A DNA stretch of 64,000 nucleotides from NCBI GenBank assembly GCA_020055645.1, contig CM034549.1, forward strand, positions 33,751,930 through 33,815,929. The letters are read 5' to 3'. This document shows, in pieces, positions 1-64,000 of this stretch. Made by a program: the position numbers and the translations under genes. The notes beneath the pieces were generated by a model. That model saw nothing but the letters and a program-made list of their open reading frames with translations, did not search any database and had not been told where the DNA came from. Position 1 is the first letter of the stretch. Each line of letters starts with the position of its first letter. Origin of the DNA: Tomocerus qinae (taxonomy: Eukaryota; Arthropoda; Collembola; Entomobryomorpha; Tomoceridae).

Positions 1-3000
1 TAAGAACATTACTAAAGGCAAGGGAGCGGGGAGCCAAAAACTTGACCCAGCCAAATCCGAGACTTATTGGTCTGAAAATACCAAAAATCAGATTCTAATG
101 CCCCTCCCCTCCTGGCTTGGTATTGCTATACTGAGTGAGGAGGGAGAGTGTGACACTTACTTTTCTGTAGGGACTCCGGTCTTAAGTCCACCCACTTCAA
201 CTGACATTGTAAATATCTATTCACAGGGTAAACTGTACAAATATCGGAGACTATTCCGACCGCACTAGTTACACATACTCAATGAAATTACTAGGAAACC
301 TAAGAGTGAGCCTGTGAAATTCCTCCTGGACTTATACCTAGGTACCGATAGTGTTGGTGGTGGGAGAATGTTCAGTCAGGCAATTGAGATTCAATTTAAT
401 TGTGCGGTTGACTGCGGAATAGAAACTGAGGCAGTCAGCCAGAATAGGATTTGACCTGAGTAAATAAAAAATGGAATTCATGCCGCCTTTGAATTTTAAT
501 ATAAGACAATAAATGTGATTCCGTGAAGTGTATTCAGCAGAGAACAGAATGCTGCAATGTAGTCCTATTATTTACAAATACAGACAATTATTAACACTTG
601 TGTCGGAAACAGTAGAAGGAACAATTAACCCTAGCTCTCCCGCAATCACACTTTTGTGAATTAGAATTTCCCAATAGTAATAATTGGTTTGTGATTTCGA
701 GATTGTCCTCATTTGCATTTTGCATTCTTAACATTAGCCTTCACCAACTTATTCAAAATATAAAATTGAGTCTGGAATCTAAACAATTAAACATCTTTAT
801 CTGCATAACTTGTGAACCTATTTCTTTCTAGTGTACTATTGCATAGTTTTGCGATATTCAATGTTGTTTGACACGGCAAAATAACTTGCAATTCAAAGTA
901 TCACAGACAGTCTATTGGCATTATAATACGACTAGGCTCAGTTGTAAATTGCCAATGTGTATATTGTGGAAGGTCTATGGTTAACAATCTGAACACTATA
1001 ATAGTGTTTTTTATGGCATTTCAAGTTAGATTTAAATGATCAGTGCCTATAACAGACATTTTACGACCACCAACACACTTCTGTCTCTCTGCATGATGGG
1101 TTTGTTGTTGTAACTCTCCCTGGATTTCATATATGTATATCCCTATCTCCTCGAAGTGCCTCAAACTGTCATTTCGAATCTTTTATTACTCCTGAGAGTA
1201 AACAAAATGATTTCTAATTGCAAGTAATTGAGACCTTAGTGAGTGTAGTAGTAAAGTGAGTGAGCATCGGAATTTCTGTCGGGTTGTTCACCCCTTCTGC
1301 CCTCCCTTCGGTCGGCATCCTTCGCCTCTTACCTCATTCCATCCATTGAGTATGAACAATCACATTGTAAACCTATTTTAAATTGATTTGTTTTCAGAGA
1401 GCTTGGCACAAATTATGTTTATAGATCAACCTCTCTGCATGTCTGTCGTTTGTTCTGCAACTTTTATACTGATGACTGACTCTCAATCCTTCTACATCCT
1501 TTATTATTACTTATTTAATGATTTAATTGTTCTTGATAATGAAAATGGTCAGCATCAATTAGGACATCACGTCCAGTTATAAATCATAACAGCAATAATG
1601 TGCCCTGTCCTAATTAATTATGCCATTTTATCCATTAGGGCTAGTCATTTTGACAAAATATTTTTTCAGAAAGACTCTGATGTTTGATCTTTTTCAAGTA
1701 GATTTAATTATATAATTATTTCGGAAGGGGGTTAATCCTGGCCCAGGCTCATTTTCCATATTCTGATCTCATATACAACAGAGAGCATCGATTAATGCAT
1801 GCATCGATGCATGGCAATTGTTTTAATTGTACCCCTGAAAGGGTCTATGTAAACTTCGACGGTACACACTTCACAGCTAAAATTGACTAGCTATCCCTAA
1901 GGTGTTATCACAGTATCACAGCCAGTATTTAATTGGCTATGAAGTCCTTACTCCATAATAAAATACCATTGCAGGGTAAATGTGAAGAACAACCTCACAG
2001 AAGTTTGAAGAAGATAGAAGAAGATGATTAGATTGCCTATCTTGGAGTTCCTTCATTCTTAAAGCCTCAATTTACTCTCATGAAATTATTTCTGATAGCC
2101 ACTTCTGTATGGGAAGGTTAGGTTAGGTTAATTGGGAATAGGATTATTCAGGCTGCCATCCGTTTGGCGAATTTTATTTTCACAAATAGGTCCGTGTGTG
2201 ATAATAATGAAAGTCAATGTCATTGGCAGAGAAAGATATTCCTCTGCAGATTATGATGACGAATTAAGATGACATTGCGAATTCTGTAACACCCAAAAAC
2301 TATTCATGTCTCTCCCTTGGCATTAGCTTTCTTCATTTGGAGTGACAGATAGCTACATATACATAGGTATAACTAAATACGTGGCTGACAATGATAACTG
2401 ACACATACAACTCAAATATGTCTTTCCTTGAGGCTACAAAGGAATGATTGACCTGTACACAATTCAGCCCCAACTATCAATTATTTATTTATAGTTTATA
2501 CTATAATGTTGATTTGCTAATTAATACAATTCATTTCCTACCTATGCCATATTATTATGCTGTAAATAAGCCTTGGCGATGTTAAATTGAAACCCTTCGA
2601 ACGGTTTTAGCGAAGTAATCAAAATGGCCAATGTGATCCTGCTACCAAGGTTTGTTTTTACAAGTTCAGTGCGACAAAAAAGTCCTGTGCGTCATCTTTC
2701 GCTATGTACTTAATAGCTCTTTAACCGGATTACAAACGTAGTGTACATTTTCAATATCAAAATTGTATCGCTCATCTGCTGTTTGAAAAATCTGTAAAAG
2801 TAGAAACAATTTTGACTAATTGGACTTGTTCCTCTAGTCTCTGGAGTTCTTGTTCAAGGTTTACTATTGGTCTCTCTACAAATTCCCCACCCCAGAATTT
2901 TTAGTTATTTCGCACATCTGGTAAAGAAATGATATAATATTATGTCATGTAGCCATGTCATTGCTGCCTGACTACACCATACCATGGTAATTGGTACAAG

Positions 3001-6000
3001 ATGTGATTAAACTCTCCATCGGGCAGTGTGTTCACCATAAAAACTTTTGCATTATGTCATTTTGTGTGGATAAGGGAATAGCAAAAAGCATTTTTTTCTT
3101 ATTCTACATTCTCTTCCTTCCTTCCTTCCTTCTTTCCAAGCAAGCGAGTGGTTTGGCAGTAGTCCAGAGAAGGCAAGAACAGGAAGTAAAGTGTACACGT
3201 AACGTGCACAGGTCAGACAACTATTACACCACAATCAGTCGATGAGGTACCCCGACCGATGTGAAATGTATATCACAAGTAGATATAAGTAGAGTACAGA
3301 GTACATGCATATAATATTACAGTTTGCACGAGTGAAGCATGCACTGCTAATTAATAAATAGATGGAAAGTATTGGAAAGTGTGCGTCTTAACTACCGAAA
3401 GATATTGAGTATCACTCCAATAAATTGAGGAATTCCCCCTTTCACATTTACTACACTTTCATTTCATTTTTACAACAACGCCAAGTCCACACACTCAAAC
3501 AATTCCTACTATAGGTACTCGATTCTCTATCAATATCAATCACCCACCCCCACCCCAGCCCAACACAATAGTAATTAATAATAATATAATATCGTCAGAG
3601 AGCGGGAATGATAGTCGCCCCCGAGATTTTGAGTTATTAAGTGGGGAAATATTGGCGGGGTGAAATGGTCCGCCAAATTGTATTGTTAGGTTGTGTAGAA
3701 TATAAATAGGTATGGAGATAATTGAGATAGTTAGTTCTGGTTTAAATGTACTAGAGAAGAAGGATGCGATCACTTGCTTTGGGTACATTAACCTTGTAAA
3801 CTACTCTGCACTCATTCAAAGGACTTCCTTTATCGAGGTTAAGATTAAGACGTGTATTGCTAGCTCCTATCCATCTCCTCCTGCCTAGATGTATTTCATG
3901 TCAGTAGTACTATTTACAACCAGAGCATCATCTGTTTCTCAACTACTGATCATTGACCCTTCACATTATATATAGCAATACTTCCTATAATAATATACAT
4001 ATACTGCATATATTCACTCCGTCTCGTTTCTAAATCCATTTTAACCCATTTTTGACTTTGACAAAAATGTCCTAAATTGTTTCATCGGACGCCTATAGAT
4101 TGTATCTCTATGTTTGATCTAGGAATTGTAGTATAATATACTTGTTCTGAAGAACTTGACAATAAAGCTATATGATTTGAATTGTATACTATTGTATGGT
4201 TGAAATATTCGACCAGAAAAAATCTCTTTATATAAGATGGGGGATGTCCGCGTCAGTGACTCCCTTTCAGACATTTCCGTCTCATAACTGATAATCCAGG
4301 GAGTGGATCTAGCAGTTCAGCAGACTCGATTGGAGATAGTAAGGAAGACCCTTAACTACATGCAGAAGTATGAAATGGTGTGTGGGGCATCGGTGGATGA
4401 AGAAAATGAAGATGATGTACATTGCTACAGGAGGAATGGAGGACACAGCTGTATGGGTATAGGGATGGATGACAATAAAGAGTGCATTTAAGTGTGGGCA
4501 TACATCGATAATATAGTGGAGTGAACGGTCGGGGGAGGAGACGGAAGATATCATACCATGCACTCCGGAGAATTCCTCCCACTTCCAGACCTTCTTCCTG
4601 GAAGTTGCAATAAGGGTATCTCGTGTCACTCTAAAGGGCTCAATCTGAGAACAAAACTGAAAATCTATATTTTCTTGGAGCAATTGGACGATAAAAAGAT
4701 GGACAGGAGAAAGCTATAAATCAAACTTCCGCTACTTGATTTATAACCTAATCATTCACTTATGTGTACTCAGAAGTGTCATGCAAACACACCTATATAT
4801 ACTATAACAGATATAGTAGTAATGAGTAATAAATCTCCACTCCAGATTAATCAGAATGACTTAAAATTTCTGTTACCAATACAGATTAATAATGGATTTA
4901 ACATTTATTTATTAGTCATACATATCGAATGCACAAGCCAAATGCCGAAACTAAATTTATACGTCTATCTAAAGAAATCTTTGTATCCCTTTAGTATTTC
5001 CACGCTACCTACCACAAACGGAAGTTCTTAAGAACCACATGACAGTTGTTTGCTTGTAATCCATCTTTGGTGAATTAATTATAACTACTTTCACTAACTA
5101 GTAACTATATACTCCGCTAAATGAAGGATGATTAGGATGTGTGTGGAGTGAGTACTCCATTATAAAGATAAGGTTATCTGTCAAAAGCGGAGATAGGATT
5201 CTATTAAATAAGACTATCTCTCTCCAACTCTTCCCCCACACATGCTACACATTGCTCAATAATACAAACTGACACAATCCAGTTAATATTATAGGGATGC
5301 AAATAACTATAGATCATTCATCCTTCCTCCCTTCCTCACCACTGAGCTACGTTATCTCGGATCTATTTAGAACCATTTATTAATTACATTTAGCTATAAT
5401 ATTATGATTCAATAGAAATCTATAATCTATCTATACTATTATTGTAAGACTTCCCTAGACCGAAAGATGTGTTGAACCGAATCTTTCCATCATGATTATA
5501 AATTAGTAGTAGTAGAACTGTGCTGGTTATATGTGATGTTGTAGTTTGTGCACTATTTTGTGATAATGTCTTTGAAACATCGCATATCCTTCAAGAAGAT
5601 AGAATTCAGGCAGTCACCGCGTGTATCAACAACCCCGTCTCTATCTACGAATGTTGGTATTAAGTATTATCTCATCATGGGGAGAGATTTAGCTCTTCAC
5701 TTTATGGAGTATTAATTAATACCTTAGTTAGCCAATAATGTTATGCAGTGAGATGAAATTGCAGAGTGTGTGGCAGAAGGTAGTCTTTGAGTGTGGAAGA
5801 GATAGTAAGTATGATGGGGATGAATGTCAGAGATCTGAGCTACTTATAAATGTAAAGACACTTGAAGTGACAACAACTACGCAACTTGCCACTGCTAAAC
5901 TAATTCCTTCGAATAAGTCATTTCGAATATCAGTAGTGGCAGCATAAGGGAGGGAGAGAGGGAGGGGGATTATGGCTGGGGATCAGTTCACTGACTGAAC

Positions 6001-7290
6001 TACTCAAAGTACATTCAACCTTCACGACGAAAAGGAAGCCAACCCATGACATGGTTTCCTTCTTCTTTCGGAAGTAGATTTTCTACAAACACACTTACCT
6101 CATCTCACTTATCTCATCATCATCTGTCTCATAGTCTCATCCCACCACTACACTCAACTGATTTATAGAACTATACTATCTATACCATTATATTATTTAT
6201 ATTCATTACAAACTGAACGAGTGACCAAGCTAATTTTTATTTAATTATTTGGAAACGAAAATACAACGTTTAAACAGAATTTATCAACACACTTGCTATC
6301 GTTTATTATTATTAATTCGTGGTATTCACCACATCAAATGCATGTCTCCACTTTGCCAGTCCACTAGTACTTCACCCAGATTGCTCATCTATGCCCTTCA
6401 TCTGCTAAGTTTTTGACATCCCAATTCTTATTGGTTATAAATTACATCAAATGAACACCAGAGCAAGACAAAGATGCAGAGCATATTATATAGTAGTATA
6501 TACTACGTCCGTAAGTTATCGTCAGAGTCACAGATAACTATAAGTGTAAGTGTAACTAAAAATAATAAGCAAGTGGCTGGTTCTGGATGGACGGGGATTA
6601 CTGGCAGTTCTCAAGTCATTGCACAGATCAACGTTGGCCACCAATTTCCATCAAAAACATTGCTCCCAAAACGGACTTTACCGAATCCACTTGGTGCCTA
6701 AAGAAGGGTAACTGTTTTGAGGTACCAATGCAGTTGCCAACAACTTTAAATCTTTCCCGCCACAAATTCTCGACTTTGTCTACAACTAGCATCATACTTG
6801 GAAACAGTTAATGTTGGCCTTCAGGCAATTTCCATAGTCAATTTACAGAAATCGGGTAGAAATTGCATGTAGGAAGGAGTCTGTGCCATTGATTTGAATA
6901 CTCTCAGAATGCCCTTGATCTTCACAACCATTTGCCATTCGTTTCAGTTATTGGATGTGTGTGGGGTGGGAGTCAAGTTAGGTTATTAAAAGTTTATTTA
7001 GTGCTTGCTTTGAGTGTAGACTACTGACCTGTTGCGTTGATTCTGTGTGAATAGCCAAACGCTCTCAAGGGCTGACACCAACTCATCGTAGTAATGCATT
7101 GCACTATATAATGTAGTCACTCTGTCCCTTATACGAGGGTGAACTGATAGTAGTAAATATACTTATAAAAGGCGGGTAGTGGTCAGTGCCGGGCAGGAGG
7201 TACACATCATACTATAATACTACACAAGAAGATTGATCACTGAAATACTTCCTCTGTATTGAATGGTGTATTGAAGGAGTAGATAAATAG
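1..7290. other. Non-coding AT-rich region, no supported gene
   Basis: No frame here is longer than about 130 codons, and none shows a domain or a convincing exon with splice sites. Small visible items are a 16-bp perfect palindrome (CATGCATCGATGCATG) at 1798-1813, a short TTAGG-type run near 2117-2132, and a possible LINE-like 3' tail near 4140-4185. The frame at 4303-4491 is open but unrecognised and could be chance. Read as intergenic or intronic DNA. Confidence 0.6.
4130..4186 (+). mobile_element. Possible LINE-type 3' end (fragment)
   Basis: An AATAAA signal inside GACAATAAAGCTAT is followed at once by TGATTTGAATTG, a short TGATT-like repeat. Many arthropod jockey/CR1-type LINEs end with an AATAAA and a short TTGATT-like tandem tail. 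No reverse transcriptase frame is visible upstream, so at most this is a 5'-truncated stub. It may be chance in AT-rich DNA. Confidence 0.2.
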
Positions 7291-7295
7291 ATAGC

Positions 7296-7404
7296 TGGAT
7301 GGATGGATGGATGGATGGAGTGTGTGTGTGTGTGGGGAGAGAGAGAGAGAGAGATGCGAGTGGTGTGTGTGGATGGAAGAGACTGAGTGAAGAAGAAGAA
7401 GAAG
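7296..7404. repeat. Compound microsatellite (TGGA)n (TG)n (GA)n (GAA)n
   Basis: Six TGGA units (7296-7319) run into TG repeats (7320-7334), then GA repeats (7337-7354), and after a short gap GAA repeats (about 7389-7404). The reverse frame spells serine- and histidine-rich low-complexity peptides; those frames are by-products. Confidence 0.9.
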
Positions 7405-10400
7405 ATGACATGAGTCAAAGTCAACTGGAGATGTGGATGTGAATGGCAAGCAAAATGAAGCCTAACCAATGCAATGTCAGACTCATCTGATGTGATGTGA
7501 TGTGAATACAATGAAAATGCAGATTTCTTCTGATGTAAGTTCCCCCAGCCCTGCACACACAACCACAACTCGTTTACATTCGGGACATTATACCATACCA
7601 CTTACTACTCCATGTAATAGTTACACCTTATTATTATGACTTCTCTGTCTACAGGGTTTCCCAACATCTACTCTACACAGCTAAACTAAACCTCTTCCAC
7701 TATACCATCCATTTCAACTCTGTGGCCCAATTTTTTTTACAAAATCCCCCACCTTCTTCCTTTTTATCTAATATCAAGGATCCTATTCTCAAACTGGATA
7801 CGAAAACAATATCATCACATATAAAACTATTCTTAGATAAATGTACAATAAAAGTCGAGAGTTGTTGCCTAGATGCATTATACGCACATGTTAAATAATA
7901 CAATCCAATCTATTACAGAAACCCCATTCTGAGAGAGAGTTTTTCGAAAATCAACTACTAAATGTTGTTGCTCAACCATTCAGTACTGGTGGTCTAGTAA
8001 TTATGCAAGCTAAGATGTCCAGTTGGAGAACTGGAGACTTTCTTTTAGGAGAGTCCTTCCTTTAAGTGAATAGGTATAATGTGTAGTGTTAAAGTAGAGA
8101 GAGGCAACATGCGTTTAAGGGAGACCTTGTATTGGATGGGCATGCAAAAGAGTTTTATGTCGTAGAAGTCAGCTAGTTCTTTGTATTGTGCAGTCTATCA
8201 ACTCTATCTCTGTGTACTCTACTTGGGTTACTTACATTTAAATTTTTGAGACAGGCAGGTATACAAGTTGTACTACTTAATAGATCTATTCAGCTAAGTA
8301 GATAGATGCTTGCATATACATCTTATTATGACATGGCATGCATGGACTGGATGGAGGAATGACTTTTTCCCTCTGCTTAATTCAATACTTTTTAGTTTGG
8401 TCGACTCGTTTGACTTTGACTATTCCTCTCTTGCCACACAACATTATGTAACCACTCCACTCACAATATTAGTCCATCCATTTTTATTTTTAACATAACA
8501 TAACTCCATCTACACACATACATAATATAGCCATTAACTTATTTGCAAGCGACCTCAAAATTCAATGCCATGCACAGATTCAATGAATTTAAATGATGAT
8601 GATTGTCAGATTCGGAAGCATTTTAATCCTTTTCAGTGAATCTCTTGAGATATGTCGAATATCCAGATTGACTGGTATTTTTAACTACTTACCTAAGTCG
8701 TTTCTCCAGAAATTTCAGAGAATTCGGAATTCCCAATCTCAGCTGTTTGTTAGCGAGAACCCGTAAGAATGGATACTGGTTATACCATACCATGTATGTA
8801 CTATCTAATTATTTATAACCAGTACTATAAAACGGGTGGAAAATAACTATGCATACCTGCTGTATGTATTCATAACTCTAATTAAATTCAATAATGATAT
8901 TCACCATCGGGATTTTAATCAGGAAAATTACACTTTGTCTGTGTAGTAGAAACTATATTTGAAGACTAAAGCTACTTGAATCAACACTTTCAAATTTCAA
9001 TTTCAAAAATGCATGGAAAGGATTTAAATCCGCTAGCGGGAATTTTCACCTATCCGAGATTGAAAACCAAGTATATTAAAATAATATTAATCGTAGGTGG
9101 CACGCACATGCGCAGAGGATTTCCAATTCATGTGAATAATCCATTTAAGCTGATTTAAATCCTCACCGTGCATACGTACGTAGAACATGTAGATGTGATG
9201 CACTTCCATGCTGAGTCTATCAATCTCTTTTTACAAAAGTTTCTATGGGTAGGCAGGATAGGATAGGTATGTGTTGTGTACTATTTAGTAAGTAAGTGAG
9301 TACGTAGAAGATGAGGTAAGACGTCTTCGTCATCCACCAAGCTATGCTAAAGAGTGGCTAAAGTAAGCTGAGACTCAGCAGACAAGGTAAGTCAAGGGTA
9401 AATGACTTCTGCACTGCACATCCATCTATTATAGTAATACAGATAGAGATTCGCCTCCTACTTACTGCAACTTGTTTTCTATGTGCCACTATCTCACTCA
9501 CTCACTCACTCACTCACACAATAAGGACTACTTACATAAAATTTACTTACCTATCTAAGTAGCATAGGCAGTTTGCCGAGCTACTACTCATTTAACTAGT
9601 ACATACTTACTTAGCAGCCACTGTCAACCACAACACTTAAAAAATACCTCGGACCATACAAATAATAATTATGATTCCTTTATCCAGCTGCAACTATGTT
9701 AATTTAATTTCAGCTTGACCTCCACACACTACTACAACGACAAGCAATGTATCGTAAGGAAATCTTTTGGTGGTCAAAATGCCCCCTAGAATTTTTAATT
9801 TTAAGAGAGATAAATATATTTAAATTTAAATTTTGATCTACTTGAGACACTCTTTGGACCCAAAGAGCTGGATATCGTCTGGCCAGTTGTACCACTGTGA
9901 CACTATAGCACCTTCTCCGAATTTCAATTCTTAATGTGCCGTTTTTAATTTTTAGACATTATTCCTCTATTTGTGGTTGTGGAATTATACTTCATGATGG
10001 TAGGTACGTATAAAATGGAGACATTATTATTCCCTCCTGGAAAATGAGATGTGGCTCGGCAGTTGGTTTGGTGCATAGAGAACTGAGTAGTGGGATAATG
10101 GCACTGGCAGGCAGGGCTGCTGCTGACTAAAGCTCTTTCCAGGTAATGCAAAAAGTATATCAGTGCTAAATCTCAACTGACTTACCTGCTGAGCCACTAA
10201 CAAAGCCCAATAACTAACACTAACATATCCATATAGAATACTTATTCAACACCACACATATTCATGCATGTAGTTGTTGTGGCCACGAAGCCTGGGTTTT
10301 AAGCATAATTTATTGTCTGTTCGTAAAAACCTACATAATGTATATAATATATAGATGCATAATATTGTAAAGATGCAGATGGGAGTGAGTGACGTAAGAA

Positions 10401-11243
10401 GAGAGGATGATGAATGCCATGTCCATCCATCTATTTAACAAAAACTGGTACATGACATATAGGCTTAAGTATTAAAAATTATAATTGGCAGTCTGTCCAC
10501 CTCAACTCTATACCCTCCATCCACTCCTACCCTACGTACGTCGTATTGATACCGAAAGAGAGAGAGACATTAATATATCTACCTATAAAGATAGTAACTA
10601 TATAACAAGTGGAGCAAGTGCATAGATAGAGCAAACCGTTTCTGACTTCTGCATGCATACAACTAAACTACCCTATTTAACCGCTGTTGCCCAAGACGCA
10701 ATTCGAAACATCTTTCCACCGAAACAATCTCCAGCCCCAGTGTCATTATCCTAAAATAGGTCAAAGGTGATGACCATATCGTGATTATTGGCTATACAAA
10801 TTGCATCATTAAGAACTGGAGCAAGTCATTTGTTTCAATTGACAACAACGATATTCTCTTTTGGTTGAGACTCCTTCCCTGCTGGTCTGTACATACAATA
10901 CTAAATATTATACTGGTTGTTGTAAACTATGTGCGCTAGAAATCGTCGAAATAAAACCCAGACCCATACCGACCGACAAATAAACCGATGGAATTATGCA
11001 ATGCGCATGCTCCACTTGGTGTTTTTCTTATAGCAATGATATCATGTCAAAACATTGTCGTGGCATTTGATGGACATCATTAAATTGACTGTCCAATGCA
11101 TCTTCCTGGAATAGTACCGATATCATATTTAAAGTGCATTAGGATGCATGAAAAATGATCTTCCTCATGTGTAGATAGGAAGTAGATAGGAAATAGCCTT
11201 TCCATAAACAAACACGACTTTATCCATATCAGCTAGATACTCT
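7405..11243. other. Non-coding AT-rich region with a CTCA microsatellite
   Basis: Nothing gene-like is supported. A tetranucleotide run of CTCA/ACTC units lies at about 9492-9518. Short frames here have no recognisable content and no splice context. Confidence 0.6.
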
Positions 11244-11250
11244 TCCTTCC

Positions 11251-11584
11251 CAGGCATACAGAAAATGTTTTTCTGCCCGGTAACCAAAATATTTTGGGCT
11301 TCCCTTTTCGGGCAGCCAAAAAGCTGCCTGACCGGTAACCAGGTTAGGGCAGCCATAAATCGTTGCCTGCCCGGTAACTACGTTAGGTCTTGGGTTCGCA
11401 AGTCCACATTTGTTATTATAAAATCTGTTCAGTCGGGCAGTGCTTCGCGCTGCCTGTCCGTTTTTATCAAATTACGAGGGCTGCCTGCCCGATTTTACAA
11501 AATTACTGCCCGCCGGGCGGGCAGCGCTTCGCGCTGCCTTCCCGGTAACGAGGTTACCGAAAAATTACATTTTCTGTATGCCTG
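11251..11584. mobile_element. Miniature inverted-repeat element, 7-bp target duplication
   Basis: A 334-bp element is bounded by inverted CAGGCATACAGAAAATG ends, the left at 11251 and the right ending at 11584. It is flanked by the identical 7-mer TCCTTCC at 11244-11250 and 11585-11591. The interior is richer in GC than its surroundings. It repeats CCCGGTAAC-type blocks and holds GCTTCGCGC palindromes at about 11450 and 11525. No transposase is encoded; the 130-codon frame across it is a by-product. The superfamily is not assigned: 7 bp is unusual, and hAT would give 8. Confidence 0.75.
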
Positions 11585-11720
11585 TCCTTCCGTTTGGAGA
11601 GATTTAGTTGCAATGACAGATATGGTATGGCAAATAACCACCTGTATCATTACCTAATTATTATACATATGCGTACTACTAACAGACATCCTCTGAAAGT
11701 CTCTGCCCTCCTGAAATGGA

Positions 11721-11782
11721 GGTCTAGGTACTGAATATCGACCCTATGCACATGCATAGGGTCTATATTCAGTACCTAGACC
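11721..11782. repeat. 62-nt near-perfect hairpin
   Basis: Two 30-nt arms (11721-11750 and 11753-11782) are reverse complements with one mismatch, separated by a 2-nt loop. The loop is too short for a normal microRNA precursor. It is more likely a recent palindromic duplication or a transposon-end relic. Confidence 0.8.
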
Positions 11783-14700
11783 AGTACTCAGTTTTTCCAG
11801 TGAACTCTATTCAAATGCACATCAAATTAGAATAGCATTCGTTTTCTGCAATTAATATATGGCAATTGCTGAGCTAAGATATATTTTCTGCAATTTGCAT
11901 AATTCTAATTGGGTTATTTAATCTTCAATGTTGGCACCTTGATATGCTTTGGAGATTGATTGGTGTGTTTAGAAAGAAACCAAGTTTGTCTGGTATTAAT
12001 ATGGTAGAGATGAGCAGTTAAATGAGTTGGGTTACTAGTTGAGTACATTAGTGGAGTGAGTTTGAGTTGAGTGACTGAAGAGTGTTATTGTATGATAGCA
12101 AACGAGCGAGTGAGTTGTTACGTTGTTTTTAGTGTGTCAGTTAACCTACCTACCTACTTCCACTTCACTCAGTGCTACATCCACAATAATAATACGACTA
12201 CAAAACACTTTAAAACCCTTCATTCCTACCAAGTCACTCCGCATGGAACTCTTCATCTTCAATAATCACGTTCATCTTGCATGTCAGGTCAGTCTCCCGA
12301 CTTGATCATTACCAACTCAAATCTTCTAATAGGATCTGAATTCAAAATGATTTAAAAATTCTGCCATTTAATTTATTCTACTGAATTGTCATATCCCGTT
12401 TCAAATTCAGACTCTACAAATATTTCTTTATATATATTATTGCTGTTCGGATTGGATCAATTAAGGAAGGTGGTAAGATACTTACTTAAGATAGTATTTG
12501 CTGTATATATTAACTGGACTCCCTACTAGTTGACTCTTTTGTGTTTATTTAGGTGTCATTGCATTATTGAGAGTCATGTTATGCATTAGAAGAGTTACGT
12601 TGGAGGGAGCAGGGAGGGTGGTATTGCTACATAGATAGAATTATTTATTTATGTGGAGTAGTCAAGAGTAGAAGATTATTTAGTAAAGGGCCATTAAATA
12701 AGTGAGTGAGTGTAAGTACAGAGTGAGTGAGTGAGATTCAACTATAGTAATATTACATCAGAATAAGTAAAGTAGGTAAGAAGATAAAAGTTACTACTTA
12801 AGACTATGCTATAATAATATACTATAGTATATAGTATAGTATAGTGTATAATATACTATAATAATACGGTATATAGTATAGTAGTAACTAAGTAAGTAAG
12901 TAAGTGAGTGAGTGAGTGAGTGAGTGAGTGAGTGTCAGTTGGTTACTAAATACAAGTTCCTATTTGATGTAGGCCACTTGGTTGAATGACCCGTTAGTTA
13001 GCTCAGCTTTGCCATAAAAACTCCTTTTGTCTCCTCCATCTTCATCCACTCTACTCTCATCAGCTCAATTCTCTCCCTCCACGCACAATATGCCTTAATC
13101 ACAAGAAGATGGGCACTCCAGGTGCATAATCTATCTATCTCCACTCTCCTGATACAAATTGACCAACTCAGATGGAAATTGGTGCAGATTTGCTCTCTGC
13201 AAATATTTTTCCAAAACGTGGTTAAGAAATCCTCTGAAGAACTGGGGAAATCACATAGAATCCAATGCTTTCCCAAACACTGCTTACTGTGCTTAAAGAA
13301 AGTCTGGATTCAACTTGGATTGGTATGATGCCATGTCAGCAATGTCAATTCCACTTGATTACTCGGTAATAATATCCCCTGAGGTATAAGTATAGTTACA
13401 TTGCTTATCTAACTTAACTGGATATTACGTGGACACTGACTGAATAACCGATCATAAAGATGCAGCAAGGAATATACTCCGATGCAATTAAAATGTGAAC
13501 GAACTCAGCGCAGTTTTACTGCTACATACCCCATATACATATTAACATGATTAGCTATTCTTAATGGCTAAAAAATAATTACAAAATTGAGGACAAATCC
13601 ATCCCAGAGTGAGTTATTATTATTTTGGTTTACATAATTTTTTGTTTACGCTTTTATCTTTTTACCGAACGCAGCCGTGCAGCCGAACGCAAAAGTTAAA
13701 ATTGATATTTCGACATTACGATCCAAAAATATGAAATTGTTGATCAAATCGCCTAAAAGCATCACTTCAGTGTCTTTTTGCAGAAAAGTGTAATAGGGTG
13801 GGTGTGTAGTGGAAGGAGCAATAAAGGAGAGTGGGTATACACAGCTGGGTCTTGCTCGAATCAGCGAGATGAGATTTTTATTAGTGGAACGATGTGATGC
13901 AAGTCTGAGAAGACGAGGGTTAAGGTACTCGAGATCCGTGTTGCCTTCACCTTTCGTGCTAAGGTCGACTTGCAATTGCTTTGCCAACATTTTTTGCTCC
14001 CGACCTCCTCCTCCTCTACAACTCAACGGATCATCCTAAACCGTCTTTTTGGAATTCCTTCAATCTGCATTCGTTAGACCAAGAATAGGAAGCCCTTAAT
14101 ATAGACTGAGACTATGGAGAAGAGTTTGTGAACCTTTCGATTGGTATTTGCATGCGGGTGCGTGACCATAGCAGAAGAACGGACGACGACGTGTGCTGCA
14201 TGGCTGAGTATCGCTCTCGAGTATTACATTCAAAGGTTTCCAACATTTCCTTTTGGAAGACGCAGGTCAAAATAGAGTGGGGATAGGGAAAGTGGGAAAC
14301 AACGCCAAAAACGCAAATATTTGTGCTTATTGTCCATGTTAGGTTTGTTTGAGGCATTTGGTGAGGTGATGATGGGTGGTGGTTGGGAATGTGGGAAAGA
14401 GTGAAGTGAACAACCCTGAGTGACTGGCTGTCTGGGATGTTGTTGGCTTATCTGCTGGAACGAAATAATTAGCTGGAAGAGAGGAGTCATTTATTCCACT
14501 GGAGTCAACAACCACTCTCAACCTCAGTTCATCCCATTCTAAGCAAACACATTTAATTACAGTTCTAGTATAACCACCAACAAACTCGGGGACAATGCCC
14601 AACGGATTTCACCCGACTCAATGATACTTTTATCGATGTCATCCATGTAGTGTTGATGTTGTCTGTGATTTTTGCATGGAATGAGGATTTGGTCACCGCT

Positions 14701-15638
14701 GATGTGTGTGCATTGTCTGAGGATTGTCAAAGATGCATTAAGAAGTATGTCAGTGAATGAGGTATAAATAAATAGGATGAATAGATGGGATAGGGAAATC
14801 GTATACATAGACATAGTAATAATATGTCTATGACTGAATTGAGGAAGATTGGAAATGAGATAATAAGGTTGCTGAGTCGGAATCACATCACCGAAGGAAC
14901 AATTAATTAACTTCACCACTCACAATCTCATTCACTACAGACAGACAGATTCACTACAGGTACCTATAAACTCTGTAATTATATTGATACACCCACCCAC
15001 ACCCACCCACATCATAATAGTTTATATAGTTATTATTAATACTGCTACTCGATCCGCATCTCTCCAGCGAGACTAGCACGTTTCTCTGAAACAATTCTGA
15101 CGGCAATTCTTCCAGCCATCTAACCGCTCTGACGTCATCTCCGTCCGCTTCAGATGATCAACATACCTCTCTATAACTTAGTTGCTCAACCACACACACT
15201 TAACGTTCATCCAATTCTGCCTTTCTGGGCGCTTTTGAATTGTCCCAGTCCCATCCATTTACCCGGTTAATGAAGTTGAAGTCATGCATTTGAAATTGAA
15301 TTGTAACGACTTTCAAATAAAAATCAAGCCCGCTTTTTCGTGAACGAAAGGCAGGTCCGTTTCACTCAGCCTTTGGATCCAGTGTGATCACATCAGTGAC
15401 GATAGTTTAGCACAAATTTGCTTAAAATTGCCTACATATTGTCTAAAATTTACTAAAATATTGCAAAATCCTAAATAACTTACATGTTTTCATTCGTTAT
15501 TTATTTATTACATGTGACTAATTCCTGCGCAAATTCTGGCCTAAGTGGTCTAATAAGGCTTTTAGATTTTCTGGTTATGGAAAGTGCGTTTTGCACATTG
15601 GTCTAAATCGGTGTATGTGGTATTAATACAGGTGCATG
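11783..15638. other. Non-coding region with TA-palindrome and GTGA microsatellite
   Basis: At about 12793-12885 a TATAGTATA-type array folds on itself many ways. It is followed by GTAA units (about 12889-12904) and GTGA units (12905-12934). No frame between here and 15638 has a recognisable domain. Confidence 0.6.
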
Positions 15639-15846
15639 CAAGGACGTATTGAAGGGGAGCTTTGCGGGCTGAAGCCCCGAAATCCAAGAAAGAGGGAATT
15701 TTTTTCTGAAAACAGCAAAACATTTCGCGCTCCGCACAATTATTTGCCATTTCTGACTCATTTTCGTTAAAAAATGACAAAACTTTAAAATATCTATATG
15801 AAATGTTAGCCCCCCCCCCTGAAACTCAGTTCTGTATACGTGCTTG
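15639..15846. mobile_element. hAT-like miniature element, copy 1 (old)
   Basis: This is a diverged member of the family also found at 21859-22107 and 28979-29135. It shares the left end CAAGGnnGTATTGA, a GAAATCCAAGAAA block followed by AATTTTTTTCT, a TTTCGCGCT block, and a C-rich run before the right end. Flanking 8-mers GGTGCATG and GGTGCCGT agree at 5 of 8 bases, consistent with an old 8-bp target duplication. It has no coding capacity. Confidence 0.65.
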
Positions 15847-16854
15847 GGTGCCGTACATACCTACATACATAATATACGCGACGACTGTTGTTTACTCACA
15901 TCACATGTAAATAAGAGAAGCGTCCGTATCAGTGAGTACGAGTACGCGAGTGACTAAGTGAGTCGAAAGACACGGAAAAAAATTTTCCACAAGCCGAGGA
16001 CTTTGAGATATACTTTGAAAATGCTGTATGGAGGAGTTAGTCGGCAATGCATTAGGACTGCATCTATGCACTAATTAACTGTAATTGCATATTATATTCG
16101 CATACAATTCTCTAAACTAAATAAATATGGTGATTAACAAAACTGCCAGAAGCTACTATTGCATTTCATTATCCTACATAGTCCCTATCTCACATCACGT
16201 GGCTGCATGCAGCAGCTACTACTGTGTTTCATATATTATTATCATACTTGCTTATAAAGCATGTTGGCATCTTTAGGATGCTTTTGAGCTATTTGCTTTA
16301 CAACAAACACATAAAATAGTATTAGTTTCTTTCTTGCGCGGGACATCCGTTTGATATTAGTCAGAATAATTAAGGAAGGAATTGAAACTAGGGGAGCCTC
16401 TGTATTACTGCGTAAATACGAATAAACTAAATTATGATGAACAAAGGAATTGCAGCATCGGGTCAAGTTAATAAATAACAATAAATGGATAATGGATAAC
16501 AATAAATACATGTTTTACGATGTTGCTTTAGGACCTTTCATTAAACGCTTTATTGCGTTTCATAGAGTTTGACGTCGTTATTTACCCATTCCACAATCAG
16601 GGTGTGTATTTAATCTATGTATTAGTGTTGGTGAACCTTTTCTCCTTCAAAACAAAGTATTGCACGACTTTCTACGTTGAACAAAACTAAAGCTACGTCT
16701 ATTTTTAATTTTCGAACACTACCCCTGTAGAACCGATTTCGTCCATAACCTTTCATTTGACCCTAACATGTGTCGTGAAAATTTGAACGGATTATCTCAA
16801 TCCTTTCTTAAGTTATTGTGCTGTGCTCACATACGGACAGACAGGTCCTGTATC
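15847..16854. other. Non-coding spacer
   Basis: AT-rich sequence with no supported gene, RNA or repeat boundary. The short minus-strand frame at 16242-16511 is unrecognised. Confidence 0.5.
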
Positions 16855-17442
16855 CAGTGTACAAAATTTACCACTTTATAGCATTTTTTACCATCACAGT
16901 GGTAAAAATGCACTTAATGTTAAAAATGCATTTAATGGCAAAAATGGATTTAATGGTAAGAATGGTAAGAATACTTAGCAGAGATACACAAACGACACTT
17001 TAAAATAAGTTATCATGCTGTATTATCTCTAAAATATTTCTAATTAAGATTTACTATATATGAATGTTTACTGGAAGTAGTGAAAAAATGTCGTTTAATA
17101 AACATTTATTTGCTTGGTATAGCCAACATTTATTGAATTAGAAATAATGCTCATTTAATTGCAACTAATTATTCAATGAGTAAACGAGGACAATTTTGCC
17201 CCAATAAGTTGACTCTGTCTTGGGTTAATTAACACACATAAAGTTAGCCAGTCAATTTGTGACAACAATCGTCAGCTGCGAATTTTATTCAAAATTCTGT
17301 ACGAAATTTAAATAAAACTGCTTTTTACCATTTCTTACCAATCATACCATTTACCACCAATTTATAGGTGGTGGTAAATAACATTAAATACCATTAAAAA
17401 CGACTTACCACTGGTAAGTGGTAAATGGTATTTTGTACACTG
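16855..17442. mobile_element. 588-bp hAT-like non-autonomous element
   Basis: The inverted ends read CAGTGTACAAAAT, left at 16855 and right ending at 17442. Flanking 8-mers CCTGTATC and CGTATATC agree at 6 of 8 positions, compatible with an aged 8-bp hAT-type duplication. The subterminal regions repeat TTACCA/TGGTAA words (for example TTTAATGGTAA and GGTGGTAAAT) on both sides, as expected of transposase-binding repeats. No transposase frame. Confidence 0.7.
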
Positions 17443-20400
17443 CGTATATCCCTATTAAGCAGATCCACTACTCAATAATCGTTAGTGTATGAAGAAATGT
17501 ATTATGTGCAAGGTGAAAAGTGGGAAAAGTATTTAAAATCATTTTTGTATTTATATAGAGTCTATAATATAAATGTGTTTTAGTCTTTGAAGCTTTCTTC
17601 GTGAGGGAATCAAACTTTTGGGCATCATTACCTGAGAAATGGAGAAATAGCTGGATAAATGCATTCGAAAAATGCGATAATGAAAGAGTGCGAGGTGTAA
17701 GAAAGGCGAACCTTTGCTGGTTGTTGAGAGTAGCGGCGTGGGATAGTGTATAGTGGGATATCTGCTGCAAAGAGTTGGTCTCGTCGGAAGTCCAGCTCGG
17801 ACTGTCCCCAGAAGTGGCACTCTCCTCCGCATAGAGATTAGGGCAGCACACACTTCGAATGTCCCTGCACTCCTCCCCCCCTCCTCCTCGGTGGCGGTGA
17901 GGACGGATCACTGCACACACCTTCTGACCACTCAACAACATCTCAACACTCCAACAACTCCCTATTACCTATTTATATAGCCACACTACTACCGATTTGT
18001 CAATCGCGTCCTTCTGCTACTCCGTTGGCCACCATGTGTATGTGTCAGACGAGACTGAGCTGGGCAGAGTCATTTTGACAACTTACATTAGAAGAACGTA
18101 CTTTATCCTCCCTTGGGGTCATTACAAAACTTGCACGATTCACAACTCATTGAAATGAATACATAGTAAAAATATTGGAGAAGCGCGTAGTGGAGTTGGT
18201 GGTGGGAGTTGAGATGTAAACTGGAGCAGTTGTAATTGACGACTAGCGTAGTGAGTGTGATAACTGTAGAGGAGAGTTGAGTGTGTCAAAAAGTGTGTTG
18301 ATAGAGAGATAGACAAAGTCAACAGATTTTGCACTTCGAGTTGAGCAAGTTCGTCACCCTCTGGCTCCCTCCTAATAATCACTTTCTACTGGATTTATTA
18401 CTTTCTTGACCATTTCTGCATCACTCAATCTCAGCCTCAATTTTGAAGTCTCTTTACAGTCAATGAGCTTTGAAGGAAATGGAATTGTGCTCATCACTAA
18501 TCCCAACTATATACATAAAGATATACTACTACACTATATTATGTATAGAGTGCATGTAGTCTATAATATAATGATATGATTATTCCATGGTGGAGATTAT
18601 GTGCAGGGAGACAAAAGAAGAAATGAGGAATGCAAGCACAGCAGTTCATTAAACTGTGCGGATTTATTTTGTAGACTACAGTTGGGACGTTTGTGCGACA
18701 GAAGAGATATATACATATAGATAAATACATATAGTCCTCTCTATCTATATATACAGATTGTAATGCAAACCAAATAAGAATGATAAGGTAGGGAAACAGT
18801 TTGCTTACTGCGCTTAATAAATGTTGTTGTTGCTGAAGAAGAACAGCCAAGTCTATACGTGCTCAATAAACAAGGACCGGAAATGTATTGAAAACAATCG
18901 TCTCAAATTGTATTTCATTATCAATACTTCAAATATTGAACTATAGAATACAGAATCATTCGCATCGGAATTCCTAATGATTTGAACATGGTTTAGATTT
19001 TTGATAAACCGACTATTTGGTCAAAATTTTGACGAAATTAAACATTCCATGATTTCTGGTCCCAATTTTAATGAGGGGATGAAACGAGTTTAGTTTTTTT
19101 TAATTAAGTAGACGTTTCTAAAAATGTCTTGTTTAGCAGTAGCAAACTTTGATGATGTTACCATTTTGGTACAATTATTCTTCACGCCCCCTCCGCGTCT
19201 TCCCTCAGCCGCCTGTCAACCTTGCGGGGTTAAATATACAATTTTCTGAAAGACTTCCCCAAACCGTCAGTTACAATGAAAACATTTGGATTTGGATATT
19301 TAAAGAAAGTACATTTGGCTGTTTTTAGAAGAGAGTTAGTTGGATGAATGCATTTCCGGGTTGTAGACAGAGTTGCGTTGTTGGGAGAGAGGAAAACAGA
19401 GAATTATAGTGTATTTATAAGGAAGGAGCTTATCGGCCCAGTTTGTGCACACAACAAACGCACTTATCTGTGGCTGTCTCATCTGCCTGGACTCCCTGCA
19501 CCCGCGTCTTACGGAATAGCAAATGTCAATCCTTCTCTCTGAACAACATTTGGAAATACCTTATTACGTCACTCGGATGGAGTCAAATTTTCGCTGATGC
19601 CATGCACAAGTTCAGATTTCATCTCCTACAACCACCCGCATAAAATTAACTCGAATCAACAAAATAATAATACCTAACCAACAATTATATTTACTACTAT
19701 GTACATACTACATACATAGATACTGGCTAGATACTGGATGACTCGCCTGATGCTCAAGTCTTCCTTTGTCTCTATAATATCACAGACATAGTAGTGGGTC
19801 TTCAAGACTACAAAACAACCCAACTCTTTCTTCCACAAATACAGTTGGCTAAGTGGAAATGAAAAATTATGATTGAAGCAGTCCTGTCATTTAACGACTA
19901 TATTTACTTTCCTCCAAAAATGACATGCCCTTGACTTCTGCATGGAGATTGGAAGGAAGGGTACTACTTCTGTGGAAGACACAGATCTTTCCACTCGGAC
20001 GTAGACGCAAATGACAAATCATAGACGGTAGAAAATGCATAAAATCTTAAAATCAGCAGCCGCATAGTTATTGTCTGTCTGAGAGTGGCCGGCACGGCAG
20101 GTGGGAATATCCGCGTTCCTAGACGGGGGATGTGTTATACTCAAAGGAGGAAGGGAGATAGCTATAAAAGAAATAGAGGATATTTACCCTCAATGCCTTG
20201 TCCACGATATTTCAAAGAGATTTTAGAAATCCGACAACCTGGGAACCTACAGTATTATTTTGCACATCTGCTAATCAGGCAATTTGCAATTTTGGGTCTA
20301 GGCATAAAAGTGGAAGGCCGTAAAACTGGAAGGGGGACAGAAAGACATTCTGTGAGAACAATTACTTTTGCAAGGGTCGCTGTGAACTTAGAATAAAGAA

Positions 20401-21850
20401 ATGGTAGGGTGTGTTTACGACATGTCCGAACAACAAAGAGAGATTGCGAAACTCGTCCGGGTCAGGGAACGGAAAGTCAAAGAATCAACATTAGGAAAGG
20501 ATGCCCTTTCTCCTCGTTAATTTTTATGGCCCCTGCCTGGGACACGCACTAACATCTGTCCAAGTGAAAAAGCCATAAAGTATATTTTATAGAAGTACTT
20601 ACTGTATTTGTGTGTGTTCACTTGTCTTGGGAAGTCGGAGGTAGTCGCCGAGGACAAGGAGGTCCTTGGAAATTATCATATTCTTATCTCCGCACTCACC
20701 ACTCTCAAATCTTGTTCCGACAATCACTAAATACCAAGTCCTTCTTACGTGTCACACACGCACAGCGCTGTAGTACGGAAATAATAATAGTTTTAGGTCA
20801 ATCTCATAGTTGACATGTCACTGGAGTAAATGTGTATTAGAAGGAGTAAGTGTACGTAGAGGGTCAGTCTCAGTCACCGATTGAGTTTAGCAGGTACATA
20901 ACAATTATAAGTATACCTAATAACAGTGTATCACGCACTGTGTTAAATATATCTGTAGTGGATGAGGATATTTTCGGTAGTTGACAAGTGGGGAGAGTGT
21001 TGGTCGGAGGGAGTTTGTGGTAAGAATGATGGTGGGAATGGGAAAAGTAGTGTGATTTAAGGGAGGATGATGAGGGAGGAGGAGGGAGAAGAAGCAACAA
21101 CAATGCACATCTACTACTACTATACAGAGAGAGATTCTCTCTCCTGACTGACTCAACAACGATCACTGCACTACTACTGCCTGCACTACTCCAAGCAAAC
21201 TCGACTACTCTCTACTTTGCTCAACTCCCTCACACACTGACTTGCAATCTCTCTCTGCCTCCTCGCAGCCACTACTGCACTACTTTTACCTCACACGTTA
21301 CACTGCACTGACTTCACTCACCTCCAACATATATCACCAAGCTGTACCCCAATTATCTTCGTTTTACCAGTTCAAATCCCCAAAGGAGGGTTTGAAATGG
21401 TAAATTGAAATAGTAATTTCTCGGCCATTCTATTTTAATTTTTTAGTGTAGGTCTGTAGGTGTCCATCCTGCATCAATAGCCGTCAATTTCCATGTCCTT
21501 AAAACTGGCGAGTAGGCGTTACAATAAACCTGGGTACTAACATTTTTCTGAATCTGAAATGGACACCTTTAGTTTAGATACGGAGTCACTTATTCCCAAG
21601 TTGTTCACTCCTCTAATCCATTTAATCCTAACATCAGTTGGTTTCCCTTGATTCCAAAGATCCCCAAAGTGTTCACATCTTTTGTATTGCCCACAGAGTA
21701 AAAAGCCGCAGAGCCATATCATATCAGCCACTACTATAATTTTATCCTCCAGCCACCTAGTGGCCACTAGCCATCTTACTTACGCTTTTAAATAAACGGA
21801 AAAGATACATGAGAAGATCATAATGACAACAAGTATCGTATGTAAGCATT
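17443..21850. other. Non-coding region, no supported gene
   Basis: Several 60-157-codon frames occur on both strands (for example 17468-17941 minus and 20085-20396 plus). They are rich in Ser, His and Leu from simple sequence and match no family I know. No clear splice-bounded exon was found. Confidence 0.5.
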
Positions 21851-21858
21851 ATCATAAT

Positions 21859-22107
21859 CAAGGCTGTATTGAGGGGGGGGCATTGGGGGCAAATGCCCCC
21901 CCCCGAAATCCAAGAAAAGGGGAAATTTTTTCTCAAAATACCAAAAAATTTCGCGCTTCGCGCGATTTTATGTAATTTTTAGGGTATTTTTGACTCATTT
22001 TAGACAAAATAAGCAAAAATTTTTCGCGCTTCGCGCGATTATGCCTAATATATATTGTCCTATGATATCATTGCCCCCTCCGAAATCGACTTCTAAATAC
22101 GGTACTG
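21859..22107. mobile_element. hAT-like miniature element, copy 2 (full length)
   Basis: A 249-bp element starts CAAGGCTGTATTGAG and ends CGGTACTG. It is flanked by perfect 8-bp duplications ATCATAAT (21851-21858 and 22108-22115). Inside are a G8 run facing a C9 run near the left end, two TTTCGCGCTTCGCGCG palindromic blocks, and a GCCCCCTCCGAAATCGAC block near the right end. The 8-bp duplication and CA...TG ends fit the hAT superfamily. No coding capacity. Confidence 0.9.
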
Positions 22108-22115
22108 ATCATAAT

Positions 22116-22827
22116 CCTATATAGGTATGTCTGTCTGTCTCAACAAGTCATTTAATTCTTACTATAGCTACCTAAATGTAATTATTAGGTTATTATATAA
22201 TTGGGGCCTATTAATCCCATGATGTGTAGAAGAGTCGCCTTTTGGTATTTTCGCTCTGTAGTCAATAAACGCTATTCACTCATTGGGAGAGATTTGTTTT
22301 GCTTACATCCACCCAAAGTTCATTTGAGTTCAGTGTCACTCCAGTTGTGCACAAAACAGAAATAGCCGAGTTATTTTCGTCGTGCTCTTGTAAATGTCCC
22401 CATTCTTTCTCTGCTCCTTGCTACACTCGCACTCACAGTTTCATAAGCGCTTGTTAATGCATATATTTGTATATACCGCATACATCGTCATTCCAACTCG
22501 TCATAACATGTATGCAAATGCTGAATGGAAAATATTTGTCACTAAAATGCCATCTTGGTATTACAAAAATGTAATTTTTAGTCAAGAATCAGGTGCAAAA
22601 ATATTTTTCCCAGTGAAAAGCTATATACTTTCTTATATAGCCCTGATAGACAATTTCACGTTAGCTACTTTATGGGAATCCCTCACCTGTGTGTCTATGT
22701 CTGTCAGTCTTCACGTGACAAATGAAACTTTTGAGAGGAACTAAAACATTTTGCTTAATAATGCCTTTTGAGTCAAGGCAGAGGGAAAGCGCCTATCTGA
22801 CCTTTGACATCGGAGATCATTTGTACA
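22116..22827. other. Non-coding spacer
   Basis: No supported gene. A 116-codon plus-strand frame (22394-22744) is open but has no recognisable motif or splice context. Confidence 0.45.
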
Positions 22828-22829
22828 TA

Positions 22830-23771
22830 CAAGGTGACAACTAAATAGTTGAAAACAGTCTAGGCTCTCTAACTTCTAAACAGAGGCTGCTACGGAAATG
22901 AGGTGACCACCATTGGAAAGACGACAAAATTTTCAATAAAATAGGCTATAATAAAAAATTTAGTGACTGCCAGTATTAAAATGATAAATGAGGAAGTCAA
23001 AGACCAAATTTTCGTGTTAAAACTCTCAGTTAAACACGAAATTTTTTTTAATTACAAACTTTTGCTCCTCAGCATTAGGTGATTTTTGTTCGCAGTTTCC
23101 AACCGATTAACAACCGAATTACTAGTGCACCTCAGTAAAAATATTTTACAGAGACATTCTTGGCTTTCAGTGACCACTCTTTAGGCTGAACTGCCGAGTA
23201 AAAGCTTGCTAAGGAGGTTTGAGAAAGCAACAACTCTTAAACCTTTTTAAAGAAATTTTAGTGACTAAAAGAGCAACTCATTGGTCTATCCAGTCTATCA
23301 GTAACTGATTTACACTATTTAAAATTATGTGGAATGGTCACTCAAAATAACTGTTCCCGTTTTTTCTGAAAATTCTTCATTCTTTATTCCTGATTAGTTA
23401 AACAGTAATTATGGTCTTTGCCACCCAAAGGGTTTAACTCTGGAAAACCATTATCTAATTTCAATTGAAAATCAGCTTCAGATTCGGTTACTGACTGATG
23501 GAAAGTATTCATTTAAGACCTAGGACGATTGATTTCCTCTGAGGGAATAAAATTCCGTTAATTTCGCACTTAAACCATACAATTACAGGCTAGCTTGCAC
23601 TTTTTTTAAAAAAATGCCATGCCTGTAAAAATTTTTAAAACTATTTTTATTATAACCCATTTTGTTGCCAATTTTGTCATCTTTCGAATGGTGGTAATTT
23701 CATTTTCGTAGCATTTTCCGTTTAGGAGTTACAGAGCCTAGACTGTTTTCAACTATATAGTTGTCACCTGG
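22830..23771. mobile_element. 942-bp Tc1/mariner-type non-autonomous element
   Basis: The ends match as inverted repeats of at least 140 bp. They begin C(A/C)AGGTGACAACTA, continue through AGTTGAAAACAGTCTAGGCTCT, and are flanked by TA (22828-22829 and 23772-23773). A TA duplication is typical of the Tc1/mariner superfamily. The interior has no transposase frame. Arm similarity is clear but diverged, so this is an older copy. Confidence 0.75.
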
Positions 23772-23773
23772 TA

Positions 23774-24387
23774 TATATCAAAGTAAATCAAGAATGGATG
23801 AAGATTAAACATCAGATGTTTTGGCCACACCTCCTTTTAGGAGGGAGGATCCTCCTAAATTATTTGACTATTGGCAGTAGAATCACAACCAATTATTACA
23901 ACCCTTATAAGTTTAAATGAATAAATAATCCACTTTGGTTGAGTGAGCAATCCCATATTCAGTTCTGAGTAAATGTGAGTGCATTTAGTGGTGTTGCTTC
24001 AGTTGTTCATTCTTGAACTGCAGTATTTGGGTTTTGTGGGTTAAGTAAACACTATTTATTTAAGAACAGATCATAAACATGGAATCCACAATTGCATTCA
24101 TCCATAAAAGAAACAATAATCAATCACCTCTCGGAAGACAAAGAAGCCGTGTCGCTTTGTCGGAGGGATTGATTGTGTTGCTGATTGTTCCGTCGGTGCA
24201 CTCCATTGAATTACATCACCCACCTTATGAATACACAATAAAATGTTGATCTAAATCCCTAGCAGCGTAATCACAATGCTTGGCTGACTATTCTGAATAA
24301 AACGACCCGTCTCTAATCACTATACAATCAATTATTTACTACTATGTATTTATATTCAACATTGAATTTATATCCTCTGGAGACACT
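23774..24387. other. Non-coding spacer
   Basis: AT-rich spacer between two inverted-repeat elements; nothing supported in it. Confidence 0.5.
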
Positions 24388-24777
24388 AGGCAGTTAGTTT
24401 TTTCTCGTAGTGTAAGAATGAGCCTCCCGTAGTGTAAGTCTTACGTCAAACTCCTCCCCTTTCCTTAAGAATCCTAGGCTACGCCAGAAAAATTGAGTTG
24501 CGAAACGTAAAAATGGCTACACTACGTATCAGACTTACGGGCATACGTAAGTGCCCTAGTGCCCTCCCAGGATGTAGTTACCCAGGCGACTGGTTTTATT
24601 CATGTTTATTCTACAAAGTTAATTTTCGAAATTGTGGCACCTAGCAACCAAATACTTACGGAAAATCACTAACTACTCTTCGTAACCGTAGTGTAAGTAA
24701 GCTTCGAAAAGGAAGCCGCGTAAAGACTTACCCTACGCAAAGCCCAAAGTTACACCAAGGGATAAAACTAACTGCCT
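24388..24777 (+). mobile_element. Inverted-repeat miniature element, family M, copy 1
   Basis: A 390-bp element with AGGCAGTTAGTTTT at the left end and its reverse complement at the right end. Its subterminal regions repeat CGTAGTGTAAG words. No coding capacity. Its whole length is the reverse complement of the element at 24831-25208. No clear target duplication flanks it. Confidence 0.85.
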
Positions 24778-24830
24778 CGGGCATAAATTAAGTGGCTAAA
24801 ACCTTTTAGTATGATCATCATATTATTATT

Positions 24831-25208
24831 AGGCAGTTAGTTTTATTCCTTAGTGTAACTCTGACCTTCGGGTAGCGTAAGTCTTTACGCGGCTTACTTT
24901 GCGAAGCTAACTTACACTACGGCTACGTAGAATAGTTAGTGATTTTCCGTAAGTAATTGGTTGCTAGGTGCCGCAATTTCCAAAATTAACTGTGGAATAA
25001 ACATGAATCATACCAGTCGCCTGGGTAACTACATCCTGTAGGGCACTGCGTATGTCCGTAAGTCTGAAACGTAGTGTAGTCATTTTTACGTTTCGTAACT
25101 CGGTTTTTTTGGCGTTGAGTAGGATTCTCTTGGAAAGGGGAGGAGTTTGACGTAAGACTTGCACTACGGGAGGCTCATTCTTACACTACGGAAAAAAACT
25201 AACTGCCT
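24831..25208 (-). mobile_element. Inverted-repeat miniature element, family M, copy 2
   Basis: A 378-bp copy of the same family in the opposite orientation, only 53 bp from copy 1, bounded by the same AGGCAGTTAGTTTT ends. ATTATT precedes and follows it, but the flank is a simple ATT repeat, so the length of the target duplication is uncertain. Together the two copies form an interrupted palindrome of about 820 bp. Confidence 0.85.
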
Positions 25209-25891
25209 ATTATTATGAATCTCAAAAACGTCAAGATTAATTATATATATAAAATTATATTAGCGTTGTCTATAGGACATTTAGAGTGTAGCACTTATCT
25301 TTTAATCATTTTCAACTTTCTGGTAAACTCGGCGGCAACTGTCCTCCGACTCAAAACAATGTCACTCTCTACGAAATTAATCTAGCTTTATAACTTTTAG
25401 GATTGCTTCGATGTAGATGGGTTAAATTAACTGATTTCCACCTGATGGGTAACACCTTAATACCCCTAGTATTGTAATACCCATCCGTTGTACTAACTCT
25501 CGATACGACTCTCACTATCGAGATGGTCACTACTATTATTTACCTAATTATAGTACATGCTCTGTGTGACATCTTGTAATAAATGTGATTAATATTTAGT
25601 AATGTGTGAATGCAAGCATAAATGAGACTGGATAAAAGAGCACAGAATAATTGAGAGCGAATGCTTATTTGACCAGGACTTTTGTCTCCTGGTTAGATTC
25701 GGACTCGGAGTGAATCTTAATTTGTGGATGCATGTTGTAATACATCGTTTGTGTTTGTGTTGTATGGATGGAATGGACTCAGTATAGTGCACAGGTAAGT
25801 ATAGTTTAATTGACTTAGTTTAAGGTTTAAGGTTTAAGTTTAAGTTTAAGGTTTAAGGTACCTGGGTATTAGGATTAGGATTGTACATTAC
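25209..25891. other. Non-coding spacer with TTTAAGG repeats
   Basis: About six degenerate TTTAAGG/TTTAAG units lie at 25815-25859 just before the next element. No gene is supported. Confidence 0.6.
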
Positions 25892-26694
25892 AAAACCTAC
25901 GGCAAGCCGTAACAGAAGCTCGCCTGAGTGAAGGGGACCATGTACACATTTTTGGTGGAATAATAATAGATTTATTTTGATTAGTACAATGTCATTCAAA
26001 CTAGATCAATATTTATAATAGAAAATCAAAATAGATTAATATTGACTATTAAAATCAACAGAAAATCAAAATAGATTAATATTGACTATTGAAATCAACG
26101 GAAAATCAAAATAGATTAATATTGACTATTAAAATCAACAGAAAATCAAAATAGAATAATATTGACTATTAAAATCAACAGAAAATCAAAATAGAATAAT
26201 ATTGACTATTAAAATCAACAGAAAATCAAAATAGATAATTGTTGACTATGAAAATCAACAGAAATTCGATTCGAAAAATGTAAATTTGACTACCAATTTG
26301 CATATAAATGCGAAATAGATTTATTTCCGTCCTGTAATAGATATTTTTTATGATTTTATTTACTTTATTATCAAATCTTAAATTTGGTCGAAGCGGCATT
26401 AAATATTTTATACTATCATGCTAACAATTCATAGGAAGCACAATTGAACTTTTAATGTCCATTTAATGCCATATTTTCATTTTGACAATCAAAATGAAGA
26501 CAAAGTGAGCGCGCGTCATCTCAGCAACCTATGGACCAATGTGGCCCATTTTCAATAGGCTTTGTCCTATGGGCATAGGCAATGTTTTTGACAAGTTTGA
26601 TCAAAATCGGTCAATGCGTTCGAAAGTTATCGTGGTAACAGACGAACGGACGGACGGACTGTGCGATTCTATAAGCTGCCTTATCAGGCGAGCT
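25892..26694 (+). mobile_element. Repeat family ABC, copy A
   Basis: The copy starts with AAAACCTACGGCAAGCCGTA and AGCTCGCCTGA, and ends with ACGGACGGACGG then TCAGGCGAGCT, the inverse of the left AGCTCGCCTGA. The middle is a tandem array of about six 40-bp units (26021-26270) with AAAATCAAAATAGATTAATA cores. The right third (TCAGCAACCTATGGACC and onwards) is shared with copies B and C. No coding capacity. Class is undetermined. Confidence 0.8.
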
Positions 26695-27119
26695 AATAAC
26701 TAGGGATAGATATTAGGAAGGTAGGTCGCGAGACGACATGTACATATTGGAATCGAGATACATAGCTCCTGCAAACTCCAACTAGCTGATTAAGTAATAG
26801 CAATAAAAGTTCAGTAAACAAATAGTTTTTTAACTATTCTAGTTCAGTCCATGTCTAGTGCGCAGGTGATTAATCCATGATCAGCGAGAGATTTATGACC
26901 TTAGTGAGACAAAAGCAATTAATTATTTACATGCAGGGACCGATAAAGAAATTCCGTCTGACTGTATCCCAGGTTTGGTGACGGCTACAGCTAGCTACTG
27001 TCGAAGTCAATTCATTAGACATTTCCCATTTCTTGGTAGGTTATCCGGAGTGCGATTTCATCTTTAATATATTTAAGGTCAGGGTATATTTTTTGAAACC
27101 CTTTACCTTCTCAGCCACA
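26695..27119. other. Non-coding spacer
   Basis: No gene or repeat boundary recognised. Confidence 0.5.
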
Positions 27120-29525
27120 AATGGGGATGTTGCTAAGCAACTAGCAAAAATTCTCATTGAGGGTAAATGCAATTCCGATTTTATGCGAAATTCGTACTTT
27201 TTTTAGGAGAATCCCTAAGGATCTGAGACCAATGGTCCTACACCCATACATTAAATGTAAAAAAGATTCGTCGAAACCTGTTCTATGAAGGACATATTGA
27301 AAATTTTACATTTTTGTCTTCTGCTTCAAGATATTAACGTTAAACCTTATATCTTGAAGTAGAAGACAAAAATGTCAAAAACTGTTGGATATGTCGGCTG
27401 TGTAATGTTTTTCAAAGAAGAAAGTTGTTTTCCGTTGCCTCAACACTCACATCCTCCCAAAGAACCAACCAGACTTTGGATATTACTTTCAGGCTTGACT
27501 TGTGTCGGGCCTGCAATTTCTTCTTTTGGATGCCCTGAGGGGTGACTAGGCGACCTAGGCGCCCAAAACTCACTTTTTTGGGGATCTCATCCCCCTGGTG
27601 ACATATATCATAATCATAGTGTCCATTCTTCCACAAAAGAATTTATAATTTTTTAAAGCCCAGGTTCATGGAAACGTCAATGATTATATTTGCCAGTAAC
27701 TTTTTAGGATATTTCCTATGGATCTGAGACCACAGGTCCTACGCCCATAGTATAAGTACTGTTAGCCGCCTTCAGCTATTGACTTTCTATCCCCAAGTTG
27801 CATAGCGATACTCATTCTGATTGGTTGATAATTTTTGAAATCCTGCAATCCGATTGGTTATTTCTATGACAAAAAATTCTTTAGGTTACCTAAATGGGGA
27901 CATATTTCCAAAATTTATGAAATTGTTGCAAAACTCAACCAAGTCATATTATGAATCATCTGAATGATCTATTTACCTACTAGTTTCCCTTTCAATGTAC
28001 ACATTTCTGAGAATTGAATCGAGCTATTTGGTGAACTATGACTCTGGTACAAGTAATTATCGTTACTACTTTATTCCATTTTATTACCAAATGAAGGTAG
28101 GCTGTTACTTCACAATGTATTTAATCTGTGAACGTATGATTAACTATTATAACTAACTAGATAAATTGCACTGTATTCTAGAAAATATTTTTACACAACA
28201 TTAATAAACTACTAATTGATCTCTATAAATATATGTAAGCAATCAAATTACACTGGTCCAGAAGCTGATGCTTCATCAGTATTTGCAACCTGACTGTACC
28301 CTATGACACTCAAGGGATTAACTTTTAATTTTCGTCGAATCCAAGTCAAAAGGACTCCTAGGCTAAACAAGACAGCTGAAATGAAAAAAGATGGATCTTA
28401 ATGATTTGTTAAGTCCCGAATACTGAACTCAGTAAAATACTATAAATTATTTTTAAAAAAACTTCAACTTACTTGGATAAAGGTCGGATTTCAAAAATAT
28501 CCAGAAAAAATTGAATCCTTATTTTCATCTGGTGGACACACTGCGGCGGACTGAAAATTTGCAAAAAGCAATAAGCTTCCCCTCAGTAGGAAGCTCAGCA
28601 CTACAATCGCCAGAATCCGATTCAGAAACAAAATAAAAACAGCCTGCTGTAACTTCACTTATTGTCCTTTGTTCACTTGTACCAGAGTCATAGTTAAATA
28701 ATTGCATAATATTGTGTATATAAATAGCTCTATTCACCATTCTCAGAAATGTGTACATTGAAAGGGAAACTAGTAAGTAAATAGATCATTCAGATGCTTC
28801 ATAATATGACTTGGTTGAATTTTGCAAAAATTTCATTAATTTTGGAAAAGTGTCCCCATTTAGGTAACCTATAGAATTTTTGTCATAGAAATAATCAATC
28901 AGATTGCAGGATTTCAAAAATTGTCAACCAATCAGAATGCGTATCGCTATGCAACTTGGGAATAGGAAGTCAATAGTTCAAGGCTGTATTGAGGGGGGCA
29001 TTGGGGGCAAATGCACCCCCCCCCCCGAAATCCAAGAAAAAGGGAAATTTTTTCTCAAAATACCAAATAATTTCAATATATATTCTCATATAATATCATT
29101 GCCCCCTCCGAAATCGACTTCTAAATGCGGTACTGCAATAGTTGAAAGCGGCTAACAGTATATTAAAACATATACTCTATTCTTCTGTAGCTATATTTAA
29201 AATTTTACATTTTGGTCTTTGACTTGAAGACTTGAAGATATAAAGTTTACAATGAATAATATCTAATAATACAAAAATATTCGGTTTCAAACGATGATAT
29301 CTTCAAGCCAAAGACAAAAATGTGAAAATTTCAATATATAACTACTTTAGAATAAGTTTCGAAGAATTTTAAAAAAATCGCTGTATGGGTGTAGGACCAG
29401 TGGTCTTATATCCTTAGGGAATTTCCAAAAAAAGTACGAATTTTCTTGATTCATATGTACCCTCAATGATAATCTTTGCTGGTTACTTAGCAACATCCCC
29501 ATTTGTAGAAAAACAATCTTTTGAA
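27120..29525. mobile_element. 2.4-kb foldback (long inverted repeat)
   Basis: The left arm (about 27120-28060) and right arm (about 28677-29520) are diverged reverse complements. Matched landmarks are AATGGGGATGTTGCTAAG with CTTAGCAACATCCCCATT, GTACTTTTTTT, CTACACCCATAC, ACTGTTAGCCGC with its complement, and the paired CTGATTGG blocks. The left arm has about 300 bp of extra sequence at 27380-27690. The right arm holds a later 157-bp hAT-like insertion. No transposase recognised, and the outer boundaries are approximate. Confidence 0.75.
28979..29135. mobile_element. hAT-like miniature element, copy 3, with empty site in the sister arm
   Basis: This 157-bp copy lacks the two TTTCGCGCTTCGCG blocks of copy 2 but keeps both ends. 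It is flanked by perfect 8-bp duplications CAATAGTT (28971-28978 and 29136-29143). The opposite foldback arm near 27770-27800 carries the uninterrupted version (reverse complement of AGTCAATAGCTGAAGGCGG). That shows directly where the element went in, and that it came after the foldback formed. Confidence 0.92.
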
Positions 29526-29532
29526 ACATCTC

Positions 29533-29553
29533 AACCTAACCTAACCTAACCTT
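29533..29553 (-). repeat. Interstitial TTAGG-type telomeric repeat
   Basis: About four CCTAA units in a row, immediately outside the foldback's right arm. TTAGG is the ancestral arthropod telomere repeat, so this is a weak taxonomic hint and may mark a repaired break. Confidence 0.7.
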
Positions 29554-29661
29554 AACAAAAAGACTTAATTCCAAACGGAGCCTATTTGTTACCCTCCAGG
29601 GTCCTGTAAGAATGTTTGGTAAAAAAATAAATAAACTCAATGTTAACCTGTTCGCTACCAA

Positions 29662-29886
29662 GGAATATAGAATATAATATTATAGAAAAGGAATGGCAGA
29701 TTATTCGATTTATTGGGGGTTCGGAACAAGTGAAAATGTGTGGAAAATTTACATGACTACAGCCGATCCCTAATTCCCCCCGCTTGGGGATCTCAATTTA
29801 AATACACACTCGCCAATGACGTCAATTGGCGAGCTTTCCCACCCACTTTTCATTTTTTCATTTTTCCATGGGGATCTGCCACGGGT
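29662..29886. mobile_element. 225-bp insertion nested in the piggyBac-like end
   Basis: Flanked by a perfect 13-bp duplication TGTTCGCTACCAA (29649-29661 and 29887-29899), so it inserted 3 bp inside the piggyBac-like terminal repeat. It has no terminal inverted repeats and no coding frame, and contains a hairpin CTCGCCAATGACGTCA...TTGGCGAG near 29808-29832. A related copy in the opposite orientation lies at 55740-55945. The long duplication favours a target-primed retroelement over a DNA transposon. Read on the minus strand, an AATAAA lies near the end, but there is no poly-A tail. Confidence 0.8.
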
Positions 29887-29899
29887 TGTTCGCTACCAA

Positions 29900-30090
29900 T
29901 GACGTGTCAATAACGTTTTCCAGTAACCAAATCTGGAGCCCAAATACGTGTCAAACACGTAACTTGGTACTGGTCTGTGTGGACCAAATACGTCTATAGA
30001 CGTAGTCCTAGTTACTGACTTACGAGCCAAAATACGTCTATACACGACATTTCATAGCTACTCACCTAGCCCGATGATGTGTTTGACACG
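29900..30090. repeat. Five palindromes at a 43-45-bp spacing
   Basis: Interrupted palindromes of the type ACGTGTCnnnACACGT and ACGTCTATAGACGT begin at about 29900, 29944, 29989, 30032 and 30076. Each sits in a related 44-bp unit starting with CCAAAT or CCAATG. Regular spacing near a transposon end suggests an array of protein-binding sites. Confidence 0.8.
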
Positions 30091-31621
30091 GAAAAATTTA
30101 AATTGCCATTTTTCCCAACATTATAAAGCTGTAGTGCTTTTTTCGAATTTTATTCTTGAAACGATTATCGACAAATTAACAAGACTGCATCACAATTTAG
30201 TTAGTAAAGGTTAGTATAAAATTAAATACAATTTCAATTATTATCCAATAGTGTGTTGAACTTTTGAGTACCAAGAGCCCAAGGTAGGCACATTCATATT
30301 GGTGATTAATTCTAGAAATATTATTCAAGTCGATTTGAATGAAATGGACATCCATGCATTATCATCAATAGTTAATTTTAGACTATTCTTATAGGAATAG
30401 CTTTTTAATAAGGCATATCTTGCTATGCAATGATAGGATTAATGTCAAGTCAAATTAAGTGCATAACTTTATCTAGTATCTTTATAACTTATTATTCTCA
30501 AAAGTTCAAATTCAGAATGTTTATAAAACAGTTTAAGCAATAAACTACGAATATGAATTATATTTCATGGTTATTTTTATTACTTTTGGTGAAAATGAGA
30601 CATGTTGCAGCTTTATTAAATTTTTTTTCAGTGCATCTGAATTTTAAATATTTAAATGTAGTCCTTTTAATAAATTATTAATTATTTTAATCGCTTAATT
30701 ATTTTGCAATGACTATATTTGGTGGAATTAAATTAATTATTGCAGTTTTGATGAAAGCGTTTGAAATCCGAAACCCAATTTGCCATTGAATTTTAGTTTT
30801 ATATGTACAAGAAAATATAGTCTTACAGTCCTCATAAATGTATGCATTTATATCCTTGCATTTCAAGATCAATTTTGTAAGAATAGTTTATGGATTATAA
30901 ATTATTGAACCGTCAATTTCTATTCAAAATAATGTGGGCAGGGGACATTGAGTCAAAATTTTAATTCGGGCTTGATTTTGCAAGCATCTCTGGAAAATAT
31001 GGGTCTGTTCTGAAATAAACTTATGGTTACTTGGGCTACAAATGTACTTTTACCCTCCTTTTGTGGTAGCGAACAGGTTAATAGATTGAGTTCACATACC
31101 AAATTCTGTTAGATATGTCGACCCAGGGGACAGAAGATGGCCGCGAAGGCATCTTCCTTGATATTGGCTTCTAATATTTAATCTAATCTAATATTATCTA
31201 AGAAGTGCAAATATTTGAAGCAAATAAATATCCGAAATATTATTATTGTAATAATATGTCTCTGTATAAGCCCTAAGCAGCATGTTATGCTACGAAGACA
31301 TGGAATAGAGATTACGCATAGGATTCCGCAATGTCCACTTTCATGCTGAACTTTATCAGTGGTAGTGGAATAATCTGACATGACATGATGCAGATGGGAC
31401 AAAGGAGCAGAGTTCAAGAGAGAGTTGTTTTTACCTTTCCATACACTCATCCCCACCATCTACTACACAAACAGTCGCATTTCAGTCATAGACATCAATT
31501 CAATCCTTGTTGTCTTACATTACACAAATAAAATTTTAATTATTAGTAGGTCACCGGTACTCATATTCAATTTCAAAAGATTTACTATAGGGCAAACTTT
31601 TAGAGCTGTAAAAATTATTAT

Positions 31622-32272
31622 TTAGGCACTAAAAGGCATTCTTTTAGGCATTAAAAGGCATCCTTTTAGGCATTAAAAGGCATTCTTTTAGGCAGTAAAA
31701 GGCATTCTTTTAGGCAGTAAAAGGCAGTCTTTTAGGCAGTAAAAGGCAGTCTTTTAGGCAGTAAAAGGCATTCTTTTAGGCAGTAAAAGGCAGTCTTTTA
31801 GGCAGTAAAAGGCATTCTTTTATGCAGTAAAAGGCATTCTTTTAGGCAGTAAAAGGCATTCTTTTAGGCAGTAAAAGGCATTCTTTTAGGCAGTAAAAGG
31901 CATTCTTTTAGGCAGTAAAAGGCATTCTTTTAGGCAGTAAAAGGCAGTCTTTTAGGCAGTAAAAGGCATTCTTTTAGGCAGTAAAAGGCATTCTTTTAGG
32001 CAGTAAAAGGCATTCTTTTAGGCAGTAAAAGGCATTCTTTTAGGCAGTAAAAGGCATTCTTTTAGGCAGTAAAAGGCATTCTTTAAGGCAGTAAAAGGCA
32101 TTCTTTAATGCAATAAAAGGCATTCTTTTAGGCAGTAAAACGCATTCTTTTAGGCAGTAAAAGGCATTCTTTTAAAGCAGTAAAAGTCAGTCCTTTAAGG
32201 CAGTAAAAGGCACTCCTTTAAAGCAGTAAAAGGCATTCCTTTAAGGCAGTAAAAGGCATTCTTTTAATGCAG
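31622..32272. repeat. 22-bp minisatellite, about 29 units
   Basis: Tandem 22-bp units with the core AAAAGGCATTCTTTTA, alternating GGCAGT and GGCATT variants. Each unit can fold as TAAAAG-gcatt-CTTTTA. The units are homogeneous in the middle and more diverged towards 32100-32272. Confidence 0.95.
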
Positions 32273-32631
32273 ACCAGACAATTTCAATGTCTAACAGGCT
32301 TACAACTAACAATGTCTCTGCTTTAGTATATATTTTTTCTAAAGCGTGCAGTTTATTTTACATTTTTTATTTTCCTGAGCTGATTCTTAGAGAAATTAGA
32401 ATTATAAGCTAGTTGGGAATCAATTCTAATAATTGGAGATTAAGCGAGGCCTGCCGTAGGCAGGCTGAAGGTTAATCGTAATTATGTTAATTATATGAGG
32501 AATTTCGAATCTTAAGGTATTACTAATAATTTTTACGAGTAGTAGGTTGTTTCCAGCCGCCGAGAGAGGTCATATATTCAAAGCTAAAATAAAATAAAAC
32601 ACAGAACACCTAGACACGTACCCTACCTTCA
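32273..32631. other. Spacer with GCCTGCC hairpin
   Basis: AT-rich spacer between the minisatellite and the DIRS-like remnant. It holds a GCCTGCCGTAGGCAGGC palindrome near 32449-32465, and the element's own end may lie here. No gene. Confidence 0.5.
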
Positions 32632-33054
32632 GTCAACCATTGATTCAAAGCCAATAATGCAGCATAAATCACAACATATGTCTGCATTTTCTAATAAGGT
32701 ACACAACCATCGACTTATGGTCTGCGCAGTTACTAGTTTTTAAGGTTTAGTAAATGAAATAATGAGCTGATCATCACTGCGAAGTGGCTAAGTTCTGCTA
32801 ATGTACTCTTTAAGGTACGCTACGACACAAAGTTTACTATTAAGTGGGTAGGAAGGTATTACAGTAAGAGGCTGACACTTTCCGATTTTAGATGTTTTAA
32901 GTAATTTGGATATTTTAATAACTACATTATCCTGCATTTCAATATTATTACGTGTAATGGCAGTAAAAGTCTGAACTCTATGTGCAGTCACTAGAGCTAA
33001 TAAACCAACCAATTTAATTGTTAGTGTTTTTAATGATATTTTCTCATTTTCCAA
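32632..33054 (-). pseudogene. DIRS-like tyrosine recombinase, broken
   Basis: Read on the minus strand, the sequence matches the tyrosine recombinase of DIRS-type retrotransposons: LTIKLVGLLALVTAHRVQTF, holding the first catalytic Arg in TAHR, then a KTS block, and later TAQTISRW. In intact elements this enzyme joins a circular DNA intermediate to the genome in place of a DDE integrase. Two in-frame stops interrupt it (at about 32788 and about 32745). The frame ends before the conserved HxxR and Tyr boxes, so the active site is lost. It lies directly downstream of the reverse transcriptase remnant, with RNase H missing between them. This is a non-functional relic. Confidence 0.8.
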
Positions 33055-33127
33055 AAAAATTATTTAATTGATTAAGCAAAATATTAGCATCCTCAGTAGC
33101 ATTATATTTTAGTAAAGGGGTGGTAAC

Positions 33128-33871
33128 CTAACCGTCAAATACATGGTCATGGATTTGGAAATAAAAATAAACCCTAAATACTTTACGGTTTGGGATGGAG
33201 TTAAATCTGATTTTTCATTATTAATTAACAATCCCAGCTGCTGATAAAAAAAGGAGTTTTAGTAGATTTGATTGGCAACTAGCATAACTAGTACCGAACA
33301 ACAAACTATCATCTAAATAAAAAGCAGATAGATTTCCTCTAGCTCTAAGATAACCTAAGACAGATCTTATTACTTTTGTAAAATCCATCGGTGCTATATT
33401 AAGTCCGAACGACAAACATGTGTATTGATAAATTTTTCCCAACCATTCAAACCTCAAATATTTCTAAGATTGGTTAGCTATAGGTATTAAATGGTATGCG
33501 TCTGCGTCCTTTTGATCAATTATGGCCATGAAACAATTTCTTTCTATTAAATGACAAACCGTTCGATAGTCTTCCATTTTAAAATGGGGGCAATCAATGT
33601 GTTCATTTAAACGTTTTAAATTAATTACTAACCGAGAGCCACCATCTGGTTTCGGAAGAAGAAAAATTGGGGACAAAAACTCATCTTTGCAATGCTTAAC
33701 TAATATTACTGCAAATATTTCCACTAACTTTTTAATTGCTACATTAATTTTTTCTGTCTCTAACTCATTAAACTCAATCCCCTTAGGCAGTGAACTTTGT
33801 TCAGGTTTAGTTTTAAACGGAATTAAATAACCAGAAATACAACTTAGCACCCAAGGATCACTTGTTATCAT
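33128..33871 (-). pseudogene. DIRS-like reverse transcriptase, broken
   Basis: Minus strand. The N-terminal part has LSPIFLLPKPDGGSRLVINL and HFKMED, typical of DIRS/Ngaro reverse transcriptases. The middle carries the catalytic YLDD box (FYLDDSLLFG), and the C-terminal part has SDLTPSQTVKYLGF, the palm-end motif of this group. An in-frame stop separates the first two blocks (about 33464). A frameshift in a T run near 33240 puts the last block in another frame. RNase H and any methylase domain are absent, so the element is deleted as well as mutated. Upstream on the same strand is the gag-like frame at 34018-34566. Assignment to DIRS rather than gypsy rests on these motifs plus the adjacent tyrosine recombinase. 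Confidence 0.85.
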
Positions 33872-34017
33872 CTTCCAATTAATAATATATGATAAATTCC
33901 CTGCATATTTACATTCGATTTACATTTCGACTGGTGATTCTGGACGCCCCCTCATTGCGGACGAAAGGACGTCCTCTGAAAGTTGAAATTGCCCTTCCGA
34001 AATTTGTTGAATGACTG

Positions 34018-34566
34018 TCAGATATATGAACGAAAAAATCTGCTGTCAGACCGACGATCTTTGAAGCTTGATTTTACAATATGAGAGGAAGACTTTGTTT
34101 GCTTCAGTGCCTCTGCCAAATTGTCGCCAAATAGATACTCTATGATCGGAACACCTAAAGAGCAAATCCCAACATATTCGTTTTGAATGCTTGGTCGTAT
34201 TTCTTGTCGTCGTTTGTTACTGACTTCTTTGTGACCCACAGCTAGAGCACTGGCACCTTCCAAAATTATTTCAACACATTTGGATGTTGTTGGCAAACTG
34301 CTTTTTTCAGCTAGAAGATCATTTATTGACGCAAATGCAATCAAGCCTTTTGCAATTGACTGCTGAATGTCTTGCAATTTCAGGTCACTAGCACGTGACT
34401 CAGAGGAAATTTGATTCCAAATTTTACTGTTTACTTTGGAAACACCAAGCAATTTACAATTTTCCGGCACTTTAAGGCTGTCTTTGATAGCCGTTATATT
34501 ATCCATACTTATTTGCTTTTGCATCAGTCGTTCAAATCTTTTCGCGACCACGGTTTTCACTACCAC
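34018..34566 (-). pseudogene. DIRS-like ORF1 (gag-like) C-terminal part
   Basis: A 182-codon minus-strand frame just upstream of the reverse transcriptase remnant. It resembles the C-terminal half of DIRS/PAT-type ORF1 proteins: CKLLGVSKVNSKIW, a central helical stretch rich in Ala, Leu and Ser, and VPIIEYLFGDNLAEALK near residue 140. ORF1 is thought to be the structural, nucleic-acid-binding protein of these elements; no zinc knuckle is visible. The usual frame length is greater, and no continuous start region is seen, so it is probably 5'-truncated. Family assignment is from recalled motif similarity and position. Confidence 0.6.
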
Positions 34567-35153
34567 TACTTAGTAGCATTGTGACATCATTTATCTTGTC
34601 ATCAGATGAATCTACAACATTTTGTAGTTTACCAAAGAAGAAAATGTGAAATGTTTTTTCAATTTATTATAATCCGTTCTTGTACTAAACTTTTTTGAAT
34701 TTGAACTTTTTTGTAGGACCAGTTGTCTCAAATCCTTTACTGTGCTAAAAAAAGTCACAACTTGGGGTTATGTCTCCAATTGTCTATGATCATTTGATCA
34801 ACTTAGCAATCAAGGAGCTTAGAGACGCGGTCTTGTTTGTCAGTTCTCAGACTGAATATGCCCATCTTATGATACAGATTCGACCAGATGATGTACGAAG
34901 AGCCGCACCCAGGGTGGTTTAGTGACCCTATTGCTTGGTAGTTAGTGTTGGCACTAAGAAGGTAAGGAAAGGGCGCATTTTGGCATTGAAATGAAAAATA
35001 CAAAATCTGAGACGAATGGACCACCATCTCAGAATTTTGCTGTTGTGCTTCGAATTAAACCAAACAATTTTATATTATTCAGTCTCATTGAAATTTTTCA
35101 CCTCTTTCGAATGGTTAGCGATAGCGATATCGATCATTGCGATAGCGTTCTGC
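34567..35153. other. Spacer, possibly DIRS-like 5' region
   Basis: A minus-strand frame at 34803-35027 is unrecognised. The area could contain the left end of the DIRS-like element, but no terminal repeat could be matched. Confidence 0.4.
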
Positions 35154-35403
35154 CCAATGTGATTCGAACGTAATAAGGTGATGTCAATAGCCAAGTTCAA
35201 CATCTTTCTGCAGCCAGTTTGAGGTGTGGGTGCATTCAATTAGTTTTTAGCTGGGAAAAAGCCCGTGGTCATGGATACAGCCACTGATCCCCCCTGGGCT
35301 TGCACCCAGTTTTCCTATTCAAACTGGCTACAGAAAGAGAGCAAAACATCCTATTGACTTCACCAGAAGTGGGAGGGACTGTCATAGGTTCGAATCACAT
35401 TGG
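35154..35403. mobile_element. 250-bp inverted-repeat element
   Basis: The ends are CCAATGTGATTCGAAC (35154) and its reverse complement ending at 35403. The arms stay complementary for much of the length (GGTGA(T/A)GTCAATAG, TTTCTG(C/T)AGCCAGTTTGA, GGGTGCA), so the element folds into one long hairpin. No coding capacity. No clear target duplication. Confidence 0.75.
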
Positions 35404-36713
35404 TTTTGCCATTTAAGGTTTTACTTCATACCTGCATAGGAACCACAAGGGACTATCAAAATGCATGTTAAAAAATGTTTTACATCGGCTTCTATTTCTC
35501 CCGGAGGATCAGTCCGATTTTTATGGGACCTAGATTTTTGGAACCGTGAACTATCCAGGAGCAAAAGTTACCATTCGGAATTTTGATATAGTTGCTTATA
35601 GGTACACTAAGTATGTGAGCAGGTAAATCGACCTAATGGGGACTTAGAACATTTAAAGGTAGAGATGCCCTGGCGCCATAATATTCCCCAGCCACCGACA
35701 GACAGACAGACTGCATGAGTAGAGACGCAAACGAGACTCCGCTACTTAATAAATGTAAAAGATTCTTTAACCCAGACCTACATAAGGTAATCTGCACATC
35801 TCTTCTTCTACACTACTCCTCGCTTAAAAATGTGTTTTTTGTTATAGTCTTTGGATATGAGTCAGTCAGATATTCCCGACAGTTTTGACTGCTTTGCCAG
35901 TTAGTTGTCTCGTTTCTTGGTTACGACATAATTATGACTTTCGGTGGGAGGGTGGCATTAAAATTCCCTGAGTGCGAGCGAGTAAACTGAATTCTTGAAT
36001 GTATGTCATCGGCAAGACATACTTCTATGCACAACAACAACTGCCCATATCTCCCTGCGTGTCTCAGCAGATAACTGTAGCTCGACAGGTATTTCTGCAA
36101 AGACTTTACAGGATCTCCATTGTTCAGCAGAGTTCAGACCGCTTCCTTTCATCGCGAACCATTTAAATTCGAAAACTCTATTTAACTATATTTATAAGTA
36201 TCTACAATTGAATAATCAAATTTGTGTAAATGGGAACAGAGAATTAATTAATAAACCCATTTTGGAACAAGAAAGATATCATTTTTAACCGTAAGCAAAT
36301 TAATAGCTCATGGTTGGTTGATGGAATAAATATTATTTGGTGCGGTCGTAGCTCTAATTTAGATGAGGAAGGTAAGTGATGATAAAAGTGGTAGAGGAAG
36401 GAGTAGAGATAGAGGCAGGCACTCACCGTTTTCCATTTATTTGCGACTAACGGCCCAACTCAAGTTCATCCATCCTTTTGAATGCCAACGTTACGTCAGG
36501 TAGGACGTGCATGTAGACATTGCATACCTTACTTGCCTGCCTGAGAATGAGGAGACGTAATACATAATCCCAGACACAATAGATGAAACAGTTAAACCAG
36601 AGTAGAATACATTCAGCACCATTCGGATATGTACTCATTTCATACTTATTCCTAACTACCTCCCTGGCTGCGACAACTCCATGGCCATGGGGTAATATTA
36701 TATTGATTCATTA
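35404..36713. other. Non-coding spacer
   Basis: No gene supported. Plus-strand 35995-36288 and minus-strand 36447-36638 are open but unrecognised. Confidence 0.5.
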
Positions 36714-37240
36714 AAGGCCACTTTAGACTCATTCTATTTCTATCGTTGTCATATCATATTATTAACAGTTTCGAGTGGTATTCCCAGCAACACTTTACAC
36801 TATTTTTTAGGTTGTCCTATTTGCATTGCATTCCTATCGTCTTCGTGTATCATTCAAACGTCAAATCAAAGGTATAAAGTGATAAAATTGACAAAATTAC
36901 GAAAGAAACAGAGGGTGGCACTCCAACTACAGTAGATCCGTAACTGTGGCAACTAAATAGAAAAGTCGTAATTTGAGTCCCTACTACAATACACAAAATG
37001 GCTTTCAAGGGAGTTTCAATTTTCTGAAAGTTGAACTTTGTTCAACTGAGGTTTTTCTTGACAACGATAGAATTAGAATATGAAAAGCATGAGTATAAAG
37101 TGTCCAAGAATTATATGAATATGAAAGTTATATGAATGTGATAACATCACTATAACGATAGTATCAATCGAAGTATAAACTCAAAAATCTGTATAGAAAT
37201 AGCATAACGATGGGAATAGGATGAGTCTAAAGTGGCCTTA
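36714..37240. mobile_element. Inverted-repeat element (AAGGCCACTTTAGACTCA ends)
   Basis: The left end AAAGGCCACTTTAGACTCA and right end TGAGTCTAAAGTGGCCTT are reverse complements for about 40 bp. CTATCGTT-type words recur below both ends. The junctions are TTAA-like (left ATTAAAGG, right CCTTAAG), but the exact target duplication could not be fixed. No transposase frame. Confidence 0.7.
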
Positions 37241-37660
37241 AGTAATTATAAATAGTAGTAACATATCCTTAAGGGTGACTTCCACCTCTGCCTGCAATGA
37301 GAACAGGTCACAGAGTCAACTTACAGCTTTGAGACAATTAATTACTATATTCTGAAAGTCGACATTTCTGTCTAGGGCACCTGGAGTACAGATTTTTGAA
37401 AAATAGATTGTAAATACACAAAAACTTTTTTGAAAATAAAAAACAGTAGAAATTTTCATTTACCCGTGAAATATAGCGCCTTTTTCCAATTTCTAATTTC
37501 AAATACTTCCAATTTCCCTAGTACTTTCTAATGGCTTTCGAATAAGGTGCTTCTCACAACTATATGTTACCCAAAATGCTTGTCTCATCGCAAGATTTTC
37601 TACTCAAATGCATTATATATAGAGTATACCTATCTATGTTATAAACTGGGAAGTAACTTG
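37241..37660. other. Non-coding spacer
   Basis: AT-rich, with no recognised feature. Confidence 0.5.
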
Positions 37661-37668
37661 AAGTCAGC

Positions 37669-37919
37669 CAGGGAACAAAAAAGGACCTTTTTTGCCTTTT
37701 ACCTTTTTTGCCTTTTTTATAAAAAAGGTAGGAGTAAGATTTTAAAAAAGCAGTCCTTTTTTGCCTTTTTACCTTTTTTTATGTAGCAGAGTGCCCCATT
37801 TACTTCACTTTACATGTAAATAAGGTAAAAAAGGTAAAAAGGTAAAAAGGACTGCTTTTTTAGAAAAAGTAGTACTTTTTACCTTTTTTGTAAAAAAGGA
37901 GTACCTTTTTAGTTCCCTG
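37669..37919. mobile_element. hAT-like miniature element (CAGGGAAC), copy 1
   Basis: A 251-bp element with CAGGGAAC and GTTCCCTG ends, flanked by perfect 8-bp duplications AAGTCAGC (37661-37668 and 37920-37927). The interior repeats AAAAAAGGTA/TACCTTTTTT and AAGCAGTCC words in both orientations. Ends and duplication length are diagnostic of hAT. Confidence 0.93.
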
Positions 37920-38116
37920 AAGTCAGCCTTATTTAGTTTTTATGAAATGAGAAAATTGCTTGGTGATGCAAGTGAAAATTGGCTAATTCATGGTTAAATT
38001 ATTGATATATTTTAGAAATAGGCAGGTAGGTTTGTTTTCTTTCTTTAACTTGAACTTGAACCCCAAATTCCGAAATAATTGTTAATTTAATCCTGATATC
38101 CTGTAAAAGGACACTA

Positions 38117-38227
38117 AAGGGAACAAAAAAGAACCTATTTTGTGTTTTCATAATAAAGGTAGGAATACGTTTTTAAAAAAGCAGTTTTTACATTTTGGAT
38201 GTATCAGTTTGCCCTATTTACTTCAAC

Positions 38228-38258
<31 letters not shown>

Positions 38259-38335
38259 GGTAGAAAAGGTAAAAAGGACTGCTTTAAAAAAAGCAGTACT
38301 ATTTTGTAAAAAAGTAGTGCCTTTTTTGTTCCCTG
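38117..38335. mobile_element. hAT-like miniature element, copy 2
   Basis: A second member of the same family about 200 bp away in the same order of blocks: AAGGGAACAAAAAAG, AAAAAAGCAGT, an (AT) run at about 38231-38256, AAGGACTGCTTT, GTTCCCTG. Flanking 8-mers GGACACTA and GGATATTT agree at 5 of 8, so it is an older insertion than copy 1. Confidence 0.8.
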
Positions 38336-40993
38336 GGATATTTGCCAGAGTTGTAGGAAAGCCTAGATGTTTTAGGTAACATTTCCGACCCCTGGATTTT
38401 GTGATGATGATAAAATGGGACATTGTGGAGATAGGACAGGTTTAAATAAATGTTAACTGTTACTCATTCACTCACATTCTCTCCTTCTCAATCCACTACT
38501 TCATTTACAGAAATGAGTGCAGGCCAGTCGAATTACGGAAGAGAAATACTCATAACACTCTGCAGCACTCTCTACATGTCACAGACGCATCAAGTAGGTC
38601 AATTTGCCAAAACTGTTTTTTCCAAAAATGATCCCTCAGGGACAATTTGGCTAAACCCTGTTTACCTTGTCGGAGAGTTTAATTATATGATTGTGTCCAA
38701 AAGAAAACTGCACTTAATTTAATCATTAATTACATACACAATTTAAGTTCAATTGCAGTTTTCCACAATTTGATTCCCTACGTCACGAAAGAATTGAAAT
38801 TATTAATTATGGGCGCTTAAATTTGTACGTCTAAACAGCAAAAAACCATTTTCAGCTATAAAAAATTAGAGCAGATTAGGTTGAAATGATACCACCTTTT
38901 TTCTCCGACTTTGACTACGAAATCTTATGATCTTGATAATAACTTTTTTTAAAATAAATATACAACTTCGCTTAATTTCCTTAGTAAATATTATACATAT
39001 CCAACCATGCAATAAGTTCCTCCTGGTTTGAGTGTTACCACCTCCTCCATTCGAATTTCCCAGTATGTCGAACGTTTAAGAGTTACATCGGGGTAATACT
39101 TGCAACCCGGGCTACAATTAAATTCAGCCATGTCTTGAGGTTTCGTAAATGTAAAAATCCCATAACTGTCTTAATGACTAACCCTGTATTGTTAACTGCA
39201 CTAGAACTAAATACAGGCTGCACTCCGTGTGCACGGTTGTTCAGATTCCAACAACCTTGAAGCAGAGTCTAGAGGTATATTAAAATTAAGGAAAATACCA
39301 AAATGATGTAATTTGCACATTTTTACTGCGTGTTACCTGTTGTATTTGAATTTTATGTTACCAATATCGTACTTTATACATATAAGTATATAGGTAATGC
39401 TATTTAGGGGCAAGCAAGGGATGCAATTCAGTCTTTGATTTTTGTAACCAGGCAGGCAGGCTATGTCCAACGGATTTGGTATGTTGTGTGTGGAGTGGAG
39501 ATGTAGTTGTGGGAAGATCTATGTGATAATGGAGGAACAAGCTCAAGAGGGTCTTCCTCAGATGTCAGCAGATAGAGGCAGACTCCAACCCTTCCTTAAA
39601 CCAACACAAACATTCTCTCTGCCTCTGTGTACAAATCATGTGAAAAATATGTATATCTAGGAAGAAATGCATTTATACATACTAAGAACACAGCAGAATA
39701 CCAGTGACGAATTCGAACACTGGTTAAAAATGCCCATGGCGAGTGTTTCAAAACATGTTGCGGGGCAAGAAAAGATTTTGCCGGGTTGCCAACCTTGCGG
39801 TGCCTGCTGCATGTACTTTTCAATCATTTCTTTTCTCAGGACAGCTAGTCTCATCTCAGTTACAGATATGCTTATTGCACGTCCTTTACTTAAGAAGTAT
39901 ATATATATCTAGGACACTGGGATGTATAGTCCTTCATTTGTGGTCGTTCACTCAGTAATTATCTCCCGGAGAGTTGCGTGTGGCACTACAAACAAATGTG
40001 CTCATTTGGATGTTTTTGGATTTGAAATGCACAAAGTGAAACCTTTTTTTTATTACGGGCAACCATTATTAGAATAAAATCAGCCAGGTCCAGGAGTTTG
40101 CTGAAAAAGATAGTCCAAATGCTAGGTAGGAAGGTAAGTAGGAAAATAGTATTTAATTTGTGAATAAGCGGGGGATCCGACATGGTTTGCAAGAAAGAAT
40201 TATGCATCTATAGGTACCTAGTTGATTTGGTAGGGGTGCGGAGGGTTGCAATGTGCAATCGATGAAAAAATCTTCTCATGACTTTGCGGTACAGTAATCC
40301 TCCTCCTCACGACCCACCATTTTGCTGATATTCTCTCAAGTTCCTTAACCCATCCAAGCCAAAATGTAAAAAATCAACCTTAATTGCCTTTCAGCACACT
40401 TTTACAGCACGTGAACACCCCACTCATTTGCTAATATTGGAAACCTATATAGTATAGTGTGCACGACCATACATAGTTTCCAGAGGTTAGGCGTTCACTT
40501 CTGCGCCATTAAGAATGCCCATTTTCAAGTTTTCAAAGCTTGCTCAACTTGATATCATACTGTGACGATTCTCGAATTGTACAACTATAAATACGAACAA
40601 AGGTTCAAAAAAAAACACTTATAAAACTTTTAATAAATCAAATGAAGAGTACTTTAAGCTATTTAGGAAAAACATTTTGTCCAAATAATTTTATGCGAAG
40701 GCTCATTTTTGTATATTTGAACGCATGGGACGCTGGTGGAAATTATATTTTCTTCCCAATATCTAAAGTACCAACAAACTTCTTCCTAGTTTGAGGAAAA
40801 ATTTTTCCCGGTTTTGGGGTACGGATAATAAATATATATATTGCGCTACGCCCTAAACGTTTTTGGCATTCAAAAGCAGAAAATTGTTAAGAATAAACTC
40901 AAAACGGTAGAAAATTGCTACTTAGAAGCAGAAAGTCAAAGAATAAAGGATAAAATTGGTCGTAGCGCAAGAAAATCTTTTGGGTTTAGAAGA
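38336..40993. other. Non-coding region, no supported gene
   Basis: Short frames only. From about 40920 the sequence carries a single AAAGTCAAAG...AGCGCAAGAAA unit related to the 66-bp repeats at 42895-43042, so copy B's surroundings also belong to a repeat. Confidence 0.5.
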
Positions 40994-41874
40994 AAAAACC
41001 TACAGCAAGCCGTAACAGAAGCTCGCCTGAGTAAAGGTTACCGCATACACATTTTGGTAGACGAAATGTACTCACACGTACTACAAAGCCGAGCGCACGG
41101 ATTTTTTTCAAATTTTCAGAATTGAGTCTTTATATATATGTAGCTACGACGTTTTAAAAATTAAGACATTGATATTATAAGGATATTTGAAAACTGACGT
41201 GATCTTTAACATATACAATTATAACGCACCCAAAACAAAGCTATATATTTTGAAAAATCGACATAAAATCACAATTGATTAACGTTAACTATGAAAATCA
41301 ACAGAAAATCAAAATTAATTGATGTTGACTATGAAAATCAACAGAAATTCAAATTTGATTATTGTTGACTATGAAAATCAGATTGATTATGACATTATGA
41401 GTATTAAAATCTACAGAAAATTAAAATCGGTTAATAATGACTGTCAAAATTAAAAGGAAATCGAAACATGGAAATTTGACTATAAAATTTAATATAAATC
41501 CAAGATTATCCATCGTCTTATAATTTTATCCGATTTTATTTGCTTTATTATAAAGTTATGAATTCGGTAGAAGCGGAGTAAAATATTTTATACTATCACG
41601 CTAACAATTTATAGGAAACCCAATTGAACTGTTTTAATGCCCATTTTCAATTTTGACTATCAAAATGAAGACAAAGTGAGCGCGCCGTGTCTCAGCAACC
41701 TATGGACCTATTTACCCCAAAATTAATATGGATCGTCAGTGGTCCATAAGCATTGTTTTTGCTAACTTTGGTCAACTTCCGACTTTGCGTTCCAAAGTTA
41801 TCGTGGGTAAGGACGGACGGACGTACGGACGGACAGACTGTGCGATTCTATTAGCTGTCTTATTCAGGCGAGCT
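40994..41874 (+). mobile_element. Repeat family ABC, copy B
   Basis: Same layout as copy A: AAAACCTACAGCAAGCCGTA, AGCTCGCCTGA, a diverged AAAATCAA tandem array (about 41265-41450), TCAGCAACCTATGGACC, ACGGACGGAC, TCAGGCGAGCT. It ends 62 bp before a TA-flanked element. The 94-codon frame at 40841-41125 across its left end is judged a by-product. Confidence 0.75.
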
Positions 41875-41936
41875 AAAAAGTCTAAGGGAAAGCAGAATAA
41901 AATTGCGCGCAGCGCAAGAGATTTTCGCAGTTTATA

Positions 41937-42861
41937 CCTAGGTGGACCTAAGATACTGGCATTTGATTAATTGTCTATAACTTTTACGTTTTACGGAATT
42001 TGCAAATAAAATTTTCCACAATCGTAGTCTATTTTGTTTAGAATACAAAAATGTATCCAAACTTGTATGGATACTCTTTCGGCATTAATCCAAGCAGTGA
42101 GACTAACAGTACCTCCTATAGGAAAAATACGCGGGGGTTCCTAGGTTTTTAATATCATAGCTTGGCTCCCTTAGCATTAATAAATTTCTAATTTTTATGA
42201 GGTTTTGCACATACCTTCTACTCTATTTCTGGCTATATGACATAATTTACTGTGGTCAAATCAGGCGAGGCAGGCATCATATCTTGTAACAAGAAAATTT
42301 GCAAAATTTGGTGTCTAAGGGCTTTTTTCGGAACTTTGCCACGTAAGGGGAGTCACGGTTTTCTTAAAAGCTCAAAATGACTTTTTTGAACAAAATAGTT
42401 CCTAGTGAATCAAATCTGCCCCTATGGTCGTTTAAAAGTCAATTCTTGACTTCCATTTTCACGCCTTTATGCACAAATTTGCCTTTTGGCTCTCCTTTAT
42501 AGTTAATGTTAATTTAAATCATGACAAAATGTGATGGTAGGCTGTATCTTCGTGACAAGAAAGTCTGATTATATAGGGTTCAAAATATCATCACTGTCTA
42601 TAAACGGTCATTTTGACTAAAAGAAAATAATCATTGAAAAAATATTTTATAAAACTTTCATCCCCGCGCATTTTCCCTACAGAAGATACTGTTAGTCTCA
42701 CTGCTTGGATAAATGTAGAAAGAGGACCCATTCAAGTTTGGGTACATTTTTGTGTTCTAAACAAAATAGACTACGATTGTGGAAAATTTCATTTGAAAAT
42801 TCCGAAAAACGTAGAAGTTATAAACAATTAATCAAATGCCAGTATTTTAGGTCCCCCTAGG
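41937..42861. mobile_element. 925-bp TA-flanked non-autonomous element
   Basis: Inverted ends of about 210 bp start CCTAGGTGGACCTAAGATAC on the left, with the matching complement on the right (GTCCCCCTAGG). TA lies on both sides (41935-41936 and 42862-42863). Arms carry matched landmarks such as ACAATCGTAGTCTATTTTGT and AGTGAGACTAACAGTA. No transposase frame is left; the 65-codon frame at 42634-42831 lies in the right arm. Compatible with Tc1/mariner by its TA duplication. Confidence 0.8.
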
Positions 42862-42894
42862 TAAGTGAAAAATTCAGAGGAAAACAAAATGGAA

Positions 42895-43042
42895 GAAATT
42901 TTTGTCAGTTAAGAAGCGAAAAAGTCAAAGGAAAGTAAGATAAAATTGGGCACAGCGCAAGAAATGTTTTTCAGTTAAGAAGCGAAAAAGTCAAAGCAAA
43001 GTAAGATAAAATTGGGCACAGCGCAAGAAATGTTTTTCAGTT
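42895..43042 (+). repeat. Two 66-bp tandem units (AGCGCAAGAAATG)
   Basis: Units with AAGAAGCGAAAAAGTCAAAG and AAAATTGGGCACAGCGCAAG repeat at a 66-bp period. Related single units flank copy B (about 40925-40975 and 41876-41930), so the units probably belong to the same larger repeat as copies B and C. Confidence 0.75.
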
Positions 43043-43057
43043 CCTCCTTCCCTTTTT

Positions 43058-44056
43058 AGCTCGCCTGAGGAAGCGAGCTTATAGAACCGCACAGTCTGTC
43101 CGTACGTACGTCCTTACGTCCGTCCGCCTTCTCCACGATAACTTTCGAAAGCAATGACGGATATTGACCAAACTTGGCAAAAACAATTCCTATGGTCCAC
43201 TGACGATCCCAATTAATTATGGGGTAAATCGGTCCATAGGTTGCTGAGACACCGCGCGCTCACTTTGTCTTCATTTTGATAGTCAAAGTGAAAATTTGGC
43301 ATTAAATGGACATTAAAAAGTTCAATGGCGTTTCCTATAAATTGTTATCATAAAACTATAAAACATTTCATTCCTCTTCTACCAAATTTGAGATTTTATA
43401 ATAAAGCAAATTAAACCGGAAAATAACTATTAGACGATGAAAAAAAACCTATTTTAGATTTTTATTGAATTTTATAGTCAAATTTCCATTTTTTAATTTC
43501 CTTTAAATTTTGATAATCAATATTAACCGATTTTAATTTTGTGCAGATTTTAATACTCATAATCAATCAAGATTGAATATAAAATATGTTGATTTTCATA
43601 GTCAACGTTAATCAATTTTGATTTTCTGTTAATATTCATAGTCAACATTAATCAATTTTGATTTTCTATTGATTTTCGTAATCAATATTAATCAATTTTG
43701 ATTATCTGTTGACTTTTATAGCCAACATTAATCAATTTTGATTTTCTGTTGATTATGATAATCGATATCCATCAATTATGATTATCAGTTGAATTTAATG
43801 CTCAATAATAATCAATTTTAATCTTCTGTTGATTTTGATAATCAACATCAATCTATTTTGATTTGCTGGTGATTTTGATAATCAACTTTAATCTATTTTT
43901 ATTTGCTATTGATTTTTATATTGAATTATGAATTATATTAATTTAGTTTGAATTAGTGCTAACTTTAATAATCAAAATAAATTTATTTCTATTATTATTA
44001 CAACCAAAATGTCCCCTTTACTCAAACGAACTTCTGTTACGATTTGCTGTAGGTTT
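43058..44056 (-). mobile_element. Repeat family ABC, copy C (inverted)
   Basis: The reverse-complement counterpart of copies A and B. It starts with the hairpin AGCTCGCCTGAGGAAGCGAGCT and runs through GTCCGTACG and GGTCCATAGGTTGCTGAGA. A long diverged array of AATCAATTTTGATTTTCTGTTGA units follows (about 43500-43930), ending near GATTTGCTGTAGGTTTTT. Its AGCTCGCC-type end at the far side is mutated. No coding capacity. Confidence 0.78.
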
Positions 44057-44984
44057 TTCTTCCCCTTTATCCCTTCCTCCTTCCCTCTTGTCTTCCCTTC
44101 TCTATGCGAGCGTTTTCAGCATTGTCTTCGGCGAAACCAAACACTTCCCGGTATGCAGGACGGGTTTAAATGGCAAAATGAATTTTATTGTAACATCAAT
44201 ATTTCATCAATGAAGAATAGGCCATCTCTAGTTTGTTGCCATGATATACCTAAGCGTATCCACTTAAAGGGGGAAAAGTCTCATGTTAATATTTTTATGC
44301 GAAGGCCCATAAATTCATATAGTCCAATGCAAACAGGCTAACATATAGATCCCTTTGGGGATTTCTGTTGCGGGTGAAATCTTTTAGATGGTTAACGGTG
44401 AAGACACTTGTACAGAATACACATAGGTATCTATATAATAATAGCCGGAGAAATGTTCTTTAACATCAACTTATGACTTTCAAATTTTTACTGCATGGGC
44501 ACATCATAGTCAGAACCCCAAATTTCGAGTTTCAAAACGATATCTTTCATAGAAATCGTTTTATGATTTTTTGAATTTCGAATTTTAACATTGAAGGAGT
44601 GGGAGAAAACGCTCCGATCTGTCACGCTGTGTTCAAATACTCCTCCTACAGTTTTCATCCGATCTTTACCAAACTTTTTCCTGAGCTACTCGACTTACTA
44701 ATAAAGACGGTAGCCACTTCAGTTTTTTATTTTTTAGTGGAAAATATTTTGCCAGTGAATTTCGAAAATTTGACAAAGTCCTACACTTTAAGCAGGCAGG
44801 CCTCCGCCATGTAAAAGGATTAGTGTTCCTTTCACCTCGAACGGAGCGACCGCAGCGGAAACAAACTATTAATAACAAGGCAAGGTTTATTTAGTCAGTA
44901 TTATTTGCAATAAAGGTTGACTTGACTTGACATAGGATTGGTTAATAATTGTAACGGGGTAGGTAGAAAATAGATAGAAACAAC
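44057..44984. other. Spacer with possible LINE 3' tail
   Basis: At about 44915-44932 GCAATAAAGG is followed by TTGACTTGACTTGAC, a tandem tail like those of CR1/jockey-type LINEs. No LINE frame is visible upstream. Otherwise nothing is supported. Confidence 0.3.
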
Positions 44985-45379
44985 GAGGACGATTAAAATA
45001 ATGATAGCTAATTAAAATAATAGAGTTACTTAAAATGAAGAGGTGAAAATGACGTGAAAATTTAAGATGACAGGAATATTTAAAATAAAGAAATTATTTA
45101 AAATGGCAGGAATGTTTAAAATGGCGAGAATTTTTAAAATGAAGAAATTTTTTAAAATGACGTTTATAGATTTAAAACAACGGGGTTATTTAAAATGAAG
45201 GGATGATTCTAAACGACAAAATTATTTAAAACAACGGGGTTATTTAAAATGACATCTATTTAAAATGTGGGGTCATTTACAATGACCTTTATTTAAAATG
45301 TGGGGTAATTTGCCATGACGTCTATTTAAAATGACGTGTATTTAAAATGACGGGGTCATTTTAATGACGTGTATTTAAA
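44985..45379 (+). repeat. Degenerate forerunner of the 18-bp satellite
   Basis: Irregular AT-rich units built from TTTAAAATGA followed by ACGTGTAT, AGGAAT or CGGGGT precede the exact array. They look like the diverged older units from which the 18-bp satellite was amplified; a short similar stretch (46226-46330) follows it. Confidence 0.75.
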
Positions 45380-46225
45380 ATGACGGGGTCATTTGCAATG
45401 ACGGGGTCATTTGCAATGACGGGGTCATTTGCAATGACGGGGTCATTTGCAATGACGGGGTCATTTGCAATGACGGGGTCATTTGCAATGACGGGGTCAT
45501 TTGCAATGACGGGGTCATTTGCAATGACGGGGTCATTTGCAATGACGGGGTCATTTGCAATGACGGGGTCATTTGCAATGACGGGGTCATTTGCAATGAC
45601 GGGGTCATTTGCAATGACGGGGTCATTTGCAATGACGGGGTCATTTGCAATGACGGGGTCATTTGCAATGACGGGGTCATTTGCAATGACGGGGTCATTT
45701 GCAATGACGGGGTCATTTGCAATGACGGGGTCATTTGCAATGACGGGGTCATTTGCAATGACGGGGTCATTTGCAATGACGGGGTCATTTGCAATGACGG
45801 GGTCATTTGCAATGACGGGGTCATTTGCAATGACGGGGTCATTTGCAATGACGGGGTCATTTGCAATGACGGGGTCATTTGCAATGACGGGGTCATTTGC
45901 AATGACGGGGTCATTTGCAATGACGGGGTCATTTGCAATGACGGGGTCATTTGCAATGACGGGGTCATTTGCAATGACGGGGTCATTTGCAATGACGGGG
46001 TCATTTGCAATGACGGGGTCATTTGCAATGACGGGGTCATTTGCAATGACGGGGTCATTTGCAATGACGGGGTCATTTGCAATGACGGGGTCATTTGCAA
46101 TGACGGGGTCATTTGCAATGACGGGGTCATTTGCAATGACGGGGTCATTTGCAATGACGGGGTCATTTGCAATGACGGGGTCATTTGCAATGACGGGGTC
46201 ATTTGCAATGACGGGGTCATTTGCA
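45380..46225. repeat. Exact 18-bp satellite, 47 units
   Basis: The unit GACGGGGTCATTTGCAAT repeats 47 times without visible change. Each unit is a perfect hairpin, AATGAC-GGG-GTCATT, plus TGC. Because 18 is divisible by 3 and no stop occurs, both strands are open for over 280 codons (MTGSFA repeats on plus, QMTPSL on minus). These frames have no start context or flanking gene and should not be annotated as proteins. Confidence 0.97.
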
Positions 46226-46330
46226 ATGACGTCTATTTACAATGATGGGGTTATGTAAAATGACGTATATTTACAATGATGTGGTAATGTAAAATGACGC
46301 GGGGTGATGTAAATTGACGAGGGGATTTAA

Positions 46331-48124
46331 AATTATATATTATTTCCATGTAATATTAATGATATAATAAAAATCAGGCGCTGATGAAAGGACTTTAAAC
46401 TTTAATTTCGCTGTTTAGTTAAATGATGTTAAATTTGGTTCACTATTATTATGTTGATTCGATAAGTATTGTATTTTTCCCCCGTCCGTAGGATGTTGTA
46501 GCAATGCAACAAGCAATGTTTTAAACATTTTAATCTGTTAATTTTCATACTTTTTCAATGCATAATGCATCCTCATGATCTCTGATCTACCGTCCCCATT
46601 AAGGGGTTACCCATTTTTCCCGTTCGGAGAACGGGCCTATTTCTAGTCTATCTATACGACTATTCCAAAACTGATATCCACAATCCACCCTAAAATACAT
46701 ATGACCAACTTAGGAAACTGCGTCGCCTGCCCTTTAATCTACGCCCAGAATTAAATTCCAATAATTGATATTTCATGGAGACCACTTTGCTTCGAGTTGA
46801 TGGGCAGTATGGAAAATAAATATTTACATACAATATCACTAGCTAACCGTAAGTATTAGCCCGTTAGGTTGAGGATATCTCGATCCTCCCCGAGCCAAGT
46901 GCTGAAATGTAACTTGGTGATTTCTGAACACAGCGACATGTGGTAAAAGATAACTGTGGTGAGGGAGTGCAATAGTAAACACTAAGCTAATAGTTTGGAA
47001 TGGGTGATGGTAACAATACATGGAGAGAGAGTGAGTGGCCTTTAAATAATAGCTGGACTTAACTGGACGTGTGAGTGGCTGTTGTAAAGTCAAGACAATG
47101 AATGGAGTATGAAGCATAATGGATGAAGGTGAACAATGATATGAAAGGGATGCAAATACTTTTCATAGGGACTCTTCAATGGCCACGTAAACTACACTGA
47201 AGAAACGAAATTTTATTGTAAATTGCAAATAGTTTAAATCAACCTCTGCCACAATTAATTTGCAACTTTACTTCATGCCATTATTATAACTAGACCCCAG
47301 TATTGCTTAATGATGTATAGCTCATAGTAAATTATCCATAGACCATTTTGGCAAAACAATACTCCAAATAGTCAATATAATACCCTATCTCTAACCGTGA
47401 ATATATATTTGTACTACCTATATACTTAATCACAATATAGTATAGCTATTTTGCTATTCAATTTCAAAACGTTTAATTTAGGCTCGTCGAGATTTTGAGT
47501 TGTTGTGTGTCGTATCATTATCATAGAGTGAAGCAACTTTGTTGTTAGAGAGTCCCCAGGAGAAGTTGAAGAGGCGAGGTGGGGTTACTTTGTGGAAAAA
47601 CCAGATTGCGGAACTTGAAACCTTTGGATACAATTGGAATTACGCATACTGCATTATCATATTGCTAGATAGTTCATAATAATATATAAATTGTTGTCTA
47701 GCCCCTTTGATAATACACTACCTTTACCATTTGTTTGCATATCAGCGATGATATTATTGGTTCACAATTCCCGCTCAGGTAAATAGATCTTATACACAGT
47801 TTGGAATATTTAAATTGAATGCTTTCTACACAAGTTGCATTGAGTTTGAATGATGCTAACGATTTTAATTTTTTTAAAAAGCATTCTGCTTTTTATCGGG
47901 GCTTGCACTAAGTTGCCTCCTATCTTGCTCACGTCCACAGACAGTACCGGCTGGGGTGTTACGAGTCAAATGAGCTATATTATATTATATCACGACTCGA
48001 CCTTCTCGCATGAACGGAGGTTTAGTTTTTAGTGTTTGCCCCCAACACCAGTGATGAGAGGTGGCTCCGAGTTTGACCATTTTAGAACTTTTCACTGACC
48101 CCAAAAAGCGACAAAGTCTACATG
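46331..48124. other. Non-coding spacer
   Basis: No gene supported. A small CCCGTTC-gga-GAACGGG hairpin lies at 46619-46635. Confidence 0.5.
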
Positions 48125-48126
48125 TA

Positions 48127-49230
48127 CAGGGTGGGCCTGAATGAACCGGAATTTTAACTTTAACTCTTAATAATTCTGGAATGGGTAACTTTATTGAGAC
48201 TAAAATAGTAGCATCTAAAAGAGCATGCGTTTTCTAGTCAGAATTAAAATTTTGAAAACAATTGTAGCACAATAACCGACTAAAGAAGGGCGCGAAAAAA
48301 TTAAAAACGACAAAATCTTGTAAAATTTACATTTTGTAAAATAAAAGTGTTGCATTCCATGTTTGAAATGAATATGGCGAAATTTACTAAAGAGCGGAAA
48401 GTGTAAGGAATAAAGAGGTAAAAAAAATTCAAATTATGTTTCAGCAAAAGTTTAACTTTGTTCCTAAGTTTGACAAGTTCCCAAGTCGTTCCCTTTGGAT
48501 GTCGGTTAGATTGGTCAGGTGGCATCTTAGGTCCGTTTTTCTTTACAGGAACATGTAACGCCAATAAAACATGTTAAACTACGAAATCTGGCCACCAATT
48601 CAAACGTTATCAAACTATGAAATCTTTATGCTAATGCAAGACCTTCTATCCTTCCCACTCCGGGCATGGATGCGGATGAACATTTCCCGGGTAAGTGGAT
48701 AGGTAAAGTTGGTCCAATTTCATGGCCCCAGCGTTCCCCTGATTTGAGCCCTATGGACTTTTTAGTATGGGCTGTGATGAAGTTTAGACCGTATGCTAGA
48801 AAGCCGAAGACTATTGTTCAACTTGAAGATGAACCTAAGACGCCTCATGACCAAATGCCAGCCCACACCCAAAGGGAACGACTTGGGAACTTGTCAAACT
48901 TAGGAACAAAGTTAAACTTTTGCTGAAACAATTTGAACTTTTTTACCTCTTTATTCCTTACACTTTCTGCTCTTTAGTAAATTTCGCCATATTCATTTCA
49001 ATTTAATATTGAATTTAATGTTACAAAATGTAAATACAAGATTTTGTCGTTTTAAATTTTTTCGCGCCCTTCTTTAGTCGGTTATTGGGCAACAATTGAT
49101 TTCAAAATTTTAATTCTGACTAAAAAACGCATGCTCTTTCAGATGCTACTATTTTAGTCTCAATAAAGTTACCCATTCCAGAATTATTAAGAGTTAAAGT
49201 CAAAATTCCGGTTCATTCAGGCCCACCCTG
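48127..49230. mobile_element. mariner/IS630-type element with 360-370-bp inverted ends
   Basis: A 1,104-bp element is flanked by TA (48125-48126 and 49231-49232). Its ends CAGGGTGGGCCTGAATGAAC and the complement pair over 48127-48498 and about 48869-49230, with few differences. The unpaired middle (about 370 bp) encodes the tail of a DDE transposase. The paired arms include the last codons and 3' flank of that gene, so a 3' segment has been duplicated in inverse order to replace the 5' half. Confidence 0.9.
48666..48926 (+). pseudogene. mariner-type transposase, C-terminal fragment
   Basis: An 86-codon frame with DEHFPGKWIGKVGPISWPQR followed by SPDLSPMDFLVW, the signature C-terminal box of IS630/Tc1/mariner DDE transposases that contains the last catalytic acidic residue. 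Intact proteins are about 340-350 residues, so the DNA-binding N-terminus and the first two catalytic Asp residues are missing. The frame ends inside the right inverted arm, and the left arm carries the same tail in reverse. It cannot make an active enzyme, but the ends could still be mobilised by a related transposase. Confidence 0.85.
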
Positions 49231-49232
49231 TA

Positions 49233-50084
49233 AAGGGGCTACCAAAAAGATAGACAGACAGACAGCACGTGCATTAATAGTAAACGGCTGTGGAAAAGTA
49301 ACAGACTTTTATATTGCACTTAGTTTGCATACTAAAAGCACATCAAACGTTATTAGAAAAATTATCAGATTACACACAAATGTATAAATGACAGACAGAA
49401 TGGACGCAACCAAAGAATAGAAGCCGCTTTTCCTAGTAAAAAGGGGTATAGCCAGGGAGTTTGTGTGAAAGGATTGAAAACGAGTCTCAACAAGACAATT
49501 CACTTTGCCTTCATGGCATTGCCCTGCATCATTAGACTCGACTCTGTAGTAAGGTACTTACTGCATCATACCACTGTACTCCACTACCACTGAAATAATA
49601 ATTGTTATTTAGTAATTTAAGAGAGAGCATACATCTTCATCCACCTGTTCATCTGCGCACACTTCAGATACAGGGTGCGTATAAAGTAATGTTTTTTCAA
49701 TATCACTTGTGCATTCAATTAAAGTATTGTAAAGCATAAGGCATCGTGCTGAAACATCTTCTACACTTTAAAGTCCTCGCGGGGCTTCACACGAGAGTCT
49801 AGAGGGTGGACTATGCAGCCATTTAAAAGATGTTGTCGCTGTGATGCTTTCACAGGAAGGAAAAGAGATAAATGACATGGAGAAAGAAAGCGTTAGTTTC
49901 TTAGGCATCCTGTACAAATGATTGATGTCTTGTCTAAACGTCATAATATAACAAGTCTGTTCTTGTATAAATCCATCCGTTGTATGCAGGACGAGGATGG
50001 CTTAATATAATATACCATAACATAACATTCACTATCGTTAACGGTGGTCATCTATGTAAAAAGACATCTACTATAATATGCGAT
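49233..50084. other. Non-coding spacer
   Basis: No gene recognised. Confidence 0.5.
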
Positions 50085-51410
50085 ACTATATAGTAAGGGG
50101 TGCCAATTAATTTGTATGGCGCACACATGACTATTGTATGGGAGATTTTTTGACATTTAGTGTGACTTTGTATGGTATTAGGATATTCTTTCTGAATAGA
50201 CCTCGAGAACAATAGGATTAAAAGATAACAACACAATGAAAGCTCTCGCTCGACTCGGCTCACCGAGGTATATGCGTACTTTGTGAAAGAGTGCACACTG
50301 TGTCTAATCAAGTGGACTAGCGGACATAATGGCGCAATGTATTGAGTAATGACTAAGGACTAGGAGATGGTTGAAGAGCATGAATTAAACATTGTAAAGT
50401 AGCACACAAATAAATAAAACACAAAACACTCAAAAATTAAACATTTAAAATTTATTTTTAAATCAGCAGTCTTAAAAATTATGAAAGCGATTTGCTTCGA
50501 CAAACTTGCAAAAACACGACCTTTTCGTATAAATGCGAGTTGCGTCGACAAACTCGCACAAAAAATGACATTTTCGTATAACTGCGAGTTGCGTCGACAA
50601 ACTCGCACAAAAAATGGCATTTTCGTATAAGTGCGAGTTGCTTCGACAAACTCGCACAAAAAATGACATTTTCGTATAAGTGCGAGTTGCTTCAACAAAC
50701 TCGCACAAAAAATGACATTTTCGTGTAAGTGCGAATTGCTTCGACAAACTCGCACTAAAAAATGTCATTTTTTGTGCGAGTCGAGCGAGAGCTTTCATTG
50801 TGTTGTTATCTTTTAATCCTATTGTTCTCGAGGTCTATTCAGAAAACTAAAATGAATATCCTAATATGTTATGACTTACCTAATGAATTTGTATGGAAAT
50901 AATGACTATGTATGGTGATAGTTTTATAAACATGCATATAATATACCAATACACGATATATATCACCATAGGCTGGTAAAGTAATTCAAGTCCAAAAAGT
51001 CTCCTAATTAAAATGCTAGCAGTATTTTTCCAATCTGTGTATTTCCTATCCTCCTTTATTTCGTTACAAATACAATGAGAGTGAACACAAGTACCAAGGC
51101 CAGGACATGTTACAGTGACACTGATGAAACTGACGTAGCAAGCAAAGAAAATAAAGAAAAGAAGGCAAGGGTGCGACAGAAATGTACGGAAATTGACATT
51201 GACATTGAAGACGTACACTTATATATGTTACCTATTATGTTAAATTAACTTAATATTGCCATACAAAGTCATAAATTGCCATACAAAGTCATAAATTGCC
51301 ATACAAAGTCATAAAGCGCCATACAAAATCACACTTTCTATTTTTAGCTCTCCCATACAAAAGCCATGTGTGTGCCATACAAATTCCTATTTTCCCTATA
51401 GTAAGCATAG
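50085..51410. mobile_element. Foldback element with internal 49-bp array
   Basis: The outer arms pair (left TTTGTATGGCGCACACATG near 50110, right CATGTGTGTGCCATACAAA near 51365). The inner arms pair strongly (50192-50256 with 50783-50842, including CTCGAGAACAATAGGATTAA). Between the inner arms lies the 49-bp tandem array. The right side also has four 20-bp units ATTGCCATACAAAGTCATAA (about 51254-51335). About 370 bp of unmatched sequence sits in the right half. No transposase. Boundaries are approximate and the target duplication is unresolved. Confidence 0.75.
50485..50772. repeat. 49-bp minisatellite, about six units
   Basis: Starts at 50535, 50584, 50633 and so on give an exact 49-bp period. 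Each unit holds GCGAGTTG(C)-TCGAC-AAACTCGC, an inverted repeat around a SalI-like GTCGAC core, plus ATGACATTTTCGTATAA. The 108- and 131-codon minus frames here are by-products of the repeat. Confidence 0.9.
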
Positions 51411-51433
51411 GGAAGGTCTAACATAAAGCTGTC

Positions 51434-51757
51434 AGGGACCGATTCCTACGAGGGAATCACTCCTAAAAGACTTTACTCCTAAAGGATTCCTAAAAAGTAC
51501 TTCTTCCCCCCAATGCAACATATTAACTGATTGTTTTTAATTATTTTAGAGTTGCCCTTTATACCACATCTAATCGTGAGTATTCCATTGGTTTACAAAT
51601 CAGTTTAATTTTCAGTATCTTTAATGTTAGTTAACTGTTAAGACAATCGTAAGCTGTTATTGCATGATGAAGCTGCACTGGACATAGCATTAGCTGGCTT
51701 TAGGAGTCCTTTAGGTGTAAAGTCTTTTAGGAGTGATTCCCTCGTAGGAGTAGTTCC
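51434..51757. mobile_element. Inverted-repeat miniature element (CCTACGAGGGAATC)
   Basis: Arms of about 55 bp pair: left ...CCTACGAGGGAATCACTCC and TAAAAGACTTTACTCCTAAA; right the complement, ending GATTCCCTCGTAGG. Each arm repeats CTCCTAAA words. About 325 bp long, non-coding. The outermost bases and target duplication are not fixed. Confidence 0.75.
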
Positions 51758-53640
51758 ATGTAATCATGTATAATGTTAGTTTACATTGCGGAGATGAGAT
51801 GAGAGATGACACAGTCGTCAGTGTAGTAGTAGTGAACACAACAGTCGAGTCTCAGTCTCATTGTCAGTCTTCTGTGATTGTTCCTTAGATACACAAACAA
51901 TAGTCAAAGCATAGTACTAAATAATAATAACATTGATTAACTAATAAACTCCTTATAGCAAGTAATTAAGTGTATATCTAGGCACAATACAAACGCATGC
52001 ATCCCTTATATACATATTATATTAGCAGTCAATTTATACAATATATTGACTAGTCAGTTTACACTACTGCATAATGTTCTTGAGATTCCATGTAAGGCTC
52101 GTCAAGAGATCGTCTTATAGGTAAACCTGATATATAGTAGATGAGATATGATGGTAAGCACAAACACACCTTATGTAAATATCTTGCGATGATGTTGATT
52201 GTTGAGTTGATCGAGTGGAGTTGGCTGAGTGAATTCAAGACTATATTCCTGCTATAGTATACAGAGATATGGCAGAGATAGAGTTGGATGAGTAGATGTT
52301 CTCTCCCCACACATGATAATAATAGTGTGTGTAGATGATGCATTCGATTGAATTGATGTCACCATCCACCGACCGACCCTTCCTTCCTATTTAGATATTC
52401 TCATCAAATAACTCTCAAGACGACCAGGTGAGGTAAACTCTATTCTATAATATACATTTCATCTATATAATAATAGTTTTTATCTACCTAGCCATACATA
52501 AGTATATAATATATCTGTTCTATACAGGCATACAATCACATATTCTTAAAAAACATTCTTTCCATAAATTATAAATGAGAGAATAAATCCTCAATTTCAT
52601 ATTATTTTGAGAATCGTATGGAGTATGAAATAAGGGTTGGTGTATATGGATGATGAGTGTCAGTCAGTGGCCAGCGGTAGAAGTGACTTTTTGTTAGACT
52701 GGAATAATAAGGAGTCCTCTCTCTCTCCCACCCAACTCCGTCGTATCATCTTCTTCAATATTATTTTTTATTCTGTATCTTAAGAGTGTACGAGGAGAGC
52801 GTATTATATTATAGTGATGTTGTGGTATGTATGTATGGTGGTGGATAGAATTCATGAAGGTACATCTTCAACTAACAATCTCCGTCCAATTGGCTTCATG
52901 TTTAACACCTTCTCATTCAGACTCCCTCGGTCCACTCTCATCCACTCATGGTCGACCCATCCACACACAACATACAGGGTCACTCACTCACTAGTACATC
53001 AAACATTTATAACTCCATGTCAATTCCTACCTCCAACTGTGCTATAGCTAGACATCAAATTCTGTTATACTTGATAAAATTCCTTTAAAGGGAGAACTTC
53101 TTCCTTTGCATTTATAGACAATTTTACACCGAATGTCGGGCCCCAATTTAAGTAGTTATTGTGTCCTTTAACCGCTAACACTTTATTATTGGAACTATAT
53201 ACTGTATACCTGGTAAATTTACCCTGAATCAAGTCGCAAACTATCTCAACTTTACCAAAACCCATTCCAAAAAGTATAATTATTGTAATATTAGTGAGGC
53301 AGTGGTTTAAAGTTCCATGCCTAAAAGTTATATTTTTTACTTCTATGCACATCATTATAAATACAGCAATTTTGAGTGTATTATATTATAGTTATCACTA
53401 GTGCTCACTTGGGATTTTTAAGGCCGTGGAAGAGAGGTAGTAATGTAGGTGTGGTGAGAGACTAGAGAGACCCTGTACTGGATATAAATATTAATAATCT
53501 TATTATGCTGTATGGTCACCTAGACATAGAGTGGAGAAGAGATAGATGTACAGTCATGATTAGACAGCCCAAGCGAAGCTGAACATATTTTTTCAGTCGA
53601 CATTCCTGGATCTACAGATCGCATCCATTTCTATTTAAAT
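51758..53640. other. Non-coding region upstream of the secreted-protein exon
   Basis: No gene recognised. CAGTC-type words around 51800-51890 might mark an unrelated start site, but nothing supports a transcript. A 96-codon minus frame (53065-53355) is unrecognised. Confidence 0.4.
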
Positions 53641-53689
53641 AAAAGCGATCAAGTGTCGGTCTATAATCCCCAACAACTAGTTTTACACA

Positions 53690-54005
53690 CGATCATACAC
53701 ACACACCACTTCCGTGGGTCGGCCCGCTCCGATCCTGCCTGCCCGTCTTATCCACACTAGATTCCCCCTCTCCGACCCAGGTCTTTACGAAACAATTATT
53801 AAAGTGTTCTTCTGAAGTTCGGTGTTGTCTGGGAGTGGCAGGCAGGCAGTAGTCGATTTGTGACAAGGCGACCGACTCGCTCACTCCACGACAAACACGG
53901 GGAGATAGAGCAAAAAACTTTTTGTGATGTTCCGAGAGAGATAATCAACGTGTGCCAGACCCTTAATTATCATTCATCATTTTGATATACTTCAGGTGAT
54001 CTAAA
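53690..54005 (+). promoter_or_regulatory. Probable 5' leader/promoter area of the 54006 exon
   Basis: The block 53690-53910 is richer in GC and CpG than its surroundings and lies directly before the signal-peptide exon. TTGATATACTTCAG at 53982-53995 looks like a splice acceptor, so the start codon may sit in the second exon after a leader intron. No TATA box could be assigned with confidence. Confidence 0.35.
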
Positions 54006-54095
54006 ATGGGATCGTGTTTCTTCGCGCACAACTTGCTCGCCTTCCTCCTCTTGGCAATTCTGACATCCCACTCTGAGTCAAGGGCTCATCATAAG
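54006..54095 (+). CDS. First coding exon of a secreted or membrane protein (partial)
   Basis: ATG in good context (CTAAAATGG) opens 30 codons that form a textbook signal peptide: a short N-region with MGSCFFAHN, the hydrophobic core LLAFLLLAILT, then a polar stretch with a plausible cleavage site after SRA. The frame is left at AAG|GTAATC, a good phase-0 splice donor, and would hit stops soon after if not spliced. Codon use is richer in GC than the flanks. The mature protein is not visible, so its function is unknown. The gene presumably continues downstream through an intron filled with repeats; a candidate next exon lies at 54599. Too short to appear as a long frame, but the combination of start, signal peptide and donor is hard to explain by chance. 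Confidence 0.65.
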
Positions 54096-54598
54096 GTAAT
54101 CATTTCCGCCTATTCATCCCATATTGTTCCTTATCACCACACAAACACTATTAGGATTGTTTGAAATCCAAATTTTAACTATTCAAAGTTCCCATATAGT
54201 TAAAATTTAAATTCGTTTTTAAACCGAAAACCCCATAAAACACGTATTTTTGAAATTGACAGATGGATCAATGTCAACGAAAATTGTATTAACAGTTTTA
54301 ATGGGTTATTTGCACATCGTTGAAAATGTCACTTTCTCCCGTTTCTCCCAATTCTAACCAACTCTAGCCACTTCCTCAATTTATCATGCACGCACGCAAA
54401 ATCGCATATAGAAAAGGCCTAGGATGAATCAAGACAACTTCATAAATGATCCTTTTTGTCGAAAATGAGTCAATGGCCTGCTAACGAATTTTTTTCTCGG
54501 AGAGGGGGATTCTTAGCTCATGAAGCTCACTTCTATTTGTATGTGCTTGCAATTCATTTTTATATTTTAAATTGCTTTCTATGCATTCAATTGTGTAG

Positions 54599-54637
54599 AA
54601 TTGTGGTGTACCAGATGTTTCAGTGCAGTGCAGAGGG
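54599..54637 (+). CDS. Candidate 39-nt microexon (Cys-containing)
   Basis: TTGTGTAG|AA gives an acceptor (weak pyrimidine tract), and GAGGG|GTAAGTG is a near-consensus donor. The 39 nt between them is exactly 13 codons in phase 0, the phase left by the exon at 54006, and reads NCGVPDVSVQCRG. Two Cys in a short secreted segment would fit a small disulfide protein. The phase match and strong donor support it; the weak acceptor and tiny size argue against it. Confidence 0.3.
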
Positions 54638-54950
54638 GTAAGTGAATTGGTTTGTGCGGATTGTATCCAAGAAAACGTTTGCATATAAATTCCAAGTACA
54701 CTAAATTTTTTTTGTGAATTATATTAGGTAGTACAGAGAAATGTGTGAGAGGCACGGCCAGCAAAATTGCCTTCGGACAAAAATTAGAAAATGGCATCTT
54801 TTTGTGTATAAGGCTGAAAGATGGAAAAATCGCATTAGCATAATTCAAAGGTAGGGCCAAAGCAATGGGTGATATTCTCCTTTATACCTTGAAATTTAGG
54901 AGCCGAGGAGTCTATGCTGTAGTATACTCATAAGCAATTATTTGTTAACT

Positions 54951-55045
54951 ATAACATGGTTGTTACTTTATTAATTTATAACATGGTTGTTACTTTATTA
55001 ATTTATAACATGGTTGTTACTTTATTAATTTATAACATGGTTGTT
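54951..55045 (+). repeat. 27-bp tandem repeat, about 3.5 units
   Basis: Unit ATAACATGGTTGTTACTTTA plus TTAATTT, beginning at 54951 and 54978, nearly identical throughout. Confidence 0.9.
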
Positions 55046-55058
55046 ACTATAGGTCTGG

Positions 55059-55645
55059 GAGCTTATTCTGAGGTGGTAGTAACTTTCGTTGTAGAACTAA
55101 TCGGTTGTAAAATATAAAGTGGTATTCTGAGAGAGGTTGGTTGCAAATGGAAGCTTACAACAAGTCAAGAGTTGGTGTAACATTTGGTTGTAACTAATGC
55201 AATATCCTTGGTGTAACATTTGGTTCATAGAATACCGATGGTGGCTGTGAAGCTGGCGCTTCACTATAGAAGGCCAGCTTCCATAAGAGAAATGGTCCAC
55301 ACTTAGAATACACGTAAGTACATACGAGAGCCAATGAGAGAGCGGCTGCGACCGACCAATAGCAAAACGCCTGCGAACTTGTAGCACACAGCAAGGAGCT
55401 CTGGGAGCTCTGATTATAGATATACTTGGGAGACGTATAGAAGCCTAAGCTGGCCTTCCTCTTGTTCCTTGATTTGGTTGTAACTAATGCAATATCCATG
55501 GTGACAACGAATTTGCAACCAAATTTGCAACCAAATTGTCAAAAAACCTCAGAATACCTGTTTATTTTTGGTTGCAAGGCCAGCATAACTTTTGGTTGTA
55601 ACTTTAATCCTGCAACCAAAATTACGTGGATCTCAGAATAAGCTC
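55059..55645. mobile_element. 587-bp inverted-repeat element with internal insertion
   Basis: The ends are GAGCTTATTCTGAG (55059-55072) and its complement (55632-55645). Both sides repeat TTTGGTTGTAACT/TTGCAACCAAA words. In the middle, about 270 bp is bracketed by a direct repeat of TTTGGTTGTAACTAATGCAA plus TATCC (from about 55182 and 55476), suggesting a later insertion or an internal duplication. No coding capacity. Flanks TCTGG and ACTGG hint at a short target duplication. Confidence 0.7.
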
Positions 55646-55739
55646 ACTGGGGTCTTTTCCCTCATTCTTCCCTCCCCTTCTTTTGAAAATAAATTGGCCA
55701 ACTAAGGTACTCCTCTATAGGGATTATCACTATGAACCA

Positions 55740-55945
55740 ACCCGTGGCAGATCCCCATAGAAAAATGAAAAGTGGGTGGGAAAGCTCGCCAATGACGTCA
55801 CTTGGCGAGTGTGTATTTAAATTGGGATCCCCAAGTGGGGGGAATTAGGGGTCGGCTGTAGCCATGTAAATTTTCCACACATTTTCACTTGTTCCGAACC
55901 CCCAATAAATCGTATAATCTACCATTCCTATTCTATAATATTACT
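55740..55945. mobile_element. Second copy of the 225-bp nested element
   Basis: Reverse-oriented relative of 29662-29886: ACCCGTGGCAGATCCCCAT, GGGTGGGAAAGCTCGCCAAT, TTCCACACATTTTCACTTG, AACCCCCAATAAATCG. Internal differences are scattered. Flanking duplications are not recognisable. The hairpin CTCGCCAATGACGTCACTTGGCGAG is kept apart from minor changes. Confidence 0.85.
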
Positions 55946-55984
55946 GTCAATTCCTCTTAGCGATGGTATTATCCATTGCGGAGT

Positions 55985-56055
55985 GGCACTTGGATAGGCA
56001 TTCTGATTGGCTGAAATTTTTTGAAATCCAGCCTTCTGATTGGCTATTGCTATCT
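55985..56055 (+). repeat. Paired CTGATTGG module
   Basis: CATTCTGATTGGCTGAAATT, TTTTGAAATCC, CTTCTGATTGGCTAT: the same order of blocks occurs in both arms of the 27-29.5-kb foldback (27815-27875 and 28885-28945 inverted). A degenerate single version lies at 57259. This is part of a dispersed repeat, not evidence of a CCAAT-box promoter. Confidence 0.65.
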
Positions 56056-56079
56056 ATACTATATTATAATTTCCGGGAG

Positions 56080-56131
56080 TATGTATGTATGTATGTATGT
56101 ATGTATGTATGTATGTATGTATGTATGTATG
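56080..56131 (+). repeat. (ATGT)n microsatellite
   Basis: About 13 ATGT units, followed by a CCGCCCCC block. Confidence 0.95.
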
Positions 56132-56150
56132 TGTGTCCGCCCCCAGTTTC

Positions 56151-56360
56151 CCTATGTTGACACTTCTAGAAGCAGTAAAACAGTATGTCGACACTTCTAG
56201 AAGCAGTAAATCAGTATTTTGACACTTCTAGAAGCAGTAAAATCATATGTTGACATTTATAGAAGCAGTAAAACCCTATGTTGACACTTCTAGGAGCAAT
56301 AAAATCCTATGTTGACACTTTTAGGAGCAGTAAAACCTTATGTTGACACTTCTAGAAGAT
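56151..56360 (+). repeat. 31-bp minisatellite, about 6.5 units
   Basis: Unit core GACACTTCTAGAAGCAGTAA, starting at 56159, 56190, 56221 and onwards (31-bp step). AGAAGC and AGGAGC variants occur. Confidence 0.92.
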
Positions 56361-56394
56361 ATTTCTATAAGGAGGGGGCGGGTACTAGAGACTT

Positions 56395-57225
56395 CATGTC
56401 GATGTAACAATTATGTTTTTTGGATAGGACCGGGAAGGTGGAGGCTACATATTAATGAAAAATTTGTTATTTGGGAAGTGGCGGGTAGGTGGAGGTTATA
56501 TTTCGCTTAAACAATCGTTATTTGGGAAGGGGCGTGTTGGTGGAGGCTACATGTCGGTGAAAATTTGTTATTTTGGTTGGGGTGGGGATGTTGAGACTTC
56601 ATGTCGATGAAACAAATATGTTTTTTGGGTAGGGATGGGGAAGTGTAAGCTAAATATCGATGAAAAACTGTTTGGGAAGTGGCGGGGAGGTGGAGGTTAT
56701 AGTTCGCTTAAACAATCGTTATTTGGGATGTGGCGGGTAGGTGGAGGTGACATGTCGATTTGTTATTTGGGAGGGGGCGTTTAAGGTGGACGCTACATGT
56801 CAATGAAAAATTTGTTATTTGGGAAGAGGCGTTTAGATGGAGGTTACATGTCGGTGAAAAAGTTGTTATTTGGGAGGGGGCAGGAAGTTGGAGACTACAT
56901 GTCGCTGAAACATTGTTTTTTGGGAAGGGGCTGGGAGGTGGAGGTTACATGTCGGTGAAAATTTGTTTTTTGGGAGGGGGCGCGGTGAGGTAGAGACTGC
57001 ATGTCGATGAAACAATTATGTTTTTTGGAAACGGGCGGGGAGGTGGAGGCTACATGTTGATGAAAAATTTGTTATTTGGGAAGGGGCCTTTAGGCGGAAG
57101 TTACATGTCGGTGAAAAAGTTTTTATTTATGAGGGGGCGGGAAGGTGGAGACTACATGTCGCTGAAACAATTGTTATTTGGGAAGGGGCTGGGAGGTGAA
57201 GATTTAATGTCGGTGAAAAATTTTT
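56395..57225 (+). repeat. 51-bp minisatellite, about 16 units
   Basis: Units contain GGTGGAGGCTACATGTCGGT, GAAAAATTTGTTATTTGGGA and AGGGGCGGG, with landmarks at 56441, 56492 and 56543 giving a 51-bp period. 51 is divisible by 3, so the plus strand stays open in pieces with GYMSVKK and LLFGKG motifs. These are by-products, broken by several stops and length changes. Confidence 0.9.
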
Positions 57226-57610
57226 CAAATTTCAAATTCAGACCACACTAAAAAACGATTCTGATTGGTGGAAATTTTTTTCGATTAGCCAATGAAATTG
57301 CAGATATCGATGACGAAATTCTATAGGATTTCTACTTACTACCCCAAGGGGTAATATTTCATGAAACAATGCTTTCAATAGTGAATAGCGTGTAAATTTG
57401 GCCTGTGAGAAGTCTAATGAATTGACTTTCACAGTAGTTAGCCCGTCCTTCTACAGGGCTATGAATCGCATGGGTCATTTTCGATTCGATATGATCTCTA
57501 GGCTGTTTCCATAGGGTCGTGAAAAACAGATCAAATTGGTAAATTTTCTTTTCCGTCGGTGTCGGTAGCAGGTACGAATACTACGAATGGATGGTAACTG
57601 CATGGCGGAT
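57226..57610. other. Spacer after minisatellite
   Basis: A degenerate CTGATTGG/AGCCAATG pair at 57259-57295 echoes the module before the minisatellites. No gene. Confidence 0.5.
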
Positions 57611-58314
57611 GCCAATTTTCTCACACTCCAAAACTTACTCCTTCACCGAGTGACCTCCAAAGTTGCACCGTCCCAACCTAAAGAAGATGCCAGTCAAGTG
57701 TTAGTCAAATGTTATGTACTTTGGAATGTCAGGAGTGACGGCGCACGATAGCCTGAAATAGTCAAAAAATTAAAATTGCAAAATTTTGAGGACATAATGG
57801 TATAAAAATTAAAATTACGGCTTTCTCTGTGCACTTGCACACACGAGTCTAAAAATTAAAATTTTGACTTACTTTGTACACATTGTGGTTTAAAAATTAA
57901 ACTTTTGAAGTTCTATGGACATTGTGGTCTAAAAATTTTAGTTTTAGAGAGAAAGTCAAAATGTTTTTCATACCAATATTAAAAGAGAAAGTCGAAATTT
58001 TCATTTTCAGGCCAAATTTGAACTGAGAAAATCATTTTATGTTTTCAGACCAGTGCAGTGCCAAGTGTGAGCATTGAAAGCCGAAATTATAAGTCCGCAG
58101 TGAAACCTAAAATTCTAATTTTCGGGCCATTATGCGGTCAAAACTTCGAAATTTTTTATTTTTAAATGCAGACCACTGTTGGCTGTGACATTCAACTTTA
58201 AACTATGACACTTGACCGCGATCTTCTTTCGGTGGTTAGGTTGGGGGGGGGGGGGGTGGCCTTACTCTGGAGGTCATTTCGTAGAGGTAAGTTTTAGAGC
58301 CTGAGAAAATTGCC
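57611..58314. mobile_element. 704-bp inverted-repeat element
   Basis: Ends CCAATTTTCTCA (57612) and TGAGAAAATTGCC (58302) pair over about 100 bp, including AAAACTTAC, TGACCTCCA, CCCAACCTAA and AAGAAGAT. The interior repeats CTAAAAATTAAAATTTTGA words. The right arm has a G run of about 14 near 58243. No coding capacity; target duplication unresolved. Confidence 0.75.
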
Positions 58315-59319
58315 ACAATACCTCCATTCAAGATCTTGACCTCCATTTCTAACTTCCGCCAGTATAAGGCAGTTCCTTTATATACTAACTACCTTCGCCT
58401 GTAGTGAAAATATTTGCTTCTATTTAGGTAACATTTAATTTAACTTTATTCAAGTGGCCCGATTGACAGTCTACAATTTGTTCAAAGCTACAATTTATTG
58501 CACAAATTTTTATGCTTATGATAGTCTATGGGCTGACAAGTAAAAATCCCTGTTTAACACAGGCCTTACGGGATTTAACACAGATCAGACCTCAACCATT
58601 ATAGTCACTACTAGTACTAGTGAACCCAGCTAAGGGGCAAATCTAGCACTCAAGAGAAATTCAGTAGGCCACCCATCACAGTAATAAAAACAATTTCGAA
58701 AACACCTCATTAGGTAAATACAAAGTATATTTAAATTAATATACTTTTGCTATCCACAGTGTTTGGTGAAATTAGCTGCAGCCCCAACTTCCTGATAAAA
58801 AGGAATTTCCTACACCAGAATATTAACTGTAGATCGTAGCATCAAATTCAGAATGAAAAATCCCACAATGTCACCAAAAAGCTCCCTTTTAAAATCAAAA
58901 AATGGGATTCTCCCTGGGATTTTGGAAATACGTACAAACTCTATGAGTACAACTTACGAATAAATATTTTTGAAGAACAAATAGTTAGTTACCCAGTACT
59001 GTTATTTAACTCTACAAAAAAGTGCCAACTGCCAAAGGAATCAAGAGGGTAGTAAAAAAGTAAACCCAGTACTAAAAGTTTCAAATAAGTTTGTCGATAT
59101 AACAGAACCAATTTGGATTAGAAATTTTGAAATACTATTTACGATTACAAAATACACGTTACGATCTTTACGAAATGTCCCCTATTCGCCAATCATTTCC
59201 ATTCAATCACGAATCACCACCATTCAACCTTACTTATTATTGTTTTGATGATACAACGTTTACAATAATATGAAACGACTCTTTTCGGTTGTTTAGAGGA
59301 ATAAATTAATGTTTTCAAC
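58315..59319. other. Non-coding spacer
   Basis: No gene or repeat recognised. Confidence 0.5.
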
Positions 59320-59385
59320 AATGTACCCCATCGCACAGCTCCATGCACTAAATTTAGCACATGAAGGTATGCGTTGGGGTACATT
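59320..59385 (+). ncRNA. 66-nt imperfect hairpin, microRNA-precursor-like shape
   Basis: Arms starting AATGTACCCCA and ending TGGGGTACATT pair over about 27 positions, roughly 22 of them matched with scattered single mismatches. An AT-rich terminal loop of about a dozen nt closes it. Length, loop and mismatch pattern resemble an animal pre-miRNA, unlike the perfect transposon hairpins elsewhere. No seed family is recognised. It overlaps an 87-codon frame (59309-59572) that I do not recognise. Confidence 0.3.
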
Positions 59386-59598
59386 ATTAAAAACTTCAGT
59401 TGGGCTTGCGCATTTTGCGTTTAAGGAACATACATATATTACATGTGCAGTTGATGGGAGGAGGAGGTACTCAAGTGTGTTGCAGTCAACACTTGCGTTA
59501 CACATGAGGGAGGGGGTTTTGCGTTACGTAGTATATGCAGTTTTCCTAAGCTCTCCTATCAGACAAATATAGATATAGATTCGTAATTTTTTTCAACT

Positions 59599-60244
59599 TG
59601 TAGAGGGCTAATAAGGCTGTGCTATGAGTCATTTTTGGTTTCCTTACTTTTCCATGCTCCTAGAATGATGTGGTGAACGTGCAAGTCGCAACTTGGTGTG
59701 AAGACACTTTTTATTTATGTAACAATAAATATATTACACTTACACACATATTCTAGGTATAAACTACTAACTAACCAGGTAAGTAAGGGTTCAGGTGAGT
59801 ACACAGGTAACTTAATTAGGGCACTAATTAAATTTGGAGAACAGCACCGAAAATTGCGTGCTTCTCCGTCAGGATTCGGAAGTGTACTACTTGCTAGCAA
59901 TTAAGTTTTGGTGCTAGGCAAGTGCAGTTGTGTCACATGACACATTCATACAAACATAGGTAGGTATGGGCAATACAAACTACATGCTATGCTATACTAG
60001 AAATACAAGTAGGTAGGTAGGTTAGACTACACACTATTGTACATACATTTCATATTCATTACATTGCATATTTCATAATACTAGGAAGCCCCGTACTAAG
60101 GGGTTTACACACTTAGCCTAGTACATCCATGCTACCATCCATGCATAAGGTCTACGCTCAAGAGGAGATTTCGAGCTAACGCCAAGCGACCGTCCGTTCC
60201 GTCGCTTCCATGGGGCTCATGAAAGGAGGTAGCAGGAGGCCTTT

Positions 60245-60327
<83 letters not shown>

Positions 60328-60379
60328 ACTGTCCCTCTCTAGTGCTTATACTAGAGGAGAGCCTATGCAGGCGTCTCCA
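59599..60379 (-). mobile_element. 3' LTR of a non-autonomous LTR retrotransposon
   Basis: Matches the sequence from 63588 to the window edge over 413 bp with two differences (59601/63590 and 59967/63956). Read on the minus strand, the LTR ends ...CTCTnCA at 59599. Its right limit is inferred: TG opposite 60378-60379 directly follows a purine run, giving an LTR of about 781 bp, of which only the first 413 bp can be verified here. An AATAAA signal (minus strand, 59710-59715) lies at the expected R/U5 side. A short frame inside (59698-59904) repeats in both LTRs and is not a gene. Confidence 0.85.
60245..60336 (+). rRNA. 92-nt 28S rRNA segment spanning the R2/I-PpoI site, inside the LTR element
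   Basis: From GGGAGTAACTATGACTCTCT to CCCACTGTCCCT the sequence agrees base for base with the conserved animal 28S core as I know it, including CTCTTAAGGTAGCCAAATGC. The R2 insertion point falls between 60269 and 60270. Similarity stops abruptly at both sides, where canonical 28S would continue differently. It is not a functional rRNA gene but a captured fragment, lying antisense to the retrotransposon. It sits between the visible LTR part and the long frame, and falls in U3 if the LTR ends at 60379. The downstream boundary adjoins a CTCTAGT...ACTAGAG hairpin. Confidence 0.93.
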
Positions 60380-60389
60380 TTCTCCCCAC
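60380..60389 (-). other. Probable polypurine tract
   Basis: On the minus strand GTGGGGAGAA directly precedes TGGAGACG, the expected layout of a second-strand primer followed by a TG LTR start. Chosen because no better purine run adjoins a TG between 60011 and 60558. The true LTR edge lies beyond the window in the other copy, so this is inferred. Confidence 0.55.
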
Positions 60390-60557
60390 GTTGAAATGTA
60401 CTATTTCAAACTAGGTAGACTAAGACATACAATATTCAATTCATGATATCTAGCCTAGGGGGAATACATACTTACATAATATTGCATAATATTACATACA
60501 CATACAGACACATGGAGAAACATATACATAAACACATTATGCTTGACACTTGTAGCA

Positions 60558-63242
60558 CTATTGCACTTGTAGCGTGTTTTCCACATGCGTTGAATCTTCT
60601 CTGAAGAGTTGCAGGTTGCGTTGAGGAGCAGGATGCGTAGGTACGGCTGTCCAGTCCTTCATCATTAGTGGTGCGGCTGAGGCACCAATACACAATTCAT
60701 GTCCATTGCACTGTAATTTAAACTTACGTGCAACTGGTGTAGCGGCGAGATTCCCGTAGTTCCTTCGTGGAGACGTTGAGAGCATCTGCTGTACCTGTAG
60801 TTGCTTTCCAGTTGACGTAGCTGTGTAGTGCAGGAGTAGTGATGCGACGATCGGCGAGTGCGATGTCCATCCAATCCATTCGTCCCGCGAAGAGATGCGG
60901 GTGATCGCTGAAGAGCGTTGAGTGTCTGTGCAGCTAGGCTGTGTGTGCACAGACGTAGTAGGCCTGTCCGGCCGTAGTAACGAGGAGCAGCTCACTTGCG
61001 ACGTGCAGTCCGTAGTGATGCTCTCGTTCGACAAATCCTTCCGTAAAGCTGCTGCATGTACATTTAGTTGTTGCAGTTGGATGGGGATGGCGAGCGGAGA
61101 AAGTGGCGGAGGCAGCCAGGCAGTTCCTGTAGAGTCCATCCATCCGTAGCTACTTCGTAGACGGTTCCTGTAGGCTGCGTGCTTGCAGCGCAGTTGTGCT
61201 TGACAAGTTGTAGCACAAAAGTTCATTTCATTTATTATGCTATGCACGTACGGTTCATAGCATTTCACTTGTACGTGCACTTGGACTGTAGAGTCCCTAA
61301 ACAAAGTGGCGTGAGTGAAATTCATCGTAGAGATGGATTCGTGTAGCTTGTGCAAAGCTACATACCGTGCAGGTGTAGGCTCCATCGATGTGACTTCGTA
61401 GAGAAGTCCGTGTGCACTGTCTTCGTGGCTAGGTAGCAGAAGTTTGTGCGTTGATTCCATTTCATGCATGTAGAATGTGTACATAGAAGCACTATACACA
61501 ATTTGCCGTTCTGGCGTAAGTCGTCGAATGTCTTGCTTGTATTGCATTGCAAGCTGCTTTCGTGCACTTATAGCAGGTCGCGCAGTTGACTTGTATCTAA
61601 GTCGAGTAGCACTTTCGTCAATTTGTTCTTCGTACAATGCAGGCGATGAGTACGTAGTACTTTCCATATCTTCCACGTCGCTGCCTATCCGTTGCGTAGC
61701 GAGTGGGATGAGATGCGTCGATTTCATCGTACAAGGATTTGCTTGTAGAGGCCCAACGAGATACTTCCTTGTGGCTGAAGGACTTCTGTCGGGTGGCTTC
61801 TTTTCCTTGTCCAGGACTAGTTGCTGGACGGATGCAGAGTTGGGTGCTGTGCGAGCACCAAGAGTTGAGATGAAACTCGTGTAGGCATATAAAGGACGCA
61901 CTAACGAGGTCTGACTCACACTTCGTTCATTTTCAATGCAGTGGTACGCTTGTACCTTGTGTGCGTTAGTGCCTACATGGGCACATGTAGGACGTACTAA
62001 AGAGGTTTGCTGTTCATGTAGTGTAATGCTCTTACAGAAGGGCATGTACACTTTGTGCGAGGCGATACTGGCTGCAGTAACCGAGTAGTCGAACGCACAT
62101 TCACTAATTTGCACTGTAGAGTGCACAGAGTTGTCTTGCTGCAGAAGACAAACGCAAACAAATTCACTTGAGTGCACTATCGAGTGCACAGAACAGTCTT
62201 GCACATGAAGACTTGCAATAACACTTATAAGTGGCGAGATTCTAGACGTAGAATCTGCCGTTGGGTCTGACACTGTGCGTGGCTGCACATAGTGTGTAGA
62301 CCGCTTGAGTGCTGCGGGCTGCAGCGAGTCGGACAAAGTTCCATTTGTCGATGCGTGCGTCGGCACGGACATATGCTGGTGAGAAATGAGTGTAAAGCAT
62401 TTACTCACCAAAAGTTCACGTTCGATTTGAAGCGTAAGTTCCTGCTTCTGCTTCTTAGAGTGTGAGGAGTTGTCTTGTAGCTGAAGACGAACAATTGCAC
62501 TTTCACTTGGCATGACTCTATACATAGAGTATGCAGGTGCGTCTGAAGCTACGCGTCGTTCACTGACGGTAGTAGACGACTTTACATCATGTAGATGTGG
62601 AGACTCGTGCAGAGTTCCACTTAACAGTTCGTGCTTCGGCACGGGTGCATGTGCAATGCTAGAGGCTGTGAGAGTTATACTCACCAAAGTGGATGTTCCA
62701 TCGGATATTTCTGCGGCTCGTCTTGACTCCTTCGAATGTTCCGACTGGATGTTCCTAGGGTTTTCTTTCTTGTTCAGTCTTGAGGACGCACTATGGGATG
62801 TTTCTGTGGACGTTCCGTCTGAAGACTCCGTTGAATGTTCCGCTGGGCTGCTCCTGCAAGGTAAATGAGTGGATGCTCCGATGGACGACCCGAGTGGATG
62901 TTGCGTGGGATGTTCGTTCGCGATGTTCCCGTACATGTTCCGTGTGGGTTCTACTTCCATGGGCTTTCCTTTGCTTTGTTCAATGCTGATAGCTAGCTTG
63001 TCTAGTCTATCATGTAGGGCGATGTAGTGAGGTTCTTCTGCCTCATACTCTTCGTCCGTTGTAGCGAGGTTGCTACACTGCTGCAGTAGGCTACTGCATG
63101 TGTCCCGCAGGATGTCTACTTCTTCTACTAGGTGGCGCTGGTCGGTTGACAGGCCATGCGTAGGGTCGTACGCAATAAAGACGTTTTCTAACCTAGCGAT
63201 GCTTGTGTAAAGCGTAGTCCTATCCTGTCTAACGGCATCCAT
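60558..63242 (-). CDS. 894-residue protein of the LTR element, gag-like N-terminus
   Basis: The only long frame of the element, uninterrupted and therefore young. Residues 1-95 look helical and acidic (LVEEVDILRDTCSSLLQQ, then TDEEYEAEEPHYIALHDRL) and recall the N-terminal gag region of BEL/Pao elements; this is a weak resemblance. Residues 130-890 are rich in Ser, Thr, His and Gln and contain internal duplications: blocks at about 199-262 and 291-354 share GTL, VSD or VASD, and QD(N/C)S-HS landmarks; EHS-ES and DGTST recur near 135-185; QTSLVRP occurs twice. No CCHC knuckle, protease, YxDD reverse transcriptase, RNase H or integrase motif was found, so the element must depend on another for copying. 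The leader from the primer site to the start is about 325 nt. It could be a real gag-like protein or a maintained frame without known role. Confidence 0.6.
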   Translation of the reverse strand: MDAVRQDRTTLYTSIARLENVFIAYDPTHGLSTDQRHLVEEVDILRDTCSSLLQQCSNLATTDEEYEAEEPHYIALHDRLDKLAISIEQSKGKPMEVEPTRNMYGNIANEHPTQHPLGSSIGASTHLPCRSSPAEHSTESSDGTSTETSHSASSRLNKKENPRNIQSEHSKESRRAAEISDGTSTLVSITLTASSIAHAPVPKHELLSGTLHESPHLHDVKSSTTVSERRVASDAPAYSMYRVMPSESAIVRLQLQDNSSHSKKQKQELTLQIERELLVSKCFTLISHQHMSVPTHASTNGTLSDSLQPAALKRSTHYVQPRTVSDPTADSTSRISPLISVIASLHVQDCSVHSIVHSSEFVCVCLLQQDNSVHSTVQISECAFDYSVTAASIASHKVYMPFCKSITLHEQQTSLVRPTCAHVGTNAHKVQAYHCIENERSVSQTSLVRPLYAYTSFISTLGARTAPNSASVQQLVLDKEKKPPDRSPSATRKYLVGPLQANPCTMKSTHLIPLATQRIGSDVEDMESTTYSSPALYEEQIDESATRLRYKSTARPAISARKQLAMQYKQDIRRLTPERQIVYSASMYTFYMHEMESTHKLLLPSHEDSAHGLLYEVTSMEPTPARYVALHKLHESISTMNFTHATLFRDSTVQVHVQVKCYEPYVHSIINEMNFCATTCQAQLRCKHAAYRNRLRSSYGWMDSTGTAWLPPPLSPLAIPIQLQQLNVHAAALRKDLSNESITTDCTSQVSCSSLLRPDRPTTSVHTQPSCTDTQRSSAITRISSRDEWIGWTSHSPIVASLLLHYTATSTGKQLQVQQMLSTSPRRNYGNLAATPVARKFKLQCNGHELCIGASAAPLMMKDWTAVPTHPAPQRNLQLFREDSTHVENTLQVQ

Positions 63243-63567
63243 TGCTTGCTACTGAGTGATGGAGGGAGACAAGGATATCTTTGACTTACTGGGGTGATGT
63301 GCGATGAGACGTGATGTCATGCAGGGATCCAATCTTCGTGTCTTGCAAGTCGACTCCAGGAGTGGCTTGAGACGGGGAGCGATGAGACTGAAGCTTCGGC
63401 TTCAGTTCGTAGCACAAAGAAACTAATACAAAATGGACGTTCTGTCCGCTTACTTCTGTCGATGATGATCGATGAAGCGATGACGTCATAGCCACAGTAT
63501 CAGTTTCCCGTAACTGATGACGATAACTAATTATTGCACTAATGCTTAATTAATGTTAGTTACCGTA

Positions 63568-63585
63568 ATCCGGCTCGAAGGACCA
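63568..63585 (-). other. Primer binding site, tRNA-Tyr
   Basis: On the minus strand TGGTCCTTCGAGCCGGAT follows the LTR end after 2 nt. Its complement is exactly the 3' end of animal tRNA-Tyr including CCA, as known from metazoan tRNA-Tyr acceptor and T arms. This fixes the element's orientation and LTR edge. It is not itself a tRNA gene because nothing else of the tRNA is present. Confidence 0.92.
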
Positions 63586-63587
63586 AA

Positions 63588-64000
63588 TGGAGAGGGCTAA
63601 TAAGGCTGTGCTATGAGTCATTTTTGGTTTCCTTACTTTTCCATGCTCCTAGAATGATGTGGTGAACGTGCAAGTCGCAACTTGGTGTGAAGACACTTTT
63701 TATTTATGTAACAATAAATATATTACACTTACACACATATTCTAGGTATAAACTACTAACTAACCAGGTAAGTAAGGGTTCAGGTGAGTACACAGGTAAC
63801 TTAATTAGGGCACTAATTAAATTTGGAGAACAGCACCGAAAATTGCGTGCTTCTCCGTCAGGATTCGGAAGTGTACTACTTGCTAGCAATTAAGTTTTGG
63901 TGCTAGGCAAGTGCAGTTGTGTCACATGACACATTCATACAAACATAGGTAGGTAGGGGCAATACAAACTACATGCTATGCTATACTAGAAATACAAGTA
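63588..64000 (-). mobile_element. 5' LTR, truncated by the window edge
   Basis: Counterpart of 59599-60011 with two differences in 413 bp. The rest of the LTR, including the expected second copy of the 28S segment, lies outside the window. Predicted end near 64368 if the 781-bp LTR model is right. Confidence 0.9.

Follow-up and report, generated by a model that had tools for sequence, protein, structure and literature searches.

The 28S segment

The window (the whole stretch of 64,000 nucleotides that was analysed) carries near its right end a minus-strand LTR element with a segment of 28S rRNA sequence in its 3' LTR (Table 1). The segment is identical to the eukaryotic 28S consensus at 92 of 92 bases (Rfam consensus RF02543, compared by eye); the sequence-only reading, which had described 92 bases of conserved 28S rDNA here, had the coordinates exactly right. 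With cmscan the plus strand matches RF02543 (eukaryotic LSU) with 80.7 bits and E 6e-18. This is the sole Rfam match at or above the gathering threshold across the 64 kb, and in 59500-60500 it is the only match with E up to 1. The Rfam match starts at 60167 or 60163, the two runs differing, and the part to the left of 60245 was rejected as a chance extension. A search for a core pattern of 25 bases, allowing up to 3 mismatches, gave one occurrence in the window and none in 100 shuffles.

Table 1. Coordinates of the 28S segment and of the LTR element that contains it
Feature	Position	Strand	Basis
Possible left target site duplication, CAACT	59594..59598	.	Sequence only; right partner beyond window
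3' LTR, 781 bp, TGGAGA...CTCTACA in element orientation	59599..60379	-	Repeat, terminal inverted repeat and adjacent polypurine tract
Likely polyadenylation signal, AATAAA, LTR nt 665-670	59710..59715	-	Sequence
28S rRNA segment	60245..60336	+ (28S sense; antisense to element)	Rfam and flank comparison
I-PpoI-type recognition sequence, 15 bp, intact	60259..60273	+	Position in segment
Start of U3 (43 nt), forming a pair of back-to-back hairpins	60337..60379	-	Fold z -3.63, 0 of 200 shuffles
Polypurine tract GTGGGGAGAA, directly before TGGAGA of 3' LTR	60380..60389	-	Sequence
894-aa ORF, Ser/Thr-rich	60558..63242	-	896 codons stop to stop
Primer binding site TTTGGTCCTTCGAGCCGGATTA, adjoining 5' LTR	63566..63587	-	Sequence
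5' LTR, visible part ending at window edge	63588..64000	-	Repeat of 59599-60011

The borders of the segment were compared with eight eukaryote-type 28S contigs (L001-L008) from prokaryote assemblies. The ungapped mismatches over the 92 positions are 1, 4, 6, 7, 8, 9, 9 and 39, and the contig with 39 is L006, where a group I intron interrupts the 28S gene at this place. Of the 20 bases on each side of the segment, only 4-5 match to the left and 4-8 to the right. With loose scoring three of the eight contigs align somewhat further, L003 and L005 to 60341 and L004 to 60347. Because the match drops outside 60245-60336, the segment is a piece of 28S without its rRNA flanks, embedded in other DNA. 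According to the consensus structure line, the base at 60245 is the first paired base of the 28S helix that follows a long helix, while the segment breaks off at 60336 within a helix and not at a structural boundary. We take the long helix to be H68 and the helix at the segment start to be H69. A degraded, inverted second copy of the 28S sequence at about 60130-60175, hinted at by the fold, was rejected, since shuffled sequence aligns equally well in 272 of 1000 cases for the neighbouring 140 bp and in 442 of 500 for the whole LTR side.

All eight comparison contigs come from species-representative prokaryote assemblies, and their eukaryote-type 28S is probably contamination. The group I intron match, at L006:5392-5807, lies beside the R2 site of a eukaryote-type 28S in a contig filed as Chloroflexota.

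The LTR element

The element has two near-identical direct LTRs with TG..CA ends, of which the second is visible for 413 bp only. The overlap (59599-60011 against 63588-64000) contains 2 mismatches in 413 bp, or 0.48%. The 3' LTR is taken as 59599-60379 because TGGAGA is the inverted partner of TCTCCA and is adjacent to the polypurine tract. Judged by its LTRs the element is a young LTR retrotransposon, on the minus strand and with the 28S segment antisense to it, as had been suggested before. The earlier reading had left the position in U3 conditional; with a coherent LTR end (TGGAGA..TCTCCA) and the polypurine tract beyond the segment, the segment is placed in the U3 of the 3' LTR. It occupies nt 44-135, corresponding to 6-17% of the LTR length, so that 43 bp of U3 precede it. 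With the likely AATAAA signal at LTR nt 665, the segment would be located in the 3' untranslated end of a transcript. About 200 bp to the left of the LTR, at 59304-59401, there are two adjacent 49-nt inverted arms with 78% complementarity, possibly a small foldback element.

Ribosomal DNA is abundant and collapses in assemblies, and a chimera of an LTR read and rDNA could in principle give a similar structure. The matching LTR end (TGGAGA against TCTCCA), the polypurine tract and the ORF all resume beyond the segment, so that a chimera needs two joins only 92 bp apart, and this explanation is extremely improbable.

The visible part of the 5' LTR stops short of the 28S segment; with the offset of 3989 bp the corresponding position is at about 64234-64325, past the end of the window. 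This would accommodate a private change, in which the segment entered the 3' LTR during or after insertion and the 5' LTR is without it. Such a change includes an rRNA retropseudogene made by a LINE, and LINE-1 does pick up 28S according to the accessible part of PMC13174262. A private change is nevertheless highly unlikely, as the segment is neither directly flanked by a target site duplication nor accompanied by an adjacent poly(A) stretch.

The R2 site

The 15 bp at 60259..60273 correspond to the I-PpoI-type recognition sequence. The expected R2 cut, at 60269/60270, has 25 bp of the segment upstream of it and 67 bp downstream. The R2/I-PpoI site is thus present and intact within the segment, as had been claimed, but the segment is not centred on the cut. 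A junction sequence quoted in a paper on R2 target recognition is consistent with a cut at 60269/60270 (PMC12222951).

According to the same paper, the silkworm element R2Bm reads a motif 22-34 bp upstream of the cut, with contacts at -27, -26, -24, -23 and -22, and the avian R2Tg contacts -25, -24, -23, -21 and -20 (PMC12222951). Off-targets of R2Tg retain positions -25 to -19, among which the T at -20 is strong, and the Myb domain of R2Tg is unresolved in that structure (PMC12222951). The upstream contact surface is described as more extended in A-clade than in D-clade R2 (PMC12180492, accessible part).

The embedded site differs between these two types of contact. All 25 of the positions -25 to -1 match all eight 28S loci, and the cut site and the five named R2Tg bases are kept. 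The -34 to -22 motif read by R2Bm is matched only in part, at 6 of 13 positions in comparison with seven of the eight loci and at 5 of 13 in comparison with the eighth, and of the five bases named for R2Bm, those at -27 and -26 are changed. From these bases we predict the embedded site to be a better target for an R2 of the avian type than for one of the silkworm type. Considering the unresolved Myb domain of R2Tg and the extended contact surface of the A-clade, A-clade contacts beyond -25 may be lost too. As an R2 target the embedded site is partial for R2Bm-type proteins, and the earlier suggestions that every genomic copy and every element transcript would carry the segment are not supported by the one copy seen.

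About 1.4% of the 92-mers in a 28S gene with an assumed length of 3.9 kb hold the R2 cut with 20 bp on each side. The inclusion of the R2 site in the segment is a post hoc hint of something beyond a passive capture.

Folding, divergence and possible function

The first 43 nt of U3, outside the segment, fold more stably than any other stretch of this length in the LTR (738 windows), except for the one shifted by a single base, which has the same energy. The 250-nt start of U3 is also structured (z -3.18, 1 of 200 shuffles). In element orientation the segment by itself is no more stable than its shuffled versions (z -0.49, 56 of 200 shuffles), and the 28S sense strand gives z -1.05 (26 of 200 shuffles). 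The first 300 nt of U3 fold with -102.3 kcal/mol with the segment and -72.8 without it, and the segment alone with -21.5, these energies having no shuffle control. The segment thus adds 29.5 kcal/mol compared with 21.5 alone, meaning that it pairs somewhat with the surrounding LTR.

With 0 changes in 92 bp the 95% upper bound of the divergence is 3.3%. Compared with the LTR divergence of 0.48%, the capture could predate the insertion severalfold without any selection. The complete match of the 92 bp does not count as evidence for selection.

These results bear on the possibility that the antisense 28S sequence is a working module, kept because it is useful in pairing with pre-rRNA, in nucleolar delivery, in hiding from silencing or in recombination with rDNA. 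If true, the 28S sequence would be to this animal element what the 5S module is to Cassandra. The complete identity to the consensus, the location in the structured start of U3 and the retained R2 site agree with a function, and 28S-derived sequence in the 3' UTRs of fish R2 elements has been linked to altered insertion boundaries (PMC5035012, accessible part). However, up to 3.3% divergence is compatible with the identity, so constraint is not implied, and the segment folds poorly by itself and, unlike the 5S module, brings no known promoter. Because of the weak folding of the segment and the lack of a promoter gain, function is kept as a minority reading and is doubtful. The roles in rDNA targeting, as a decoy or in rRNA pairing that had been proposed from the letters of the sequence find no support in the evidence but are possible. 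Also doubtful is the wider proposal that a whole animal LTR family keeps the H69/R2-site region of 28S intact in U3, where the antisense transcript ends would pair with pre-rRNA or rDNA and the copies would be dispersed R2-compatible sites outside rDNA.

The open reading frame and relatives of the element

The length of the 894-aa ORF can be compared with a maximum of 304 codons from stop to stop in 300 shuffles, so the ORF is very likely coding for a protein. It gave no Pfam family with E up to 1, and when it was divided into four pieces and searched with E up to 10, a single sub-threshold match to Sec20 was obtained (0.12). The nine smaller ORFs of the internal region gave four weak, unrelated Pfam matches with E 0.0099-0.33, all under the cut-off. 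No reverse transcriptase was thus found with Pfam in the 894-aa ORF and the nine smaller ORFs, for which reason the element looks non-autonomous and probably relies on mobilisation in trans. A three-helix N-terminus is predicted for residues 1-114 of the ORF (mean pLDDT 73.7), and this model had no match in BFVD at E 0.001, the best being 0.11. The model of the 337 C-terminal residues was unusable (mean pLDDT 31.6). Within the ORF, at 62096-62488, there are imperfect 54-nt repeats in three copies with 63-74% identity to the reference, which suggests that the ORF has grown by internal duplication.

The primer binding site TTTGGTCCTTCGAGCCGGATTA is read as the complement of the 3' end of tRNA-Tyr, which is our assumption. 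This resemblance is the only feature pointing to a possible BEL/Pao origin, the ORFs of the internal region being without Pfam domains of a BEL-type reverse transcriptase, protease or integrase. The BEL/Pao element Achilles of the olive fly has an LTR of similar size (672 bp), TG..CA ends and a primer binding site complementary to tRNA-Tyr, and differs in that its sequenced part is 7.5 kb of a larger element, with no rRNA segment mentioned in the text consulted (PMC4580426, accessible part). Viral contigs scanned with a 37-mer and a 21-mer of 28S, the primer binding site pattern and the junction pattern gave no matches, while the ORF pattern gave nine matches, none of them to a relative. The LTR had no match to phage sequences.

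Other repeats are found further to the left in the window. A degraded retroelement on the minus strand at 33224-33463 has an RVT_1 match with E 6.5e-06, below the curated cut-off, and among the neighbouring frames, which extend to 34569, the adjoining one resembles a DIRS or gypsy reverse transcriptase by eye but has no Pfam match at E 0.1. Three tandem arrays (26020-26264, 41254-41380 and 43507-43920) have a similar, AAAATCAACAGAAAATCAAAATTGATTAATGTTGACTATG-like unit of 40 bp, the third being in opposite orientation by eye. At 45346-46231 the 18-bp unit AATGACGGGGTCATTTGC is present in 49 copies with 98% matches and is open in four frames.

Origin of the segment

The best supported reading, which may well be correct, is that the segment is carried passively, having been acquired by a source copy in a single event and passed on by ordinary LTR replication. 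Passive capture was among the options listed in the sequence-only reading. The favoured route is a switch of the reverse transcriptase onto 28S rRNA. In LTR replication, a plus-strand switch with rRNA as template results in an antisense segment, and a minus-strand switch in a sense segment. The antisense orientation consequently excludes a simple minus-strand switch onto rRNA. Capture of an end cut by R2 was also rejected, because the R2 site lies uncut inside the segment.

In the favoured route a reverse transcriptase supplied in trans would copy the two hairpins at the start of U3 during plus-strand synthesis and then jump to 28S rRNA. Copying of the rRNA would continue until the base of the long helix preceding H69, where the enzyme would jump back to the template of the element. 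The segment is in the 3' LTR and the plus-strand strong-stop piece gives rise to the 5' LTR, so only the late plus-strand extension across the 3' U3 would serve for the switch, and not the strong-stop piece.

Both junctions have features in favour of a switch. One is within 1 nt of the end of a stable hairpin. The other coincides with the start of a 28S helix, whose first base adjoins the final base of the long helix before it. The U3 hairpins and the 28S helix boundary may be natural pausing places. The absence of changes in the 92 bp fits a recent capture without selection. Positions 3,636-4,115 of human 28S probably include the R2 site. It is most often from this interval that the 28S pieces of LINE-1 chimeras originate, and 28S appears as by-catch of retrotransposition in 18 chimeric 28S/LINE-1 insertions (PMC13174262, accessible part). 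Against a switch, a single copy was seen, the entry point in 28S is in the middle of a helix, the late plus-strand step is less usual, and 83% of the 28S pieces in the LINE-1 study are in sense orientation (PMC13174262). The partial pairing of the segment with the surrounding LTR could be used by the functional reading against passive capture in general.

A tentative alternative is capture at the DNA level, in which a break in a genomic LTR took up a piece of chromosomal or extrachromosomal rDNA, and this LTR was then transcribed and copied into both LTRs of its descendants. It requires no special step of reverse transcription, and both orientations are equally expected. The junctions have no duplicated flank, and the best shared 5-mer is not adjacent to them, in line with this alternative. 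For the 5S sequence of Cassandra, transposition, recombination or integration of eccDNA have been proposed (PMC10853983, accessible part). However, joining of DNA does not predict that, along one copying direction, two of the junction features coincide with or adjoin the ends of hairpins or helices. Between the specific events, an rDNA repair patch at a break is nearly as likely as a template switch.

Comparison with known systems

In the literature searched, consisting of titles and the starts of abstracts with few subscription papers, no LTR element with 28S sequence was found. If the segment is a feature of the family, it would to our knowledge be the first 28S module in an LTR. Such a family would allow a direct test of whether a retrotransposon specific for rDNA can also use the same sequence elsewhere in the genome, and of whether silencing or rRNA is affected when a transposon transcript carries antisense rRNA. 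Should it instead be an isolated capture, the segment preserves a clean record of host rRNA sequence entering an LTR element, and it may provide R2 with one more site in that genome.

The nearest precedent is Cassandra of plants, where a segment of an rRNA gene with sharp borders and a core of similar length, about 70 bp, is located in the LTR of a non-autonomous element (PMC10853983, accessible part). The element described here also has a segment of an rRNA gene in its LTR, but it is 28S and not 5S, antisense and without a known promoter, whereas the 5S of Cassandra has an internal promoter (PMC10853983). No 5S internal promoter was detected in 59500-60500, where LSU is the only match with E up to 1. 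The Cassandra module is found within 25-75% of the LTR length and never at the ends, and it is conserved across many Cassandras (PMC10853983), whereas the 28S segment lies closer to the end and is known from one copy.

Two further systems combine 28S sequence with retrotransposons. In seven R2 families, of which five are closely related, a 28S-like part is present in the 3' UTR (PMC5035012, accessible part). They resemble the present element in having 28S-derived sequence near the 3' end of a retrotransposon, and differ in being non-LTR elements that themselves target 28S and in which the 28S-like part has diverged (PMC5035012). The 28S/LINE-1 chimeras, with a median 28S length of 269 nt and a range of 50-482 nt over the 18 loci, are similar in that a 28S fragment is fused to a retrotransposon copy (PMC13174262). 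There the fragment is found at the 5' end of LINE-1, mainly in sense orientation, and not within an LTR; a SINE derived from 28S is cited in the same source (PMC13174262, accessible part). Taken together, the segment is a real and unusual capture of 28S in an LTR, most likely passive. It belongs to a known kind, the rRNA module in an LTR, in a 28S version that is new as far as the literature was searched.
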